Assembly (NCBI RefSeq): GCF_013141915.1
Contig: NZ_SROX01000001.1
Location: forward strand, 434,001-498,000
Direction: 5' to 3'
Length of the DNA: 64,000 nt
DNA from: Cupriavidus necator
GTDB lineage: Bacteria; Pseudomonadota; Gammaproteobacteria; Burkholderiales; Burkholderiaceae
The notes beneath the pieces were generated by a model that did not search any database, was not told the DNA's origin, and was given only the letters and a program-made list of their open reading frames with translations. A program made the translations under genes and the position numbers. Shown piece by piece: positions 1 to 64,000 of the stretch. Numbering within the stretch: the stretch's first letter is position 1; every line of letters begins with the position of its first letter.

Positions 1-345
1 TTCCTCGATCTCGCGCGCGTCGGCGGACTTTGGCAGGAAGCCTGCAATCTCGCGCCGGACCTCGGGCGGAATGACTTCCAGTCCGGACGTGCCCGACACG
101 ATCACGATGCGCGCCGCGGGAAAGTGCCGGCGCAGCACCTTGACGCCTTCGATGCCGTTCAGGCCGGGCATCTGGATATCGAGCAGCACGATGTCGACCG
201 ACGCGCCGCCGTGGTCCTGCACTGCCTGCATGACCGAACCGGCCTCGATGATATGCGCCACACTGGGGCTGTCGGCCAGCACCAGGCGCAAGCCCGTGCG
301 GAACAGGGTATGGTCGTCGATCAGCAGCAGTCGGGCGTCGGGCAT
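1..345 (-). CDS. Response regulator receiver domain, NarL/FixJ-like (cut by window edge)
   Basis: The first 115 residues of a two-component response regulator are visible; the rest lies before base 1. The receiver domain shows the acidic pair Asp10/Asp11, the phospho-acceptor Asp56 in LLDIQMPG, a Ser at 84 in IVIVSG, and the conserved Lys106 in FLPKSA. This arrangement, with LLIDDH at the N terminus, is typical of NarL/LuxR-type regulators. The output domain, presumably a C-terminal LuxR helix-turn-helix, is not seen and is inferred. The start follows no earlier in-frame ATG nearby. An 8-bp inverted repeat lies about 30 bases upstream. No partner kinase is in the window. Confidence 0.85.
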   Translation of the reverse strand, partial: MPDARLLLIDDHTLFRTGLRLVLADSPSVAHIIEAGSVMQAVQDHGGASVDIVLLDIQMPGLNGIEGVKVLRRHFPAARIVIVSGTSGLEVIPPEVRREIAGFLPKSADAREIEE

Positions 346-374
346 CGAAGGGGCCGGTGCGAAGGGCGATCCAT

Positions 375-401
375 TGGACAAGAATCGCGGGCGCTTGTCC
401 A
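375..401. repeat. Inverted repeat upstream of the response regulator
   Basis: TGGACAAG (375-382) and CTTGTCCA (394-401) form a perfect 8-bp inverted repeat with an 11-base spacer, 30 bases before the response regulator start. It could be an operator or an RNA hairpin in the leader. Confidence 0.4.
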
Positions 402-512
402 TGCAACCGGTGTGGGGACGCCACTAGTCCGGAAAGATTATTGGCGACCTGGACAGTCGATGCAAAGATGCGAGCCGTGGGCAGTTCCGCGACGTGCCCG
501 CACCACTTTTGC

Positions 513-545
513 TACCCACTACCACCCGGCTGTGGGTATTTTTTT
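513..545 (+). terminator. Orphan rho-independent terminator on + strand
   Basis: TACCCAC (513-519) pairs with GTGGGTA (532-538) and seven T residues follow on the + strand. No + strand protein gene ends here, because the flanking genes are both on the minus strand. The rest of the 346-654 gap holds the inverted repeat at 375-401 and the minus-strand terminator at 571-609. Confidence 0.5.
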
Positions 546-570
546 GCTGAACCCCGTCAGGTGCCGGCGT

Positions 571-609
571 AAAAGAAAAAAGCCGGCACCGCATGGCGGC
601 ACCGGCTTG
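571..609 (-). terminator. Rho-independent terminator of the lipoprotein gene
   Basis: Read on the minus strand, AAGCCGGTGCC and GGTGCCGGCTT form a perfect 11-bp stem with a 7-base loop, followed by TTTTTCTTTT. It lies about 45 bases past the stop codon of the gene at 655-2268. Confidence 0.9.
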
Positions 610-654
610 ACACGCCCGGGCGCAAGCCGCCCGGGCCTGCGCCTCGCGCGGCGG

Positions 655-2268
655 TTACGGGCGGTTCACCGAGATATCGTAGTACGATCCATTCACGGCG
701 ATCCCCCAGCTCAGGCCGATATTCCCCGGGACCAGCGAGATCATCTCGGAAGCCATGCTGGTGGCGGCACGGTAGCGCAGGCCGTTGGCCGGGCTGTTAA
801 CCTTCCAGCTGTCCAGGCGGCCGTCTTCCACGCGCTTGCGCGTGTAGCTGCCCGTCTGGGCATCCACCACAGTCACGATGGTCGACCAGGTGCCGGCGTT
901 TTCCAGCCTGGGCACCAGGCCGCCAAACATTACCGTGTCCCAGTACGAGTTGGTCGCACCCACCACTGGCACGGGACGTACCACCTGCTTGGTGGCGAGC
1001 ATGAAGCCATCATCGTGGGTGATGACAACCGTCACCTGGCCGTCGGTGCCCTTGAATGCATAGGCAAGCTGGGAGCCGAAGCCGTCGACGATCTTGAAGC
1101 TGCCGTCGGCGTTGGCGCTGATCGTCGGCAGTTCCTCCGGCAGCCATGCTGCACAGGTATTGACGCCGGAACAGTCGGCACCCTTGGTCAGCTTGCCCGC
1201 TGCATCGATGCTGAAGGTCACGCGACGCGATGCGTACGGCGATGCGTTGTTGTCGCGCTCCATGCCGAGACCGTTCCAGTCGCCTGCGAGGTCGGCCAGG
1301 GCAACGGCCTGTGCGGGCATCAGCAAGGTCGGCAGGTCGGTCAGGGCTCCTGCCGGCGGCACTGCCAGGGCGATGCCGGACTTGGCGACCAGCACGGTGT
1401 TGGTGGCACCGTTCGCGCCCGGCACGGTGAAGCGGCACGCCTCGTTGGTATTGGCGGTGAAGGGAATGGTCTCGTTGCCGATCTGCAGCTTCAGCGCGGC
1501 CGCGTCGAGGTCGCCGGCTTCCGCTGCCGCGGAGCCCAGTCCGATCACATGGTATTTGCCCGTCTTCAGCCCCGCGCAGCTCGACGCTGCCGGCTGCAGC
1601 GCAGTCTGGACCGCCGCCGCGTCGGCATTGGATGCCACCGCGGAAGACAACTCGCCCAGCGTCGTCTTTGACGCCTCCAGGCGATCGCCCAACTGGTCCA
1701 GCAGCTTGTCCTGCGCATTGCCGGCGTTGGCGCCATTGGCGGCCACCAGCGGATCCTTGAGCGGGTCGACGCTGGTCAGGTCGACCACGCCGGTCAGCAC
1801 CAGTCGCACCGCCTCCGTGGCGCTGGCCAGGCCATTGGAAGTCAGCTTGGCCTGCGCGCTGGCGTCGAACTGATCGAAGAAGGCCGTGGTGCTGCCCTGC
1901 GCCAGCGAGGCGGTCACCAGTTCAGTCAGCGGGGTGATATTGGCCACCGCCGTGGTGCCGGTGCCGGCCTCGACCACCGAATGCAGCGTGGTGCCGTCAG
2001 GCGTCTTGACGCTGAGCACGCACGGGCGCGTGGCACCTTCGATGCTGAGCGCGAAGGTACCGTCGGCGGCGGTGGTGGCCGTGCCGCTGCCCGATGCGCA
2101 CTTGGCCTGGACAGTGGCACCCCCCAACGCGGCACCCACGGCCGCGGTGCCGCTGATCTTCGTGGCAGCGGGCGCCGTGGTAGGCGTCGAGTCTCCGCCG
2201 CCGCCGCCGCCGCAGGCCGTCAGTACGGCCGCCGCCAGACCCGTCAAGAACAGATGTTTTGTTTTCAT
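655..2268 (-). CDS. Large lipoprotein of unknown function
   Basis: The product has 537 residues. It opens with a lipoprotein signal peptide whose lipobox is LTAC (Cys19), followed by a run of glycines that serves as a flexible tether. Residues about 38-95 look like a carboxypeptidase-regulatory or Big-like beta-sandwich domain, with ISGTAAVGAALGGATV and TAADGTFALSI. The rest is rich in Ala, Thr and Asp and has several Cys residues, and no enzyme motif was recognised. It is most likely anchored to the outer membrane facing the periplasm or surface. It stands alone and has its own strong terminator downstream. The membrane anchoring is a sequence-based prediction; the function is unknown. Confidence 0.75.
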   Translation of the reverse strand: MKTKHLFLTGLAAAVLTACGGGGGGDSTPTTAPAATKISGTAAVGAALGGATVQAKCASGSGTATTAADGTFALSIEGATRPCVLSVKTPDGTTLHSVVEAGTGTTAVANITPLTELVTASLAQGSTTAFFDQFDASAQAKLTSNGLASATEAVRLVLTGVVDLTSVDPLKDPLVAANGANAGNAQDKLLDQLGDRLEASKTTLGELSSAVASNADAAAVQTALQPAASSCAGLKTGKYHVIGLGSAAAEAGDLDAAALKLQIGNETIPFTANTNEACRFTVPGANGATNTVLVAKSGIALAVPPAGALTDLPTLLMPAQAVALADLAGDWNGLGMERDNNASPYASRRVTFSIDAAGKLTKGADCSGVNTCAAWLPEELPTISANADGSFKIVDGFGSQLAYAFKGTDGQVTVVITHDDGFMLATKQVVRPVPVVGATNSYWDTVMFGGLVPRLENAGTWSTIVTVVDAQTGSYTRKRVEDGRLDSWKVNSPANGLRYRAATSMASEMISLVPGNIGLSWGIAVNGSYYDISVNRP

Positions 2269-2475
2269 CCCTGTATTGTTTTCTGTGGTTTCTTGTTATG
2301 GCAGGGCGCTGCGTGGTGGAACACTGGCTCATGCAGGACCCCGCCCACAGGGCGGCTGACCCGCTCTGCGGGCGCGATTTTGCTTGAAACGCCTCAACCT
2401 GCCCAACCCGCGTTGAGGTGATTGACAAAGTGCGCGAGGCGTGGGGGATGGCTTGCCGCCGAGGGAAGAAAGGAG

Positions 2476-3120
2476 TCAGGCTGCCGCCTGGGCGAGCCCC
2501 GGCCACGTTGGCCGCGATGCAAGCGCGCGGCCACCCGCGCGGCAATCTTCGAGCAGCCGCATGGCCTCGATGCCGAACCAGTCGTGCCACCCGCGTGCCA
2601 GGGCGCTGGCGGACCGCAGGCCTGCCTGTGCGGCCAGGTGGTCCAGCGCGGGCACCGGGCCGCCGGCGCTGGCCAGCGCATGCAGCGCCAGGGCGGCACG
2701 TTGCTCGCGCAGCAGCGGATGCAGCGCTTCGCCTTCGGCAAAGAGCCGCGCACGGACCAGGCGCGCCGGCACTTGCCATTGCGCGGCCAGGCGTTCGGCG
2801 TTCCAGTCGGTCTCGGGGCGGGCAAAGACCAGGCCGGCAAACTGGCGCGACCACGGGCGCTCGGCGGGCTTGCCGGCCAGGCGCGGGCATGCGCTGTCCG
2901 GTACGGCAGTCAGGACGACGGCGCAGGGTTGCTGCCAGGTGCCGGGCAGGTCGCAGTCAAAGTGGGCGAAGGCGTGCACCACGAACGGATCGCCGGGCCG
3001 CACTTCGCGCCGCGCGTTGGCGTCGCGCAGGCTGGCCGTGCCGTGCAGGGCTTGCACATGGACGGCAAAGGGAAAGCGCAGGCGGGCAAAGCGGACGTGG
3101 TGACGGCTGACAAGCGGCAT
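2476..3120 (-). CDS. AraC-family transcriptional regulator (probable)
   Basis: The chosen start, MPLVSRHHV, gives 214 residues; an upstream start would add 23 residues of low-complexity sequence. The N-terminal part resembles a small cupin-like sensing domain. The C-terminal part holds two helix-turn-helix segments typical of AraC proteins: one around AERLAAQWQVPARLVRARL and a second around LDHLAAQAGLRSASALARG. It lies next to, and on the same strand as, the Crp/Fnr gene at 3240-3956. The effector and target genes cannot be read from the sequence. Similarity to AraC is moderate, so the family is likely but not certain. Confidence 0.6.
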   Translation of the reverse strand: MPLVSRHHVRFARLRFPFAVHVQALHGTASLRDANARREVRPGDPFVVHAFAHFDCDLPGTWQQPCAVVLTAVPDSACPRLAGKPAERPWSRQFAGLVFARPETDWNAERLAAQWQVPARLVRARLFAEGEALHPLLREQRAALALHALASAGGPVPALDHLAAQAGLRSASALARGWHDWFGIEAMRLLEDCRAGGRALASRPTWPGLAQAAA

Positions 3121-3239
3121 GCGGAGGACGACCCGGAAGCTGGCGGCGTTGCGGCGGGTAACTGTCGCAGGATTCGGTGGCCAGCGCAAGGCCGCGGACC
3201 TCGCGTTCGAAGCCAGCGCAGCCGCCGGCGCCTGCGGCG

Positions 3240-3956
3240 TTACAGGTCCGACATCCCGAAGTGGCGCAGCCGTGGCAGGTCGGTCACGCGGATGCTTTGG
3301 TACGACAAGTGCACCATGCCCGCATCGGCGAGTCGGCGCAGCGCCTGGTTGACGCGCTGGCGCGAGAGCCCCGTGAGCAGGCCGATTTCTTCCTGCGACA
3401 GCTCCAGTACCGGACTGGTGCGCGGATACAGGTCCGGATGGAACAGCTGGGCGATGGCTTGCGCCACGCGCGCATCCGCCCCCAGCAGCCGGTCGTTCTG
3501 CACGGTGGCGATGAACTGGCCCATGCGCTCGTTCAGCTGGCGCACGACAAAGCTGGCGAACGGCAGGCTCTGGGCCAGCAGTGTGTTGAACACCGGCTCA
3601 GGCACCAGCAGCACCTGCGCGTCGCGGATCGCAATCACGTCATAGCGGCGGTCTTCGCGCTTGATCACGCTGCCTTCGCCGCACCAGCCGCCGGCCGGCA
3701 CGCCCGAGAAGGTGCAGCCGCGGCCGTCGGGCGTGTACACCGCCAGCTTGATCAGGCCGCTGTCCACGCCGATCCAGTGGCGCGAGGGCTCGCCGCGCCG
3801 CGCGATGAAGCTGCCCGCGACAAAGGACTGCAGCAGGGTTTCGCGCGCGGCAAGGGCCTGATGCGCCGGCGCGAGCGCGCCGTACCAGGCATGGCCGGCC
3901 AGCACCGCGGCACAAGCCGGGACGGGGAGGGAAGTGGAGTCTGCGGGTTCGCTCAT
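3240..3956 (-). CDS. Crp/Fnr-family transcriptional regulator
   Basis: The protein has 238 residues from MSEPADST; an alternative ATG lies 27 bases upstream. Residues about 45-130 form a cyclic-nucleotide-binding-type beta-roll, with ARRGEPSRHWIGVDSGLIKL and FSGVPAGGWCGEGSV. The C-terminal winged helix contains LSQEEIGLLTGLSRQRVNQAL. No FNR-type cysteine cluster is present, so the signal is unlikely to be an Fe-S cluster. It is transcribed divergently from an acyl-CoA synthetase gene, which suggests control of acyl-CoA metabolism. A clear paralogue lies at 62615-63280, next to an acyl-CoA hydrolase-like gene, with the same PAGGWxGEGS and QEEIGLLTGLSRQR motifs. Confidence 0.88.
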   Translation of the reverse strand: MSEPADSTSLPVPACAAVLAGHAWYGALAPAHQALAARETLLQSFVAGSFIARRGEPSRHWIGVDSGLIKLAVYTPDGRGCTFSGVPAGGWCGEGSVIKREDRRYDVIAIRDAQVLLVPEPVFNTLLAQSLPFASFVVRQLNERMGQFIATVQNDRLLGADARVAQAIAQLFHPDLYPRTSPVLELSQEEIGLLTGLSRQRVNQALRRLADAGMVHLSYQSIRVTDLPRLRHFGMSDL

Positions 3957-4031
3957 GGCCTGGACGGGCGCATCGCGCCGCATCCTGTAAGAATCGTGTA
4001 AGCCTTGCCTGGCGCGGGTTTGCGGCAGGTT

Positions 4032-4047
4032 TGTCGTCTCGACGACA
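4032..4047. promoter_or_regulatory. Candidate operator in the Crp/Fnr - acyl-CoA synthetase divergent region
   Basis: TGTCGTC and GACGACA form a perfect 7-bp inverted repeat around TC. It lies 76 bases from the regulator start and 119 bases from the synthetase start. Crp/Fnr proteins bind palindromes of about this size, so it is a natural candidate site, but binding is inferred. Confidence 0.4.
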
Positions 4048-4165
4048 GTGCGCCGGCGTGTGCGATGATAGCCTTGTGCCAGAAAAAGTGACAGCGCCGC
4101 AAGGCGCCCCAATGACAGCGCCCCGAATGACCCGGGATGACCCCGATAAGGCGGAGACACAAGCA

Positions 4166-5800
4166 ATGCCCACCGATTTCGACAGCGGCCTGGCCCGCAA
4201 CGCGGCCAATTTCGTGCCGCTTACGCCCATTGATTTCCTGGTCCGCGCCGCCGAGGTGTACGGCGACCGCCTGGCCATCGTGCATGGCCCGCTGCGCCAG
4301 AACTGGCGCGACACCTGCGCGCGCGCGCGGCGCCTGGCCAGCGCGCTGGCACGCGCCGGCATCGGCAAGGGCGATACCGTGGCCGCGCTGCTGCCCAATA
4401 CGCCCGCCATGGTGGAAGCGCATTTCGGCGTGCCGATGGCCGGTGCCGTGCTCAATGCACTGAATATCCGCCTTGACGCCGCCAACCTGCTCTTCATGCT
4501 GCGCCATGGCGAGGCGCGCGTGCTGCTGGCCGATACCGAGTTTGCCGACGTCGCGAAGCAGATGGCGCAGGAGCTCCCCGGCCTGAAGGTCATTGCCGTG
4601 CATGACATGCTGGGTCCGCAGGAAGCACCGTTCGGCGATACCGACTACGAAGCCTTCCTCGCCGGCGGCGATCCGGCGTACGCCTGGCAAATGCCCGCCG
4701 ACGAGTGGGATGCGATCGCGCTGAACTACACCTCGGGCACCACCGGCGACCCCAAGGGCGTGGTCTACCATCACCGCGGCGCGGCCATCAATGCCGTGTC
4801 CAATATCCTGGAATGGGACCTGCCCAAGCATCCGGTCTACCTGTGGACGCTGCCGATGTTCCACTGCAACGGGTGGTGCTTCCCGTGGACGGTGGCGGCG
4901 CGCGCGGGCGTCAATGTGTGCCTGCGCAAGTTCGAGCCCAAGCTGGTGTTCGACCTGATGCGCGAAGAGGGCGTGACGCACTACTGCGCCGCGCCGATCG
5001 TGCATACCGCGCTGGTCAATGCGCCCGCGGCGTGGCGCGAGGGCGTGCGCGGGCCGGTGCGCGGCATGGTGGCCGGCGCGCCGCCGCCGGCCGCGGTGCT
5101 GGCGCAGATGGAGGCCATGGGATTCGAACTGACCCACGTCTACGGTCTGACCGAGGTCTACGGCCCGGCCGCGGTCTGCGCCGAGCAGGACGACTGGAAC
5201 ACCCTGTCCGAGCAGGACCGTGCGGTCAAGAAGGCCCGCCAGGGCGTGCGCTACCATCTGCAATCGCAGGTGGCGGTGCTCGATCCCGATTCCATGCAGC
5301 CGGTACCGGCCGATGGCGAGACCATTGGCGAAATCATGTTCCGCGGCAACATCTGCATGAAGGGCTACCTCAAGAACGAGAAGGCCACGCGCGAAGCCTT
5401 CGCCGGCGGCTGGTTCCATACCGGCGACCTGGGCGTGTGCATGCCCGACGGCTATATCAAGATCAAGGACCGCAGCAAGGACATCATCATTTCCGGCGGC
5501 GAGAACATCTCGAGCGTGGAAGTGGAAGACGCGCTCTACCGGCATCCTGCCGTGCTCGCCGCTGCGGTGGTGGCCCAGCCCGATGCCAAGTGGGGCGAGA
5601 CGCCGTGCGCCTTTGTCGAACTGAAGGACGGGGCCAGCGTCAGCGCGGAGGAACTGATTGCGCATTGCCGCACGCTGCTGGCGGGGTTCAAGGTGCCCAA
5701 GGCGGTCTACTTCGGCCCCTTGCCCAAGACCTCCACCGGCAAGATCCAGAAATTCGAACTGCGCCGCAAGGTGAAGTCAGATTCGGCGATCGACGTCTGA
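4166..5800 (+). CDS. Acyl-CoA synthetase (AMP-binding, fatty-acid-CoA ligase type)
   Basis: This ATP-dependent ligase activates a carboxylic acid to its CoA thioester through an acyl-adenylate. The chosen start MPTDFDSGL gives 544 residues, the usual family size, and follows GCGGAG at a good distance; in-frame ATGs at 4112 and 4127 are possible. The adenylate-forming P-loop YTSGTTGDPKG lies near residue 188, the hinge and acyl-binding region includes VYGLTEVYGP, and the C terminus has GENISSVEVED and the catalytic-lysine motif KTSTGKIQK. It resembles medium- or long-chain ligases of the group in which the N terminus reads NFVPLTPIDFL. The acid used cannot be deduced. It is divergent from a Crp/Fnr regulator. 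Confidence 0.9.
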   Translation: MPTDFDSGLARNAANFVPLTPIDFLVRAAEVYGDRLAIVHGPLRQNWRDTCARARRLASALARAGIGKGDTVAALLPNTPAMVEAHFGVPMAGAVLNALNIRLDAANLLFMLRHGEARVLLADTEFADVAKQMAQELPGLKVIAVHDMLGPQEAPFGDTDYEAFLAGGDPAYAWQMPADEWDAIALNYTSGTTGDPKGVVYHHRGAAINAVSNILEWDLPKHPVYLWTLPMFHCNGWCFPWTVAARAGVNVCLRKFEPKLVFDLMREEGVTHYCAAPIVHTALVNAPAAWREGVRGPVRGMVAGAPPPAAVLAQMEAMGFELTHVYGLTEVYGPAAVCAEQDDWNTLSEQDRAVKKARQGVRYHLQSQVAVLDPDSMQPVPADGETIGEIMFRGNICMKGYLKNEKATREAFAGGWFHTGDLGVCMPDGYIKIKDRSKDIIISGGENISSVEVEDALYRHPAVLAAAVVAQPDAKWGETPCAFVELKDGASVSAEELIAHCRTLLAGFKVPKAVYFGPLPKTSTGKIQKFELRRKVKSDSAIDV

Positions 5801-5834
5801 GATGCAAGCGGCGCCATCCCGGCGCCGCGTCCGT

Positions 5835-6113
5835 TCAGCGCACCCGTACCTCGGGCGGCGTTCTCGTTCTGGGCGGTTGGTGCCAGTCCGGTCCGATGTC
5901 GGGGAACACCTCGCATTCGCCGCGTACGATGCTTTCAATGGTGGCGCATACACATTCGGTGCCGCGCGGCCCCACGCAGACCAGACTGCGTGGATGGTCG
6001 CTGTGCTGCGGAATGGCATAGACCCGCATGCCCTCGCGGAACAGGGGGTGCTTGGTAAGGCGTTCGTTCATCAGTTCAACGAAGCGCTGGGGCGTGACGA
6101 CCGGCTTGTCCAT
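5835..6113 (-). CDS. Small conserved-looking protein of unknown function
   Basis: A 92-residue soluble protein is read from MDKPVVTPQRF, preceded by an AGGAG-like ribosome site; an upstream ATG adds 16 poor residues. It has two Cys residues in a CVCATIES stretch and a C-terminal Pro/Arg-rich tail (HQPPRTRTPPEVRVR). No family was recognised. It faces the end of the acyl-CoA synthetase gene, 35 bases away. Coding potential is supported by the ribosome site and by unbiased amino-acid composition. Confidence 0.55.
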   Translation of the reverse strand: MDKPVVTPQRFVELMNERLTKHPLFREGMRVYAIPQHSDHPRSLVCVGPRGTECVCATIESIVRGECEVFPDIGPDWHQPPRTRTPPEVRVR

Positions 6114-6353
6114 TGCATGCTCCTGCGGCCTTGGCACCGTACCCATTTCTTGGGGCGGCATGGCGACCAGGTCAGTAGAGGCCAGGAAGATGGCAGGCAG
6201 GTGGCATAAAAGCGCACCGGGCAGCAGCGCTTGCCCGGGACGTGGCCGGAATGAAGAAGCGCGGGCAATGCATCGCCCGCGTTGCCACTGCCACGCTTTC
6301 AGACTAGGTTACGCGGCGCGTAGTGCAAGTGAATCGCGCTATTTTTTGCGGGT

Positions 6354-6602
6354 TCAGGTGACGCGCAGTTCGCCTGCGGCGCGAGGGCCGTTCAGGATGC
6401 CATTGCCAGCGGCCCAGCACGCGGCTTCGGCCTCCGCATAAGACCTGTAGGTGTCCGTTGCCGCGACCGTGCAGTCCTCGTCGGCGGCGCCGCAGCGTTC
6501 CTCCATGACGATGCGCCAGGTGAACTGGCCCGGTGCGTCCTCCAGGACATGGAGCAGCAGGGTACGGTGGTCGTCGGTCAGCGTGAGAGGCAAAGTCGAC
6601 AT
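6354..6602 (-). CDS. Small protein of unknown function
   Basis: An 82-residue acidic protein starts MSTLPLTLTDDH. It reads like a small alpha/beta domain (TWRIVMEERCG, DTYRSYAEAEAACWAAG), with a tail of the kind seen in small DUF proteins that decorate amino-acid or dsRNA-like folds, but no family was recognised. A GAGAGA-type ribosome site lies just before the ATG. It is divergent from the epimerase gene at 6735. Confidence 0.55.
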   Translation of the reverse strand: MSTLPLTLTDDHRTLLLHVLEDAPGQFTWRIVMEERCGAADEDCTVAATDTYRSYAEAEAACWAAGNGILNGPRAAGELRVT

Positions 6603-6734
6603 GGGTCTCTCCCGTTCGCAGGTAGGCGCATTGATGCTAGCAACAGCGCGCCGCAATTGCCATGGGGGATTTCGGACGCGCCGTGGCAAGATACGGCCTT
6701 TGCGGCAATCGCCGCGCTGGATCTTCGCCTGAAT

Positions 6735-7862
6735 ATGCCTCTTTCGCCCGAGTTCAACCAACGGGTCGCCGCGCTGACGGCGCACTACGATGCCGTCGTG
6801 TTGCCGCTGTGGACCGCCTCCGGCTGGAATCCAGACTTGTTGCTGCCCTATGAAGCGCTCGACGGCGGCAGCGCCGCGCCGCTGCCGCCGTCGCGCTATC
6901 GCGCCATGGCCTGTGCGCGCCAGTTGTACGTGTTCTCGCTGGCCGGCCACCAGGCGCACGCCGATACGCTGTTCGGCTCGCTGCAGGCCTACTTCAGCAG
7001 TGGCGAGGGCGCGTGGCTCTATAGCGTCAATCCGGCCGGCGCGCCGCTCGACAGCGCGCGCGACCTCTACACCCATGCCTTCGTGATCTTCGCCTGCGCC
7101 GTCTATTACGCCCGGGGCGGCAACGCGGATGCCCTGGAGGTGCTCGATGAAACCGTCGATATCGTCGAGGACCGTTTCGCAGACGGACAGGGCCTGTACC
7201 ACGCCGCGCTGACCGAACAGTTCCGGCCCAAGGGCGCCGGCGTGCTGCAGAACCCCATCATGCACCTCACCGAGGCCTACCTGGCCGCGCTGGATGCGAC
7301 GGGTGACGAGTGGTACGCCGAACGCCTGCGCGAGATCGCGATGGCGGTGCATGAGCGCTTTGTCGATCCCGCCAGCGGCTGCGTGGCGGAGTTGCCGCAA
7401 GGCAGCGCGAACAACCGCATCGAGCCCGGGCACCAGTTTGAGTGGTTTTCGCTGGTGGCCAGCCGGCCGGCGTTGTTTGGCGATCTGCCGCTGTCGGACG
7501 ACCTGCGCCGCGCCTTTGCCTTCGCGCAGCAGCATGGCGTGGCAGCGGGCACGCTGGGTGTCTGCGCGGCGCTGGATGCGGGCGGCGCACGCATCGACGG
7601 CACCGAGCGCATCTGGGCACAGACCGAGTTCGCGCGAGCGCTGGCGGTGGATGGCTCGGCGCGGTCGCTGGCCGTGCTGGCAGACTGGGCCGCGCAGTTC
7701 CGCAGCCGTTTCCTGTCTGCGCAGGGTTGGCATGAGTGCCTGGCGCCGACGGGCGACGTGGTGCGCGCGGAGATGCCCTCGACCTCTCCCTATCACCTGG
7801 CCACGTCTTACCAGGCACTGGCCGCGCTGGCAGGGCTGCCATGGCCCGCGCAGGCGGCATGA
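6735..7862 (+). CDS. AGE-family epimerase/isomerase (N-acylglucosamine 2-epimerase-like)
   Basis: The 375-residue length and the (alpha/alpha)6-barrel type sequence fit the N-acylglucosamine 2-epimerase family, which includes renin-binding protein, mannose isomerases and YihS. Characteristic parts are DLYTHAFVIFACAVY, the NPIMHLTEAYLAAL helix with its conserved His, and IEPGHQFEWFSLV, which matches the family PGHxxEW active-site motif. It probably interconverts an aldose with a ketose or epimer at C2 in the cytoplasm. The sugar is unknown, and no sugar operon surrounds it. The gene is preceded by an ATG-free leader and read alone. Confidence 0.8.
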   Translation: MPLSPEFNQRVAALTAHYDAVVLPLWTASGWNPDLLLPYEALDGGSAAPLPPSRYRAMACARQLYVFSLAGHQAHADTLFGSLQAYFSSGEGAWLYSVNPAGAPLDSARDLYTHAFVIFACAVYYARGGNADALEVLDETVDIVEDRFADGQGLYHAALTEQFRPKGAGVLQNPIMHLTEAYLAALDATGDEWYAERLREIAMAVHERFVDPASGCVAELPQGSANNRIEPGHQFEWFSLVASRPALFGDLPLSDDLRRAFAFAQQHGVAAGTLGVCAALDAGGARIDGTERIWAQTEFARALAVDGSARSLAVLADWAAQFRSRFLSAQGWHECLAPTGDVVRAEMPSTSPYHLATSYQALAALAGLPWPAQAA

Positions 7863-8026
7863 TCCGGCCCGGGCGGCATGCCGGCGCGGACCCGTGCGTT
7901 GTCAATTCTTTGCAGTTGCCGGAAGGGCGCGCGTCTACACTCGAGCCCGCGCTCCAGCCCGCATCGCAATCCTTCTTAACTACCTGGTCGTCGTTCTGAA
8001 GTTGCGGGCGGGGGCGCGGCCCTGGC

Positions 8027-8272
8027 TCAGCGGGCGCTGGCCTGCTGCAGCCGCTCGGCGTGCTGGGCCGGCTGGAGTCGTTGCAGTGATGGCGCGGGGG
8101 TATTTGCCTGGATCAGGCCAACGCCTGCCGGCTTGACGCGGACGGCCATTTGCTGGACCCGCTTCTGGGCCTGCGTTTCGGCATGGTCGTTCAGGATCAG
8201 GCACAGCAGCGTCAGCAAGGCTGCTGTGATCATGCTCAGCGCAATCCAGGCCAGGCAGTGCTTGCGTTCCAT
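8027..8272 (-). CDS. Small single-span membrane protein of unknown function
   Basis: An 81-residue protein starts MERKHCLAWIALS. Residues about 8-27 form one hydrophobic helix (LAWIALSMITAALLTLLCLIL). The following half is polar and rich in Gln, Ala and Arg. No family was recognised. It is likely an inner-membrane protein with a short soluble tail. The preceding 164-base gap, 7863-8026, between it and the epimerase gene shows no clear feature. Confidence 0.5.
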   Translation of the reverse strand: MERKHCLAWIALSMITAALLTLLCLILNDHAETQAQKRVQQMAVRVKPAGVGLIQANTPAPSLQRLQPAQHAERLQQASAR

Positions 8273-8381
8273 GGGGGCGGACAGTGGGGCGTCATCAGTG
8301 CGCGCAGTTTAAGCGCGCATGCGCCGGGCGATTGTCAACCTTTGCAAACGCAGCCGGCGTGCAGCTGCCCGCCGGCCGCCC

Positions 8382-8750
8382 TTATTCCGTTACGCCGTGC
8401 TCGTGCAGCAGGCGCTCGCATTCCTCGAGCATGTCGTAGGCGAACGCAGACTGGTAGTTCGGGTCTAGCGCTTCCATCATTTCGTGCGCGGCGTACAGGC
8501 CGGCCTCGCGCGACAGGGTCTCGGCGAGTTGCCGCGCAAACTGGTCGCTCAATTCAGACAGCAGGCGCCGCTCTGACAGCGGCAGCTGCAGTTTCGAGCG
8601 CGATAGCCATTCGCCGGCCAGCGTGGCGCCCTGGGCGTCGGTCAGCCACTTGCGGTGTTCGTAGTAGGCCGACAGGCGTTCCGCGGCCAGCGCGAACAGC
8701 AGCGCCTTGCGGGTATTGAAATCGATCCGGCGGGGTGGGGCGAGGGTCAT
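8382..8750 (-). CDS. Hypothetical helical protein
   Basis: A 122-residue protein starts MTLAPPRRIDFNTRKALL. It is predicted to be almost entirely helical (LSERRLLSELSDQFARQLAETL, LLHEHGVTE) with no signal peptide or membrane segment. No family was recognised. It lies 57 bases downstream of the carboxylesterase gene on the same strand and could be co-transcribed with it. Confidence 0.6.
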   Translation of the reverse strand: MTLAPPRRIDFNTRKALLFALAAERLSAYYEHRKWLTDAQGATLAGEWLSRSKLQLPLSERRLLSELSDQFARQLAETLSREAGLYAAHEMMEALDPNYQSAFAYDMLEECERLLHEHGVTE

Positions 8751-8807
8751 GCTTGCGGCTTGGTGCGGGCCGGCGCAGCAGGCCGGCCGTGGACTTGACG
8801 AAGGGGA

Positions 8808-9500
8808 TCAGGCGGAGGCGGTGCCGGCCTGCGCAAAGCGCGAAGCTAGCCAGGCGCCGATAGCGGCAATCTCTTCCAGGCAGACCGAATGGCCCATCGG
8901 ATAGGTGTGCCAGGTCACCGGATTTGTCCGCGCCTGCACGAAATCACGTGCGGCCACGCCGAGGGCCAGCGGCACCACTTCGTCTTGCGTGCCATGGGCG
9001 GCAAACACCGGCGTAGCCGCGTTGGCCGCGCTGGCTTCGGCAGCGAGCGTCGACGGTGCGGGCATGTACGTGGATAGCGCGACGATACCGGCCAGCGGCT
9101 CGGCGTGGGTCAGTCCCGTCGTGTAGGCAATGGCGCCGCCTTGCGAAAAGCCTGCCAGCACAATGCGCCCGCTCGGGATGCCGCGCGCGTTCTCTCGTGC
9201 GATCAGGGCGCGAATGGCATCGCAGGAAGCGCGGATGCCGGCCTCGTCGGCGCGTCGGCCTGCCTGATCAAGGGACACGATGTCATACCAGGCTGGCATG
9301 ACATAGCCACCATTGCAGGTCACCGGAATCGCCGGGGCATGCGGAAAGATAAAGCGCACGCCGGGCGAGGCCGGCAGCCGCAACTCCGGCACCACCGGGG
9401 CGAAGTCACTGCCATCGGCGCCCAGTCCGTGCATCCAGATGACGGCGCAGCCGGGATTGGGCGCGGTTTCAATTTCGATCGCGGGCAGCAGTTCGCTCAT
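8808..9500 (-). CDS. Carboxylesterase/phospholipase, alpha/beta hydrolase (EstB/YpfH type)
   Basis: A 230-residue cytoplasmic esterase of the carboxylesterase-2 (phospholipase/carboxylesterase) family. The oxyanion region is WMHGLGADGSDFAPVVPEL, the nucleophile Ser119 lies in GFSQGG, and Asp173 (GTQDEVVP) and His204 (MGHSV) complete the triad. The family cleaves short-chain acyl esters and, in some members, thioesters. The length and motif order match the family without gaps. It is probably first in a unit with the gene at 8382-8750. Confidence 0.92.
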   Translation of the reverse strand: MSELLPAIEIETAPNPGCAVIWMHGLGADGSDFAPVVPELRLPASPGVRFIFPHAPAIPVTCNGGYVMPAWYDIVSLDQAGRRADEAGIRASCDAIRALIARENARGIPSGRIVLAGFSQGGAIAYTTGLTHAEPLAGIVALSTYMPAPSTLAAEASAANAATPVFAAHGTQDEVVPLALGVAARDFVQARTNPVTWHTYPMGHSVCLEEIAAIGAWLASRFAQAGTASA

Positions 9501-9612
9501 GGGGCCGGTTCCTGTGGAGGGTCTGCCTGCGCCATGCGGGCGTCAGGCAGCGCGAGTATCGCACAGGTCCGGGGCCTGCCTTTACCGCATGCTGCCCCGG
9601 CATGGACCCGCG

Positions 9613-9897
9613 TCAGGCCGCGGACGGAACGATCGGCACCGTGGTCAGGCCCGGCGTGCGCGCCGGCAGCTCGGGGATCGCCGGAGGCGTGGCGCGGCGC
9701 TTGTCGACCACGTCTTCCACGCCCTTGGCCGCGACATCCTCCAGGAACGCCACCATGTCGCGGTAGTAGGCCACCTGCATCTGTGCCTCGAGCAAGCGCC
9801 GTTCGGCCTGGAATAGCGTCAGCCTCATGTCTTGCAGTTCCCTTTCGGCGATTTTTTCCGGGGTCGGTGGACTGAACAAGTTTGCAAGCCAACGCAT
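9613..9897 (-). CDS. Small coiled-coil-like protein of unknown function
   Basis: The start MRWLANLFSPPTPEK gives 94 residues and is backed by GGAGGT at good spacing; in-frame upstream ATGs lack a ribosome site. Residues about 13-50 form a continuous amphipathic helix (EKIAERELQDMRLTLFQAER, then RLLEAQMQVAYYRDMVAFL), consistent with a short coiled coil. The C terminus is Pro-rich. No family was recognised, and nothing near it suggests a role. Confidence 0.6.
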   Translation of the reverse strand: MRWLANLFSPPTPEKIAERELQDMRLTLFQAERRLLEAQMQVAYYRDMVAFLEDVAAKGVEDVVDKRRATPPAIPELPARTPGLTTVPIVPSAA

Positions 9898-10047
9898 GGC
9901 AGTACCTCCAGTGCTGTCAACAGCGAGTTTGCGTGCTTTCGCCATGAGGACAAATATAGACAAGAAATCGATAACGCGTCCCTCGGACACTTGGCCGTGG
10001 CGCCTCGCCCACAAGGATGATTGCCGCTTGCCGGACTCTACGTTAGA

Positions 10048-10974
10048 TTAATCGGCCATGATGCTGCCGGCATCGCGCGCTTGCTGCGACGGCGCTTGCG
10101 CGCTGGTCGCCTGAGCATGCATGAAGCGCAGGATCGGCGGCCAGAACGTGTCGATATGCTCGGGCAGTATGGCCGCATCGTGCGGCATGGCATCGTGCAT
10201 GACCAGCGCATGCAGATGCCTGGCAGCGCTTGCAACGCGCTCAGCATGGGGCGGCACGATGACCACGTCGTCACGGCTGTGTACTACCAGCAGCGGCCGT
10301 TCCAGCTTGCTTGCGCGCGCCGCGTTGTTCCACGGATCCGGCAGCAGCCACGCGGCCCATGCGGGGATACGGCCAGTTTGCACCGCGGCCAGCCGCGCCG
10401 AGCTGAAGCCTGCGGCAATGACATAGCCATCCGGCTGCGGAGCGAAACGCCGCGCCACGTCAAGCAGGATGCCCGAGCCCAACGAATGTCCCAGCACCAC
10501 GCGCCGTTTCGATTGCGGGGTGGCGGCGATGAACTGCCCGTAGGCAGCCAGTGCATCCTGCCGCAGCCGGCGCACGCTTGGCCGTCCGGTGCTGCGCCCA
10601 TAGCCGCTGTAATCGAACACGTAGGAAGCGATCCCCGCATCGGCCAGCATGGCCTGCACCGGCGCCCAGTCCGGCACGCATTCGTTGTCGCCATGGCACA
10701 CCATCAGTGCCGGCGCTTCGGAGCTAGCCACCGGCATGAAGGCCGCGTGCAGGGTGCGGTCCCCGCTGGCGAAGGTGGCGTGGCGCACCGTAGGGGTGGA
10801 ATTGTCAGGGGTGCCCGCGTTGCTTGTCTCATCCTTCGGCGTGACAAACGCTTTGCGCTCCAGCGCACGAAACAGCAGATGCCGCGCCACACCGGCCGCC
10901 ACGGCCATGCCCGCGGCCGCGGCCAACCAGCGGTGACGGGCCGGGCGAGGAGGGTGGCTGGGGTCAAGGCTCAT
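10048..10974 (-). CDS. Alpha/beta hydrolase with N-terminal membrane anchor
   Basis: A 308-residue protein. Residues about 16-36 are hydrophobic and form an uncleaved anchor or signal. The hydrolase core follows with LMVCHGDNECV (oxyanion loop), YSGYGRSTG, the nucleophile Ser164 in LGHSLGSG, and an acid in VVHSRDDVVIVP. The layout resembles the ABHD17/YqiA-like serine hydrolases found in proteobacterial membranes. The substrate is unknown. The gene is transcribed away from the repeat-protein module that begins near 11074. Confidence 0.85.
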   Translation of the reverse strand: MSLDPSHPPRPARHRWLAAAAGMAVAAGVARHLLFRALERKAFVTPKDETSNAGTPDNSTPTVRHATFASGDRTLHAAFMPVASSEAPALMVCHGDNECVPDWAPVQAMLADAGIASYVFDYSGYGRSTGRPSVRRLRQDALAAYGQFIAATPQSKRRVVLGHSLGSGILLDVARRFAPQPDGYVIAAGFSSARLAAVQTGRIPAWAAWLLPDPWNNAARASKLERPLLVVHSRDDVVIVPPHAERVASAARHLHALVMHDAMPHDAAILPEHIDTFWPPILRFMHAQATSAQAPSQQARDAGSIMAD

Positions 10975-11100
10975 GGATGGCGCCGGGAAAGGATTCTCTT
11001 CAGGCTAGCAGGCAGTGGACGGCGAGTGAAGAACGGTTCATTTGAATGCGCTTCTGCTTGTCGGATATCCCCGCTATCGCTCCGATAGATATCTTTTTCC

Positions 11101-11129
11101 TTGACTATCTACCTACCAGTAGATAGCAT
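11101..11129 (+). promoter_or_regulatory. Module A promoter P1 overlapped by operator O1
   Basis: TTGACT (11101-11106) and TAGCAT (11124-11129) are spaced 17 bases apart. Within this promoter CTATCTAC (11105-11112) and GTAGATAG (11119-11126) form a perfect 8-bp inverted repeat. The same arrangement recurs in module B. The site is the expected binding place for the linked TetR regulators. An IR and T-run at 11074-11100 precede it. Confidence 0.7.
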
Positions 11130-11196
11130 TCACTCCATGGCACCGCTGCACTGTCCAGCGACAGCGAAAGGCACCAAGATGTGGCGATTCCATGGC

Positions 11197-11218
11197 ATGA
11201 CCTAGACGGTCATTTTTT
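11197..11218 (+). terminator. Terminator-like hairpin in the module A leader
   Basis: ATGACC (11197-11202) pairs with GGTCAT (11208-11213), and a run of six T ends at 11218. It lies about 80 bases after the promoter and 110 bases before the repeat-protein gene. A different sequence with the same form sits at the equivalent place in module B. Premature termination (attenuation or a small RNA) is inferred. Confidence 0.45.
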
Positions 11219-11233
11219 CAGGCCCGCAAATCT

Positions 11234-11247
11234 ATCTACTAGTAGAT
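11234..11247. promoter_or_regulatory. Operator-like palindrome O2, module A
   Basis: ATCTACTAGTAGAT is a perfect 14-bp palindrome carrying the same TCTAC/GTAGA half-sites as O1. It is embedded in a larger inverted repeat, TTTTCAGGC (11215-11223) with GCCTGAAAA (11252-11260), so it may act as DNA operator, RNA structure, or both. Confidence 0.6.
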
Positions 11248-11327
11248 GCGAGCCTGAAAAGCGACCCCCGAATAGCTACTGATACCGAATTGACGCGATC
11301 CGAACCATCGCACCCCAGGAGCCCATC

Positions 11328-11750
11328 ATGACCAAGACCACCAAGACCCTGATCACCGCCGCCACCCTTGCCGCCGCGCTCGTCGGCGGTGTGGCGCAGG
11401 CGGCCAGCGTGCAGGACAACGCCGGGGACAAGTACGGCTACAGCTATCGCGTCGGCAAGGCCGATGCCTTTACCGACGGTGCCCGTACCGGCAAGTTCGA
11501 CCCGTTCACGGAAGGCGCCCGCGTTGGCAAGTTCGACCCGTTCACGGAAGGCGCCCGCGTTGGCAAGTTCGACCCGTTCACCGAAGGCGCACGCGTCGGC
11601 AAGACCGACCCTTACACCGACGGCTTCCGCACCGTGGCTGGCCTGGACCGCACCGGCATCTCCGCCGAGCCGGCCCGCAGCTTCGACCCGTACACGGACG
11701 GCGCGCGCGTCGGCAAGGCCGACCCCTATACCGACGGCGCCCTCGCCTGA
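11328..11750 (+). CDS. Secreted 12-residue-repeat protein, module A
   Basis: A 140-residue protein starts with a Sec signal peptide ending near AQAA (residue 25). The mature part is built from repeats of the form GKxDPFTEGARV: one degenerate copy, three nearly exact copies, then DPYTDGFRT, SFDPYTDGARV and KADPYTDGALA. The DNA carries exact 36-base tandem copies. Each repeat brings an Asp-Pro-aromatic-Thr-acid-Gly turn with one Lys and one Arg, which could bind metal or anions, but no known family was recognised. It is first in a unit with the 33-residue membrane peptide at 11823 and faces operator-bound control from TetR1. A paralogue lies at 12974-13480. Confidence 0.8.
   Translation: MTKTTKTLITAATLAAALVGGVAQAASVQDNAGDKYGYSYRVGKADAFTDGARTGKFDPFTEGARVGKFDPFTEGARVGKFDPFTEGARVGKTDPYTDGFRTVAGLDRTGISAEPARSFDPYTDGARVGKADPYTDGALA
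11490..11597 (+). repeat. 36-bp coding tandem repeat (three units)
   Basis: Units at 11490-11525 and 11526-11561 are identical, and the unit at 11562-11597 differs at a few third positions. Each encodes GKFDPFTEGARV. Near-identity suggests recent copy-number change by slippage or recombination. Confidence 0.9.
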
Positions 11751-11789
11751 TTGCTGCCGGCGCTGGCCGGCGGCCCACACTTTACGATG

Positions 11790-11804
11790 GCGGCCGGTGG
11801 CCGC
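11790..11804 (+). promoter_or_regulatory. Intercistronic hairpin before the module A membrane peptide
   Basis: GCGGCC and GGCCGC flank GGT, 18 bases before the start codon at 11823. A longer hairpin (13518-13537) occupies the same place in module B. It may stabilise or tune the downstream cistron. Confidence 0.35.
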
Positions 11805-11822
11805 TGTCCGATGGAGTCCATC

Positions 11823-11924
11823 ATGAGTTTGCGTGACAGCATCCTGTTGCTTGGCGGATGGCTGGTACTCTGCGTGACGAGTGGCTCGATGATCACCTTC
11901 GCCGCGCAGGTCCTGCCTGGCTAA
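11823..11924 (+). CDS. 33-residue membrane peptide, module A
   Basis: ATG at 11823 opens a 33-codon frame encoding MSLRDSILLLGGWLVLCVTS and 13 more residues, ending in QVLPG. A GGAG ribosome site lies 8 bases upstream. Residues about 6-28 are a single transmembrane helix. A paralogous peptide of identical length at 13555 shares RD, LGGW, LC, SGS, IT, AQ and LP. Conservation of peptide length and sequence while DNA differs shows it is translated. Function is unknown; partnership with the repeat protein is inferred from co-duplication. Confidence 0.8.
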   Translation: MSLRDSILLLGGWLVLCVTSGSMITFAAQVLPG

Positions 11925-11941
11925 CCCCATGTTGTGCACAG

Positions 11942-11981
11942 TGCCCCGAGGCTAGGGAATTACCCCAGCCTCGGGGCATTT
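11942..11981 (+). terminator. Terminator between module A membrane peptide and tetR1
   Basis: TGCCCCGAGGCT (11942-11953) and AGCCTCGGGGCA (11967-11978) form a 12-bp stem followed by TTTC. It separates the repeat-protein unit from tetR1, which has its own promoter. Confidence 0.75.
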
Positions 11982-11985
11982 CAAC

Positions 11986-12014
11986 TTGAGCGTCTATCTT
12001 CGCGTAGATAAACT
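11986..12014 (+). promoter_or_regulatory. tetR1 promoter with operator O3
   Basis: TTGAGC (11986-11991) and TAAACT (12009-12014) are 17 bases apart. Between them TATCTTC and GTAGATA (about 11994-12009) form an inverted repeat of the O1/O2 type around GC. The predicted start site, about 7 bases after the -10, coincides with the ATG at 12021, so the message may be leaderless. Autoregulation is inferred. Confidence 0.6.
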
Positions 12015-12020
12015 GATCGC

Positions 12021-12587
12021 ATGAAGACTCAATCCGTACGCGAGCAGTTGCTCGAGCACACCCTGATCCTGATCCGCCGGCGCGGCTTCAATGGCTTCAG
12101 CTACCGCGACCTGGCGGAGCTGGTCGGCGTGAAGACCTCCAGCATCCACTATTACTTTCCGACCAAGGAAGACCTAGTCCAGGAAGCGGTGAAGGAATAC
12201 AGCGCCCGCCTGGCCGAGCGCATCAATGCCATCGACACCAGCTTGCCGGTCACCGAGCAGGCGGCTATCTACCTGGCGCCATTCCGCGCCAGCTGCGGCT
12301 CGGACCAGATCTGCCTGTGCGGCATGCTGTCGACCGAGACGCTGTGCCTGCCCGAGACCGTGCACAAGATGCTGAAGGGCTTCTACCTGCTGAACGAGCA
12401 ATGGCTGGCCGGGCTGCTGGAGCGCGCCCAGCCACACCGCAGCACGCCGTTCCCGGTGCCGCCGGCGCGGCTGGCCCAAGTGGTGTTCGGCTCGCTGCAG
12501 AGCGGGCTGATTGCGGCACGGCTGTTCGGCACGTCGGACCGTGTCGAGGCCGCTGCCGATACGCTGATGGCCGCCGTAGCCGGTTAA
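12021..12587 (+). CDS. TetR-family regulator TetR1, module A
   Basis: A 188-residue TetR-family repressor. The N-terminal DNA-binding domain contains FSYRDLAELVGVKTSSIHYYF, the helix-turn-helix with its usual YYF end at residue 46. The ligand domain has a cysteine cluster (Cys92, Cys98, Cys100, Cys109) recalling electrophile-sensing regulators such as NemR, although that role is inference. It probably binds the TATCTAC/GTAGATA palindromes at O1, O2 and its own promoter. TetR2 at 13689 shares an almost identical DNA-binding domain, so the two likely recognise each other's sites. A terminator follows at 12620. Confidence 0.9.
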   Translation: MKTQSVREQLLEHTLILIRRRGFNGFSYRDLAELVGVKTSSIHYYFPTKEDLVQEAVKEYSARLAERINAIDTSLPVTEQAAIYLAPFRASCGSDQICLCGMLSTETLCLPETVHKMLKGFYLLNEQWLAGLLERAQPHRSTPFPVPPARLAQVVFGSLQSGLIAARLFGTSDRVEAAADTLMAAVAG

Positions 12588-12619
12588 ATTTGCGCGCGCT
12601 ATCCGTAGCGCGTCGGAAG

Positions 12620-12654
12620 CCGTCATGGGGTGCAAGCCGCATGACGGTTTTTTT
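12620..12654 (+). terminator. Terminator after tetR1
   Basis: CCGTCATG (12620-12627) pairs with CATGACGG (12640-12647), followed by TTTTTTT. It ends module A. The remaining bases up to 12727 show nothing clear. Confidence 0.9.
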
Positions 12655-12754
12655 ATGTACGCATGGTTAGCGGGCGCAGTCTTGAAAACCATTTGAAAAC
12701 AACGACTTGACGCGTCATCGAGGATCGCTATCGGGACCATAGAAAAGTTTTTCC

Positions 12755-12783
12755 TTGACTGTCTACCTAGTAGTAGATAGTAT
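12755..12783 (+). promoter_or_regulatory. Module B promoter P1 overlapped by operator O1'
   Basis: TTGACT (12755-12760) and TAGTAT (12778-12783) are 17 bases apart. CTGTCTAC (12759-12766) and GTAGATAG (12773-12780) form the overlapping operator, with one mismatch in the left arm. Sequence from GCTATCG through CCTTGACT upstream also matches module A. Confidence 0.7.
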
Positions 12784-12851
12784 TCAGTCCATGGAAGCGC
12801 AGCACCGTCAGCAACCAGCAACACCAGGCGGCACTGGCGATCCCATTGCAC

Positions 12852-12873
12852 GACCGGCAGCGGTCATTTTTTT
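12852..12873 (+). terminator. Terminator-like hairpin in the module B leader
   Basis: GACCG (12852-12856) and CGGTC (12861-12865) form a short GC stem with a GCAG loop, then A and seven T. Its position matches the leader terminator of module A while the stem sequence differs. Confidence 0.45.
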
Positions 12874-12882
12874 GAGACCGTC

Positions 12883-12902
12883 CATCTATCTACTGATAGA
12901 TG
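12883..12902. promoter_or_regulatory. Operator-like palindrome O2', module B
   Basis: CATCTATC (12883-12890) and GATAGATG (12895-12902) form a perfect 8-bp inverted repeat around TACT. It is the counterpart of O2 and again lies inside a wider inverted repeat (TTTGA with TCAAA, CCG with CGG). Confidence 0.6.
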
Positions 12903-12973
12903 CGGAATCAAAGAAGAGGCTGCTCGAACAACCGAATTGACGCGATACCGAACCATCGCCCCAGGAGCCCATC

Positions 12974-13480
12974 ATGACCAAGACCACCAAGACCCTGATC
13001 ACCGCCGCCACCCTTGCCGCCGCGCTTGTCGGCGGTGTGGCGCAGGCGGCCAGCGTGCAGGACAACGCCGGGGACAAGTACGGCTACAGCTATCGCGTCG
13101 GCAAGGCCGATGCCTTTACCGACGGTGCCCGCACCGGGAAGTTCGACACGTTCACGGAAGGCGCGCGCAGCGGCAAGTTCGACCCCTTCACCGAAGGCGC
13201 ACGTGTCGGCAAGATTGACCCGTACACCGACGGCGCGCGCACGGTCGCGGCCACGGTGCCGGCCGACAGCTACGGCTACAACTACCGCAGCGGCCAGGCC
13301 GACCCGTTCACCGACGGCGCCCGCGTTGGCAAGTTCGACCCGTACACCGATGGGGCCCGCACGGTAGCCGGCCTGGACCGCAGCGGCGTATCGGCCGAGC
13401 CGGCCCGCAGCTTCGACCCGTACACGGACGGTGCTCGCGTGGGCAAGGCCGACCCCTATACCGACGGCGCCATCGCCTGA
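12974..13480 (+). CDS. Secreted 12-residue-repeat protein, module B
   Basis: A 168-residue paralogue of the protein at 11328. The signal peptide is identical, and the first 30 or so mature residues match almost exactly. It has about seven repeats of the form GKxDP(F/Y)T(D/E)GAR, and differs from module A by a 28-residue insertion beginning VAATVPADSYGYNYRSGQAD, which itself repeats the N-terminal YGYxYRxGxAD motif. The C-terminal linker VAGLDRSGVSAEPARSFDPY is shared. Its repeats are less identical than those of module A, so the module A array looks more recently homogenised. It is followed by a 33-residue membrane peptide and tetR2 without a clear terminator. Confidence 0.8.
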   Translation: MTKTTKTLITAATLAAALVGGVAQAASVQDNAGDKYGYSYRVGKADAFTDGARTGKFDTFTEGARSGKFDPFTEGARVGKIDPYTDGARTVAATVPADSYGYNYRSGQADPFTDGARVGKFDPYTDGARTVAGLDRSGVSAEPARSFDPYTDGARVGKADPYTDGAIA

Positions 13481-13517
13481 CAGCCGGCCGGCCACGCGCC
13501 GGCCATCGAAAACCACA

Positions 13518-13537
13518 GGGCCGCCACGGTGCGGCCC
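13518..13537 (+). promoter_or_regulatory. Intercistronic hairpin before the module B membrane peptide
   Basis: GGGCCGC and GCGGCCC form a 7-bp stem 17 bases before the ATG at 13555. No T-run follows closely, so it is more likely a processing or attenuating structure than a full terminator. Confidence 0.35.
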
Positions 13538-13554
13538 CGCTTCAGGAGTTGATC

Positions 13555-13656
13555 ATGCGTTGGCGTGACACTGCGCTGATCCTGGGCGGATGGGTAGGCC
13601 TTTGCCTTGCAAGCGGGTCGCTCATCACGCTGATCGCACAAACGCTGCCGGCCTGA
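13555..13656 (+). CDS. 33-residue membrane peptide, module B
   Basis: ATG at 13555 follows AGGAG by 7 bases and encodes 33 residues, MRWRDTALILGGWVGLCLAS then a tail ending QTLPA. One transmembrane helix covers about residues 6-28. Compared with the module A peptide, it has the same length and 16 or more identical positions, concentrated in LGGW, LC, SGS, IT, AQ and LP. tetR2 starts 32 bases later, so both are likely on one message. Confidence 0.8.
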   Translation: MRWRDTALILGGWVGLCLASGSLITLIAQTLPA

Positions 13657-13688
13657 ATGGCGCGGCGGCAAGCCGAGGAGTGGATGCC

Positions 13689-14276
13689 ATGAACACCCCA
13701 ACCGTACGCGAGCAACTGGTCGAACACGCGCTGGTGCTGATACGCCGCAGGGGATTCAATGGCTTCAGCTACCGCGACCTGGCCGAACTGGTCGGCGTCA
13801 AGACCTCGAGCATCCATTACTACTTCCCATCCAAGGACGACCTGGTGCTCGAAGCGGTGCGCGAATACAGCGCGCGCAAGCGGGCACGGCTGCAGGCCAT
13901 CGATACCACCCTGCCGTGCGCCGAGCAGGCGCGGCGATACCTCGAGCCGCTGCGCGGCGGCGCCTGCGCCGACCAGGCCTGCGTGGTGGGCATGTTGTCC
14001 GCCGACGTGCTGGCCATGCCTGAGGCCGTGCGCGTCGCGATGCAGGACTTCACCCGCCTTAACGAGCAGTGGCTGGCGCGCCTGCTTGAACAGGCAGCCG
14101 CGCGGGGCGCGGCGCCGTTTCCGCTGCCGCCGCAACAGTTGGCACAGGTGATATTCGGCGCGCTGCAGAATGGGTTGACCAGTGCGCGGCTGTTCGGTAC
14201 GTGGGAACGAGTCGATGCCGCGGCGGCGCTGCTGGCCAGCGCCATGCCGGTAGAGGCGGCGCTAGCCGAAGCGTGA
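13689..14276 (+). CDS. TetR-family regulator TetR2, module B
   Basis: A 195-residue TetR-family protein. Residues 19-50 are nearly identical to TetR1 (RRRGFNGFSYRDLAELVGV then KTSSIHYYFPSKDD), so the DNA site should be shared. The ligand domain diverges more but keeps Cys98 and has Cys77 and Cys93. The start is backed by GAGGAG. Unlike tetR1 it has no promoter or operator of its own and appears to be co-transcribed with the repeat protein and membrane peptide. Its last bases overlap the end of the convergent hydrolase gene. Confidence 0.9.
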   Translation: MNTPTVREQLVEHALVLIRRRGFNGFSYRDLAELVGVKTSSIHYYFPSKDDLVLEAVREYSARKRARLQAIDTTLPCAEQARRYLEPLRGGACADQACVVGMLSADVLAMPEAVRVAMQDFTRLNEQWLARLLEQAAARGAAPFPLPPQQLAQVIFGALQNGLTSARLFGTWERVDAAAALLASAMPVEAALAEA

Positions 14277-15014
14277 TGCGGCGCGTGCGACCGCATCGCA
14301 TAGCCACTGCGGATCGTCGTGCGGCAGGTCATGACCGGCCCAGTGGTGCATCTGCAAGGGCACTTCCCAGGCCTGCGCAATGCGCGCCGAGCAGGCCGGG
14401 TTGACCAGTCGGTCCGCCGCGGAGGCCAGCAGCAATACCGGACAACGCGGTGGCTCCGCGGGCGCGCAGTAGCGCGCAGCGGCAAGCAACTGCGCCAGCG
14501 CCGCCTGGCGCCTGACCGGAGCGTCCGCCGCGATGGCCTGCCAGTGCGCAAGGTCGCTGGCCAGCGTGTCGGTACGCGCGCAGGTGATGGCGTGGATGGT
14601 CCGCTCGCAATAGGCGCGATCCTGCCAGTGCCGTGCCATGCGCAGCAGGCTGGCCCAGTTGCGCGGGCGCAGGCGCTGCGTCGGCGTGCAGAAGGGGCGC
14701 ATGCTGGTATTGACCAGCACCAGGCCACTGACTTCTCCCGGACAGGTGCTGGCCCACTCGGTGGCGGCCATCGCACCCAGCGACATGGCCAGCACACGGT
14801 AAGGTCCCGGCACACCGGCGGCCGCCAGCTGGCGCCGCATCGTGGTGACCATCTCCCGCACGCTCCACGGCGCCGGCTGCGCCGACAGCGCGCCATTGCC
14901 GGGCAAGTCCGGCAACAGTGGACGTCCCAGCCCGGCCCCCTCCCACTGCGCCGGCAGTGTTCCCCAGTGGCGCGCTTCGCGCGTCAGTCCCCGCAAGAAT
15001 ACCCATCGGCTCAT
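14262..15014 (-). CDS. Alpha/beta hydrolase
   Basis: A 250-residue protein from MSRWVFLRGLTREARHWG. The fold is shown by the early HxG-like loop LRGLTREARHW, PDLPGNG, the nucleophile elbow LAMSLGAMAA, an acid in SAADRLVNP and the final His in WAGHDLPHDDP. It resembles small esterases of the pimeloyl-ACP methyl esterase type. It is the last gene of a three-gene unit: its ATG overlaps the stop of the M14 peptidase gene (ATGA). The 3' end overlaps tetR2 convergently by 15 bases. The substrate is unknown. Confidence 0.85.
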   Translation of the reverse strand: MSRWVFLRGLTREARHWGTLPAQWEGAGLGRPLLPDLPGNGALSAQPAPWSVREMVTTMRRQLAAAGVPGPYRVLAMSLGAMAATEWASTCPGEVSGLVLVNTSMRPFCTPTQRLRPRNWASLLRMARHWQDRAYCERTIHAITCARTDTLASDLAHWQAIAADAPVRRQAALAQLLAAARYCAPAEPPRCPVLLLASAADRLVNPACSARIAQAWEVPLQMHHWAGHDLPHDDPQWLCDAVARAASRFG

Positions 15015-16030
15015 GGCGGCTCCGTGTGCCAGTGCGCGCGTGCCTGCTGCAGCAGTTCGTCGCGCTGTGCACCGCGCGGCAGCCAGCGGTCCGAGGCAAA
15101 GGCGACACGGCCGAGGAAGTCGAACAGGCTGACGTGCCGGCGCAGCACGCGCGCGGTGCGGTGCGCCTTGATCGGGTTGAAGATGCCCTCGCGCGAGAAC
15201 AGCTGGCGCGGGTTTTTCTTGATCCACAGCCATGAGCCCAGCTCCAGCGTCATCGGCAGGAACAGGTTGCCGCGCGGGGCCAGGTCATAGGCATGGTCCC
15301 ACAAGTCGCCATGCAGCAGGTACTGATGGCTCTGCGGTTCAAAGGTGTAGCCATGGTGCGGGTGGGCCTGCTCGAACAGGGTCTTGAGCAGGTACATCTC
15401 CGGCAGGTGGGCCATCGGCCGGCGCGTGCGCGCGTACGGAAACCAGATGCTGTCGCGCCAGCCGTAGCCGGAATGGCAGTCCACCGCAAAGCTGAGCGGG
15501 CGCGGCAGCAGTTCCTGCTGGACCACGCGCAGCAAGGCGCTGCTTTCGGCCTCCATCGGCGCGCCGGCGGCGCCGCGGTACCAGGGCAGCCAGGCGCCGA
15601 TGCGCTGCCCGCCGGCCAGAAAAGGCACGGGGGCGTCGGCATCCTGCGGGCCGTTGCGCATCAGGTCGATGCCGTTGGGATTGGCGCGCGTGCCGGCCCA
15701 CATGCCGCCGGGATTGACGATGGGCATGAATACCAGCCGCACTGACTGCAGTTCGCGGTGCAGCAGTTCATCCCAGGCGAGGCGGCACAGCACCGCGCGC
15801 AGGTAATCCAGCACCAGTTGCGTGCCGATGCGCTCGAGCCCGTGGATGCCGCCGAAGATGCCGATGGCCGGCGCGCCCGGGTCGCGGCTGCCGAGCGTGG
15901 CGACATGCACGCCAAAGCGGCGGCCCTGCACCGTGGTCTCGCACACCACTCGCGTATCGAGCACGTGGCTGCCGGCATCCAGCAAGGTCAGCAACTGGTC
16001 ATATTCAGGAAAGCCGGCGCGCGCGTGCAT
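15011..16030 (-). CDS. M14-family zinc carboxypeptidase-like protein
   Basis: A 339-residue protein of the M14 metallocarboxypeptidase/deacylase family. The zinc ligands are His63 and Glu66 in GIHGLER and His186 in VDCHSGYG, and the catalytic Glu is probably Glu263 in MTLELGSW. The substrate-side motif NPGGMWAGTRANPNGIDLMRN also fits. There is no signal peptide, so it acts in the cytoplasm, perhaps on a peptide or N-acyl amino acid. It is in the middle of a unit: HAD phosphatase 4 bases upstream, alpha/beta hydrolase overlapping downstream. Confidence 0.88.
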   Translation of the reverse strand: MHARAGFPEYDQLLTLLDAGSHVLDTRVVCETTVQGRRFGVHVATLGSRDPGAPAIGIFGGIHGLERIGTQLVLDYLRAVLCRLAWDELLHRELQSVRLVFMPIVNPGGMWAGTRANPNGIDLMRNGPQDADAPVPFLAGGQRIGAWLPWYRGAAGAPMEAESSALLRVVQQELLPRPLSFAVDCHSGYGWRDSIWFPYARTRRPMAHLPEMYLLKTLFEQAHPHHGYTFEPQSHQYLLHGDLWDHAYDLAPRGNLFLPMTLELGSWLWIKKNPRQLFSREGIFNPIKAHRTARVLRRHVSLFDFLGRVAFASDRWLPRGAQRDELLQQARAHWHTEPP

Positions 16031-16034
16031 GGGT

Positions 16035-16736
16035 TCAGGCGCCCGGCATGCCGGGCGCCGCGAACAGCTGCATGACGGGCCAGCCACGCGCCCCGGCCGC
16101 ATCCAGCAAGGTCGGGTCCGGATTGACGGCGACGGGATGGCCGACGCTTTCCAGCAGGGGCAGGTCGTTGCGCGAGTCGCTGTAGAAGGTGGCGTTGGCC
16201 AGCGCCGTGTGCGCAAGCCCAAGCGTATCGAGCCAGGCCAGCACGCGCAGTACCTTGCCCGGTCCATAGGCGGGCACCCCGGCCAGCGCGCCGGTGAACT
16301 CGCCGTGCACGTCATGCTCGGCCTCCACCGCCAGCAGGTGCGGCACGCCCAGCTCGCGTGCGATCGGTTCGGTGATGAAGCGGCAGGTGGCGGTCACGAT
16401 GCAGCACAGGTCGCCGGCGCCGAGATGGCGGGCCAGCAGGTCGCGCGTGGCGGGCGGGATGACGGGCACGATCACGTCGCGCATGAACTCCGCGCGCCAT
16501 TGCGTAAGGCGCTGGCGCGGATGGCGCGCCAGCAGCCCCAGCGCAAAGCGCGCATGGGCGGCGAAGTCCAGGCGACCGGCCTGGTAGGCGGCCAGCCAGC
16601 GCGCGTTGTGCGCGTCGATCTCGGCGGCATCGGCGCCGCCCACGGCGACGAGGTAGCGCGCCCATTCATACTCGCTGTCCAGCGGCAGCAGGGTGTGGTC
16701 GAGGTCGAACAGGGCAACGCGAGGTGCGGCAGGCAT
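16035..16736 (-). CDS. HAD-superfamily phosphatase (SerB-like, HAD-IB)
   Basis: A 233-residue HAD hydrolase. Motif I is FDLDHTLLPLDSEYEW with nucleophile Asp11 and acid/base Asp13. Motif II includes IVTATCRFITEP and motif IV is FYSDSRNDLPLL. These features and the helical cap fit the HAD-IB group that includes phosphoserine phosphatase and CicA-like proteins. The start MPAAPRVALF is the first ATG directly before motif I. It is the first gene of the HAD - M14 - hydrolase unit. The phosphorylated substrate is not known. Confidence 0.88.
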   Translation of the reverse strand: MPAAPRVALFDLDHTLLPLDSEYEWARYLVAVGGADAAEIDAHNARWLAAYQAGRLDFAAHARFALGLLARHPRQRLTQWRAEFMRDVIVPVIPPATRDLLARHLGAGDLCCIVTATCRFITEPIARELGVPHLLAVEAEHDVHGEFTGALAGVPAYGPGKVLRVLAWLDTLGLAHTALANATFYSDSRNDLPLLESVGHPVAVNPDPTLLDAAGARGWPVMQLFAAPGMPGA

Positions 16737-16875
16737 GCAGGAGGGCTCCGAAGGCGAAACCGCCAAGCTTGGCGCGGCGCGGTGACCGCGCGGTGATGAA
16801 GGACTGAAGTTTTCCGATGCCGGCATCGGCGCCATCAAGGCCGCAAGCCCAGACGCGCTTTCACCAGCGCGCGCT

Positions 16876-17763
16876 TCAGGCAGCATGGGCCGTGGTGGCC
16901 GGGTCATCCAGCGCCACGCAGTCCAGGAAGGCGCCGACCAGATGCGTTTGCCGGCGGCTTTGCAGGCAGTACAGGTATTCGTGCAAGACCGGCGCACCCG
17001 ACGCAAACGGCACCACGCGCAGCAGCGGGTCGCGCGGCACCTCGCCCAGCGGCACCACGCTGGCGCCCAGACCCTGGCGGATCGCCTCGTAGATGGCCTC
17101 GCGGCTACCGATCACGGTATGTGGCGGCAACTCCAGCCCGCACGCGGCCAGCGCGGTTTCGGTGGTCTTGCGCGTCATCGAGCCATGCTCGCGCACCAGC
17201 AGGTGGCTGCCGCGCAACTGCGGCAGGTCGATCTGCGCAAGGCGCGCCAGCGCATGGTCGGGATGCGTCACGAGCACCATCGGGTCGCTCGCCAGCCGGA
17301 TGCAGGCCAGGCGGTCATCGTCCACCGGATGTGAAGACACTGCGGCATCGATGCGGTATTCGAACAGGGCTTCGAGCATCTGCTGCGAATTGCCGATATC
17401 CAGGCTCACGTCGATCGCAGGGTAGCGCTGCCGGAACGCCGCCACCGCGCGCAGGATGTAATACGGCCCGGTGGCGCCGATGCGCAGGTTGCCAAAGCGC
17501 AGGTTGCCGGCGTTGCGCAGCAGGTAGTCGGCATTGCCTTCCTGCTGCATCAGCTGCTCGACCACCGGCATCAGCGCCACGCCCACGTCGCTCAGGTCGA
17601 CGCGGCTGGCGCGGCGGTGGAACAGCTCCACGCCGTAGCTTTCCTCCAGCTGGCGGATGCGCCCGGTGACGGTGGGCTGGCTCACGCGCAGCTGCCGGGC
17701 CGCCATGGTGATGCTGCCCTGGCGCGCCACTTCGAAAAAGGTCATCAGCAGGTCGCCTAGCAT
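16876..17763 (-). CDS. LysR-family transcriptional regulator
   Basis: A 295-residue LysR regulator. The winged helix is at the N terminus (MTFFEVARQGSITMAARQL, VSQPTVTGRIRQLEESYGVELF), followed by the effector domain (IGATGPYYILRAVAAF, and GSREAIYEAIRQGLGASVVP). The chosen start MLGDLLMTF is standard; an upstream in-frame start adds 25 poorly composed residues. The gap to the phospholipase gene (17764-17919) carries an inverted repeat GTCCGG-ACCGG-CCGGAC at 17791-17807, 28 bases before the start codon. No divergent target is present, so its regulon is not evident. Confidence 0.9.
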   Translation of the reverse strand: MLGDLLMTFFEVARQGSITMAARQLRVSQPTVTGRIRQLEESYGVELFHRRASRVDLSDVGVALMPVVEQLMQQEGNADYLLRNAGNLRFGNLRIGATGPYYILRAVAAFRQRYPAIDVSLDIGNSQQMLEALFEYRIDAAVSSHPVDDDRLACIRLASDPMVLVTHPDHALARLAQIDLPQLRGSHLLVREHGSMTRKTTETALAACGLELPPHTVIGSREAIYEAIRQGLGASVVPLGEVPRDPLLRVVPFASGAPVLHEYLYCLQSRRQTHLVGAFLDCVALDDPATTAHAA

Positions 17764-17919
17764 GGTTATCCGCACGGAGTTGGGGGAAACGTCCGGACCG
17801 GCCGGACGACCGCGCAGTCTAGCGGCCCAATATGACAAAACGGCTACGCCCGCCCGGGCCGGCTCCGTTCGGGATCGGCCGGGGCGGGACTGTGTTGCGG
17901 GCAGGCGCCGTCGGTTGCG

Positions 17920-20076
17920 TCAGCCGGCCAAGCCCATCGCCGGATCGGACACGCCGTCCTGGCCGGTTTCGATGCGCCCAGCGAAGCGGCGCGTAAAGCC
18001 GCCCTGCGCGGTGGTGACGGTGAAGTCGTACCAGTTGCCCTGGCGGGCCACCGGCCAGTGCTGCTGCAGCTGCATGCCGGCGGGTACCTCGTAGCTCCAG
18101 GGGCCGTCGGCGCGGTAGGCGTTGGGCTGGACGGTGAAGGTGCAGGGCGCGCTGCCGGTATTGATCATGTCCACGTACACGGCCGCGTTGGCGATGTCAT
18201 AGCAGACCCGGATTTCCGGTGCGCTGGCGCCCGCTGCCGTCACCGCCGCCACGTCGCCGCGGAAGGCGCGGTGGAAGCCGTTCGGGCCCAGCACCCACAG
18301 GTCGTACTTGCCGCCGTCGGTGGCAAAGACGTCCCAGCTGCCATGCAGTTCCTTGCCCGGTTCGACCATATAGCGGCGCGGCACGCGGTCCAGGTGCAGC
18401 CGGTCGTAGACGTGGAACACGGCCGCCGCGGTACCGGTGTTGCTGAACAGCAGCCACAGCGCGCGCTGGTCACGCGCGTCTTCGCGCGCGCTGACGTGCA
18501 GTTCATAGGGCAGGGCGCGGGACGGGCGCGTGCCGGCGTCTTGCTGCGGCATCTCCTGGCTGCCGGCCGGGGGCAGCGGCACTTGCGGCAGCACGCCTTG
18601 GGCGGTGCGGATGGCGTCGGCGGTGGCCTTGTCGCGGCTGGGGAGCTCGGGCAGAGGGTTGGTGTTGGGGCTGATGAAGTTAAAGGCCGAGGTCAGGTCG
18701 CCCGCCACCGCGCGGCGGAAGCCGCTGATGTTGGTTTCCTGCACGCCGAAGCGCGCTTCCAGGAAACGCAGCACCGAGGTGTGGTCGAACACCTGCGAGT
18801 TGACCCAGCCGCCGCGGCTCCACGGCGACACCACGTACATCGGCACGCGCGGGCCGGGGCCGTAGGGATGCTTGTCGACGTGGTATTCCGGCCTGACCTG
18901 TTCCGGTTCGAGCGTGGTGGCGCCAGCGAGCGTGTCGCCATCATAGGCCGGCGCGCACGGCGGCGGCACGTGGTCGAAATAGCCGTCGTTCTCGTCGAAG
19001 TTGATCAGCAGCACGGTCTTGCTCCAGACCGCGGGATTGGCGGTCAGGGCATCGAGCACTTCCTGCGTGTACCAGGCGCCCTGCACCGGGCTGGACGGCC
19101 CGGGGTGCTCCGAGTACGTGGCCGGCGCGACGATCCACGACACCTGCGGCAGCTTGCCGGCGGCGATATCGTCGCGCAGTGCCTGCAGGAAGCCGCCGTC
19201 AGGCATGGTGTTGGCCACACCCTTGAGCAGCGGGCTGACCGCGTCGTCGGCGCTGGTGTATGGCGGATAGGGGCTGCCGTTGGCCTGGTTGCCGCGCGCG
19301 GCATTGGCGTCGCGAAACTGCTTGAAACCCGCGAGCGGATTGTCGGTGAAGTTGTCCGGCATGTTCTGGTAGACCTTCCAGCTGACGCCGGCGCTCTCCA
19401 GGCGCTCCGGGTAGGTCTTCCAGGTATAGGGGGTGTTCGAGCCCGTGAAGGAGTCGCCGCTGTTGTCGATCACCGGACCACCGAAGTCGCCGCCGGGATC
19501 ATTGGTGCCGGTCCAGTGGAACAGTCGGTTGGGGTTGGTGCCGCCATGGAAGCTGCAGTGGTACGCGTCGCACAAGGTGAAGGCATTGGCCAGCGCCGTC
19601 TGGAAATCCAGCTCCGCCTCGGTGTAGTAGCCCATCGACTGGGTCTGCTTGTAGGTGGGCCACTTGTTCATGCGGCCCAGGTCCCAGGCGTTTTGCGCAT
19701 CCGGGTAGGAGTGCGGGGTGCCGCTGACGCGCTGCGCGTTGCCGGCGCTGCTGTCCAGGTGGTAGGGCAGCACGGTGCGGGTGGTGCTGCCGTTGGTATA
19801 GGTCTGCTGCCAGACGTTCAGGCCGCCCGCCAGCGGAATCGGGAAGCGGTCGCCAAAGCCGCGCACGCCGCGCAGCGTGCCGAAGTAGTTGTCGAACGAA
19901 CGGTTCTCCTGCATCAGGATGACCACGTGCTCGACATCGCGGATGGTGCCGGTGGCGTTGTTGGCCGGGATCGCCAGGGCACGGCGGATGGACGGCGGGA
20001 AGGCCGCCAGCGCGGCGGTGGCGGCGGCGCTGCCGCCGGCGAGCTTGAGGAAGTTGCGTCTGCTTTGGGGGTTCAT
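17920..20076 (-). CDS. plcN: Phosphocholine-specific phospholipase C (Tat-exported)
   Basis: A 718-residue enzyme of the acid-phosphatase-like phospholipase C family. The N terminus is a twin-arginine signal (SRRNFLKLAGG, Arg6-Arg7) followed by an Ala-rich stretch. The catalytic domain shows VVILMQENRSFDNYFGTLRG, CDAYHCSFHGGTNPNRL and NFDENDGYFDHVPPP, all characteristic of the PlcH/PlcN group. Two C-terminal bacterial-phospholipase (DUF756) domains follow, at about 520-615 and 620-700. It hydrolyses phosphatidylcholine, and in some members sphingomyelin, to release phosphocholine. It ends a three-gene unit with a lipoprotein and a phosphodiesterase-like gene. Whether it is the non-haemolytic (PlcN) or haemolytic type cannot be settled here. 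Confidence 0.92.
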   Translation of the reverse strand: MNPQSRRNFLKLAGGSAAATAALAAFPPSIRRALAIPANNATGTIRDVEHVVILMQENRSFDNYFGTLRGVRGFGDRFPIPLAGGLNVWQQTYTNGSTTRTVLPYHLDSSAGNAQRVSGTPHSYPDAQNAWDLGRMNKWPTYKQTQSMGYYTEAELDFQTALANAFTLCDAYHCSFHGGTNPNRLFHWTGTNDPGGDFGGPVIDNSGDSFTGSNTPYTWKTYPERLESAGVSWKVYQNMPDNFTDNPLAGFKQFRDANAARGNQANGSPYPPYTSADDAVSPLLKGVANTMPDGGFLQALRDDIAAGKLPQVSWIVAPATYSEHPGPSSPVQGAWYTQEVLDALTANPAVWSKTVLLINFDENDGYFDHVPPPCAPAYDGDTLAGATTLEPEQVRPEYHVDKHPYGPGPRVPMYVVSPWSRGGWVNSQVFDHTSVLRFLEARFGVQETNISGFRRAVAGDLTSAFNFISPNTNPLPELPSRDKATADAIRTAQGVLPQVPLPPAGSQEMPQQDAGTRPSRALPYELHVSAREDARDQRALWLLFSNTGTAAAVFHVYDRLHLDRVPRRYMVEPGKELHGSWDVFATDGGKYDLWVLGPNGFHRAFRGDVAAVTAAGASAPEIRVCYDIANAAVYVDMINTGSAPCTFTVQPNAYRADGPWSYEVPAGMQLQQHWPVARQGNWYDFTVTTAQGGFTRRFAGRIETGQDGVSDPAMGLAG

Positions 20077-20126
20077 GGAAGCGGTGCCGGATGGTTGCGG
20101 GAGGGGGGAGACGGGCCGGGCCGGGT

Positions 20127-20360
20127 TCAGGGCGCGCAGCGCAGCTGCGGCTTGACCGCCGGGGTCTCGCCAGGCCGGTCGCTGCCGGTGCCCTGGCCGG
20201 GGTTGCCGCCGGTGCCGGGAGCGCCGGGGACGGTCGGCGCCCCGGCGGGCGCGCCGCTGGCGCTCTCGCCGGAGTCGCCGCCGCAGCCGGCGAGCGCCGC
20301 GCTCAGCAGCACGGCGGCCAGCCAGTGCGGCCGTGCCAGGGTGGATGGTCGGAAGTTCAT
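20127..20360 (-). CDS. Small Gly/Pro-rich lipoprotein
   Basis: A 77-residue protein with a lipoprotein signal peptide and lipobox LAGC (Cys26). The mature part is low-complexity Gly, Ala, Pro and Ser with a C-terminal PQLRCAP. It lies between the phosphodiesterase-like gene and plcN on the same strand with short gaps. It may be a small membrane-anchored companion. No family was recognised. Confidence 0.6.
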   Translation of the reverse strand: MNFRPSTLARPHWLAAVLLSAALAGCGGDSGESASGAPAGAPTVPGAPGTGGNPGQGTGSDRPGETPAVKPQLRCAP

Positions 20361-20458
20361 GGTGTCAATCTCCTGCAGGGGGATCGGGGTGCGGGGAGGG
20401 GGGAGGCCGGCCGGCACCCATTTGCTCAGGAAACGGGTGCGCCGCCGGATTCGGGGAT

Positions 20459-22513
20459 TCAGGGGTTCAGCGTCGACAGCGGCTGGCGTGCGCCGGTGAT
20501 GGCCTTCAGCTCGTCGAGCGTCAGCACGCGCGTCCACATCGCCAGGTCGTTCAGGCCCATCACGCCCTTGAGCGCGCCCGGGTTGTTGCCGACGTAGTTG
20601 TGGGTGGCATCGTCGTTCACGCCCCAGCCGGCGCCGAGCCCGGCGAGTTTGGTGACGTCGGTGTTGGCGATCGCCTTGTTCTCGGTCTTCTGCAGGCCCA
20701 GCACCGGATCGATAACGTAGGCGCTGAAGCGCTTCGCCGCCGCGTCCACCGACAGCGCCAGGTAGGCCCACTGGTTGGCCGACACCTTCATGCCGTTGAT
20801 GTCGTCGCGCTTGCCGCCGCCGCTGCCCAGGTTGAAGCGGATCTCGCAGCTGCCGAACAGGGCGATGGCGATGCCCGCGTTGCCGCCGGAGATGTAGTTC
20901 TTGTTCGACAGGATGGGCGCGCCGGTGCCATTGCCCTGGGTGCAATCGGTGCGGAACCACAGGCCGATGCTGAACTGCGGGCTTTGCGCAATATCGGCAC
21001 CGTTGTGCGCCAGCTGGTAGCTGTCGATACGCGAGTCCAGCCGCAGCGACTGGCCGCTGAAGTTGTCGGCAGTGAGCGTGCCGCCGTCGATCCCTGCCGC
21101 CCACGGGCCCAGCGTGGCCGTGTGCTTGGCGTCGGCGAACGGCTTGCTGTCGAGGCTGAAGTACGTGGCCAGGCCATTGAGCAGCGAAGGCGCCAGCGTG
21201 ACCGGCCTGACATAGTGGATCTGCGCCAGGTACGACACCGGCACGTCATTGCGCACTAGCGTGTAGTTGAACTGGTACAGGCCGGTGGGCATGTCGAAGG
21301 CCTTGTCGGTGAACTGCCGCACCTCCGGCCCCAGCGCGGCGATCTGCACGCCGTCACGCAGCACGCGCGTGATGCCGAAGGCGGGGCTCGGGTTTTGCCA
21401 CGCCAGCGTGATGGCGTCGTTGTACTGGCCGATGGTGGCGCCGATGGCACGCACGCCGGCGGCGGTGGCGGTCAGCGCGGAGCCGTCCAGCCGCATCGCC
21501 GCGGGGTCGAGCGCCACGCCGGCGTGGGCCAGCACGGTGGGGACGATATCGGCCTCGGTCGGCAGTGCGGACAGGTCTGCCGGCGTATCCGGCGCCGCGG
21601 CGCCGGGCCTGGCCAGGGCGTCATTCAGGGTCTTGTTGGTGGCGAGGAACGCGGTGCGGTTTTCCACGGTGGGCACCGTGGTGGTGGCGCCGGTGGCATC
21701 GAGTCCGTGGCTGGTGGTGACCATCACCAGCCAGTCTTCGCCTGGGTGCGCCTGGCGGCGCGCGGCCACGGCGGCAAGCAGTTCGCCAAGCGCCTGGTCC
21801 ATCGCGCCGAGCGCCGTGGCATAGGCGCCGTTGCCGAAGCCGCTGTCTTGCGCCGCCCGGGCCGGTGCGCTGTACTGCGCGAAGACCACGCCGTAGCCTG
21901 ACCGCACCTGTTGCACGGCATTCTGTGTGACACAGCTATCCACGCCGGCGCAATCAACCAGCGTATCGAGCATGCCCGTTTCCTGCCCGGTCTTGAGCAG
22001 GCCCGGCAGCGTTGGTGAACTGGTCGAAGCGCCTTGCTGCAGCCCTGGCTTGCCGGCCGCGCGCAGATACTGGAACACGGTGGGCGCCCGTAGCGCGGTG
22101 CTGCCGGTATCGTCGTCGATACCATGGCGGTTGGCCCAGGCGCCGGTCAGTACCGTGGCCCAGCTGGGGGCGTCGAGCGGCGGCTGGGCGGTGATGGTGC
22201 CGGGCATGCCGCCGGTGGCGGTCGGCACCAGGTTCAGGCTGGCGAGGTTGGGCAGCTCGCGCCGCAGCAGCGCGCCTTGCACCTGCGCGTAGGTGGCGCC
22301 GTCCACGCCGACCAGCAGTACGCGCGGGCCGCTGGCGCGGTCGGGCTCGGGGCCTGGCTTGCTGGTGTTGGCGTCATTGGGTACGGCGGCCGGCGCGCTG
22401 TCATCGCCGCCGCAGCCCGCCAGCGTCGCGGCCAGCATGACGACCGCGGTGCCGGCCAGCACGCGGGCGCGTGCCATCCCCGCCAGCCCGACGGGTGCAA
22501 GGTTCCCTGCCAT
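20459..22513 (-). CDS. Lipoprotein with alkaline-phosphatase-like phosphodiesterase and LamG-type domains
   Basis: A 684-residue predicted lipoprotein (lipobox LAGC, Cys34). Residues about 62-350 are a type I phosphodiesterase / nucleotide pyrophosphatase-like domain: LLVGVDGATYAQVQ, LDAPSWATVLTGAWANRHG (Ser in place of the usual Thr nucleophile context) and MVTTSHGLDATG. Residues about 440-680 are a concanavalin-like (LamG) domain, with TYFSLDSKPFAD, LDSRIDSYQLAH and NDLAMWTRVLTLDELKAI. This pairing suggests an enzyme held at surface carbohydrate. It heads the unit that ends with plcN, so both may release phosphate from esters outside the cytoplasm. A perfect 7-bp inverted repeat lies upstream at 22611. 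Confidence 0.75.
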   Translation of the reverse strand: MAGNLAPVGLAGMARARVLAGTAVVMLAATLAGCGGDDSAPAAVPNDANTSKPGPEPDRASGPRVLLVGVDGATYAQVQGALLRRELPNLASLNLVPTATGGMPGTITAQPPLDAPSWATVLTGAWANRHGIDDDTGSTALRAPTVFQYLRAAGKPGLQQGASTSSPTLPGLLKTGQETGMLDTLVDCAGVDSCVTQNAVQQVRSGYGVVFAQYSAPARAAQDSGFGNGAYATALGAMDQALGELLAAVAARRQAHPGEDWLVMVTTSHGLDATGATTTVPTVENRTAFLATNKTLNDALARPGAAAPDTPADLSALPTEADIVPTVLAHAGVALDPAAMRLDGSALTATAAGVRAIGATIGQYNDAITLAWQNPSPAFGITRVLRDGVQIAALGPEVRQFTDKAFDMPTGLYQFNYTLVRNDVPVSYLAQIHYVRPVTLAPSLLNGLATYFSLDSKPFADAKHTATLGPWAAGIDGGTLTADNFSGQSLRLDSRIDSYQLAHNGADIAQSPQFSIGLWFRTDCTQGNGTGAPILSNKNYISGGNAGIAIALFGSCEIRFNLGSGGGKRDDINGMKVSANQWAYLALSVDAAAKRFSAYVIDPVLGLQKTENKAIANTDVTKLAGLGAGWGVNDDATHNYVGNNPGALKGVMGLNDLAMWTRVLTLDELKAITGARQPLSTLNP

Positions 22514-22610
22514 CTTTCATTCCCCTGTTCATCTGCGTTGTTGTGCGCCGGCGAGGGCCGCCTGGCGGATTGCGTTTGCCGCAATGCGCTCGCAGAGTAA
22601 GAAGCGGGGT

Positions 22611-22626
22611 TGTCACCGTGGTGACA
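22611..22626. promoter_or_regulatory. Inverted repeat upstream of the phosphodiesterase - plcN unit
   Basis: TGTCACC and GGTGACA flank GT, about 100 bases before the start of the phosphodiesterase gene. CTGTCAC resembles half of a Pho box but the arrangement is inverted, not direct. The binding protein is unknown. Confidence 0.4.
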
Positions 22627-22687
22627 GAGGGGCAAAGAATGCTGATGGGGCTATTCGGATTCTTGAGAAGACCAACACGATGGCATG

Positions 22688-23434
22688 CTAAGCCTGCGGC
22701 GTGTCGTTGGCCTCGCCAGCCTCGATGGCCTCGACGCTCGCGCCCGCCTGCATCAACAGCACCGCGTCGCGCTTGTCCAGCAGGTGCTGGCGCAGGATCG
22801 CGGCCATGCGCTTGCCGTCGCGGGCTTCCAGTGCGGCCAGCATTTCTTCATGGTCGTGGATGGCGCTGTCCCACTTCGGCTTGCGGTAGTTGGAGCGGAA
22901 GCGCAGCGCCTGCAGCCGCCGGTTCACTGACAGGTAAGTCTGGCGCAGCGCCGCATTGCGGGCCGCCAGGTTGATGCGGTCGTGGATCTGGTGGTTCAGT
23001 CGGTAGTAGCCCGGCAGGTCTTCGTTGGCCCGGCAGGCCAGCATTGCATAGTGCAGCGCCTTGAGCTCGGCCAGTTCGACGGCCGTGATGCGCTCGCAGG
23101 CCAGTTCGCCGGAAAAGGCTTCCAGGTTGCTCAACAGCTCGAAGGTGTCCCGGATTTCCGTTGCGGACAGGCGCGCCACGCTCGCGCCGCGGTTGGGCGA
23201 GATATCGATCAGGCCTTCTGCCGCCAGCACCTTCAGGGCTTCGCGCAGCGGGGTGCGCGAGATGCCCAGGGTCTCGGACAGCTCGCGTTCATTGAGCTTG
23301 CGCCCGGACGCCAGCGCGCCCTCGACGATCAGGGTGCGCAGGTGGCTGACCACGGTGTCGTGCAGGCGTTGCCGTTCGACCTTGGGCAGAAGCCGGGCGG
23401 GGACGGCCGCTGTGGAATTGGCATCAGTTTGCAT
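22688..23434 (-). CDS. GntR-family regulator, FCD subfamily
   Basis: A 248-residue regulator. Residues about 20-95 are the GntR winged helix (LRTLIVEGALASGRKLNERE, LSETLGISRTPLREALKVL). The FCD ligand domain follows, with the metal-binding-type His/Asp pattern in YYRLNHQIHDRI and IHDHEEMLAALEARDGKRM. It is transcribed away from the aminotransferase gene at 23614. Three TTGNATTCAA sites lie at its own start and before the aminotransferase, so it probably represses both. The ligand is expected to be an organic acid or amino acid from the pathway. Confidence 0.92.
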   Translation of the reverse strand: MQTDANSTAAVPARLLPKVERQRLHDTVVSHLRTLIVEGALASGRKLNERELSETLGISRTPLREALKVLAAEGLIDISPNRGASVARLSATEIRDTFELLSNLEAFSGELACERITAVELAELKALHYAMLACRANEDLPGYYRLNHQIHDRINLAARNAALRQTYLSVNRRLQALRFRSNYRKPKWDSAIHDHEEMLAALEARDGKRMAAILRQHLLDKRDAVLLMQAGASVEAIEAGEANDTPQA

Positions 23435-23465
23435 TCAAAACTGCCTATTACGAAATTGAATTCAA
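23429..23465. promoter_or_regulatory. Two GntR operator-like sites at the gntR start
   Basis: TTGCATTCAA (23429-23438) overlaps the gntR start codon. TTGAATTCAA (23456-23465) is the core of a perfect 16-bp palindrome AAATTGAATTCAATTT (23453-23468). A third copy is at 23585. Confidence 0.65.
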
Positions 23466-23584
23466 TTTTAGCAGACGCTTAATAGAGCGCAAGACTGCGC
23501 TGTATCCGTTCCTGGGCCGGGTAAACACTACCGGAAGTTCATCAGATTCCACCTGTTTTTTCTACGTTCCTTTGGTAGAGTATT

Positions 23585-23594
23585 TTGCATTCAA
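23585..23594. promoter_or_regulatory. Third GntR operator-like site, upstream of the aminotransferase
   Basis: TTGCATTCAA here lies inside TTTTGCATTCAAAACT, which repeats the site at the gntR start almost exactly. It ends 20 bases before the aminotransferase start codon, where a repressor could block expression. Confidence 0.65.
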
Positions 23595-23613
23595 AACTCA
23601 ATCGAGGGAGATC

Positions 23614-24834
23614 ATGCTGAAACTCAACTTCCACCCCGCTGGCCGCCACTTCCTGCAGATCCCCGGGCCGAGTCCCGTCCCTGACCGCATCCTGCGCGCC
23701 ATCAGCTACCCGACCATCGACCATCGCGGCCCGGAATTCGGCGAGCTGGGCCTGAAGGTGCTGGACGGGATCAAGAAGATCTTCAAGACCGAACACCCGG
23801 TGGTGATCTATCCGGCCTCGGGCACCGGCGCGTGGGAAGCGGCGCTGTCGAACACGCTGAGCCCCGGCGACGCCGTACTGATGTTCGAAACCGGCCACTT
23901 CGCCACGCTGTGGAAGAAGATGGCCGAGAGCCTGGGCGTCAAGCCTGAATTCCTTGGCTTGCCGGGCGTGGAGGGCTGGCGCCACGGGGTCCGGGCCGAC
24001 ATGATCGAGGCCCGCCTGCGCGCCGATGCCGCGCATGCCATTAAGGCCGTGTGCGTGGTGCACAACGAAACCTCGACCGGCGTGACTTCGGATATCGCCG
24101 CGGTGCGCCGCGCCATCGACGCGGCCGGACACCCCGCGCTGCTGCTGGTCGACACCATCTCCGGGCTGGCCTCTGCCGACTACCGCCATGACGAGTGGGG
24201 TGTGGACGTGACTGTGTCGGGCTCGCAGAAGGGCCTGATGCTGCCGCCGGGCATCAGCTTCAATGCGGTATCGCCCAAGGCCATCGAAGCTTCCCGCTCG
24301 GCCCGGCTGCCGCGCAGTTTCTGGGGCTGGCACGAGATCATCGAGATGAACCGGACCGGCTACTGGCCCTATACCCCCAGCACGAACCTGCTCTATGGCC
24401 TGTCCGAAGCCCTCGACATGATCCTGGAGGAAGGACTGGATAACGTGTTTGCCCGCCACCAGCGCCTGGCCGAAGCGTGCCGCCGCGCCGTCAATGCCTG
24501 GGGCCTGGAGATCCAGTGCGCCGATCCCGCGGTCTACAGCCCGGTGCTGACCGGCGTGATGATGCCCGAGGGCGTCGATGCGGACGTGGTCCGCCGGCAT
24601 ATCTATGAGCGCTTCAACATGTCGCTGGGCGCCGGCCTGGGCAAGGTCAAGGGGCGCATGTTCCGTATCGGCCATCTGGGCGACTGCAACGACCTCACGC
24701 TGATGGCCACGCTGGCCGGCTGCGAGATGGGACTGAAGATCTCTGGCGTGCCGGTTGCCGCAAGCGGCACCGTTGCCGCCATGGACTATCTCGCCGCGCA
24801 TACTGTGCCGCTGTCGCTCAAGGCTGCCGCCTGA
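23614..24834 (+). CDS. Class V aminotransferase (alanine/serine-glyoxylate type)
   Basis: A 406-residue PLP enzyme of the alanine-glyoxylate / serine-glyoxylate aminotransferase family, which also includes ureidoglycine-glyoxylate aminotransferase. The PLP lysine is Lys206 in SGSQKGLMLPPG. Other marks are PGPSPVPDRILRAI, the YPASGTGAWEAALSN phosphate-binding region and VVHNETSTGV. GAGGGAG precedes the chosen start at good spacing. It begins a cluster with two MFS carriers, an amidase and a hydratase-like protein under the divergent GntR regulator. The amino donor is unknown; glyoxylate or pyruvate is the likely acceptor. Confidence 0.88.
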   Translation: MLKLNFHPAGRHFLQIPGPSPVPDRILRAISYPTIDHRGPEFGELGLKVLDGIKKIFKTEHPVVIYPASGTGAWEAALSNTLSPGDAVLMFETGHFATLWKKMAESLGVKPEFLGLPGVEGWRHGVRADMIEARLRADAAHAIKAVCVVHNETSTGVTSDIAAVRRAIDAAGHPALLLVDTISGLASADYRHDEWGVDVTVSGSQKGLMLPPGISFNAVSPKAIEASRSARLPRSFWGWHEIIEMNRTGYWPYTPSTNLLYGLSEALDMILEEGLDNVFARHQRLAEACRRAVNAWGLEIQCADPAVYSPVLTGVMMPEGVDADVVRRHIYERFNMSLGAGLGKVKGRMFRIGHLGDCNDLTLMATLAGCEMGLKISGVPVAASGTVAAMDYLAAHTVPLSLKAAA

Positions 24835-24947
24835 CGCAGCCCTGTTTCACCCGGGGCCGGGGCGGGCGTATACGCCGCCCTGGCCGGACTGATCGCAACG
24901 GATCAGCGCAGCACTGCCGTACCTGACAAAAATACAGAGGAGACGCT

Positions 24948-26252
24948 GTGGATACGACCCTGCAGGCGGGAACAAAGATCAGGACGTTCGAGGATGCGAC
25001 CTATCGCAAGGTGAGCTGGAGGCTGGTGCCATTCCTGATGGTCTGCTTCCTGATCGCCTATCTCGATCGTGTCAACGTAGGTTTTGCCAAGCTCCAGATG
25101 TCGCAGCAACTGGGCTTCAGCGAAACCGTGTACGGGTTGGGTGCCGGGATCTTCTTCATCGGTTACTTCCTGTTCGAGGTGCCGAGCAACCTGGCTTTGC
25201 ACAAGTTCGGCGCCAAGGTATGGATCGGCCGGATCATGATCACCTGGGGGATACTCTCCGCGTGCTTTGCCTTCGTGCAGACGCCAACCCAGTTCTACAC
25301 GCTGCGGTTCCTGCTGGGCCTGGCCGAGGCCGGCTTCACGCCTGGCATCGTGTACTACCTGTCGTGCTGGTACCCGTCGCACCGGCGCGCCAAGATCATG
25401 GCGATCTACTGCATGGGTTCGCCGCTGTCCGGCATCATCGGCAACCCGCTGTCCGGCTACCTGATGGGCAGCATGGCCGGGGTAGGGGGCTGGGGCGGCT
25501 GGCAGTGGATGTTCATCGTCGAGGCGGTGCCGGCGGTGCTGCTAGGTTGCTTCTGCTTCTATTACCTGGACAACTCGATTGCGAAGGCACGGTGGCTGAC
25601 CAGCGACGAGAAGCAGGTGCTTGAGCAAGCCAAGGCGGAGGACGTCAAGGCGGCGGACCCGCAGGCGCGCGTCGGCAAGGTGTTTACCGATCCACGCGTG
25701 TGGCTGATCAGCCTGATCTGCTTCTGCTATGTCACGGGCCAGTACGGCATCACGCTCTGGCTCCCGACGTTCATCAAGTCGACCGGCGTCAGCGACCCGT
25801 TCCATATCGGCCTGCTGAGCGCGATTCCGTACATGGCCGCCATTGTCGCGATGTACTGCTTCGGGCGTAGTGCCGACAAGCATCGCGAGCGGCGCTGGCA
25901 CCTGATCATCCCCTGCATGATGGGCGCGATCGGCTTCCTGGCGCTGCCCTGGGTCATGCACAACACCGCGCTGTCGCTGGTTTTCCTATCGCTCGCCGCG
26001 GCCGGCATCCTGACCTGCACGCCGCTGTTCTGGTCCCTGCCGACGGCATTCCTGAGCGGCGCGGCGGCGGCCACGGCGATCGCCATGAGCAACTCGATCG
26101 GCAATCTTGCCGGCTTTACCAGCGGCTACATGATCGGCTATCTGCGCGACATGACCCAGAGCGGCAACAGCGCTTACTACATGATCGCGGGGATGCTGAT
26201 GCTGGGCGCCTTCTGCATCTGGACCATCCCTGCGCGGCTGGTCAACCGCTAG
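24948..26252 (+). CDS. MFS transporter, anion:cation symporter (ACS) type
   Basis: A 434-residue, 12-span MFS carrier. The ACS/phthalate-permease character is seen in VPFLMVCFLIAYLDRVNVGF, AKLQMSQQLGFSETVYGLGA and FEVPSNLALHKFGAKVWIGR. Members bring organic anions into the cell with protons. An AGGAG ribosome site precedes the start at 24948. It is second in the GntR-controlled cluster, so it probably imports the substrate of the aminotransferase pathway. Confidence 0.9.
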   Translation: MDTTLQAGTKIRTFEDATYRKVSWRLVPFLMVCFLIAYLDRVNVGFAKLQMSQQLGFSETVYGLGAGIFFIGYFLFEVPSNLALHKFGAKVWIGRIMITWGILSACFAFVQTPTQFYTLRFLLGLAEAGFTPGIVYYLSCWYPSHRRAKIMAIYCMGSPLSGIIGNPLSGYLMGSMAGVGGWGGWQWMFIVEAVPAVLLGCFCFYYLDNSIAKARWLTSDEKQVLEQAKAEDVKAADPQARVGKVFTDPRVWLISLICFCYVTGQYGITLWLPTFIKSTGVSDPFHIGLLSAIPYMAAIVAMYCFGRSADKHRERRWHLIIPCMMGAIGFLALPWVMHNTALSLVFLSLAAAGILTCTPLFWSLPTAFLSGAAAATAIAMSNSIGNLAGFTSGYMIGYLRDMTQSGNSAYYMIAGMLMLGAFCIWTIPARLVNR

Positions 26253-26333
26253 CGGGACAAAAGGGGGCGCGGGCGCGGCGCCGCAGCCCCGCTTCCCCAT
26301 TCCTTCGCCAAACCTTCGCGCCCTTGCCGGCGC

Positions 26334-27866
26334 ATGGACCTTCTCATGAAAACCTCCTATGAACCGGTGCCGGACAAGCCTGGCCAGCACGCGCCGTTCA
26401 ATGTCGTGGAAGCCACGGTTGCCGGTGCACATGCCGCGATGCGCGACGGCACGCTGACGGCGCGCCAGCTGACCGGCGCCTGCCTCGACCGCATCGCCGC
26501 CTATGACCAGCGTGGCCCTGCGCTGCGCAGCATCCTGCAGATCGCCCCGCAGGCGCTGGAACAGGCCGCCCGAATCGACGCCATGGCGGCGCACCATCCA
26601 TCGCTGGCGCCGCTGCACGGCATCCCGGTGCTGGTCAAGGACAACATCGAATGCGCCGGCATGGCCACCACGGCGGGCGCCGAATGCCTGCGCGGCAACC
26701 TGTCCAACGACGACGCCTTCGTCATCCGCCGCCTGCGCGCGGCCGGCGCCATCGTGCTGGCCAAGACCAACCTGCACGAACTGGCCTCTGGCGGCGAGAC
26801 CGTCAGCACCCTGGGCGGGCAGACCCTGAATCCCTATGACCTGGCCCGTACGCCCGGCGGTTCCAGCGGCGGCACCGCGGTAGGCATCGCAGCCAGCTTC
26901 GGCGTGCTTGGCATCGGCACCGACGGCATCAATTCGATCCGCTCGCCGGCCTCGGCAAACAGCCTGGTCGGCCTGCGGCCCACCATGGGGCTGGTCAGCC
27001 GCGCGGGGCTGATCCCTTGCGGGCTGGCGCAGGACACCATCGGCCCGATCACGCGCACGGTCGCCGATACGGCGCTGCTGCTCGACGTGATCGCCGGCCA
27101 TGACCCGGCGGACCCGGTCACCAGCCAAGGGGTGCCCCACATTCCCGCGAGCTATGCCGCCAGCCTCGACCGTGACGGGCTCAGCGGCGCGCGCATCGGC
27201 GTGCTGCGCCACTTCTTCGGCCGCCAGGATGTGCACCGTCCCGTCAACGCGGTGATGGAGCAGGCGCTGGCGGTCATCGCTGCGCAAGGCGCCGAACTGG
27301 TCGACATCGAAGACGCGATCAGCCCGGACGAGCTGCTCGCCTCCACGCTCGTGCACCACTACGAGATGGAGCGCGATCTCGACGCCTACCTGGCGCGGCT
27401 GGCACCGGGCGTGCGCGTGCGATCCATGCAGGACATCATCGCCGCGGGCACCGTGCATCCCAGCGTGGCCGGCACGCTGGCCACCGCGGCCGCGCTCAGC
27501 GGAAAAGACCACGAATACCGCGAGCGCCTGCAGCGCCAGCAGGCGTTGCGCCATTGGCTGCAGGACCTGATGGCGCGGCATGGTCTCGATGCGCTGGCGT
27601 TTCCGCACCAGCGGCGCCTGGTGGTGCCGATCGGCGAGACCCAGGCCGAGCGCAACGGTGTGCTCGCATCGGCCAGCGGCTTCCCGGCCATCGTCATCCC
27701 GGCCGGATTCTCGGCGCCGGAGCGCAATGCACCGCAGGGCGTGCCGGTCGGGCTGGAGTTGTTTGGCCTGCCCTTTACGGAACCCGTGCTGATCCGCCTG
27801 GCCTTTGCGGCCGAGCAAGCCTTGCGCGCGCGCCGGCCGCCGCATTCGACGCCTGCGCTGGAATAG
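26334..27866 (+). CDS. Amidase, amidase-signature family
   Basis: A 510-residue amidase-signature enzyme (506 from the second ATG at 26346). The Ser-cisSer-Lys triad is visible: Lys102 in VLVKDNIE, the cis-Ser in GGSSGG (177/178) and the nucleophile Ser201. The usual GGS before the nucleophile reads INS (GTDGINSIRSP), a variant that may mark a subfamily. It hydrolyses a carboxamide to acid and ammonia. It stands between two MFS genes in the GntR cluster. Oxalurate or oxamate-type amides are conceivable given the neighbouring aminotransferase family, but this is speculation. Confidence 0.88.
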   Translation: MDLLMKTSYEPVPDKPGQHAPFNVVEATVAGAHAAMRDGTLTARQLTGACLDRIAAYDQRGPALRSILQIAPQALEQAARIDAMAAHHPSLAPLHGIPVLVKDNIECAGMATTAGAECLRGNLSNDDAFVIRRLRAAGAIVLAKTNLHELASGGETVSTLGGQTLNPYDLARTPGGSSGGTAVGIAASFGVLGIGTDGINSIRSPASANSLVGLRPTMGLVSRAGLIPCGLAQDTIGPITRTVADTALLLDVIAGHDPADPVTSQGVPHIPASYAASLDRDGLSGARIGVLRHFFGRQDVHRPVNAVMEQALAVIAAQGAELVDIEDAISPDELLASTLVHHYEMERDLDAYLARLAPGVRVRSMQDIIAAGTVHPSVAGTLATAAALSGKDHEYRERLQRQQALRHWLQDLMARHGLDALAFPHQRRLVVPIGETQAERNGVLASASGFPAIVIPAGFSAPERNAPQGVPVGLELFGLPFTEPVLIRLAFAAEQALRARRPPHSTPALE

Positions 27867-27980
27867 GCGCGCACCGGACCGACGTTTTATCGCTGCTCTA
27901 CAAATGCCGCCCGCTCGCTCGCTGGCGGCGACAAGGTCGCGGCCGCACCGCGACAACCTCGACCCGAGGAGGAGACAAAG

Positions 27981-29429
27981 ATGGGCGCAGAAACCGTGGT
28001 TCAATCGGCGAATTCGCCGCAGCAGCATGAGCTGGACCGTGCCATGGATGGCATCGGGGTGACGGCCTCGCACAAGAAGATCATCTTCATGATCATGCTG
28101 GGCGTGATGTTCGATGTATTCGAGCAGAACGCCGTCGGCCTGATCGGCCCGATGTTGCGCGAGCAGTGGGGGATCTCGGTGGCGCAGATCGGCTTTCTCA
28201 ACACGCTGACGTTCAGTGCCGCCGCACTGGGGCGCATCGGCTCCGGCTATATCGCCGACCGCTACGGCAGGCGCACCATGCTGAGCGCCAACCTGCTGCT
28301 GTTCACGCTGGGCGCCGTCATCTGCGCGCTGGCGCCGAACTACGGCGTGCTGGCGGCGGGCCGCTTTATCGTCGGCATCGGGCTGGGCGGGGAAATCTCG
28401 ATCGCCGTGACGATGCTGGCCGAACTGTGCTCGACCCGCTTCCGCGGCACCGCCGTGGGCCTGGTCAGCGTCGGTAGCGGCGGGTTTGGCAACATGCTGG
28501 CGCCCGCCTTCGGCCTCGCGGTCTTCGCCATGTTCCCGGGGCCGGACGCCTGGCGCTGGCTGTTTGGCTGCCTGGTGCTGCCGGCGTTCTTCGTGGTGTT
28601 CTACCGGCGCTTTATCCCGGAGACGCCGCGCTTCCTGCTGTCCAAGGGCCGCGTGGACGAGGCCAACCGGGTGCTGTCGGTGCTGGCATCGGGCCGGCTG
28701 GGCAAGCTCGACGGCGAGCCAACGCCTTATATCAAGGCGGCGCTGCAGGACGAAGCGCCCCGCACCAAGGTGCGGCTGAGCGATATCTTCAAGGGCCGGC
28801 TGGGGCGCCGCACCATCGCGCTGGGCATTGCGGTGTCGATGACCTACGGCGCGCAGATCTCGGTGCTTACACTGATGCCGACCATCCTGATGTCGCAGGG
28901 CTATACCATCTCCAAGAGTTTTCTCTTCACCATGGTGATGCAGAGCGGCAGCCTGTTCGGCGCGCTGGCGGCGTCGTATTGCGGCTATCACATTCCGCGC
29001 AAGCGGGTGCTGACCGTCGGTGCGGCCCTGGCGTGCGCGGCAGGGCTGTGCTTCGGCTTCCTGACGTATAACGTTGCGCTGGTGCTGCTGTTCGGCGCGG
29101 CCTTTACCTTCTGCGTGGTGTTGCTGAATACCTCGATCTGGATCTTCGCGCCGGAACAGTATCCTACCCACGTGCGCGCGTTCGGCACCTCGCTGATCCT
29201 GGCGCTTGGCACGCTGGCAGGGGCGCTGACGCCGCTGGTCAGCGGGCGCGTGTTCGAAACCTACGGCGTCGGCGGCATGTTCAGCATGCTGGCGGCCATG
29301 TACGGCGTGTTTGCACTGGCGGTGCAGTTTGCCCCGGAAACCTTCGGCCGCGCCATGGGCGAGGCGGACGGGGACGATGACGGCCAGCGCGCGGTCGGTG
29401 GCGAGGCCGCCAACGCCAGCGCTTCCTGA
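27981..29429 (+). CDS. MFS transporter (AAHS/sugar-porter-like)
   Basis: A 482-residue 12-span MFS protein. The signature after helix 2 is GSGYIADRYGRRTM, and helices 4-5 carry RFIVGIGLGGEISIAV, as in the aromatic-acid:H+ symporter and related niacin/benzoate groups. AGGAGGAG precedes the ATG. The N terminus (about 40 residues) is cytoplasmic. As a second carrier of a different MFS family in the same cluster, it may export a product or import a related acid. Confidence 0.88.
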   Translation: MGAETVVQSANSPQQHELDRAMDGIGVTASHKKIIFMIMLGVMFDVFEQNAVGLIGPMLREQWGISVAQIGFLNTLTFSAAALGRIGSGYIADRYGRRTMLSANLLLFTLGAVICALAPNYGVLAAGRFIVGIGLGGEISIAVTMLAELCSTRFRGTAVGLVSVGSGGFGNMLAPAFGLAVFAMFPGPDAWRWLFGCLVLPAFFVVFYRRFIPETPRFLLSKGRVDEANRVLSVLASGRLGKLDGEPTPYIKAALQDEAPRTKVRLSDIFKGRLGRRTIALGIAVSMTYGAQISVLTLMPTILMSQGYTISKSFLFTMVMQSGSLFGALAASYCGYHIPRKRVLTVGAALACAAGLCFGFLTYNVALVLLFGAAFTFCVVLLNTSIWIFAPEQYPTHVRAFGTSLILALGTLAGALTPLVSGRVFETYGVGGMFSMLAAMYGVFALAVQFAPETFGRAMGEADGDDDGQRAVGGEAANASAS

Positions 29430-29502
29430 GCCAAGCGGCGCCCGGCAGCGTGGTGCGTGCCGGGCGCGGCTTGCCAGGCCATGACCCAAACTTTCACAAG
29501 GA

Positions 29503-30279
29503 ATGACACAAGGCATGACATCCACCCAGATCGATCAGGTCGCCCAGGCCCTGCTGAGCGCAAGGCGCGACCACCGTTGCGCCGATGCGCAGTCGTTTGC
29601 CACCGCGCTCGAGAGCGCCGAACAGGCTTATGCCGTGCAAGCCATCGTCGCGCATTCGCTGGGCTGGCAAGCGCCGGGCGCCGCGTACTGGAAATCCGGC
29701 GGCCCTTCGCGCGAGGCCACGCTGACCCATGCGCGGTTGCCATCGGCCGGGGTCTGGACCAGTCCCGCGCAGGCCGGCGACTGGCCCTTCACGTGGCGCG
29801 GCATCGAAGCGGAGATTGCGCTGCGGCTGGGGCAGGGCGTGGACGCCGAGCAAGCCGCAAGCCTTGACTACGCCGGCGCGGCTGCGCTGGTCGAGGCGAT
29901 GGCGGTGTCGATCGAAGTCGTGGACTCCCGCTGGCAGCAGTATGTGGCCGCGCCCGCGCTGCTGAAGCTGGCTGACCTGCAGGCCCATGGGGCGCTGGTG
30001 CTGGGAGCGTGGCGGGATTATGCCCCGCGCGACTGGTCCGCCCAGGCTTGCCGCGTGCAGATTGGCGCGCAAACGATCGAGCGCTGCGGCACCCATGCGC
30101 TCGGTGACCCGGCCTATGGACTGGTTGCCTGGCTGCGCCATGCCACGCGCGATGGGGTACGTGTCGAGGCCGGCACGGTGGTCACTACCGGTACCTGGGT
30201 CGGCATCCTGGATGCATCCGCGGGCGACCTGGTGAAGGTGGCGTTCGATGGCATCGGCGAGGCTTCGGTACAGCTCTGA
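29503..30279 (+). CDS. 2-keto-4-pentenoate hydratase-like protein (FAH/MhpD superfamily)
   Basis: A 258-residue protein (254 from the ATG at 29515). It has the MhpD-type order: Ala-rich N-terminal helix, AYAVQAIVAHSLGW, the metal-site glutamates in GIEAEIALRLGQG, VEAMAVSIEVVDSRW, and GTVVTTGTWVGILDASAGD at the C terminus. Family members hydrate 2-hydroxypentadienoate or decarboxylate oxalocrotonate. It closes the GntR-controlled cluster and probably handles a 2-oxo acid arising after transamination. The reaction is not proven by sequence. Confidence 0.8.
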   Translation: MTQGMTSTQIDQVAQALLSARRDHRCADAQSFATALESAEQAYAVQAIVAHSLGWQAPGAAYWKSGGPSREATLTHARLPSAGVWTSPAQAGDWPFTWRGIEAEIALRLGQGVDAEQAASLDYAGAAALVEAMAVSIEVVDSRWQQYVAAPALLKLADLQAHGALVLGAWRDYAPRDWSAQACRVQIGAQTIERCGTHALGDPAYGLVAWLRHATRDGVRVEAGTVVTTGTWVGILDASAGDLVKVAFDGIGEASVQL

Positions 30280-30298
30280 AGCGGCTCGCAGCGGGGCG

Positions 30299-30454
30299 TC
30301 AGCTGTGGAACCCCACCCCCCGCATGATCAGCCGCAGCAGCCACGCGGCCACGCCCAGTGCCGCCACGCTGGCGGCCCAGATCAGCACCAGCCAGCCGAC
30401 GCGGCGCAGCCAGGTGCCGGAGCGGGTGCCGGTTTCCATGTGCGGCGCGTTCAT
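30299..30454 (-). CDS. DUF2474 small membrane protein (third cistron of the bd oxidase operon)
   Basis: A 51-residue protein, MNAPHMETGTRSGTWLRRVG onward, with one transmembrane helix (about 20-43, LVLIWAASVAALGVAAWLL). Its ATG overlaps the cioB stop codon (ATGA). Small single-span proteins of this kind (DUF2474, similar in role to CydX/CydZ) are encoded after cyanide-insensitive bd oxidase genes and are thought to stabilise the complex. The role is inferred from position and shape. Confidence 0.85.
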   Translation of the reverse strand: MNAPHMETGTRSGTWLRRVGWLVLIWAASVAALGVAAWLLRLIMRGVGFHS

Positions 30455-31461
30455 CAGTGATAGCCCTCGCCGTGGCGGACCTTGCCGCGGAACACGTAAT
30501 AGGCCCACACCGTGTACATCAGGATGAAGGGGACGATGAACAGCGCCCCCACCAGTGCAAAGCCCTGGCTTTGCGGTGGCCCCGCGGCCTCCCAGATCGA
30601 GATCCCGGGCGGGATGATATTGGGCCAGACGCTGATCGCCAGCCCGCTGTAGCCCAGGAACACCAGCCCCAACGCATACATGAAGGGCGAGAGATCGGGC
30701 TCGTGCCGCAGCGCGCGCATCAGCATGAACATGCACAGCGCCACCAGGATCGGCACCGGCGAGAACCAGAACAGGTTGGGCAGGCTGAACCAGCGCTCGG
30801 CAATCTCCGGGTGTGTCAGCGGCGTCCACAGGCTGATCACGGCGATCACCGCCAGCAGCAGCCATGCCAGCGTGCCGGTCAGCTTGATCATGCGATGCTG
30901 CAGGTCGCCCTCGGTCTTCATGATCAGCCAGGTGCTGCCCAGCACCGTGTAGGCGACGATCAGGCCCACGCCGCAGAACAGCGGGAACGGCGCCAGCCAG
31001 TCCAGCGGGCCGCCGGCAAAGCGATGGCCTTCCAGCTTGATGCCGTTGATATAGGCGCCCAGCGCCACGCCCTGGAAGAACGTGGCCGTGGCCGACCCGA
31101 GGATGAAGGCGGCGTCCCATACCGGGCGCTCGCGGTCGTTGGCCTTGAAGCGGAATTCGAACGCCACGCCGCGGAAGATCAGGCCCAGCAGCATCAGCAT
31201 CAGCGGCAGGTAGAGCGCGCTCAGCACCACCGAATACGCCAGCGGGAACGCGGCCAGCAGCCCGGCGCCGCCCAGCACCAGCCAGGTCTCGTTGCCGTCC
31301 CAGACCGGCGCCACCGTATTCATCATCACGTCGCGGTCATGCCGGTCCGGCACGAACGGGTACAGCATGCCGATGCCGAGGTCGAAGCCGTCCATCACCA
31401 CGTACATCATCACGCCGAAGAAGATGATGACGATCCAGAGAAGCGAGAGATCGATGCCCAT
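30454..31461 (-). CDS. cioB: Cytochrome bd-type (cyanide-insensitive) quinol oxidase subunit II
   Basis: A 335-residue integral membrane subunit with about eight or nine helices. MMYVVMDGFDLGIGMLYPF, VWDGNETWLVLGGAGLLAAF and FRGVAFEFRFK are typical CydB/CioB motifs. It pairs with subunit I encoded 4 bases upstream and holds the quinol oxidase together in the cytoplasmic membrane. The start MGIDLSLLW is preferred over a longer frame upstream. It is translationally coupled to the DUF2474 cistron. Confidence 0.95.
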   Translation of the reverse strand: MGIDLSLLWIVIIFFGVMMYVVMDGFDLGIGMLYPFVPDRHDRDVMMNTVAPVWDGNETWLVLGGAGLLAAFPLAYSVVLSALYLPLMLMLLGLIFRGVAFEFRFKANDRERPVWDAAFILGSATATFFQGVALGAYINGIKLEGHRFAGGPLDWLAPFPLFCGVGLIVAYTVLGSTWLIMKTEGDLQHRMIKLTGTLAWLLLAVIAVISLWTPLTHPEIAERWFSLPNLFWFSPVPILVALCMFMLMRALRHEPDLSPFMYALGLVFLGYSGLAISVWPNIIPPGISIWEAAGPPQSQGFALVGALFIVPFILMYTVWAYYVFRGKVRHGEGYH

Positions 31462-31465
31462 GGTG

Positions 31466-32899
31466 TCAGCTCCGCGTGCGTGCAATGGTGGTGGGGGCGA
31501 GCACTTCATTGTCGTCCACCGCCGATAATGGCCGCGCCGGCGTGTGCTCGCGGCCCGGGCCGCCGTGTGGCTTGGGCTCTTCCATGGCCGGGCCCTTGCG
31601 CACCAGCCGCATCATGTAGGCGATGCCTACGCCGAACACAAAGAAGTACGCGACCACGAAGATCGCCAGCGTTGTCGCCAGCTCCGGCACGCCGTGCGGC
31701 GACACCGCGTCCGCGGTGCGCTGCAGCCCGTACACCACCCACGGCTGGCGGCCGATCTCGGTGGTGTACCAGCCGGCCAGGATGGCGATCAAGCCGGCCG
31801 GCCCCATCCACAATGCCATATGCAGGAAGGGTCGGACGCGGTACATCCGGTCCCGGCGCCGCAACAGCAGGCTCCAGAGCCCTAGCAGGATCATCAGCAG
31901 CCCCAGGCCCACCATCACGCGGAACGACCAGAACAGGATGGTGGAATTGGGCCGGTCCTGCGGCGGGAACTCCTTCAGCCCCTGGATCTGCCCGTCCCAG
32001 CTGTGGGTCAGGATCAAGCTGCCCAGGTGCGGCACCTCGACCGCAAAGCGGGTCTCCTCGCGCGCCATGTCGGGCCAGCCGAACAGCAGCAGCGGCAGGG
32101 CCTCGTTGCCCTTGTTCTCCCAATGGCCCTCCAGGGCGGCGATCTTGGCGGGCTGGTGCTTGAGCGTATTCAGGCCGTGCAGGTCGCCGATCACCGCCTG
32201 GATCGGCGCCACGATCAGCAGCATCCACATCGCCATCGATAGCATCTTGCGGATGGCGGGATTGTCGCGCCCGCGCAGCAGGTGCCAGGCGGCGGAGGCG
32301 CCGACAAACAGCGCCGTGGCCAGGAACGCCGCCACGCTCATGTGCACCAGGCGGTAGGGGAACGACGGATTGAAAATGACCTTGAACCAGTCGGTCGGCA
32401 CCACGCGGCCGTTGATGATCTCGAAGCCCGCCGGCGTCTGCATCCAGCTGTTCGAGGCCAGGATCCACGTGGCCGAGATCAGCGTGCCCAGCGCCACCAT
32501 CACCGTGGCAAAGAAATGCAGCCCCGGCCCGACCCGGTTCCAGCCGAACAGCATCACGCCCAGGAAGCCGGCTTCCAGGAAGAAGGCAGTCAGCACTTCA
32601 TAGGTCAGCAGCGGCCCGGTGATGCTGCCCGCAAACTCGGAGAAGAAGCTCCAGTTGGTGCCAAACTGGTAGGCCATGACCAGGCCGGATACCACCCCCA
32701 TGCCGAAGTTGACGGCGAAGATCTTGGACCAGAAGTGGTACAGGTCGCGGTACAGCGGGCGCTGCGTGCGCAGCCAGCAGCCTTCGAGCACCGCCAGGTA
32801 GGCGGCCAGGCCGATGGTGATCGCGGGAAAGACAATGTGAAAGGAAATGGTGAAGCCAAACTGGATGCGGGCGAGGTCTAGCGCGGTCAAACCAAACAT
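31466..32899 (-). CDS. cioA: Cytochrome bd-type (cyanide-insensitive) quinol oxidase subunit I
   Basis: A 477-residue CydA-family subunit that carries the haems and oxidises quinol while reducing oxygen to water. The start MFGLTALDLARIQFGFTISF leads to His19-equivalent FTISFHIVFPAITIGLA. Other motifs are NWSFFSEFAGSITGPLL, GWYTTEIGRQPWVVYGLQRT and the GRQPW quinol region. The protein is shorter than E. coli CydA because the Q-loop is short, as in the CIO group, which is known for low sensitivity to cyanide. The operon is cioA-cioB-DUF2474 with gaps of 4 bases and an overlap. Confidence 0.95.
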   Translation of the reverse strand: MFGLTALDLARIQFGFTISFHIVFPAITIGLAAYLAVLEGCWLRTQRPLYRDLYHFWSKIFAVNFGMGVVSGLVMAYQFGTNWSFFSEFAGSITGPLLTYEVLTAFFLEAGFLGVMLFGWNRVGPGLHFFATVMVALGTLISATWILASNSWMQTPAGFEIINGRVVPTDWFKVIFNPSFPYRLVHMSVAAFLATALFVGASAAWHLLRGRDNPAIRKMLSMAMWMLLIVAPIQAVIGDLHGLNTLKHQPAKIAALEGHWENKGNEALPLLLFGWPDMAREETRFAVEVPHLGSLILTHSWDGQIQGLKEFPPQDRPNSTILFWSFRVMVGLGLLMILLGLWSLLLRRRDRMYRVRPFLHMALWMGPAGLIAILAGWYTTEIGRQPWVVYGLQRTADAVSPHGVPELATTLAIFVVAYFFVFGVGIAYMMRLVRKGPAMEEPKPHGGPGREHTPARPLSAVDDNEVLAPTTIARTRS

Positions 32900-33243
32900 G
32901 TCGTGTTCTCCGTGGCGCTGGCCTGGCGCATGCCTTGGACGCGTGCGGACTGCACCGGCAGGGGCCGGGCGGGTTCGACACGTGACAGGGCGCGCCGGGG
33001 GCGCGGGGGCGTAGGCGCGTGCGGTAAGCGTAGTGTACGCCGCGCGCGTCGCAAAGGGCAGCGTCCCATCCGACGGCGGCCGGGCGACATATCGCCGCAC
33101 CCGCGGGGGCCGCGCCACCCGTGTTTCGCCGCGCAGGCCGTTGCTCATGCGACATGATCGTAGCGGAGGAGCGGCCGTCGAAACAGCATCAACTTAGCGG
33201 AAAAACACCGTATCAGATTTGCGCGTTGCAACAGGACGGAAAG

Positions 33244-33272
33244 CTGACAACGCCGCGGGGAAAGTGCATAGT
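33244..33272 (+). promoter_or_regulatory. Promoter candidate for the TauE/SafE-type permease
   Basis: CTGACA (33244-33249) and CATAGT (33267-33272) are 17 bases apart, about 30 bases before the GTG at 33304. The rest of the 32900-33303 gap holds the divergent cioA leader with inverted repeats GCGTA-GTG-TACGC (33028-33040) and GGCGA-CATA-TCGCC (33083-33096), of unknown function. Confidence 0.5.
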
Positions 33273-33303
33273 TATCCGCCCTGTACCGTTCATCCCCCTC
33301 ACT

Positions 33304-34068
33304 GTGCCACTCGATTCCACCTTGCTGATCGTCATTGCCGGCGCCGCCGTCGCCGGTTTTGTCCAGGGCTTGTCTGGCTTCGCCTTCGGCATGGTGGCGA
33401 TGTCGTTCTGGGCGTGGGCGATCGAGCCGCGGCTGGCCGCGGCGATGACGGTGTTCGGGGCGTTGACCGGCCAGTTGCTGGCCGCCGCATCGGTGCGGCG
33501 CGGCCTGTCGTGGCGGCGCCTCTGGCCGTTCGTGGCCGGCGGCCTGGCGGGCATTCCGCTGGGCGTGGCGATCCTGCCGATGCTCGATGCGCAGTGGTTC
33601 AAGGCCGTGCTCGGCGGCTTCCTGACACTGTGGTGTCCGGTGATGCTGATGGCGCGCCAATTGCCGCATATCGGCGTGGGCGGGCGCGTGGCGGACGGCG
33701 TCGCCGGCGCGGCCGGCGGCGTGATGGGCGGCATCGGCGGCTTTACCGGCGTGATCCCGACGCTGTGGTGCACGCTGCGCGGCTTCGACAAGGATGAGCA
33801 GCGCGCCGTGATCCAGAACTTCAACCTTGCCACGCTGGCCATGACCATGGCCACCTATGTCGGCAAGGGCATCGTCACGCGCGAGATGCTGCCGATGTTC
33901 CTGGTGGTGGCGCCCGCGATGCTGGTGCCGACGCTGCTGGGCACGCGGCTTTACCTCGGCATCAGCGAGGCCACCTTCCGCAAGATCGTGCTGGCGCTGC
34001 TGACTGGCTCCGGCGTGGCTCTGCTGGCTACTTCCGTGCCGGCGCTGCTGGCGCGCGGTGCGGGCTAG
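33304..34068 (+). CDS. TauE/SafE-family permease (sulfite/organosulfonate exporter type)
   Basis: A 254-residue membrane protein with about eight helices from a GTG start (VPLDSTLLIV); the long ATG frame upstream has poor residues, and the promoter at 33244 supports the GTG. The two TauE half-repeats are visible: VAGFVQGLSGFAFGMVAMSF near the start and GGVMGGIGGFTGVIPTLWCT in the middle. Members export sulfite, sulfoacetate or related anions. Its stop codon shares CTAG with the stop of the convergent isomerase gene. No sulfur-metabolism genes are adjacent, so the substrate is unknown. Confidence 0.85.
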   Translation: MPLDSTLLIVIAGAAVAGFVQGLSGFAFGMVAMSFWAWAIEPRLAAAMTVFGALTGQLLAAASVRRGLSWRRLWPFVAGGLAGIPLGVAILPMLDAQWFKAVLGGFLTLWCPVMLMARQLPHIGVGGRVADGVAGAAGGVMGGIGGFTGVIPTLWCTLRGFDKDEQRAVIQNFNLATLAMTMATYVGKGIVTREMLPMFLVVAPAMLVPTLLGTRLYLGISEATFRKIVLALLTGSGVALLATSVPALLARGAG

Positions 34069-34661
34069 CCCTGTGCCAGCGCTTCCTCCACGAACAACAG
34101 CCGGTCGTTGCCCCAGAACAGCTCGTCGCCGACGATAAAGCTGGGCGCACCGAACACGCCGCGCGTGACCGCGTGCTCGGTGTCGCGCTTGAGCGCCTGC
34201 TTGACCTCCGGGTCATCCACCAGCGCCAGTGCGGCCTGCGGGTCGAAGCCGGCGGCCGTCAGCACCGCGCCGATCTCGGCCGGATGGTTCAGGTTGCGGC
34301 CGTGCTCCCACATCGCGTTGAACATGGCGTCGGCATAACGCAGGAAGGTCGCTTCGTCATGGCGCAGGTAGCCGGTGGCCCCGCGCATCAGCATCAGCGT
34401 ATTCACGGGGAAATGCGGGTTCTGCCGGAACGGCACGCCATAGCGCCTGGCCCAGCGCGCCGTGTCGCCATGCAGCCAGCCGGCCTTGGCAGGCACCTCG
34501 GCCGGGCTGTGGTTGCCGGTGGCCTTGAACACGCCGCCAAGCAGGATGGGACGCCAGACGATGGTGGCGCCGGTGCGTTGCGCAACGCGCGGCAACTCTT
34601 TCCATGCCAGGTACGAATACGGGCTGCCAAAATCGAAGAAGAACTCCACTTGCTTGGTCAC
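34065..34661 (-). CDS. DsbA-like 2-hydroxychromene-2-carboxylate isomerase family protein
   Basis: A 198-residue protein of the glutathione-dependent kappa-class isomerase family. A GTG start (VTKQVEFFFDFGSPYSYLAW) is preceded by AGGAGA; the long ATG frame reads upstream into the intergenic DNA. FFFDFGSPYSYLA is the family N terminus with Ser in place of the redox Cys, and VFGAPSFIVGDELFWGNDRL is the cis-Pro region. Known members isomerise 2-hydroxychromene-2-carboxylate in naphthalene catabolism; here there is no aromatic operon. It lies 49 bases downstream of the SDR gene. Confidence 0.85.
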   Translation of the reverse strand: MTKQVEFFFDFGSPYSYLAWKELPRVAQRTGATIVWRPILLGGVFKATGNHSPAEVPAKAGWLHGDTARWARRYGVPFRQNPHFPVNTLMLMRGATGYLRHDEATFLRYADAMFNAMWEHGRNLNHPAEIGAVLTAAGFDPQAALALVDDPEVKQALKRDTEHAVTRGVFGAPSFIVGDELFWGNDRLLFVEEALAQG

Positions 34662-34710
34662 GGCCTGTCTCCTGTTGTCGTAGGTCTGTGTACGTGGCTG
34701 GGGCTTGGCC

Positions 34711-35439
34711 TTACCAGCGTTCCATCCACGGGCGGATATCCAGTTCATGGGTCCACGCATCGCGCGGTTGCTGGTGCAGCATCCAGTAGGTATCGGCGAT
34801 ATGCTCGGGATTGACGATGCCGTCCTGCGCCTTGGCGGCGTAGCGCTCCGGGAAGTTCTCGCGGATCCATTCGGTGTCGATGGCAGCATCGATCACCAGG
34901 TGTGCGACGTGGATGTTCTTCGGCCCCAGTTCGCGCGCCATGCTTTGCGCCAGCGCCCGCAGCGCGTGCTTGGCCCCGGCAAACGCGGCCATGTTCTCGC
35001 GCCCGCGCAGGCTGGCGGTGGCCCCGGTAAAGAAGATCGAGCCGCGTTCGCGCGGCAGCATCGCGCGCGCGGCCTCGCGCCCCATCAGGAAGCCGCCGAA
35101 GCAGGCCATCTCCCACACCTTGTAATATACGCGCGCGGTGGTCTCGACGATGGGGAACTGCACGTTGGCGCCGATATTGAAGACCGCCACCTCCAGCGGC
35201 GCGATGTCGCGCTCGATGCGCGCGATCAGCTCGACCGTCTCGTCTTCCTTGCGCGCGTCGCAGCCGAAAGCGTGGGCTTCGCCGCCGTCGGCGCGGATCT
35301 GCTGCACCAGCGGCTGCAGCTTGTCGGCATGGCGGCGCGTGACGCAGGCAATGTAGCCCTCGCGCGCGAAGCGCCGCGCAATCGCGCCGCCGGTAGCGTC
35401 GCCGGCGCCGACGACTAGGATGGCCTTTTTCTCGGGCAT
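34711..35439 (-). CDS. Atypical short-chain dehydrogenase/reductase lacking the catalytic Tyr
   Basis: A 242-residue SDR-fold protein. The nucleotide-binding turn is VVGAGDATGGAIARRF and FNIGAN is the NAG-equivalent region. At the active site the usual YxxxK reads FAGAK (Phe153, Lys157), and the preceding stretch FTGATASLRG has no Ser at the expected place. It may therefore bind a nucleotide without normal dehydrogenase chemistry, or use a different mechanism. A DsbA-like isomerase gene follows on the same strand. The cofactor is uncertain; Arg35-Arg36 suggests NADP(H). Confidence 0.85.
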   Translation of the reverse strand: MPEKKAILVVGAGDATGGAIARRFAREGYIACVTRRHADKLQPLVQQIRADGGEAHAFGCDARKEDETVELIARIERDIAPLEVAVFNIGANVQFPIVETTARVYYKVWEMACFGGFLMGREAARAMLPRERGSIFFTGATASLRGRENMAAFAGAKHALRALAQSMARELGPKNIHVAHLVIDAAIDTEWIRENFPERYAAKAQDGIVNPEHIADTYWMLHQQPRDAWTHELDIRPWMERW

Positions 35440-35538
35440 GGATGTCTCCTGGCTCGGGGCCTGCCTGGTTGGCGCGTGGCCTCTCGGAGCATGATCCCAA
35501 CAGCGATGGCGCAAGCGCGCCGGATGCCGCTGTAATCG

Positions 35539-36474
35539 CTACACACGCGCCGCCGCGGCTTCCCGCAGGCATGCCACCAGCTGATCGGTGCCGATCGACG
35601 GTGCGCGCTCGCGCAGCGTGATGATGCCGACCGGTGGCAGCTCGACCGGCACCTCGAGCTTCAGCACCTGCAGCCTGCCTTCCTCCTGCAGCGCCATGGC
35701 CACCGATTCGGCCATGAAGCCGGCTGCCCCGCGCTGCCCGACAAAGGTGGCCTGGGCCAGGTAGGACGAGGTCTCGATCACATCCTGCGGCGGCTGCAGG
35801 CCGTAGCGATAGAACGCCTGTTCGATCTTCACCCGCAGCGATGCCCAGGGCGGCGGCAGCACGCATGGCATCGCGGCCAGATCGGCCCAGCCGGGGCGGG
35901 CCTTGCGCGCCAGCTTGTGGTCGCGCCGGACCACCACCACCATGCGCTCTTCATAGAGAGCTTCAGTAAGCAGGTCTGGCGCGGCGTAGCCCGGCTCCAG
36001 CCGGCCCACGATCAGGTCGAGTTCGCGCAGGCGCAGCTTGGGTAGCAGGTGGGTCAGGTCGCCTTCCTCGACCAGCACGGTGGCGTGCGCGTGGCGCTGC
36101 TTGAGCGTGCCCACGGCCTGTGCCAGGAGCACCGGCAGCGCCGCGCCCATCGAGCCCACGCGGATGCGGCCGGAGGCACCGCTCTGCACCGCCGCGATCT
36201 CGTCGCGGGTCTGCTCGTACTGCGCCAGCACCGATCGCGCAAAGCGCACCAGCGACTCGCCGGCAGGGGTCGGCTCGGTGCCCCGGGTGGAGCGTGTAAA
36301 CAGCGCCAGCCCCAGCATTCTTTCGACTTCGGTCAGTACCTTGGACACCGCCGGCTGGCTCACCGACAGGAATTCCGCGGTGCGCCCGAGGTGGCGAAAC
36401 TCGTCCAGCGCCACCAGCAGTTGCAGGTGGCGCAGCTTGATATTGGAGCGCAGCGCACGGTCGATCTGTACCAT
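35539..36474 (-). CDS. LysR-family regulator of the aldarate-type cluster
   Basis: A 311-residue LysR protein. The helix-turn-helix region is LRHLQLLVALDEFRHLGRTA then FLSVSQPAVSKVLTEVERML; the effector domain begins GRIRVGSMGAALPVLLAQAV. It resembles the GbpR/PcaQ-like group with LRHLQLL. It is divergent from the receptor-protein gene at 36619 across 144 bases. TAACC-AGAA-GGTTA (36490-36503) is a candidate LysR box 16 bases before its start. It probably activates the cluster in response to its substrate. Confidence 0.92.
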   Translation of the reverse strand: MVQIDRALRSNIKLRHLQLLVALDEFRHLGRTAEFLSVSQPAVSKVLTEVERMLGLALFTRSTRGTEPTPAGESLVRFARSVLAQYEQTRDEIAAVQSGASGRIRVGSMGAALPVLLAQAVGTLKQRHAHATVLVEEGDLTHLLPKLRLRELDLIVGRLEPGYAAPDLLTEALYEERMVVVVRRDHKLARKARPGWADLAAMPCVLPPPWASLRVKIEQAFYRYGLQPPQDVIETSSYLAQATFVGQRGAAGFMAESVAMALQEEGRLQVLKLEVPVELPPVGIITLRERAPSIGTDQLVACLREAAAARV

Positions 36475-36489
36475 GGCCCGCAGTCTACC

Positions 36490-36503
36490 TAACCAGAAGG
36501 TTA
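36490..36503. promoter_or_regulatory. Candidate LysR-binding inverted repeat
   Basis: TAACC and GGTTA are separated by AGAA, in the divergent region between the LysR gene and the receptor-protein gene. Size and place fit a LysR recognition site; binding is inferred. Confidence 0.45.
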
Positions 36504-36618
36504 TGAAGCAATGCCGATTTTCGATTGGATTGTTATGTTTGACCGCCACAGAATGCGGGCATGACGAGGCTGGCAACGCCGGTCGCGCCGATAATCAAGA
36601 CATCGGAGACACCCGCAA

Positions 36619-37635
36619 ATGACTCAACGATTCCCCATCGATGCCAAGCGCCGCCGCCTGCTCATTGGCGCCGCAGCGGGTGCCGCTGCCGGCGCTGCCG
36701 GCGTGCTGTTGCCCGCGGCACGGGCGCTGGCCGCCGACTATCCCGACCGTCCCATCACCTTTATCTGCCCGTGGCCGGTCGGCGGCACTGCCGACCAATC
36801 GATGCGCGCGCTGTGCCAGGTGGCCGGCGGCATCCTCAAGCAGTCGATCGTGGTAGAAAACCGCGCCGGTGCCTCCGGCATGATCGGCACCAAGGCGCTG
36901 GCCCGCGCCAACCCCGACGGTTACACCATCGGCCAGATCCCGATCTCGGTCACGCGCTTCGCGCAGCTTGGCATGCTGCAGCTCGACCCGCGCACCGAGC
37001 TGACCTACCTGGCACGCACCTCGGGCCAGACCTTCGGCATCGCGGTGCCAGCCAACTCGCGCTACAAGACGCTGCAGGACGTCGTCGCCGCCGCCAAGGC
37101 CAGCCCCGGCAAGATCACCTATGCGCATGCCGGCATCGGCGGCGCCACCCATGTCGGCATGGAACAGTTCGCGCTGGCCGCCGGCATCCAGTTCAATGCG
37201 ATCGCCTACAAGGGCGGCGCCGCCGCGCTGCAGGACGTGCTGGCCGGGCAGGTGGACCTGCTCGCCGACTCGAGTTCATGGGCGCCGCACGTGGAAGCCG
37301 GCAAGCTGCGCCTGCTGGCCACCTGGGGCGAACAGCGCGCGACCCGCTTCAAGGACACGCCCACGCTCAAGGAGCTGGGCTACAACGTGGTGGTGGAAGC
37401 CCCCAACGGCATCGGCGCCCCCAAGGGCCTGCCGCCTGCCGTGGAAAAGAAGCTGCGCGACGCCTTCCGCGCCGCCGTGGCCAGCAACGAATTCAAGCAG
37501 GTGGCGGCGCGCCTGGATGCGCCGCTGATGTACCTGGACGGGCCTGACTACAAGAAGTACGTCGCCACCGTCTATGACCAGGAAACCCAGCTGATCCAGC
37601 GCCTGAAGCTGAAAGAACTGCTGCAGCAAAGCTGA
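36619..37635 (+). CDS. Bug-family tripartite tricarboxylate transporter receptor protein
   Basis: A 338-residue periplasmic binding protein of the Bug family. The N terminus has a signal with KRRRLLIGAAAGAAAGAAG, possibly Tat-like, cleaved near RALAADYPDRP. YPDRPITFICPWPVGGTAD is the family's first binding-loop motif, and GASGMIGTKALARANPDGYT and AGIGGATHVGMEQF follow. Such proteins capture carboxylates for TctAB permeases, which are not encoded here, as is common in Cupriavidus. It heads the cluster with the dehydratase, aldehyde dehydrogenase, aldolase and oxidase. Confidence 0.92.
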   Translation: MTQRFPIDAKRRRLLIGAAAGAAAGAAGVLLPAARALAADYPDRPITFICPWPVGGTADQSMRALCQVAGGILKQSIVVENRAGASGMIGTKALARANPDGYTIGQIPISVTRFAQLGMLQLDPRTELTYLARTSGQTFGIAVPANSRYKTLQDVVAAAKASPGKITYAHAGIGGATHVGMEQFALAAGIQFNAIAYKGGAAALQDVLAGQVDLLADSSSWAPHVEAGKLRLLATWGEQRATRFKDTPTLKELGYNVVVEAPNGIGAPKGLPPAVEKKLRDAFRAAVASNEFKQVAARLDAPLMYLDGPDYKKYVATVYDQETQLIQRLKLKELLQQS

Positions 37636-37658
37636 TTGCCGTCGAAGGCCAAGTCACA

Positions 37659-39182
37659 GTGAATCCCAATCCCGTCATCCGCCTGCACGCCCACGACAAC
37701 GTGCTGGTTGCGCGCAGCGACCTCAGCCTGGGCCAGCAGCTGGTCGACCCCGCCGTGCGCGTGCGCGCGCAGGTGCCGGCCGGCCACAAGATCGCGGCCT
37801 GCGCCATCGCCGCCGGCACACCGGTGCGCAAGTTCGACACCGTCATCGGCGTGGCCGCGCGCGATATCGCCCAGGGCGACCATGTGCATTCGCATAACCT
37901 GACACTGGTCGATTTCTATCGCGACCCGGCCTTCTGCCAGGACGTGCGGCCGGTCGACTACGTGCCCGAGGCGCAGCGTGCCACCTTCAACGGTTTTGTC
38001 CGGGCGGACGGGCGCGTGGGCACGCGCAACTTCATCGGCATCCTGTCGTCGGTCAATTGCTCGTCCACGGTGATCCGCCAGATTGCCGCGCATTTCACGC
38101 CGCAGCGGCTGGCGGCGTTTCCGAACGTCGATGGCGTGGTGGCGTTCGCGCAGACCAGCGGCTGCGGCATGTCGTCGCCGAGCGAGCATTTCGACGTGCT
38201 GCGCCGCACGCTGGCCGGCTATGCGCGCCATCCCAACCTGGCCGGTGTGTTGATCATCGGCCTGGGCTGCGAGCGCAATCAAGTGGCGTCGCTGGTGGAA
38301 TCGCAAGGACTGGAGTCGGGCCCCGCGGTGCAGACGCTGGTGATGCAGGATACTGGCGGCACGCGCGCCACCATCGCGGCCGGCATCCGCGCGATCGAAT
38401 CGATGCTGCCCGCGGCCAACGCCGCGGTGCGCCAGCCGGTCTCCGCCAGCCACCTCAAGATCGGGCTGGAGTGCGGCGGCTCCGATGGTTTTTCCGGGAT
38501 CAGCGCCAATCCGGCGCTAGGCGCGGCAATGGATATCCTGGTGCGCCATGGCGGCACCGCGATCCTGTCCGAGACGCCGGAGATCCATGGGGTGGAGTTC
38601 ATGCTGACCCGCCGCGCGGTGACGCCACAAGTCGGGCAGAAGCTGCTGGACCGCCTCGCCTGGTGGGAGCGCTACACCGCCGGCCACAACGCGCAGTTCA
38701 ACGGCGTGGTCGGCCACGGCAACCAGCAGGGCGGTCTGGCCAATATCTTCGAGAAATCGCTGGGATCCGCGATGAAGGGCGGCACCACGCCGCTGCAGGC
38801 GGTGTATGAGTACGCCGAGCCGATCGACCAGGCCGGCTTCGTCTTCATGGATTCGCCCGGCTATGACCCGGTGGCCGTCACCGGCCAGATCGCCAGCGGC
38901 GCCAACCTGATCTGCTTTACCACCGGGCGCGGCTCGATGTTTGGTTCGAAGCCCGCGCCGACGATCAAGCTGGCCTCGAACTCGGCGATGTACCACCGCC
39001 TGGAAGAAGACATGGACATCAACTGCGGCCTGGTGCTCGATGGCGAGCTGAGCGTGCCGCAGATGGGCCAGCGGATCTTCGAACACATCCTGCGCGCAGC
39101 CTCCGGCGAGCCGACCAAGAGCGAAGCACTGGGCCTCGGTGACAACGAGTTCGTGCCGTGGCACCTGGGCATCGTCAGCTAA
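37659..39182 (+). CDS. garD: GarD/UxaA-family aldarate dehydratase
   Basis: A 507-residue protein from a GTG start (VNPNPVIRLHAHDNVLVARS). The N-terminal SAF-like domain (about 1-90) and the large UxaA C-terminal domain match galactarate and altronate dehydratases, which need iron. Conserved parts are GTRNFIGILSSVNCSSTVIR, AQTSGCGMSS, IGLGCERNQ and CGGSDGFSGISANPALG. It removes water from a sugar acid such as galactarate, giving 5-keto-4-deoxyglucarate. The neighbouring HpaI-type aldolase would cleave such a product. Which aldarate is used is inferred. Confidence 0.85.
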   Translation: MNPNPVIRLHAHDNVLVARSDLSLGQQLVDPAVRVRAQVPAGHKIAACAIAAGTPVRKFDTVIGVAARDIAQGDHVHSHNLTLVDFYRDPAFCQDVRPVDYVPEAQRATFNGFVRADGRVGTRNFIGILSSVNCSSTVIRQIAAHFTPQRLAAFPNVDGVVAFAQTSGCGMSSPSEHFDVLRRTLAGYARHPNLAGVLIIGLGCERNQVASLVESQGLESGPAVQTLVMQDTGGTRATIAAGIRAIESMLPAANAAVRQPVSASHLKIGLECGGSDGFSGISANPALGAAMDILVRHGGTAILSETPEIHGVEFMLTRRAVTPQVGQKLLDRLAWWERYTAGHNAQFNGVVGHGNQQGGLANIFEKSLGSAMKGGTTPLQAVYEYAEPIDQAGFVFMDSPGYDPVAVTGQIASGANLICFTTGRGSMFGSKPAPTIKLASNSAMYHRLEEDMDINCGLVLDGELSVPQMGQRIFEHILRAASGEPTKSEALGLGDNEFVPWHLGIVS

Positions 39183-39213
39183 GGCGCGTTCCGCAATCCC
39201 TTCTCTTACATCG

Positions 39214-40686
<1,473 letters not shown>

Positions 40687-40721
40687 GCGCCAGCCGCATC
40701 CCTCGAGACCAGGAATTCTCC

Positions 40722-41528
40722 ATGCCCGCAAACAATCCCTTCAAGACCGCACTGGCCGCGCGCCAGGCGCAGATCGGCCTGTGGCTGTCGATGGCGACGC
40801 CGTACCTGGCCGAAGTCTCGGCCACCGCAGGCTTTGACTGGCTGTTGATCGACGGCGAGCACGCGCCCAACGACCTGCGCTCGACGCTGCACGCGCTGCA
40901 GGCCGTGGCGCCGTATCCGGTCCAGCCCGTGGTGCGCGCCGTGGCCGGCGAAGTGCCGCTGATCAAGCAGCTGCTCGATATCGGCGCCCACAGCGTGCTG
41001 GTGCCGATGGTCGATACCGCGGAACAGGCCCGCGCGCTGGTCAGCGCCACGCGCTATCCGCCGCAAGGCATCCGCGGCGTCGGCAGCGCCATTGCGCGCG
41101 CTTCGCAGTGGAGTGCGCGTACCGATTATCTCGATGTGGCCGACGATGAGATCTGCCTGCTGGTGCAGGCCGAAACCGTCACCGCGCTGCAGAACCTCGA
41201 AGCGATCTGCGCGGTGGACGGTGTCGACGGCGTCTTCATCGGCCCCGCCGATCTGGCTGCCTCGATGGGCCACCGCGGCCGCCCCGGCCACCCCGAAGTG
41301 CAGGCCGCCATCGAAGGCGCGATGCACACCATCATCGCCAGCGGCAAGGCCGCCGGCACGCTGACGTCAGACCCGGCGCTGGCGCGCCGCTACCTAGACT
41401 TGGGCTGCACTTTCGTGGCCACCGGCGTGGACGTGATGTTGTACGCCAATGCCGCACGCAAGCTGGCCGCTTCGTTCCGCGAGCCGCAGCCAGGCGCCGC
41501 TGCCGACAAGCCTTCCGCGGCGTACTGA
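40722..41528 (+). CDS. hpaI: HpaI/GarL-type class II 2-keto-acid aldolase
   Basis: A 268-residue aldolase of the HpcH/HpaI family. The stretches [16 protein letters not shown] (catalytic His47), [33 protein letters not shown] and [16 protein letters not shown] are near-identical in form to 4-hydroxy-2-oxoheptanedioate aldolase. The enzyme uses a divalent metal to split a 4-hydroxy-2-oxo acid into pyruvate and a semialdehyde. Next to a GarD-like dehydratase it may act as GarL (giving tartronate semialdehyde). The family is secure; the physiological substrate is not. Confidence 0.88.
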
Positions 41529-41553
41529 CCCGTAACTTCTTCGCCATATCTCC

Positions 41554-42999
41554 ATGACCGCCGAGCTACCGACCCCAGACACCACCTTGCGCGCGATGCA
41601 GGCCATTGTCGGCGCCAACGCCTGCCGCAGCGGCGAGGCTGACACGCAGGCCTACGTCACCGACTACCGCGGCATCTATCGCGGCCAGGCGCAGGTGGTG
41701 GTACTGCCATCCTCGACGGAAGAGGTCAGCCAGGTGCTGCAGTGGTGCCACCGACACCGCGTGCCGGTAGTGCCGCAGGGCGGCAATACCTCATTGATGG
41801 GCGGCGCCGTGCCCGATGACAGCGGCACCGCCGTGGTCGTCAACCTGAGCCGCATGAACCGCGTGCTCGGCATCGACCCCGTCAACGACACCATGACCGT
41901 GCAGGCGGGCGTCACGCTGAGCGCAGCACGCAGCGCCGCCGAGGCCGAGCAGCGCCTGTTCCCGCTGCGCATCGGCTCGGAAGGCTCGTGCCAGATCGGC
42001 GGCAACCTGTCGACCAACGCCGGCGGCACCGCGGTGCTGCGCTACGGCAATATGCGCGACCTGGTGCTGGGTCTCGAGGTGGTGCTGCCCGATGGGCGCA
42101 TCTATTCGTCGCTGCGCGGCCTGCGCAAGGACAACACCGGCTACGACCTGAAGCAGTTGTTCGTCGGCGCGGAAGGCACGCTGGGCATCATCACCGGCGC
42201 CGTGCTCAAGCTGATGCCGCAGCCGCGCAGCAGCGCCGTGGCCTTCGTCGCGGTGCAGGATCCTGCCGCGGCGGTGGCCTTGCTCGGTGAAGCCAAGCGC
42301 CTGTCCGGCCAGGCGGTGACCGCGTTCGAGCTGATCTCGCGGCCCGCGCTGGACCTCGTGCTGGAATACCTCGGCAACGTCGCCGCGCCGCTGCAGGGCC
42401 GGCACGACTGGATGGTGCTGGTCGAGCTGACTTCCGGCACCGACGCTGAAAGCCTCAACGCCACGTTGATGGAGATCCTCGAATCCGGCTTCAGCCAGGG
42501 TCTTGTGCTGGACGCCGCCGTGGCCGCGAGCCTGTCGGATGCGCAGACCTTCTGGCGCATCCGTGAAGAGATCTCCGACGCGCAGACCCGCACCGGCGGC
42601 AGCATCAAGTGCGATGTCTCGGTGCCGCTGTCGCGCATCGCCGCGTTTGTCGAAGAGGCGTCGGCCAGGGTGCTGGAACTGGTGCCCGACGCGCGCATGG
42701 TGATCTACGGGCATATGGGGGACGGCAACGTGCACTTCAACCCGCTGCGGCCAAAGGATCAACCCGCCAGGGATTTCCTGGCGCAGTGGTATGAGCAGGT
42801 CTCCGTGCTGGTCGACGGCATGGCCCACGCGGAGAACGGCTCGATCTCCGCCGAGCACGGCATCGGCGTAGCCAAGCGCGACGACCTGACGCGCTACAAG
42901 TCGCCGGTGGAACTGGAACTGATGTGGCAGATAAAGCAGGCGCTCGATCCGTTGAACCTGCTCAATCCAGGCAAGGTGCTGCCGGCTCCGGCGAAATAG
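41554..42999 (+). CDS. FAD-linked 2-hydroxy-acid oxidase (GlcD/D-2-hydroxyglutarate dehydrogenase type)
   Basis: A 481-residue flavoprotein. The PCMH-type FAD domain shows VPVVPQGGNTSLMGGAVPD and SEGSCQIGGNLSTNAGGTAVLRYG. The C-terminal FAD-oxidase domain ends with VIYGHMGDGNVHFNP and ENGSISAEHGIGVAKRDDL, whose His residues bind the metal and substrate in D-2-hydroxy-acid dehydrogenases. It closes the aldarate-type cluster, 25 bases after the aldolase. It would oxidise a D-2-hydroxy acid such as glycolate, D-lactate or D-glycerate, passing electrons to quinone or another acceptor. Confidence 0.9.
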   Translation: MTAELPTPDTTLRAMQAIVGANACRSGEADTQAYVTDYRGIYRGQAQVVVLPSSTEEVSQVLQWCHRHRVPVVPQGGNTSLMGGAVPDDSGTAVVVNLSRMNRVLGIDPVNDTMTVQAGVTLSAARSAAEAEQRLFPLRIGSEGSCQIGGNLSTNAGGTAVLRYGNMRDLVLGLEVVLPDGRIYSSLRGLRKDNTGYDLKQLFVGAEGTLGIITGAVLKLMPQPRSSAVAFVAVQDPAAAVALLGEAKRLSGQAVTAFELISRPALDLVLEYLGNVAAPLQGRHDWMVLVELTSGTDAESLNATLMEILESGFSQGLVLDAAVAASLSDAQTFWRIREEISDAQTRTGGSIKCDVSVPLSRIAAFVEEASARVLELVPDARMVIYGHMGDGNVHFNPLRPKDQPARDFLAQWYEQVSVLVDGMAHAENGSISAEHGIGVAKRDDLTRYKSPVELELMWQIKQALDPLNLLNPGKVLPAPAK

Positions 43000-43156
43000 C
43001 CCGCTGTCCTTCCATGCGGCGGAACGGGGCAGGGGCGCGCGTAGCAGGAATCGCCCATCTGGGCTAAGGTGTCAGCTATCCAGAACGCGCGGGCCGGGGC
43101 ATCGCTGCCCCGGGGCCACCGCGCATAGCACGGCCGGCCGACCGGCCCAGACACCG

Positions 43157-44245
43157 ATGACCGCCCAATCCCCCGACATCGCCCTCGCTGCTGCTCCCAT
43201 CTCCCTGGAAAAGCCCCAACTCGACTACCCATGCGGCGACGCGCCGGAGCCCGGCCGCGCCACGGAAGTCGCACCCGGCGTGCTGTGGCTGCGCATGCCG
43301 ATGCCGCTGGGCCTGAACCACATCAACCTGTGGGCCATCCGCGACGACGCAGGCTGGGCCGCGGTCGATTCCGGCTTGCAGACGCCTGAAACTGCGCAAG
43401 CGTGGCGCGCGCTGTTCGGGAAAGGGGGCGCTCTCGCCGGTGGGCTGACGCGGCTCTTCGTGACCCATATGCATCCGGATCACATCGGCATGGCCGGCTG
43501 GCTAACCGGCAAGTTCGACTGCCAGCTGTGGATGACACGGCTCGAATATTTGATGTGCCGCGTGCTGGCTGCGGATACGGGGCGCGCCGCGCCGGACGAC
43601 GCGATTGCGTTCTATCGCAAGGCCGGCTGGGATGATGAGGCGATCGAGGTCTACCGCACTCGCTTCGGCGGCTTCGGCAAATATGTCCACGCGTTGCCGG
43701 AAAGCTTCCGCCGGCTGTCCGACGGCGACACCGTGCGTATCGGCGCGCACGACTGGCAGGTCATCGTCGGCACCGGCCATTCTCCCGAACATGCCTGCCT
43801 GTACTGCCCGGCGCTGAAGCTGCTGGTATCGGGCGACCAGGTACTGCCGCGCATCTCATCCAACGTATCCGTGTTCCCGACCGAGCCGGAAGCCGATCCG
43901 ATGGCCGACTGGCTGGCCTCGCTCGACAAGGTGCGCGCCGCCGTGCCGGACGATGTGCTGGTGCTGCCGGCGCACAACGAACCGTTCCGCGGGCTGCACG
44001 CGCGAATCGACTACCTGCGCGCCAGCCAGATGCAGGCGCTGGACCGGTTGCGTGGGGCGCTGGGTGAACCCAGGCGGGCGGTGGATGTGTTTGGGGAGTT
44101 GTTTTCGCGGCCGATTACGGGGAGTGGGGGGCTGCTGGGGATGGCGACGGGGGAGAGTGTTGCGCATTTGAACTACTTGCTGGCGCGGGGGGAGGCGGTG
44201 CGGGAGGTTGGTGTGGACGGATGCTACTGGTATCGGATGCGTTGA
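43157..44245 (+). CDS. MBL-fold metallo-hydrolase
   Basis: A 362-residue metallo-beta-lactamase-fold protein. The metal site begins with THMHPDHIG (His104, His106, Asp108, His109); GTGHSPEHACLYCP and SGDQVLPRISSN give further ligands, and LPAHNEPFRG the last His. The C-terminal helical extension fits the group that includes glyoxalase II-like and thioesterase-like hydrolases. It stands alone between the oxidase and the capsule locus. A 157-base gap precedes it, and it may be read separately. The substrate is unknown. Confidence 0.88.
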   Translation: MTAQSPDIALAAAPISLEKPQLDYPCGDAPEPGRATEVAPGVLWLRMPMPLGLNHINLWAIRDDAGWAAVDSGLQTPETAQAWRALFGKGGALAGGLTRLFVTHMHPDHIGMAGWLTGKFDCQLWMTRLEYLMCRVLAADTGRAAPDDAIAFYRKAGWDDEAIEVYRTRFGGFGKYVHALPESFRRLSDGDTVRIGAHDWQVIVGTGHSPEHACLYCPALKLLVSGDQVLPRISSNVSVFPTEPEADPMADWLASLDKVRAAVPDDVLVLPAHNEPFRGLHARIDYLRASQMQALDRLRGALGEPRRAVDVFGELFSRPITGSGGLLGMATGESVAHLNYLLARGEAVREVGVDGCYWYRMR

Positions 44246-44571
44246 CCCGGTAGCCGCGACCGCCAGTCCTGATCCTGCGCCGCCGCCCCCCGGCAGGCGC
44301 AGTCCATGGAGCAATTCGATGGATGTGCGGTGACGAACCGCATGGCGACGCTCGGCCGTGTCCGGCGGTGACGACCGCGGCTGGGTTTTGCCGAATGCAG
44401 AAGGCCACCCCCAGCCGCCCGCCTCGTTTCTCCATTCCCCCGTAAGCCGCACCGGGTCCCACACCATGCTATTGCAGCGGCTTTGCCACACGAACTCTTC
44501 GCTGTTCAGTGCTATGTGTAATCAAAAAACATTGATATAGCGCAAATCGGGATTAACCATTTTATGGCGAG

Positions 44572-44600
44572 CTGATCAGTTTTTTAAAAAATCTACAATC
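44572..44600 (+). promoter_or_regulatory. Candidate capsule operon promoter
   Basis: CTGATC (44572-44577) and TACAAT (44595-44600) are 17 bases apart and sit in the AT-rich stretch with TTTTTTAAAAAA. A start near 44607 would give a leader of about 425 nt before kpsM. The -10 is good and the -35 is poor. In the rest of 44246-45031 I see the inverted repeat at 44708-44784 and the ops-like element at 44997; 44246-44500 shows nothing. Confidence 0.45.
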
Positions 44601-44707
44601 CCCTGCGAAGGCCGTTTGTTCAAGGCGGAAATCAAAGAAGTGCGGTGTAGTGCGACGTTGAAGTTCCGATGCGTTGAAGATCTAATGCAATTTATAGGGT
44701 AATTCTG

Positions 44708-44784
44708 ATTTTTGTGCTGGATATTGTGATCGTTTTTCTTGCTGCTTATTATTACGGGCTAGCATACGAGCGATCACAAAAATC
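44708..44784 (+). repeat. Inverted repeat in the capsule leader
   Basis: GATTTTTGTG (44708-44717) is the reverse complement of CACAAAAATC (44775-44784), and TTGTGATCG (44724-44732) of CGATCACAA (44771-44779). The right arm can thus pair with either left arm, forming alternative stems in the leader RNA. Confidence 0.45.
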
Positions 44785-44996
44785 GGATCGCAAAATTCTC
44801 AGAACACATCCCAATAATGAACGCAATAGTTGGCAATGGCGAAACGCCCATGGCGGACGGCCGCATGGCAGCCCCGCCGTTTCGCTGCTTGGCGGGCCGC
44901 CTTGATGGGTCGGCGCAACGTGATCGCAGTACGTGCATGGGAATCGCTTCCACCGCGCCAGGGAACCCTTGCCTCGACGTTGCCATGGGCGTCTGC

Positions 44997-45009
44997 CGCG
45001 GTAGCATGC
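44997..45009 (+). promoter_or_regulatory. ops-like element (RfaH-type recruitment site) before kpsM
   Basis: CGCGGTAGCATGC matches 11 of 13 bases of the enterobacterial ops element GGCGGTAGCGTGC, including the GGTAGC core. It lies 23 bases before the kpsM ATG, at the end of a long leader, the place where JUMPstart/ops sites act in long capsule operons. Confidence 0.5.
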
Positions 45010-45031
45010 CTCATTGTCACGACATCCCGCG

Positions 45032-45823
45032 ATGAACCGGGCCCCGGTCCGATCGGACGTCTCCATTGCGTTTTCCGTCTGGCAAGCACTGTTCCTGCGC
45101 GAGGCCAGCGCTCGCCTGGCCGGGGCGCGCGCAGCCTGGATCTGGATCCTGCTTGAACCGGCGGCTCACATCATTTTCCTGATGGTGGTGTTCGGCGTGA
45201 TCAGGCATCAGGTCAGGCAGGACGCAAACATCGAAGTGTTCATCCTCGTCGGCGTGTGGGGATTTTTCCTGGTGCGGAATATCGCGCAACGGGGCATGGA
45301 AGCCATTAATGCCAACCACGCCTTGTTCTCATACCGGCAGGTACAGGCGGTCGACACCGTCCTGGTGCGCGCCACGGTCGAGGCGTTCCTGTATGTCATC
45401 GTCGGCGTCGTGCTGCTCACCGCCCTTGCGTTGCTTGACATCGATGTGGGTCCCGCCGACCCACTGCTCGTCATGTGGTCAGCGTTCCTGCTGTGGGCGT
45501 TCGGGCTGGGCCTGGGGCTGATGTGCTCCGTTATCGGCACGCTGTTGCCCGGCATGGGCAAGCTCATTCGCATCGTCTTCACGCCGCTCTACTTTTTGTC
45601 CGCGGTCATGTACTCGGTGTCGAGCATGCCCCGGGGGATGCGCGGCGTGGTGCTGGTCAACCCGATCACGCACGGCCTCGAAGCCATGCGCAGTGGCTGG
45701 TTTGCCGCCTACCACGGCGAAGCACATATCAGCCTGGGCTATCTGGGCTTCTGCGCGCTGGCCACGGTGTTCCTTGGCCTGGCCATGCATATGCGGTACG
45801 CAACCCGGCTGACCGCGCGATGA
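45032..45823 (+). CDS. kpsM: Capsule ABC transporter permease
   Basis: A 263-residue ABC-2 type permease with six predicted helices. LREASARLAGARAAWIWILLEPAAHI and the SMPRGMRGVVLVNPITHGLEAMR loop near the end are KpsM/Wzm-type. With KpsT it exports lipid-linked capsule across the inner membrane. The ATG at 45032 is preferred; a TTG 18 bases earlier is in frame. It begins the operon, and its stop overlaps the kpsT start. Confidence 0.93.
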   Translation: MNRAPVRSDVSIAFSVWQALFLREASARLAGARAAWIWILLEPAAHIIFLMVVFGVIRHQVRQDANIEVFILVGVWGFFLVRNIAQRGMEAINANHALFSYRQVQAVDTVLVRATVEAFLYVIVGVVLLTALALLDIDVGPADPLLVMWSAFLLWAFGLGLGLMCSVIGTLLPGMGKLIRIVFTPLYFLSAVMYSVSSMPRGMRGVVLVNPITHGLEAMRSGWFAAYHGEAHISLGYLGFCALATVFLGLAMHMRYATRLTAR

Positions 45824-46482
45824 TCGAGGTCACGGACGTCCATAAGCGCTACCGCACCACCCACGGCTCGAAGTGGGTGCTGCGGGGCGTGTCCCTCAAG
45901 ATTCCGCAGCACAGCCGGGTGGCGCTGATCGGGGCGAACGGCGCGGGCAAGTCGACCCTGCTGCGGCTGGTGGGCGGCATCGACCAGCCCAACCGCGGCA
46001 GCATCGTCCGCAACTGCCGGGTGTCGTGGCCCCTGGGCCTGAGCGGCGGGTTCCAGGGCTCGCTGAGCGGGCGCCAGAACACCAAGTTCGTCTGCCGCAT
46101 CCATGGCATCCACGTCGCGCTGGCGGAGAAGCTAGAGTTCGTGCGCGAGTTCTCGGAACTGCACGACGCCTTCGATGACCCGGTCAAGACCTATTCGTCG
46201 GGCATGCGCTCGCGGCTGGCATTCGCCATGTCGCTGGCCTTCGATTTCGATACGTATCTGGTGGATGAACTGACGGCCGTGGGCGACGCAGCGTTCCAGC
46301 GCAAATCGCAGCGGGCCTTCGAAGACCTCGCCGGCCGCGCGGGGCTGGTGATGGTCTCGCACAGCGAATCCACGCTGAAGAATTTCTGCCAGTCGGCAGC
46401 CTGGCTGCATCGGGGTCAGGCGCACTGGTTCGATTCAGTTGAAGAGGCGCTGCGCGCGTACAGGGACAGCATTCCAGCATGA
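45820..46482 (+). CDS. kpsT: Capsule ABC transporter ATPase
   Basis: A 220-residue ATPase. Walker A is GANGAGKST (residues 38-46), the signature loop is YSSGMRSRLAFA and Walker B is TYLVDELTAVGD. The protein lacks the C-terminal carbohydrate-binding domain seen in Wzt, so polymer is recognised in the group 2 manner, independent of the repeat unit. The ATG overlaps kpsM, and the stop overlaps kpsE. Confidence 0.95.
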   Translation: MIEVTDVHKRYRTTHGSKWVLRGVSLKIPQHSRVALIGANGAGKSTLLRLVGGIDQPNRGSIVRNCRVSWPLGLSGGFQGSLSGRQNTKFVCRIHGIHVALAEKLEFVREFSELHDAFDDPVKTYSSGMRSRLAFAMSLAFDFDTYLVDELTAVGDAAFQRKSQRAFEDLAGRAGLVMVSHSESTLKNFCQSAAWLHRGQAHWFDSVEEALRAYRDSIPA

Positions 46483-47612
46483 TGAAGACGATTACGTCGG
46501 GCGCCGCAGGGCAGCTCGGGCGACGGACAGCCGTGAACACCCTGAACCGGATCTGGCAGGTGGCCGTGGTCGCCTGCCTGCTTGCTGTGGTGTACTGGAG
46601 CGTGATCGCGTCTGACCTGTACGTGTCGGAAGCGCGCGTGGTGGTGGAGCGCAGCGACGGCGTGGGCGCCAGCGCGGCAGATTTCACTTCGTTGCTGGTC
46701 GGCAATACCGCCCCCCAGGACTTGCTGCTGCTGCGCGAGTATCTGCTATCGGCGGACATGCTCAAGAAGCTCGACACCAAGCTGGGGCTGCGCAAGCACT
46801 ACGCGGACAAGGGCCGGGATCCGCTGTCGCGCTTGTGGTTCGAGGATGCTTCGCTCGAGCGTTTCCATGATTACTACCTGAAACGCGTCAGCGTCGAATA
46901 CGATGACTTCGCACGCGTCCTGGTGATCCGGGTCCAGGCCTACACCTCGGAGATGGCACACGCCATCGCGCAGGCGCTGGTCGCCGACGGCGAACGATTC
47001 ATGAACGAGATGACGCATCGAATCGCCAGCGAGCAGGTGGTCTATATCGAGAAACAGGTACACGACCAGGGCGAACGACTGAAGGCGGCTCGCCAGGCGC
47101 TGGTTGCCTACCAGAACGCCAATGGCCTGGTGTCGCCGCGCGGCGAGGTGGAAAGCCTGTCCACCGTGGTCGCCAATGCCGAGGCCACCCTGGCCGAACT
47201 GCACGTCAAGCGCAATTCGCTCAAGGACGTGTTCACGCCGCAGTCGCCGGCGATCCAGCAGATCGACGCGCAGATTGCCGCCGTTGAGCGCCAGATGGCA
47301 GAGCAGCGCGGCCGCATGATCTCGACCAAGGGCCGCGGCCTGAACCGCGTGGTGGAAGAACACGACCGCCTGCAGGCCGCCGCCGAATTTGCCTTCGACA
47401 TCTATAAGACCGCGATCGGCGCCCTGGAGAAGGCCCGCATCGAGGCCACGCGCAAGCTCAAGAACGTAGCGGTCGTGCAGAGCCCGACCCGGCCGGAGTA
47501 CCCGCTCCAGCCCCGGCGGATCTACAACATCGTGGTGTTCGTCCTGATGACGCTGATGCTGTCAGGCGTCGTGCAACTGCTCTGCGCCATCATCCGCGAC
47601 CACCGGGACTAG
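46479..47612 (+). CDS. kpsE: Capsule export inner-membrane/periplasmic adaptor (PCP-3)
   Basis: A 377-residue polysaccharide co-polymerase of the KpsE/CtrB type. Transmembrane helices near residues 22-45 (IWQVAVVACLLAVVYWSVI) and 350-372 (IVVFVLMTLMLSGVVQLL) flank a long periplasmic coiled-coil region. The PxxP-like PTRPEYPLQPRR before the second helix is typical. It links the ABC transporter to the KpsD pore. The ATG overlaps the kpsT stop (ATGA). Confidence 0.92.
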   Translation: MMKTITSGAAGQLGRRTAVNTLNRIWQVAVVACLLAVVYWSVIASDLYVSEARVVVERSDGVGASAADFTSLLVGNTAPQDLLLLREYLLSADMLKKLDTKLGLRKHYADKGRDPLSRLWFEDASLERFHDYYLKRVSVEYDDFARVLVIRVQAYTSEMAHAIAQALVADGERFMNEMTHRIASEQVVYIEKQVHDQGERLKAARQALVAYQNANGLVSPRGEVESLSTVVANAEATLAELHVKRNSLKDVFTPQSPAIQQIDAQIAAVERQMAEQRGRMISTKGRGLNRVVEEHDRLQAAAEFAFDIYKTAIGALEKARIEATRKLKNVAVVQSPTRPEYPLQPRRIYNIVVFVLMTLMLSGVVQLLCAIIRDHRD

Positions 47613-47615
47613 TCC

Positions 47616-49370
47616 ATGCTCCGAAGAATCCTTGCTATAGCGGTCGCCGCGACCAGCCTGGCCGGTGCCCCCGGTGCGCATGCCCAGGGCGGCATGCGGC
47701 TGTCGCGATCGGCCGCCGCCGGCCAGATGGAGTACGCCGCGCTGGCGGCGCAAGGCGCTACCACGCCCGGCGGCGGCGTCATCAGCAATCCCGAGGCGAT
47801 GGGCGCCGTGGCAAACATCCCGGCACGTGCCGACACGCCGCTGCCAGACAGCGCGCCGCAGAACAACGACTACACCGCCAACATGGCCAGCGATGCCTTT
47901 GGCGCGCAGCTGTTCACCGGCGCTTTCAGCCGCGACAGTGCTTCCATCTTCAATCCCAGCCATGTCATCTCCGTTGGCGATCGCATCCAGCTGCGCATCT
48001 GGAACGGATACAACGTCGATACTGTGCTGACCGTCGACGCTGGCGGCAATATTGTCCTGCCAGAAGTGGGGCCGTTCCGCGTGCAGGGCATTACCAATGG
48101 CAATCTCCAGACCGCGGTCGGCAACGCATTGCGCCGCGTGTTCGCCAGCAAGGTGTCGATCTACGCCAGCCTGCTGGCGGCGCAGCCGGTGCGCGCTTAC
48201 GTCACCGGCGCGGTGCGCCGCCCCGGCATGTACGACGGCACCTCCAGCGACAGCGTGCTGCGCTACCTCGACCAGGCCGGAGGCATCGACCCTGACCGCG
48301 GCTCCTTCCTCGACGTGGCGATCAAGCGCGGCAACCAGACGCTGGAAGTCGTCAATCTCTATGACTTCCTGCTCAAGGGCGACCTGGCCTCGCGGCAGTT
48401 GAACAATGGCGACGTCATCTTCGTCCAGTCGCGCCACAAGACCGTCAAGGTCAGTGGCTTGGCGGAGAACCCCAAGCGCTTTGAATTCCTCGGCGAACAG
48501 GCCACGCTCGACCAGGTCATGCGCCTGGCCCAACCGCTGCCCGAAGCCACCAACGTCCGCGTGGTGCGCAATACCGGCACGGTGCGCAACGTCGAGTACT
48601 TCCCGATCTCGCAGGGCAACCAGATCGACCTGCGCAACGGCGACGAAATCGAGTTCACCGCCGACAAGCGGCCGGGGACCATCACCGTCCGCGTGGAAGG
48701 CGAGCACACCGGCCCGCAGGAATACGTGCTGCCATATGGCAGCCGTATGGGTCAGTTGCTCAGCCAGTTGCATTTCACACAGGAGTCCGATGCGGAAAGC
48801 CTCCAGCTCTTCCGCCAGAGCGTGAAGACGCGGCAGAAAAGGCTGCTCGGTACCACCCTCAAGAGCCTGGAATCCAGCGTGCTGACCGCGCGTTCCGGCA
48901 CGGCCGAAGAGGCCCAGCTGCGCAGGGAAGAAGCGGCACTGGTGCTGCAGTGGGTAGAGCGCGCCAAGAAGATCGAGCCGTCGGGGCAGACGCTGATCGC
49001 GAAACCGACCACTCGCAATGATTTGCTCTTGGAAAACGGCGACATCCTGCGTGTGCCAGTCAAGGACGGGCTAGTCCTGGTCAGCGGGGAAGTGCTGTTC
49101 CCCAATGCGGTTGCGTATGACCAGAGCCTGGGCCTGGATGACTTTATCCAGCAGGCCGGCGGTTTCTCGCAGAACGCGGATACGTCGCGAGTCATCATTG
49201 CCCATCGGGACGGGAGTTTCTCGGATGGCAAGAAGGATGATGCGGTGAGGGCGGGCGACGAGATCATGGTGTTGCCGAAGGTGGATTTCAAGACGCGGCA
49301 GTTTGCCAAGGACGTGTTCCAGATTCTTTATCAGATTGCGATTAGTGCGAAGGTCGTGCTGGGGCTATAA
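47616..49370 (+). CDS. kpsD: Capsule polysaccharide export outer-membrane protein
   Basis: A 584-residue protein with a Sec signal peptide (cleavage near AHAQ, residue 24). Residues about 115-210 form the PES domain (ISVGDRIQLRIWNGYNVDTV, GNIVLPEVGPFRVQGIT), followed by SLBB-type domains (VYVTGAVRRPGMY-like AYVTGAVRRPGMYDG, then KVSGLAENPKRFEFLG and VSGEVLFPNAVAYDQ). The length matches E. coli KpsD. No lipobox is visible. It forms the periplasmic and outer-membrane part of the export channel with KpsE. Confidence 0.93.
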   Translation: MLRRILAIAVAATSLAGAPGAHAQGGMRLSRSAAAGQMEYAALAAQGATTPGGGVISNPEAMGAVANIPARADTPLPDSAPQNNDYTANMASDAFGAQLFTGAFSRDSASIFNPSHVISVGDRIQLRIWNGYNVDTVLTVDAGGNIVLPEVGPFRVQGITNGNLQTAVGNALRRVFASKVSIYASLLAAQPVRAYVTGAVRRPGMYDGTSSDSVLRYLDQAGGIDPDRGSFLDVAIKRGNQTLEVVNLYDFLLKGDLASRQLNNGDVIFVQSRHKTVKVSGLAENPKRFEFLGEQATLDQVMRLAQPLPEATNVRVVRNTGTVRNVEYFPISQGNQIDLRNGDEIEFTADKRPGTITVRVEGEHTGPQEYVLPYGSRMGQLLSQLHFTQESDAESLQLFRQSVKTRQKRLLGTTLKSLESSVLTARSGTAEEAQLRREEAALVLQWVERAKKIEPSGQTLIAKPTTRNDLLLENGDILRVPVKDGLVLVSGEVLFPNAVAYDQSLGLDDFIQQAGGFSQNADTSRVIIAHRDGSFSDGKKDDAVRAGDEIMVLPKVDFKTRQFAKDVFQILYQIAISAKVVLGL

Positions 49371-49372
49371 GA

Positions 49373-51601
49373 ATGCATGCTAACGAAAAGAAACTCACTG
49401 TTGCAATACCGGTCCGCTGGGCGAGCGAACGTTCGGATCTCCTCGAGCGCCTGACGTTCGCAAGGATGGATACCGATTTGCCCGCCGAGGTTGAAATTCT
49501 GGTCATCGATGAGGGCTCCCCGCGTGATCTTGCCGATCGGCTCGTGGCCGAATGCAGAAAGCACGGCTATGCCTACCATCGGCTGGAGACGGAGCACTTG
49601 CCATTTTCGATAGGGCGTGCACGCAACGCGGCGGCGCAGTGTGGCTTGTCCGACTATCTCATGTTCCAGGATGTCGACCTCATGCCCTATATCGGCTTCT
49701 ACCGCGATGTCTTGCGCGAAGCTGATGTCAATGGGCTTGATGAGTCGGTCGACAATTTTCTGATGTTCGGCGTGATCTACCTGACCGAAGCCGCTACCCA
49801 GGATTTCCGCCAGATGGCGCCCGGCTTGCGCCGGCAAAAGTATATTCAACTGCTGTTGCAGAACGACCCGTCGGCAATCGAGAAATTCTCGACCGGGACT
49901 TCGGTCACGGTCTGGCGGCGCGACTATTTCCTTGCTACCGGCGGCAATGATCCCGATTTCAATGGCTGGGGCTATGAAGACCTGGAGTACGCGTGTCGTG
50001 CCATTCGGCGGAGAAAGAAATTTCCGTTGCCATCCGAGTTTGCCCTGGACTATCGGAACTTCCAGTCCATCGTCGAGTACAAGGGGTGGAAGAGCATTTA
50101 TCGGCTGTTTGGCGACATGACTTTTCAGAAAGGCATGGTGCTGTTTCACGCCTGGCATCCGGTTGAGCAAAGAAGTGACTACATGGCCGCCAAGGCCCGG
50201 AATCGCCAGCTGTTTGAGAGGAAGCTGGCTGACTTCAGGGACAAGGAGCTTGAGCCGGATCCGCTGCCCATGCATGGGAGCGGGAAGTCCCTGGTGCTGA
50301 GAAACAATGTCTGGGTGACGAATCGCTGGGTTGCTCCATTCCTGGGTGAAATTGTTCATATCGATGAGGACTATCTGCCTGCGGACACCTTCATGGAGTT
50401 CCTGCAGGAGTCCGGGTTCGACCGCGTGGTGTTTCACAACCCGTATGCCAATTCCCGGATGAAAGCGCTTTACGAGCTGGTTCGCGCAAACCGGTTTCCG
50501 TTCCTGGTGGTCGAGCGAGGGGCATTGCCGGACTCAGTGTTCTTCGACCCCTGCGGGTTCAATGCCGACAGTGCCAGTTATTTGCCGGCGAAATGGGACA
50601 AGGCGCTTTCGGATGAAAAAAGAAACATCACCCTTCAGTACATCCAGGGGGCCGTAAGCGACGAAGATTCGCTCGAGGCGCAGTCGGCCAGGCTTGGGGC
50701 CACGGCGCTGCGCAGGAAGTTGAAGATCGGCCGTGGCAAGAAGGTATTGGTGGCCTTCTTGCAGCGTCCTACGGATACCGTCATCGAGAACTTCATGGGG
50801 ACGATGGGAGCTTACGGGAATTTTCTTCGTTTGCTTGCCAGGCTTCCTTTCGCCCTGCGAGCGGATTGGGAGTTGCTCGTAAAGCAGCACCCGTTGGAGA
50901 CGGAGGTCGTCAACATCCCGGGTGCCACGAATGTCGATCAATACAATACCAAGGATCTGCTGGACTTGTGCGATGCCATGATCACAGTGAACTCCGGTGT
51001 TGGGGTGCTTGGGCTTGCGTTTGGCAAACCGGTCCTTCATTGCGGGCAGGCATTCTATGGTAGCGCCGGCCTCGCACATCAGGTGCTCGATGAGAGCGAG
51101 GTTGTTGCGGCATTGAACAATTTAAAACCTGATTTTGAAAAATCACTGCGTTTCCTGAGCTACTTGGTTAACGATTTCTATTCATTCGGGAAATTCAAAA
51201 CGCGGAAAGTGAAGTGGCACGATGGGTCGTTGATGACGGCTACCACCGCGATCGACTTCTACAAGATTCGTTTTCCCGGGCGTCCTGAAATGACCAGGAC
51301 GCTTAGGTCAGCGGTGGAGGTGTCATCCGGCTCAGTCTTGTTTGATCGCTATCGCGCTGCCTTGGCGCGGGTTCCTGCCCCTGCCACAGCAAAGGTCAGC
51401 AAGGAAGTGGTGGCACATCCTGCGCCAGTGCGAACCGAGGTATCGAAGCCAGTGCGCCCCGCGCCCCAGCCGGCGCCGGCAAAGCCGAAGCCGTCGTGGC
51501 GGAGAAAAGCCAAGAAGCTGCTCAGCAATCCGGTCATGTTCTTACGCGATTCGAGGCATGCGGTATTCAGGGCAATCGGTGATCGCGTCATTGTCAAATA
51601 G
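49373..51601 (+). CDS. Fusion glycosyltransferase: GT-A domain plus KpsC-like domain (capsule polymerase candidate)
   Basis: A 742-residue protein. Residues 1-300 are a GT-A galactosyltransferase-like domain: the metal motif is MFQDVDLMPY (Asp100, Asp102) and the catalytic GWGYEDLEYACRA carries Glu202-Asp203, as in chondroitin-synthase type transferases. Residues about 340-620 resemble the Kdo-transferase modules of KpsC: VERGALPDSVFFDPCGFN, LLVKQHPLE and TVNSGVGVLGLAFGKPV then FYGSAG. A Pro/Lys-rich linker leads to WRRKAKKLLSNPVMFLRDSR, a basic amphipathic tail common on capsule polymerases. It is the only polymer-building transferase in the locus. Base composition is slightly more AT-rich than the kps genes. 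Confidence 0.72.
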   Translation: MHANEKKLTVAIPVRWASERSDLLERLTFARMDTDLPAEVEILVIDEGSPRDLADRLVAECRKHGYAYHRLETEHLPFSIGRARNAAAQCGLSDYLMFQDVDLMPYIGFYRDVLREADVNGLDESVDNFLMFGVIYLTEAATQDFRQMAPGLRRQKYIQLLLQNDPSAIEKFSTGTSVTVWRRDYFLATGGNDPDFNGWGYEDLEYACRAIRRRKKFPLPSEFALDYRNFQSIVEYKGWKSIYRLFGDMTFQKGMVLFHAWHPVEQRSDYMAAKARNRQLFERKLADFRDKELEPDPLPMHGSGKSLVLRNNVWVTNRWVAPFLGEIVHIDEDYLPADTFMEFLQESGFDRVVFHNPYANSRMKALYELVRANRFPFLVVERGALPDSVFFDPCGFNADSASYLPAKWDKALSDEKRNITLQYIQGAVSDEDSLEAQSARLGATALRRKLKIGRGKKVLVAFLQRPTDTVIENFMGTMGAYGNFLRLLARLPFALRADWELLVKQHPLETEVVNIPGATNVDQYNTKDLLDLCDAMITVNSGVGVLGLAFGKPVLHCGQAFYGSAGLAHQVLDESEVVAALNNLKPDFEKSLRFLSYLVNDFYSFGKFKTRKVKWHDGSLMTATTAIDFYKIRFPGRPEMTRTLRSAVEVSSGSVLFDRYRAALARVPAPATAKVSKEVVAHPAPVRTEVSKPVRPAPQPAPAKPKPSWRRKAKKLLSNPVMFLRDSRHAVFRAIGDRVIVK

Positions 51602-51613
51602 GGGGAGCAGGTC

Positions 51614-52222
51614 ATGGAAGGGGTTCATCTCGAGGATGCCGGAGCAGATAACATGGTGGACTTGTCCGGCGCGGAGCGATGCGTAAATTGCGAATTCATC
51701 ATCACGGGGGACAACAACAGGATCGTCGTCGGTCAAGGCGCCGTCCTGGTCAACGTCAGGATGCAATTGCTGAGCAATGGGAATGCCGTGGAGATCGGGG
51801 CCGATTGCAGAATCACTGCTTCGCTGATCATGAAGCTGGTGGACAATAATTCCCTCGTGATCGGTGCAGCCACAACTATTGGCGGCTGCAACTTTATCTG
51901 TGGCGAGGGAACCGCCATATCGGTTGGCCATGATTGCATGCTGGCATGGAACCTCGAGATAAGAACCACCGATTCCCACGCCATCATTGATGCAGTCACG
52001 GGAGAGAGGATTAACCCGGCCGCGGATATTGTCATCGAGGATCATGTCTGGATCGGCGCGCATGCCACCATCCTGAAGGGATCCCATATCGGCCGCGACA
52101 GCGTTGTGTCAATCCGTTCGGTCGTGACAGACAAATTCCATGAACCGGGTCTTGTGCTTGGCGGGGCGCCGGCCAGGAAATTGCGGACCGGTATCAATTG
52201 GCAACGGCCATTACTGGGTTAA
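51614..52222 (+). CDS. Left-handed beta-helix acyltransferase (capsule modification)
   Basis: A 202-residue hexapeptide-repeat protein. Imperfect (L/I/V)G-x4 turns run through NRIVVGQGAVLVN, GNAVEIGADCRI and NSLVIGAATTIGGC. The catalytic His is in IRTTDSHAIID, and the C-terminal VWIGAHATILKGSHIGRDSVV and GGAPARKL are typical of LbetaH acetyltransferases. It lies in the serotype region between the polymerase candidate and kpsF, so it probably O- or N-acetylates the capsule. Confidence 0.85.
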   Translation: MEGVHLEDAGADNMVDLSGAERCVNCEFIITGDNNRIVVGQGAVLVNVRMQLLSNGNAVEIGADCRITASLIMKLVDNNSLVIGAATTIGGCNFICGEGTAISVGHDCMLAWNLEIRTTDSHAIIDAVTGERINPAADIVIEDHVWIGAHATILKGSHIGRDSVVSIRSVVTDKFHEPGLVLGGAPARKLRTGINWQRPLLG

Positions 52223-52316
52223 GTCGTTTGCGCCGCTTGCAATCGAATATTTGGTTCGGTGTGTCGCCTGTGCGCAATGACTGGGCCGTATGAACAGTAG
52301 GGAATGCGAGAGAACG

Positions 52317-53279
52317 ATGACTGAAGTCATTGCCCTGGCACGCAACGTCGTTGCCACCGAAATCCGGGCGCTGGACCGCATGTCCGGCCGCATTGATGCG
52401 GGATTTGAAGGGGCGGTCGAGATCATTCTGCAAGCCCGTGGCCGGGTGGTGGTGGTCGGCATGGGCAAGTCTGGCTTGATCGGAAAGAAGATCGCCGCGA
52501 CCATGGCGTCGACCGGTACACCGGCGTTTTTTGTGCATCCGGGAGAAGCCTTCCATGGCGATCTCGGCATGATCAAGCCGATCGATGTGGTGCTGATGAT
52601 CTCGAACAGTGGGGAGACGGAAGAACTGATTCGTATCCTGCCGTTTCTCGAGCATCAGAAGAATCCGGCGATCGCGATGACGGGGAAGGTGCATTCGACG
52701 CTGGCGCGGCACGCGGATGTGGTGCTGGACGTCTCGGTCGAGCGCGAGGCGTGCAACAACAACCTGGCGCCGACCAGCTCCACCACCGCAACGCTGGTGA
52801 TGGGCGACGCCCTTGCCATCGTGCTTTCGGTCAAGCGCCGCTTCCAGCCTGAAGACTTCGCCCGCTTCCACCCGGGCGGAAGCTTGGGGCGCAAGCTCCT
52901 GACCCGCGTTGCCGATGTCATGCACAAGGAAAACCTGCCGGTTTGTCCCCCGGACGCTTCGTTCCGCGACGTGGTGCATGTCATCAACCGGGGTCGCCTG
53001 GGCATGGCGCTGGTGATGGAGGGCACCCAGTTGCAGGGCGTTATCACGGATGGCGACGTGCGGCGCGCCTTTGACTCTGACCGCGACTACAAGGCGATCG
53101 TGGCCAGTCATATCATGTCCGCCGATCCCAAGACTGTTTCGCCGGACGAACGTTTTGCCGATGCCGAGGCGCGCATCCATGCCGCCAGGATCGGCGCGCT
53201 GGTGGTGAAGGATGAAGCGGACCGCGTCGTCGGCATCCTGCAAATTCATGATCTGGGCAGTGATGGGCCTGCCGGCTGA
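52317..53279 (+). CDS. kpsF: Arabinose-5-phosphate isomerase
   Basis: A 320-residue KdsD/KpsF enzyme that makes D-arabinose 5-phosphate, the first step to Kdo. The SIS domain shows VVVVGMGKSGLIGKKIAATM, STGTPAFFVHPGEAFHGDLG and SNSGETEE. Two CBS domains follow (VADVMHKENLPVCPPDASF, IVASHIMSADPKTVSPDERF). The start at 52317 follows GAGAG; an ATG 27 bases upstream is in frame. Its end overlaps the kpsC start. Confidence 0.95.
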   Translation: MTEVIALARNVVATEIRALDRMSGRIDAGFEGAVEIILQARGRVVVVGMGKSGLIGKKIAATMASTGTPAFFVHPGEAFHGDLGMIKPIDVVLMISNSGETEELIRILPFLEHQKNPAIAMTGKVHSTLARHADVVLDVSVEREACNNNLAPTSSTTATLVMGDALAIVLSVKRRFQPEDFARFHPGGSLGRKLLTRVADVMHKENLPVCPPDASFRDVVHVINRGRLGMALVMEGTQLQGVITDGDVRRAFDSDRDYKAIVASHIMSADPKTVSPDERFADAEARIHAARIGALVVKDEADRVVGILQIHDLGSDGPAG

Positions 53280-55383
53280 GGGCGCCATTGGTGTGCTTTC
53301 CCATGGCATTCGCCGCATTCGGCACCTGTCAACCCTCCTTGGCGAGCCGGTGGTCCCGGTATATCCGTGGCGAGGCGCCGCAGTACCCCTGTCCGGCGTT
53401 GCCGCATGGGGGCGGCGGCCCAGCGCCCGCAAGGCGCTGGGATTCGCGCAAGCGCATGGCATCGAGCGCTTCCTGTGTCTCGAAGACGGTTTCCTGCGCT
53501 CGCTGCAGCCCGGAGCGTCGTTCCAGACTTGCTCGCTCGTGGTCGATGATCGCGGCATCTACTACGACGCCTCGCAACCGTCCCGGCTGGAGCATCTGCT
53601 CTCCAGGCCGCTGCTGCCGGCGGAGCTGGGAAGGGCACGGAAACTGATCGAACGGTGGTGCAGCGCCGGCATCTCCAAGTACAACTATGCCCCGGACCCG
53701 GCATCGCTGCCGCCACAGCCTTACGTACTGGTCGTCGATCAGACCGAGAGTGATGCGTCCGTGCGGTATGGCCTCGCGAACGGCGACAGTTTCCGTCGCA
53801 TGCTCGAGTCCGCGTTGCAGGCGTATCCGGATTGCAGGATCGTGGTGAAGGAGCATCCCGAGGTCGCGCGTGGGCGCAAGGGGGGCTATCTTGGCCGGAT
53901 CCTGGACCAGGGCACCGATACGCGTGTGCAGCGGCTGCAGGACGACGTTCACGTGGTGCCGCTGATCCGGCACGCGCGCGCAGTATTCGCGGTGACCTCG
54001 CAGGTCGGCTTTGAAGCGCTCCTGCACGGCAAGACGGTTCACACGTTTGGCATGCCGTTCTACGCCGGCTGGGGCCTGACCATCGACGCGTTGCCAGCCC
54101 CTGGCAGGCGGCATCCCGTATCTGTGGAGCAACTGGCATTCGCCGCGCTGGTCCGATATACGCGCTATGTCCAGCCGCATACCGGCGATCGCTGCCAGGT
54201 GGAGGACGCCATCGATTACCTGGCGTTGCAACGTCGCATTGGCCAGGCGTTTCCGCGGCATTTGCATGCGATAGGCTTTTCCAGGTGGAAGCGGAAATTC
54301 CTGAAGGACTTCCTGCAAGGTCATGAAGTCATTGTTCATCGCAACCTGCGCACGGTGCCCGAAGGCGCGACGCTGCTGCGCTGGGGCCAGTGTGTCGATG
54401 CAGCGGTGCGGCCAGATCTCGCAATGATCACGGTGGAGGATGGATTCCTGCGGTCTGTCGGTCTCGGCGCGGAACTGGTCCGCCCGTTGTCGTGGGTGTT
54501 CGATGGCTCAGGCATCTATTACGACGCGACCAGGGAGTCTGACCTCGAACGATTGCTGGCCAATACGGAATTCGACTCCACCATGCTCGCGCGCGCAGCG
54601 CGATTGCGCGAGTCCATCATCCATGCCGGGCTGACCAAGTACAACGTCGGGTCAGGCAGCTGGACCCGGCCCGCTGGCGTCAGTCGTGTGATCCTGGTAG
54701 TTGGCCAAGTCGAGGCGGATGCCTCGCTGCGTCTTGGGGCCCCTGGCATCCGCACCAACCGCGCGCTGCTTGATGTGGTGCGCGCCGAGGCACCGGATGC
54801 GTACCTGGTCTACAAGCCACATCCGGATGTCATGACCGGCTTGCGCGGCAACCGCGACGAGGAAAAGGCGCTTGCCGCGCTGTGCGACGAACTGGTGCTG
54901 GACTGTCCAATGGACCGGCTCATCGCCGCAGTCGACGCTGTCCATGTCCTGACGTCGCTGGCCGGGTTCGAAGCCTTGCTGCGCGGCAAGCCGGTCACCC
55001 CGCACGGCGCGCCGTTCTATGCCGGCTGGGGCCTCACGGACGATCGCTGCGCAATGCCGCGCCGGCGTCGCAGGCTTTCCCTCGACATGCTCGTCGCCGG
55101 TGCCCTGATCCTGTATCCGCGCTATGTCCTGCGCGATGGCACGAGCGGCTTTGCGACGCCGGAAAGCGTCGTGGATCACATCCAGTCGTGGCGCGACGAA
55201 GCGCCAGCGCGTGCCTCGGGCTGCCGACACAGGTTGATCCAGGCACTGCTGCGGCCGTGGCTTTGCTGGCGTGATGGCGCCGCCGTGCGTGACAGCGGCA
55301 GGAGCCGAGCGCGTGCCAATGCCATTCGGCCAGATCCGCAGCACCGTGCTTCGCATCGACAGACTGCTGCGCCAGAACAATAA
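53263..55383 (+). CDS. kpsC: Capsule beta-Kdo transferase, two-module
   Basis: A 706-residue protein with two similar Kdo-transferase modules. Module 1 (to about 320) has CLEDGFLRSLQPG, DDRGIYYDA, VVKEHPEVARG and TSQVGFEALLHGKTV. Module 2 has VEDGFLRSVGLG, DGSGIYYDA, VYKPHPDVMTG and TSLAGFEALLRGKPV then PFYAGWG. KpsC extends the beta-Kdo linker on phosphatidylglycerol on which group 2 capsules are built. The start at 53263 overlaps kpsF; a frame 51 bases longer is less likely. The C-terminal tail past residue 660 is variable. Confidence 0.94.
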   Translation: MGLPAEGAIGVLSHGIRRIRHLSTLLGEPVVPVYPWRGAAVPLSGVAAWGRRPSARKALGFAQAHGIERFLCLEDGFLRSLQPGASFQTCSLVVDDRGIYYDASQPSRLEHLLSRPLLPAELGRARKLIERWCSAGISKYNYAPDPASLPPQPYVLVVDQTESDASVRYGLANGDSFRRMLESALQAYPDCRIVVKEHPEVARGRKGGYLGRILDQGTDTRVQRLQDDVHVVPLIRHARAVFAVTSQVGFEALLHGKTVHTFGMPFYAGWGLTIDALPAPGRRHPVSVEQLAFAALVRYTRYVQPHTGDRCQVEDAIDYLALQRRIGQAFPRHLHAIGFSRWKRKFLKDFLQGHEVIVHRNLRTVPEGATLLRWGQCVDAAVRPDLAMITVEDGFLRSVGLGAELVRPLSWVFDGSGIYYDATRESDLERLLANTEFDSTMLARAARLRESIIHAGLTKYNVGSGSWTRPAGVSRVILVVGQVEADASLRLGAPGIRTNRALLDVVRAEAPDAYLVYKPHPDVMTGLRGNRDEEKALAALCDELVLDCPMDRLIAAVDAVHVLTSLAGFEALLRGKPVTPHGAPFYAGWGLTDDRCAMPRRRRRLSLDMLVAGALILYPRYVLRDGTSGFATPESVVDHIQSWRDEAPARASGCRHRLIQALLRPWLCWRDGAAVRDSGRSRARANAIRPDPQHRASHRQTAAPEQ

Positions 55384-55448
55384 GCCGCTTCCCATCCAGG
55401 ACAGAATCACAAGCAACGGAATACGAGAGCAGCAAGAGGGATGCCGCA

Positions 55449-56879
55449 ATGTTGTCGTTCAGGGAAACATCCGCAAGCACCAAACTCCCCAGTTTGTCGC
55501 AAGGGAGCGAAGCTGCCATGGCGCAGAATCCAGCCGTGCCTGACGCGACGGGACCGGCCTCGCTGGACCAGCTTGCCCGGCATCGGCGCATTCTTCTGCT
55601 GCAAGGACCGAACGGCCCGTTCTTCGCGCGCCTGCGCGACCTGCTGACAGCCAAGGGCTGTCAGGTCACCAAAGTCAACTTCAATGGCGGCGATGATGTG
55701 TTTTATCGCCGCGGCGATGTTGTACGGTTCGTACAGCCGATGGCGGTATGGGAGTCCGTGCTCCGTAGCGTGGTTGCGGCTCGCCGCATTGACGCCATCG
55801 TGGTGTTCGGCACCAGTCGCCGCCACCACCGCATTGCCGCGAACGTGGCCGCAGCCTTGGGGATCGCGCTGTGGGCGTTTGAGGAAGGCTACGTACGCCC
55901 CGACTACATCACCCTGGAGTGCGGAGGCGTAAATGCCGATTCGCCGCTTGCGCCGCTTTCGATCGCAGAACTTCCGCAGGTCAAGGCGCCGGTCAAGTTG
56001 CGCAAATTCCGGCATGCGTTCCGCAAGATGGCGCTTTACTCGTTCCTGTATTTTGCCGGCGGGATGGCGGGAGCGCGTCGTTATCCGCACTACCAGCATC
56101 ACAAGCCGTTCGGCTTGCACGAACTGGCGCAATGGATGCGCGCGGCATATCGCAAGCAGCTTTATCGCTGGCAGGAGCGGTCATTGCGGGAGCAACTGCT
56201 GGCGAATGACCATCCTCACTTTTTCCTGGCTCCGCTGCAGGTTTACAGCGACAGCCAGATTCAAGTGCACAGCCCGTGGCGCCGGATCGCGGATTTCATC
56301 GAATGGACCGCGCATTCATTCGCCGAGCATGCGCCGGCGGACAGCGTGCTGGTATTCAAGCATCATCCGATGGATCGCGGGCATACCGACTATGGCGCCT
56401 TGATTGCCGCATGCGCGGAGCGCTTTGGTGCCGGCGGTCGCATCGTCTATATCCACGATGCCCATCTGCCGTCGCTGCTGCACCGATGCATGGGCCTGGT
56501 GACTGTCAACTCCACCACCGGCCTGCAGGCGCTGTTTCACCGCGTCCCGGTGATTGCGCTCGGCCGCTGCTTCTATGCAAAACCTGGCCTGACCTATCAG
56601 GGCGCGTTGGATGCCTTCTGGAATGATCCCGGTGCCGTCGACATGCGGAACTACACGCGCTTCCGCAACTACCTGGTGCAGAGGTCGCAAATCAACTCGT
56701 CGTTCTATGCGGACGACATGCTGGTGCCGGTCCAAGAGCGGCGCCGCAAAGACCTGCACAGACGAAAGCTGGCGCGGCTGCTGGTTGCGGGGGGACTGGT
56801 GACAGCCGATGCCTGTAGCGGTCGTGGCTGGGATATCGCCTCGGCAGTGAACCTGCTGGCTACGCTGCTGGTTGGATAA
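55449..56879 (+). CDS. kpsS: Capsule initiating beta-Kdo transferase
   Basis: A 476-residue KpsS protein (453 from the ATG at 55518). It adds the first Kdo to lyso-phosphatidylglycerol. Conserved parts are LLLQGPNGPFFARL, FNGGDDVFYRRGD, FGTSRRHHRIA, EEGYVRPDYITLE, VFKHHPMDRGH and TVNSTTGLQALFHRVPV. Both starts have a possible ribosome site (GAGGGA or AGGGAG). It is last in the operon; a GGGCC-repeat tract (56897-56918) follows without a clear terminator. Confidence 0.94.
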   Translation: MLSFRETSASTKLPSLSQGSEAAMAQNPAVPDATGPASLDQLARHRRILLLQGPNGPFFARLRDLLTAKGCQVTKVNFNGGDDVFYRRGDVVRFVQPMAVWESVLRSVVAARRIDAIVVFGTSRRHHRIAANVAAALGIALWAFEEGYVRPDYITLECGGVNADSPLAPLSIAELPQVKAPVKLRKFRHAFRKMALYSFLYFAGGMAGARRYPHYQHHKPFGLHELAQWMRAAYRKQLYRWQERSLREQLLANDHPHFFLAPLQVYSDSQIQVHSPWRRIADFIEWTAHSFAEHAPADSVLVFKHHPMDRGHTDYGALIAACAERFGAGGRIVYIHDAHLPSLLHRCMGLVTVNSTTGLQALFHRVPVIALGRCFYAKPGLTYQGALDAFWNDPGAVDMRNYTRFRNYLVQRSQINSSFYADDMLVPVQERRRKDLHRRKLARLLVAGGLVTADACSGRGWDIASAVNLLATLLVG

Positions 56880-56958
56880 GCGATACGTTCCGCGTTGGCC
56901 GGGCCGGGCCGGGCCGGGACGCGACGGCGAGATGAGGAAGCCGGACCAGGCGTCTGCC

Positions 56959-56990
56959 TTGACTTTAGCGCTTACGATTTATATCGTAAG
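56959..56990 (+). promoter_or_regulatory. PadR gene promoter with overlapping operator palindrome
   Basis: TTGACT (56959-56964) and TATCGT (56982-56987) are 17 bases apart. CTTACGAT (56971-56978) and ATCGTAAG (56983-56990) form a perfect inverted repeat around TTAT, covering the -10. The related half-sites AACGATATAT follow at 56999-57008. Autoregulation by the PadR protein is likely. Confidence 0.65.
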
Positions 56991-57019
56991 ATATGTCTAA
57001 CGATATATAGGAGCGCCTT

Positions 57020-57730
57020 ATGCGGCACTATTATTCGGATCACCTTGCTTCCGGGCAGCATCCAGGCCAGCTCGGCCGCGCCCGCCATCTCCTGATGCAC
57101 TTTGCCCCCCACCTGCTTCATCACGCCATGGGCCGCGGCCACGGCAGCGGCGTTTGGGGCGGCCGCGACGATGACGGCTTCGGTCCCGGCGGTCCCGGCG
57201 GCTTCGATGACGAAGGCTGGCGCCGCGGCCGGAAGTTCAGCGCTGACGACCTGCAATTGCTGCTGCTGTCGTTGCTCGACGAAAAGCCCAGCCATGGCTA
57301 CGAACTGATCAAGGCGCTGGAGACGCGCACCAACGGCTTCTACAAGCCCAGCCCCGGCGTGGTCTATCCCGCGCTGACGTACCTGGAAGAAGTCGGCTAT
57401 GCCACTGTCGACACCGAAGGCAACAAGAAGCGCTACCAGTTGTCGGAGACCGGCAAGGCGCACCTGGCTGCCAATCGCGAGCGTGTCGATGTCATGGTGG
57501 CGCGGCTGCGACACGTGGCGCGCAAGATGGACTGGATGCGCCGAGCCATGCGTGGCGAGCCGCAGCCCGAGCCGGAGCAGGGCGGCTGGCTGCCCGAGTT
57601 GATGCAGGCGCGGGCCGCGCTGAAGCAGGCGCTAGTGATGCGCAGCGAAGCAAGTGCCGACGAGCAGCGCCGCATCGCCGCGATCCTGGCGCGCGCGGCG
57701 GCAGAGATCGAAGCGGGCCCGCAGGCCTGA
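57020..57730 (+). CDS. PadR-family regulator, YqjI-like
   Basis: A 236-residue regulator. The PadR winged helix lies at about residues 75-150 (LLLLSLLDEKPSHGYELIKA, PSPGVVYPALTYLEEVGYAT). The N-terminal 70 residues are rich in His and Gly (RHLLMHFAPHLLHHAMGRGH), comparable in kind to the metal-binding N terminus of E. coli YqjI, a nickel-responsive repressor of the reductase gene yqjH. The next gene encodes a YqjH-like protein, strengthening the match. The metal response here is inferred. Confidence 0.87.
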   Translation: MRHYYSDHLASGQHPGQLGRARHLLMHFAPHLLHHAMGRGHGSGVWGGRDDDGFGPGGPGGFDDEGWRRGRKFSADDLQLLLLSLLDEKPSHGYELIKALETRTNGFYKPSPGVVYPALTYLEEVGYATVDTEGNKKRYQLSETGKAHLAANRERVDVMVARLRHVARKMDWMRRAMRGEPQPEPEQGGWLPELMQARAALKQALVMRSEASADEQRRIAAILARAAAEIEAGPQA

Positions 57731-57808
57731 ACCATGGCGCTGACCCTGGCATCGGCCTTCGGCAATCGTGCCGCGCAGGCGCAGCGCACGCATACAAGGA
57801 ATCCCGAT

Positions 57809-58636
57809 ATGACCCAAAACACGACTGAACCCGCACGCAATCTGACTGTCGAGCGCGTGCGCCATCCGCTGAAGATGCGCCTGCTGCAGGTGGTGCGCAC
57901 CACGCAGGTTTCGCCGCAACTGCTGCGCGTGACCCTGGGCGGCGCTGACCTGCAGGACTTCGTCTCGGCGTCGTTCGACGATCACGTCAAGGTGTTTTTC
58001 CCGGCTGCCGGCGATGACAAGCCGGTGCTGCCGCAGGTCACCGCAGACGGCATTGCATTCCCCGAGGGCCAGCCGCGCCCGGCCGCGCGCGACTACACGC
58101 CGCGCCGCTACGATGCGGCGAAGCAGGAGCTGGACCTGGAATTCGTGCTGCATGGCGATGGTCCTGCGTCGACGTGGGCGGCGCAGGCGCGGCCGGGCCA
58201 GTACCTGGGCGTGGGCGGGCCGCGCGGCTCGTTCGTGGTGCCGACGGCGTTCGACTGGCACCTGCTGATCGGCGACGATACGGCGCTGCCGGCCATCGCG
58301 CGCCGGCTGGAAGAGCTTGGCGCCGGCACTCATGCCATCGTGGTGGCGGAGGTGGGCGATGCCGCCGCGCAGATTCCGCTGCCGAGTGCCGCGAACGTCG
58401 ACGTGCACTGGCTGCATCGCGGCGACGCGCCGGAAGGCAGCCTGCTGGAAGGCGCGCTGCGCAAGCTGGCGCTGCCGCGTGGGGAAGGCTATGTGTGGGC
58501 CGCCGGCGAGGGCGCAGCGATGAAGGCCGTGCGCCAGTATCTGGTCGGCGAGCGTGGCATCGACAAGAAACACATCCGCGCATCGGCCTACTGGAAGCGC
58601 GGCGACGCGGCGGTGCACGAGACGCTCGATGACTGA
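57809..58636 (+). CDS. Siderophore-interacting protein (YqjH/ViuB-like flavoreductase)
   Basis: A 275-residue FAD-dependent ferric-chelate reductase. The FAD-binding RDYTPRRYD, FVLHGDGPASTWAAQARPG and VGGPRG lie in the first half; the NAD(P) half shows LIGDDTALPAIARRLEEL and WAAGEGAAMKAVRQYLVGE. It releases iron from siderophores in the cytoplasm. The start MTQNTT follows AAGGA; a longer frame to 57734 adds 25 residues. It lies 78 bases after the PadR gene, probably under its control. Confidence 0.92.
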   Translation: MTQNTTEPARNLTVERVRHPLKMRLLQVVRTTQVSPQLLRVTLGGADLQDFVSASFDDHVKVFFPAAGDDKPVLPQVTADGIAFPEGQPRPAARDYTPRRYDAAKQELDLEFVLHGDGPASTWAAQARPGQYLGVGGPRGSFVVPTAFDWHLLIGDDTALPAIARRLEELGAGTHAIVVAEVGDAAAQIPLPSAANVDVHWLHRGDAPEGSLLEGALRKLALPRGEGYVWAAGEGAAMKAVRQYLVGERGIDKKHIRASAYWKRGDAAVHETLDD

Positions 58637-58681
58637 GCCGCTGCGGCGGCACGGTGTACGCGGGCGCGGCGTTGCCATAAG

Positions 58682-59107
58682 ATGGCAGGCAACGTCACCG
58701 CCGGGAGGACTGCCGTGCTGCCTGCATCCAAGCCGTTGCGCATCGTCGCTGCTGCCGCGGCATCCGTTGCCATGCTGGCCGCCTGTGCGCCTGACGCCGT
58801 GCGCAGCCGCCAGGCCACCGACTTCAATGCCTATCTCGATTCGCTGCCGACCGCGTGCCCGAACATGATGGTCGGGACGAACAATATCAGCGAGTGGCTG
58901 CGCACCAGCGGCAGCCGCAGCGACGACGACTACGTCTACTGGCTGGACCAGACCTCGCGCCTGTACTACCAGCGCATCTCTGTGCAGCAGTACCGCGATT
59001 CGGTCAGCGCGGCGCTGGGCGGTCGCTCCGATTCTCCCGCGCTGGACTGCATCGTGCGCCATCTGCCCGCGAAGCGGCCGACAGGTATTCCGGGTGGCAG
59101 GCTTTAG
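58682..59107 (+). CDS. Small lipoprotein of unknown function
   Basis: A 141-residue protein with a signal peptide and lipobox LAAC (Cys35). The mature part contains two Cys residues (TACPNMM and LDCIVRHLP) that could form a disulfide, and aromatic stretches DDDYVYWLDQ and LYYQRISVQQYRDSV. No family was recognised. It is 45 bases after the reductase gene. Confidence 0.65.
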   Translation: MAGNVTAGRTAVLPASKPLRIVAAAAASVAMLAACAPDAVRSRQATDFNAYLDSLPTACPNMMVGTNNISEWLRTSGSRSDDDYVYWLDQTSRLYYQRISVQQYRDSVSAALGGRSDSPALDCIVRHLPAKRPTGIPGGRL

Positions 59108-59124
59108 GCATCCGCGCACGCCGG

Positions 59125-59184
59125 TTGTGCAATCGCCGCATCCCCGCTAACATGAGTCCCCGGCAGCCAAGACAGAGGCTGCCG
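59125..59184 (+). promoter_or_regulatory. alaC promoter and leader inverted repeat
   Basis: TTGTGC (59125-59130) and TAACAT (59148-59153) are 17 bases apart. CGGCAGCC (59161-59168) and GGCTGCCG (59177-59184) form a perfect 8-bp inverted repeat right at the predicted start site, a candidate operator or leader hairpin. Confidence 0.5.
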
Positions 59185-59228
59185 ACGTCGCTCGGACGGT
59201 TCCGGGCGCTTACGTAAAGGACTCCCTC

Positions 59229-60437
59229 ATGACTGCCGCTTCTGGCAAGCGCCGCTTCGCGCGCATCGATCGTCTTCCCCCATACGTTTTCAATATCACC
59301 GCCGAGCTGAAGATGGCCGCCCGCCGCCGTGGCGAGGACATCATCGACATGAGCATGGGCAACCCTGATGGCGCCACGCCGGCGCATATCGTGGCCAAGC
59401 TTACCGAAGCGGCGCAGCGGCCCGATACCCACGGCTATTCGGCATCCAAGGGCATTCCGCGGCTGCGCCGCGCGATCTCGCACTGGTATCGGCAACGCTA
59501 TGACGTCGAGATCGATCCGGATACCGAGGCCATCGTCACCATCGGCTCGAAGGAAGGTCTGGCGCACCTGATGCTCGCCACGCTGGACCGCGGCGACACC
59601 GTGCTGGTGCCCGATCCCAGCTATCCGATCCACATCTATGGCGCGGTCATCGCCGGTGCGGATATCCGCTCGGTGCCGCTGGTGCCGGGGATCGACTTCT
59701 TTGCCGAGCTGGAGCGCGCCATCCGCGGCAGCTATCCCAAGCCCAAGATGATTGTGCTGGGGTTTCCGTCGAACCCGACTGCGCAATGCGTCGAGCTGGA
59801 CTTCTTCGAGCGCGTGATCGCACTGGCGCGCAAGCACGATATCTTCGTGGTGCACGACCTGGCCTACGCGGACATCGTCTTTGACGGCTGGAAGGCGCCG
59901 TCGATCATGCAGGTGCCGGGCGCCAAGGATATCGCGGTGGAGTTCTTCACGCTGTCCAAGAGCTACAACATGGCGGGCTGGCGCGTAGGCTTCATGGTCG
60001 GCAACCCGGACCTGGTGGCGGCGCTGACGCGCATCAAGAGCTATCACGACTACGGCACCTTCACCCCGCTGCAGATCGCGGCCATTGCCGCGCTGGAAGG
60101 CGACCAGCAATGCGTGGGCGAGATCGCCGCGCAATACCAGTCGCGCCGCGACGTGCTGGCGCGCGGGCTGATCGAGGCCGGCTGGCCGGTGGAGATACCG
60201 AAGGCGTCGATGTATATCTGGGCGCGGATTCCCGAGCCGTACCGCGCGCTGGGCTCGCTGGAATTCTCCAAGCAGCTGCTTGCCAAGGCGAAGGTGTCAG
60301 TGTCCCCGGGCATCGGCTTTGGCGACTATGGCGACGAGTACGTGCGCTTCGCGCTGATCGAAAATGAATCGCGCATCCAGCAGGCGGTGCGCGGTATCAA
60401 GGCGATGTTCCGGGCGGATGGGTTGGTGAAGCCCTGA
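59229..60437 (+). CDS. alaC: Class I aminotransferase, AlaC-like
   Basis: A 402-residue PLP aminotransferase. The PLP lysine is Lys244 in [31 protein letters not shown] at the N terminus and the DMSMGNPDG motif are typical of the AlaC (YfdZ) alanine aminotransferase group, which makes alanine from pyruvate with glutamate. [15 protein letters not shown] supplies the Asp and Tyr that hold PLP. It is a single gene with its own promoter. Confidence 0.88.
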
Positions 60438-60601
60438 CACGCTCGTTGCACTCCCCCGAACGGGTCAGGTAATGCGTCTCGCGCGATGGAAGGCGCCAGA
60501 TTGCGTTGCCGAACGACGCGATGCGATGCTTAAATGTGGGCGCGTCGCGGCGGCCACGGAGATGGGCCGCCGGAAAACCATTACCTGCGGACCCACTCCT
60601 C

Positions 60602-62566
60602 ATGACCTCCATTGCCAGCCGTGCGCACGCGTCCCAGCCTTGTGAGGGGCGGCGTTTCTTCCAGCCGTGGCTGGTTGTCTTTGTCCTGCTGTGTGCGGCG
60701 CTGCTGTCAGCGTGCTCGGACGACGATGGGCCGGCACCGCCTGTCGAAGCGCCAATGCAGCCGCCGGCCGGCCTCAGTTACCACATGCCAGCGGCGAGCT
60801 ACGTCCGCGGCGAGGCCATCGCAGTGAATCTGCCCAGCGCCAGCGGCGGCGCGATCGAACGGTATTCGGTGGCGCCGCCATTACCGGCAGGATTGCGCCT
60901 GGATGAAGCCACTGGCGCCATCATCGGAACGCCGACCACCGTCACCGCCGCGGCCCACCACGTCGTGACCGCGACGAACCGTGCCGGCTCGGCGACCGCC
61001 CGCATCCAGATCGAAGTGCGCGACGGTACGGCGGCGCCTGTCAGCCTGGCCTATTCAGTCACGGCCGTTAGCTTTACCGTTGGCGACACCATTGCCCCGA
61101 TCGGCCCGACCAGCAGCGGGGGGGCCATCACGCACTACAGCATCACGCCCGCGTTGCCGGCCGGGCTTGCCTTCGACGCGCAAACCGGCGTCATCAGCGG
61201 CACGCCCGCGGCAACCGCCGCGCCAGCACCCTACGTTGTCACGGGCACCAACTCCGCAGGCAGTGTCACCGTGGAACTCCGCATCGAGGTGCAAGCCGCG
61301 ATCGCGCCGCCTGCCAGTTTTCAGTACGCCAGCCCCGTTGCCCTGTATGTGGCGGGGGAGGCCATCGTAGCGAATACACCGCAGGTCACGGGTGGCCCTG
61401 TCGCCAGCTATTCAGTGTCGCCGCCGTTGCCGGCAGGACTGAGCCTGAACACCCAGACTGGCGTCATCGCCGGCACCCCGCAGGCGGTGCAGATGCAGGC
61501 AAGCTACACCGTCACCGCCACCAATCGCGCCGGCAGCCTGCAGGCGCAGGTGCGGATTGCCGTGACGGCGCGGGGTAGCTGGGTGCCCGAGGCTTCCATG
61601 CTGCAAGCCAAGCACTACCACAGCGCCACGCTGCTGACCGACGGGCGGGTGCTCGCCGTTGGCGGCATCGGCGCCATGGGACCAACGGGCGCCGCCGCCC
61701 TGTATGACCGCAACGCCAGAACCTGGACCGCCACCGGCAGCCTTGCCTCTGCGCGGTATGAGCACACCGCCACGCGCCTGCAGAATGGCAAGGTCCTTGT
61801 TGCCGGCGGCGCGATGGTTGTAGGGACCGCGATTGCCTCGGCAGAGCTTTACGATCCGACCACCGGAACCTGGAGTCCGGCCGGGAGCATGGCAGCGCCC
61901 AGGCTCAGGCATACCGCCACGCTGTTGCCAGACGGTAAGGTGCTGGTTATCGGCGGCAATCAAGGGATGACATTCGAAGGTTCAGCTGAACTGTATGATC
62001 CCGCCCTGAACACCTGGACCAGATTGGGCACGACGCTGGCGACGCCGCGCACCCAGCATGCCGCCACGCTGTTGCCGGACGGCGCTACCGTGCTGGTGGT
62101 CGGCGGCATTTCCAGCAGGGGCATGGCAGTGTTAGCGGAGCAGTTCCCCATCAACGGCATGGGCCCCACCGTCACTGTGCCGTTCCCCGGCACTTCGCAC
62201 GTCCTGGCGCAATCCGTCCTGCTGGCAAACGGCAAGGTACTGGTCGTCGGCGATTTTGCGGGCCCTCCGCAGGCCTGGTTGTATGACCCCATTGGTTCGG
62301 TCTGGACTCCCAGCGCCATGAGTGAACGGAGGGTGTTGCCTGCCCTGACGCTGCTGGCAGACGGCCGGGTGCTGGCCGCCGGGGGCTATGGCATGGCGAG
62401 TGCGGAGATCTACCATCCCGGGGCCGACACCTGGACCGCCGCAGCCGCCATGTCCGTCCCACGTAGCGGCGCGGCCGCCGCCATGCTGCCGGATGGATCG
62501 GTGCTGGTGTCCGGCGGTACGAATGGCACCACCGAGCTCGATGCCGTCGAGCGGTATGTGCCCTAG
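60602..62566 (+). CDS. Lipoprotein with Ig-like (He_PIG) domains and Kelch repeats
   Basis: A 654-residue lipoprotein (lipobox LSAC, Cys38). Three putative Ig domains at about 55-330 each end in the PLPAGL....TGxIxGTP pattern (PPLPAGLRLDEATGAIIGTP, PALPAGLAFDAQTGVISGTP, PPLPAGLSLNTQTGVIAGTP). Residues about 335-650 hold Kelch-type repeats (ATLLPDGKVLVIGG, AELYDPTTGTWSPAG) that should close a beta-propeller. It is probably surface-exposed and binds carbohydrate or protein. Promoter-like TTGCCG/TTAAAT lie at 60506-60535. Confidence 0.85.
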   Translation: MTSIASRAHASQPCEGRRFFQPWLVVFVLLCAALLSACSDDDGPAPPVEAPMQPPAGLSYHMPAASYVRGEAIAVNLPSASGGAIERYSVAPPLPAGLRLDEATGAIIGTPTTVTAAAHHVVTATNRAGSATARIQIEVRDGTAAPVSLAYSVTAVSFTVGDTIAPIGPTSSGGAITHYSITPALPAGLAFDAQTGVISGTPAATAAPAPYVVTGTNSAGSVTVELRIEVQAAIAPPASFQYASPVALYVAGEAIVANTPQVTGGPVASYSVSPPLPAGLSLNTQTGVIAGTPQAVQMQASYTVTATNRAGSLQAQVRIAVTARGSWVPEASMLQAKHYHSATLLTDGRVLAVGGIGAMGPTGAAALYDRNARTWTATGSLASARYEHTATRLQNGKVLVAGGAMVVGTAIASAELYDPTTGTWSPAGSMAAPRLRHTATLLPDGKVLVIGGNQGMTFEGSAELYDPALNTWTRLGTTLATPRTQHAATLLPDGATVLVVGGISSRGMAVLAEQFPINGMGPTVTVPFPGTSHVLAQSVLLANGKVLVVGDFAGPPQAWLYDPIGSVWTPSAMSERRVLPALTLLADGRVLAAGGYGMASAEIYHPGADTWTAAAAMSVPRSGAAAAMLPDGSVLVSGGTNGTTELDAVERYVP

Positions 62567-62579
62567 GCCAGCGTCGTGC

Positions 62580-62611
62580 GCAGGCGGTTGGCGTCGCCGC
62601 TGACCGCCTGC
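62580..62611. terminator. Hairpin between convergent genes
   Basis: GCAGGCGGT (62580-62588) pairs with ACCGCCTGC (62603-62611). It lies between the Kelch lipoprotein gene and the convergent Crp/Fnr gene. No strong T-run follows, so termination is plausible but weakly supported. Confidence 0.4.
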
Positions 62612-62614
62612 TGT

Positions 62615-63280
62615 TCAGTACCGCCGCAAGCCTTCCAGCTCCAGCACATGGACGATGCCATAGTCGATCCGTACCAGTCGCTGCTGTTCCAGCACCTTGA
62701 GCGCCGCGTTGGCCCGCTGGCGCGAAATCCCCGCCAGCAGGCCCACTTCTTCCTGTGTCAGATGCAATGCCGGACCCAGGCCAGGACAGAGCACCGGATG
62801 GAACAGCGTCGCCAGCGCCCGCGCTACGCGGCCCTCGATACCGTGGAGCCGCTCATGCTCTACGGTGGCGATAAACAGCCCGAGCCGTTCGTTGAGCTGA
62901 TCGAGCAGGTAGCGGTTGAAAGGCAGGCTGGTCTCCTGCAGCCAGCGGAACGTGGCTCCCGGCATGCAAGCGATTCGGGAATCGCGCAGCGCCACCACGT
63001 CATAGCGCAGCGCTTCGCGCTTGAGCAGCGAGCCTTCGCCGAGCCAGCCGCCGGCCGGTACGCCGGTGAGCGTGGCGCGCTTGCCGGAGGGCGAGGCGCA
63101 ATGCACCTTGACCAGGCCCTCGGCGACGCCTAGCCAGCTCTCGGCCGGTTCGCCCTTGCGGCTGACATAGGCGCCTTGCGGCACCGCGCGCACACGCAGT
63201 TCGACGCGCACGCGGTGGCGTTGCGCCGGGGTCAGGGCCGCGGCCCAGGGGCTGCACGCCAGCAGCGTGTCGAGGCTCAC
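62615..63280 (-). CDS. Crp/Fnr-family transcriptional regulator (paralogue)
   Basis: A 221-residue regulator from a GTG start (VSLDTLLACSPW); a second GTG at 63343 is in frame but overlaps the hydratase gene. The beta-roll (SRKGEPAESWLGVAEGLVKV, TGVPAGGWLGEGSLLKREAL) and the winged helix (LTQEEVGLLAGISRQRANAALK) align closely with the regulator at 3240-3956. No Fe-S cysteines are seen. It lies directly after an acyl-CoA hydrolase/hydratase gene, so control of acyl-CoA catabolism is likely. Confidence 0.86.
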   Translation of the reverse strand: MSLDTLLACSPWAAALTPAQRHRVRVELRVRAVPQGAYVSRKGEPAESWLGVAEGLVKVHCASPSGKRATLTGVPAGGWLGEGSLLKREALRYDVVALRDSRIACMPGATFRWLQETSLPFNRYLLDQLNERLGLFIATVEHERLHGIEGRVARALATLFHPVLCPGLGPALHLTQEEVGLLAGISRQRANAALKVLEQQRLVRIDYGIVHVLELEGLRRY

Positions 63281-63294
63281 GGCCGGGCATCCGC

Positions 63295-64000
63295 TCAGCC
63301 GAGCGGGGGCAGCGGCAGCGGCTGCTCGCCCGGCACCCACCACGGCCGGAACAGCGCCTGGACGTGGGCGTCGTCGACCGCGTCATAGCTTTTGACGCGC
63401 CAGTCCGGGGCGTTGTCCTTGTCGACGATCAGCGCGCGCACGCCTTCAATGAAATCGCCCTGTGCGAAGGTGTTGACCACCACCGCCAGCTCCATGCGAA
63501 AACAGTCGCCCAGGTCCATGCGGCGTCCGCGCAGCAGCAACTCGCGCGTGGCGCACGCGGATAGTGGCGAGCGGGTGCGCAGGACATCGATGGTGCGCGT
63601 GGCCCATGCGGTGTAGGCAGGGTCGTCCTGGCAAGCCAGGCCGGCCACGATCTCCGGCAGGGTTGCGTGCGCCGGGAAATGCTGCAGCAGTGCCGGCAGC
63701 ACTTGCAGCAGCGGGGCATCGGCGGCGCTGGCCACGGGCTCGCGCACCAGCGCATGGCGCAGGTCTGCCAGCGTGTCATGGCCCCAGGCGATGCCGGCGA
63801 GGGTCTGCTCGAGCTCCGCCAGCGTGGCACTGTCCACCGCGGCATCGGCCAGTCCGCACAGCATCGCATCGGCCGCGCCGATGGTGACGCCGGTCAGGCC
63901 GAGGTACAGGGCCAGCGGCACCGGCAGCTTCGACAGGAAGTGGCTGGCGCCCACGTCCGGCACCAGGCCGATGCCGGTTTCGGGCATGGCCACGCGCGAG
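63295..64000 (-). CDS. Enoyl-CoA hydratase/isomerase family, 3-hydroxyisobutyryl-CoA hydrolase-like (cut by window edge)
   Basis: The C-terminal 235 residues are visible; the N terminus lies beyond base 64000. MPETGIGLVPDVGASHFLSK, with the catalytic Glu/Asp region, and the later CFRMELAVVVNTFAQGDFIE, EGVRALIVDKDNAPDW and VQALFRPWW are characteristic of the 3-hydroxyisobutyryl-CoA hydrolase group. Such enzymes free 3-hydroxyisobutyrate in valine breakdown. The gene is followed by a Crp/Fnr regulator. Confidence 0.88.
   Translation of the reverse strand, partial: SRVAMPETGIGLVPDVGASHFLSKLPVPLALYLGLTGVTIGAADAMLCGLADAAVDSATLAELEQTLAGIAWGHDTLADLRHALVREPVASAADAPLLQVLPALLQHFPAHATLPEIVAGLACQDDPAYTAWATRTIDVLRTRSPLSACATRELLLRGRRMDLGDCFRMELAVVVNTFAQGDFIEGVRALIVDKDNAPDWRVKSYDAVDDAHVQALFRPWWVPGEQPLPLPPLG

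Follow-up and report, generated by a model that had tools for sequence, protein, structure and literature searches.

The window, by which we mean the whole 64-kb stretch of DNA analyzed here, contains two adjoining modules whose open reading frames, gene order, and repeats we re-checked and found to be as first described. In each module, a promoter with an overlapping operator (O1) is followed by a leader terminator, a second operator (O2), and then three genes encoding, in order, a secreted repeat protein, a membrane peptide of 33 residues, and a TetR regulator. The features are listed in window coordinates.

11101..11129, plus strand: module 1 promoter (-35 TTGACT, 17-bp spacer, -10 TAGCAT)
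11109..11126, no strand assigned: module 1 operator O1 (predicted), spanning most of the promoter spacer and extending into the -10
11197..11218, plus strand: module 1 leader intrinsic terminator H1 (predicted), stem 11197-11213, T-run 11213-11218
11208..11266, plus strand: module 1 alternative hairpin H2 (predicted), in which 11208-11223 (the H1 3' arm and T-run) pairs with 11252-11266 and O2 forms the loop
11232..11249, no strand assigned: module 1 operator O2 (predicted), 19 bp downstream of the start of the T-run
11328..11750, plus strand: rep1, secreted CopQ-like repeat protein, 140 aa
11823..11924, plus strand: membrane peptide 1, 33 residues
11942..11978, plus strand: strong inverted repeat with 16-nt arms, a probable terminator between peptide 1 and tetR1
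11994..12011, no strand assigned: operator O3 (predicted), before tetR1, starting 27 bp 5' of its ATG
12021..12587, plus strand: tetR1, NemR-like TetR repressor, 188 aa, with conserved Cys98
12755..12783, plus strand: module 2 promoter (TTGACT, 17-bp spacer, TAGTAT)
12763..12780, no strand assigned: module 2 operator O1 (predicted)
12852..12873, plus strand: module 2 leader terminator H1 (predicted), stem 12852-12865, T-run 12867-12873
12886..12903, no strand assigned: module 2 operator O2 (predicted), 19 bp downstream of the start of the T-run
12974..13480, plus strand: rep2, secreted CopQ-like repeat protein, 168 aa
13555..13656, plus strand: membrane peptide 2, 33 residues
13689..14276, plus strand: tetR2, TetR repressor, with no operator near its start and probably in the operon

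The two-module composition of the original prediction, with its shared order, promoter, operators, leader hairpins, repeats, peptide, and TetR, was borne out by our checks of reading frames, operators, and terminators. Separate control of tetR1, which has its own predicted operator behind the strong inverted repeat, is likewise probable, as is placement of tetR2 inside the operon.

The predicted operator is an 18-bp palindrome. Its pattern, CTATCTACNNGTAGATAG, allowing at most three mismatches, matches five sites in the window, where 0.01 are expected, and these are all the matches in the 6.97-Mb genome. Because a reversed control pattern likewise gives five matches genome-wide, the evidence lies in the clustering of the sites and not in their total. 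A scan of 11050-14300 found three promoter-like sites (0.6 expected) and seven terminator-like sites (1.9 expected). As read from the sequence, O1 overlaps the core promoter of rep; across 69 leaders, the -35 position holds TTGACT in 44 and TTGCTT in 18, and the -10 position holds TAGTAT, TAATAT, or TAGCAT in 54. When the exact O1-promoter pattern was searched against a collection of genome contigs, it was found in 22 stretches, 21 from Cupriavidus and one from 'Burkholderiaceae bacterium 16'. Four of the 27 matches run off the end of their stretch; in the 23 that remain, O2 and the T-run are always present, and a repeat ORF with at least three units is present in 22.

The module pair is conserved across the metal-tolerant genus Cupriavidus, more widely than first noted. 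Among 73 TetR homologs examined, 70 have a repeat gene upstream, 63 the peptide, and 70 at least two operators, in keeping with the predicted co-occurrence. The membrane peptide is real but dispensable, and its Cys is not invariant across homologs. Linkage in the other direction is loose: homologs in the wide repeat family mostly stand without peptide or TetR, and no close TetR or peptide was found alongside 16 further repeat-protein matches in the same genome. The tandem duplication is not a recent one: TetR1 and TetR2 share 64% identity and belong to different clades, pointing to an old duplication. Peptide and tetR DNA are 65-77% identical between copies, whereas the first 55 codons of rep1 and rep2 are 98.2% identical, a difference indicating that gene conversion between the copies has likely occurred in the repeat gene.

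Both repeat proteins begin, by inspection, with a signal-peptide-like basic-hydrophobic-AxA N-terminus. A low-confidence model (mean pLDDT 49.6) places a helix at residues 2-26, and the exported protein is probably disordered. Pfam and NCBIfam gave no family name for the repeat protein or the peptide; weak matches to PT-VENN, a cytidyltransferase, and FliH were under the cut-offs, and we rejected these identities. The proteins share their type of N-terminus and repeated DxxTDG units with the CopQ-like group (CopQ, CzcJ, MmrQ, MmmQ, MmtQ, MmsQ, and PrsQ1/PrsQ2). They differ from it in their genetic setting, which includes a TetR gene, operators, a terminator in the leader, and a peptide gene, and in their repeats: relaxed D..(T/S)(D/E)G units number seven in rep1 and eight in rep2, and the strict RDXXTDG unit is absent from both, so we call them CopQ-like and not CopQ. 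In the published passage on the group, the strict unit, present three to four times, is the form given for CzcJ, MmrQ, and CopQ, with mmsQ and mmtQ counted in for 'similar domains'.

Two members of the group in C. metallidurans CH34 stand in the same kind of module. From their being a near-identical pair and from gene-number spacing, in a record without annotation, they are very probably mmtQ and mmsQ; the strict unit occurs once in the protein taken as mmtQ and not in that taken as mmsQ. Matches in CH34 reach E values of 9.4e-38 on the chromid and of 7.3e-12, 3.9e-8, and 0.002 on a 233,720-bp replicon, which we take from its size to be pMOL30; read through, two of the latter three have the published RDXXTDG repeats. 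Both mmtQ and mmsQ are described as metal-induced in PMC2864759, where the induction of mmtQ is high with Cd, Hg, and Pb, moderate with Zn, and absent with Cu or Ni ('data not shown' there). CopQ-like genes and their metal induction are thus already known, the group having been in print since at least 2010, and the claim that no system of such composition had been described was too strong for the repeat protein. We did not find the TetR link, the operators, the peptide, or the attenuator discussed below in the literature searched. The repeat motif strings had no match there, and a search for the mmsQ and mmtQ locus tags and neighbors returned PMC2864759 alone.

The TetR_N domain scores 42.1 and 44 bits in TetR1 and TetR2 (gathering cut-off 24). 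AcuR, the acrylate regulator (NCBIfam NF051457), was rejected as an identity at 36.1 and 34.4 bits against a curated cut-off of 247. A TetR profile matches NemR (4YZE) with an E value of 6.5e-15, and in this match TetR1 Cys98 aligns with the NemR sensing Cys106, given an inferred numbering offset of 2 in the 4YZE chain. The cysteine is kept in 73/73 TetRs of the module group and in the aligned ohr-linked TetRs described below. NemR-NemA/GloA, the E. coli electrophile/hypochlorite switch, is alike in TetR fold, in the position of the sensing cysteine, and, we infer, in autoregulation. It differs in its target genes, since those behind the window operators encode the repeat protein and peptide and not nemA/gloA, and in its operator. 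NemR Lys175 is replaced by Arg167 in the window TetR, and this Arg is invariant in the seven aligned; Lys175 is the proposed partner of Cys106, a bond reported as unsupported in a NemR-based sensor (PMC8748444). CssR of Corynebacterium glutamicum is likewise a TetR autorepressor released by heavy metals; it has another operator and an ABC exporter target, its cysteines are reported as non-redox-active, and it responds to metal without cysteine oxidation (PMC8176726). With CssR as a comparison, a bound ligand could be the signal.

Outside Cupriavidus, the rest of the family carries a TetR orthologue with the same operators. Among the 68 matches listed, ohr follows the TetR in 47 and no adjacent ohr was seen in 17; among 14 fetched loci, ohr follows in nine. 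In two of the fetched loci that lack an adjacent ohr, the genes behind the operators encode an apparent aldehyde dehydrogenase, judged by inspection (L153), and an exported hydrolase with 54.5% identity to its ohr-linked counterpart (L154). In Burkholderia and Paraburkholderia, such TetR-Ohr-hydrolase clusters (BCAS0084-BCAS0086 type) share a related TetR and the palindromic operators with the window modules. Where the window TetRs would control a CopQ-like protein and peptide, the TetR targets here are a hydrolase and an organic hydroperoxide reductase. In the OhrR-Ohr system, a cysteine repressor places ohr under organic-peroxide control; OhrR belongs to the MarR family, unlike the window TetR, and we know of no CopQ-like target for it. 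Compared with the two TetRs of the window, the TetR of a B. pyrrocinia cluster shows 46% and 50% identity. BCAS0084-0086 of B. cenocepacia, matching by cluster type (the sequence comparison used the B. pyrrocinia TetR), were induced 5.9-, 49.3-, and 96.6-fold by H2O2 and 3.8-, 20.3-, and 11.3-fold by NaOCl (PMC2830190). Other ohr genes are named in PMC2559838, and a Cupriavidus ohr/osmC gene is induced by H2O2 and Cu in PMC5663122.

We propose that each module is probably an autoregulated thiol-stress operon under its cysteine-bearing TetR. A TetR dimer would bind the palindromes, with O1 on the rep promoter, O2 past the leader terminator, and, for tetR1 only, O3 in the promoter of that gene. 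Oxidants, electrophiles, or thiol-binding metals would modify the conserved cysteine, and the modified repressor would leave the operators. The freed operon would then make the CopQ-like protein, which may protect the envelope, the one-pass membrane peptide, and more repressor, which would reset the switch. The predicted stress-, metal-, or electrophile-responsive envelope system is partly supported: it fits the NemR-aligned cysteine, the ohr-linked orthologues, the B. cenocepacia induction, and the metal induction of mmtQ and mmsQ.

Many TetRs bind ligands, and the regulator might sense a specific small organic molecule (a lipid-peroxide product, aldehyde, or aromatic) instead of thiol chemistry, metals acting only indirectly. 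The L153 and L154 genes behind operators without adjacent ohr would fit such a sensor, as would CssR, metal-responsive without redox cysteines (PMC8176726). We nevertheless consider it unlikely, given a cysteine kept without exception at the NemR sensing position and the response of the matching B. cenocepacia cluster to H2O2 and NaOCl (PMC2830190). Still less probable, in our judgment, is a metal-resistance determinant in which the repeat protein would buffer metal in the periplasm and TetR would sense metal directly. The reported metal induction of CopQ-like genes and the 12% Asp of the mature proteins speak for it, but Cys is nearly absent from those proteins and His is scarce, making strong soft-metal chelation unlikely; orthologous TetRs outside the genus precede ohr; and PMC2864759 describes mmtQ, mmsQ, and mmsQ1 as unlinked to metal-resistance loci.

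One leader hairpin in each module is, by its sequence features, an intrinsic terminator. O2 lies about one polymerase length past this short-stemmed terminator, and H2 reuses the terminator 3' arm and T-run. Folded as single sequences, the two leaders did not surpass their shuffles (z -0.20 and -0.76), so H1 and H2 rest on the comparison of 69 leaders, which tests averaged energies and not pair-by-pair covariation. There, the leader's own partner was favored over >90% of others in only 6 of 39 leader clusters for H1 and 14 of 39 for H2; control C, one of four, also had an own-partner effect (8/5000 permuted, 53/5000 near relatives), which was not seen in controls A, B, and D. Against Rfam, the matches were three weak ones to eukaryotic RNAs, each under its gathering score. 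A leader peptide from the conserved CCATGG was rejected on reading, the frame ending in the terminator loop in module 1 and crossing O2 in module 2.

The spacing of these elements bears on what O2 does. O2 may have no role in termination: transcription from the first promoter would stop at the terminator, giving a short leader RNA, and O2 would be either a remnant or the partner of O1 in a loop, operator-operator looping being common in repressor systems. This is a reasonable possibility that falls short of probable; it agrees with the single-leader folds and with the O2 consensus, in which the leader comparison found no conserved promoter hexamers. It sits less well with a T-run-to-O2 distance fixed at 18-21 nt in 69/69 leaders, where O1 and O2 lie anywhere between 87 and 146 bp apart, and with comparable terminator-to-operator spacing behind tetR in ohr-type loci. 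Tentatively, we suggest a repressor-dependent attenuator, in which TetR on O2 could stall polymerase on the T-run and complete termination; stress might then free promoter and terminator together, with H2 fixing read-through. The terminator-19-bp-operator unit would, equally tentatively, be common to Cupriavidus rep operons and Burkholderia/Paraburkholderia tetR-ohr loci.

CopQ-like proteins are strongly metal-induced in Cupriavidus yet without explanation, and the one-component metal-regulator families recognized in the consulted part of the 2010 CH34 genome paper are MerR, ArsR, and Fur, with none beyond. For two CopQ-like proteins, we propose a regulator, operators, and a chemistry. The proposal connects such proteins with how Burkholderia responds to peroxide and hypochlorite, points to a simple way in which a repressor could be coupled to an intrinsic terminator, and suggests thiol damage, and not a single metal, as the cue for these CopQ-like proteins.

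The original prediction had placed two neighbouring modules at about 11074-12587 and 12728-14276, and re-reading the window bore out these positions. Each module carries a gene for a secreted CopQ-like repeat protein (rep), a 33-residue membrane peptide, and a gene for a NemR-like TetR repressor (tetR). Both modules are marked by an 18-bp palindrome, consensus CTATCTACNNGTAGATAG, a predicted operator present in five copies, and no match with up to three mismatches was found outside them in the 6.97-Mb genome. Because a reversed control pattern also gave five matches genome-wide, the evidence lies in the clustering of the operators and not in their total. At each rep promoter, operator O1 spans most of the -35/-10 spacer and extends into the -10; O2 lies 123 bp further downstream, past an intrinsic terminator in the rep leader; and O3 is found before tetR1 only, behind a strong inverted repeat. 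Downstream of each -10, close to where transcription probably starts, is a CCATGG box (window 11135-11140 and 12789-12794), which also belongs to the consensus of the 69 leaders described below.

A search of 60 genomes gave TetR relatives (E ≤1e-20) in 38, including every one of the 36 from the genus, with the window's own genome counted. A cut-off of E 1e-25 retained 74 TetRs from the window plus 60 fetched loci; leaving out a distant paralogue (L119) gives the 73 counted here, one of which, L102, comes from another family. A repeat gene lies upstream of 70/73 (exceptions: loci L071, L093, and L102), the peptide accompanies 63/73 (exceptions: L064, L071, L078, L096-L098, L101-L103, and L113), and at least two operators are present in 70/73 (exceptions: L071, L102, and L089, the last cut by a contig end). 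The other-family genome (L102/L160) holds a related TetR (53%) and partial operators, with no repeat gene found at these loci. The exact Cupriavidus O1-promoter pattern, which misses the TTGCTT form, was found in 22 genome-contig stretches; the titles of 21 name Cupriavidus and that of the remaining one a Burkholderiaceae bacterium.

The leader terminator stands at a constant distance from O2. Every one of the 69 leaders that have both O1 and O2 shows a run of at least four Ts starting 18–21 nt before O2, and the run reaches at least six in 67/69. The two operators are 87 to 146 bp apart, so what stays fixed is the distance from terminator to O2. The 28 nt before the T-run fold below -3 kcal/mol in 66/69 leaders, the best fold not always being the abutting hairpin, and a stem of at least four pairs (three G-C) ending 0–2 nt before the T-run is present in 63/69, versus 8% with shuffled upstream bases; the stems have 13 distinct 5' arms. 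The O1-promoter pattern gave 27 matches, four of them cut off, and the remaining 23/23 have a T-run 18–20 nt before O2. At ohr-type loci (ohr, organic hydroperoxide resistance gene), a run of only 3–5 Ts lies 17–20 nt before the next operator in 12/13, or more safely 11/13, since that of L151 is not behind a terminator hairpin; in this sample L155 and L167-L169 are close kin.

We also grouped the 69 leaders into 39 clusters and compared own with permuted pairing partners. Terminator arms gave -7.14 with their own partner versus -5.31 with permuted ones, and the terminator 3' arm plus T-run gave -16.75 versus -13.28 with the stretch behind O2, values reached by 0/20000 permutations in each case. 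The own partner beats more than 90% of the others in only 6/39 and 14/39 clusters, respectively. Both effects persist against the five nearest relatives (3 and 12 of 5000 reach them), and the stretch from T-run to O2 contributes little alone (1100/20000). Controls A, B, and D were flat, but control C also shows an effect (8/5000; 53/5000), and single leaders fold no better than shuffles.

Cys98 of the regulator is invariant in seven aligned TetRs and present in 73/73; in the alignment with NemR 4YZE it falls on that protein's cysteine. Arg167 aligns with NemR Lys175; an RLF motif there, found in 59/73 by a simple string test, is less conserved than Cys98. The Lys175 bond did not find support in a NemR-based sensor (PMC8748444). 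The C-terminus resembles TetR_C_13, with only tetR2 reaching the gathering score. An AcuR identity for the window TetRs was rejected by NCBIfam comparison.

A tree of 93 TetRs unites the 73 of the modules in a single group (support 99/99). Its sister side, weakly supported (85/7), consists of 17 TetRs from elsewhere in the family; deep joins in this tree are less certain owing to long branches. Within the tree, tetR2 joins the TetR of an mmsQ-type locus of C. metallidurans CH34 (96/84), and tetR1 falls in a separate 15-row clade (100/100). Because the two lie in separate groups, the duplication of the module is old. Despite this, the first 55 codons of rep1 and rep2 are 98.2% identical, against 65–77% for peptide and tetR, which makes gene conversion in the window repeat genes likely.

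The repeat protein received no name from Pfam or NCBIfam. Its own genome holds 16 further matching places, 12 with an ORF of at least two motif units by motif scan. At these twelve loci (L017-L021, L023-L028, and L031), the proteins have two or more DPYTDG-type units, and the genes lack a close TetR or peptide beside them. Three matches lie on a 233,720-bp CH34 replicon, and read-through of two showed RDVFTDG repeats. From its size, we take this replicon to be pMOL30. Repeats of this type are the published CopQ/CzcJ/MmrQ motif (PMC2864759). Elsewhere in CH34, a near-identical locus pair (99.2% over 758 bp) is probably mmsQ/mmsQ1, and the locus at 770.8 kb, judged by the spacing of gene numbers, is probably mmtQ. 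The mmsQ1-type copy of operators and repeat gene (L164 2071-2828; chromid, ~2.35 Mb) is presumably controlled in trans, since a TetR search of the CH34 genome found none there. The 68 repeat proteins read from modules have 4–15 units each; past residue 25, His occurs in 14/68 and Cys in 1/68, likely the L065 protein with its masked stretch. A structure model from 20 sequences had low confidence along its whole length (mean pLDDT 49.6).

For the peptide, 162 close, non-independent pairs of 33-residue forms differ 357/245/810 times at codon positions 1/2/3, a pattern that shows coding constraint. Its cysteine is replaced by Ala or Ser in some species, and the CH34 mmtQ-type locus lacks the peptide. 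At locus L093 the repeat gene is missing while operators, peptide, and tetR remain, so the peptide may function independently.

Beyond the genus, the TetR is linked to ohr. It matches (E ≤1e-30) in 172/299 family genomes, genus included. Among the matches listed for 68 non-genus rows, at least 47 rows are followed on the same strand by an Ohr gene at 154–480 bp. For 17 others no adjacent Ohr is listed, and for four no Ohr is listed. Nine of 14 fetched loci (one, L160, from another family) have the gene downstream, and it passes the Ohr model TIGR03561. Two loci lacking adjacent ohr place the same operators before an exported hydrolase (L154) and an apparent aldehyde dehydrogenase (L153). The window genome has two ohr matches, one listed on another contig. 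Three annotated Burkholderia/Paraburkholderia records carry the window operators, followed through genes for a TetR, an organic hydroperoxide resistance protein, and an alpha/beta hydrolase, in that order. By this gene order they match BCAS0084-BCAS0085-BCAS0086 of B. cenocepacia J2315, a cluster induced by H2O2 and NaOCl (PMC2830190). Another B. cenocepacia replicon, not of J2315, has TetR, operators, and hydrolase.

Published work already covers CopQ-like proteins and their induction by metals, as well as the induction of the Burkholderia cluster; we found no report linking a TetR to CopQ-like genes in the open-licence literature, where one may have gone undetected. We propose that a thiol-stress repressor, the TetR, would act at the rep promoter. 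Less surely, the same repressor could be a roadblock on the leader terminator, an idea underlain by an argument from polymerase length. The repeat protein and peptide would be protective in the envelope.
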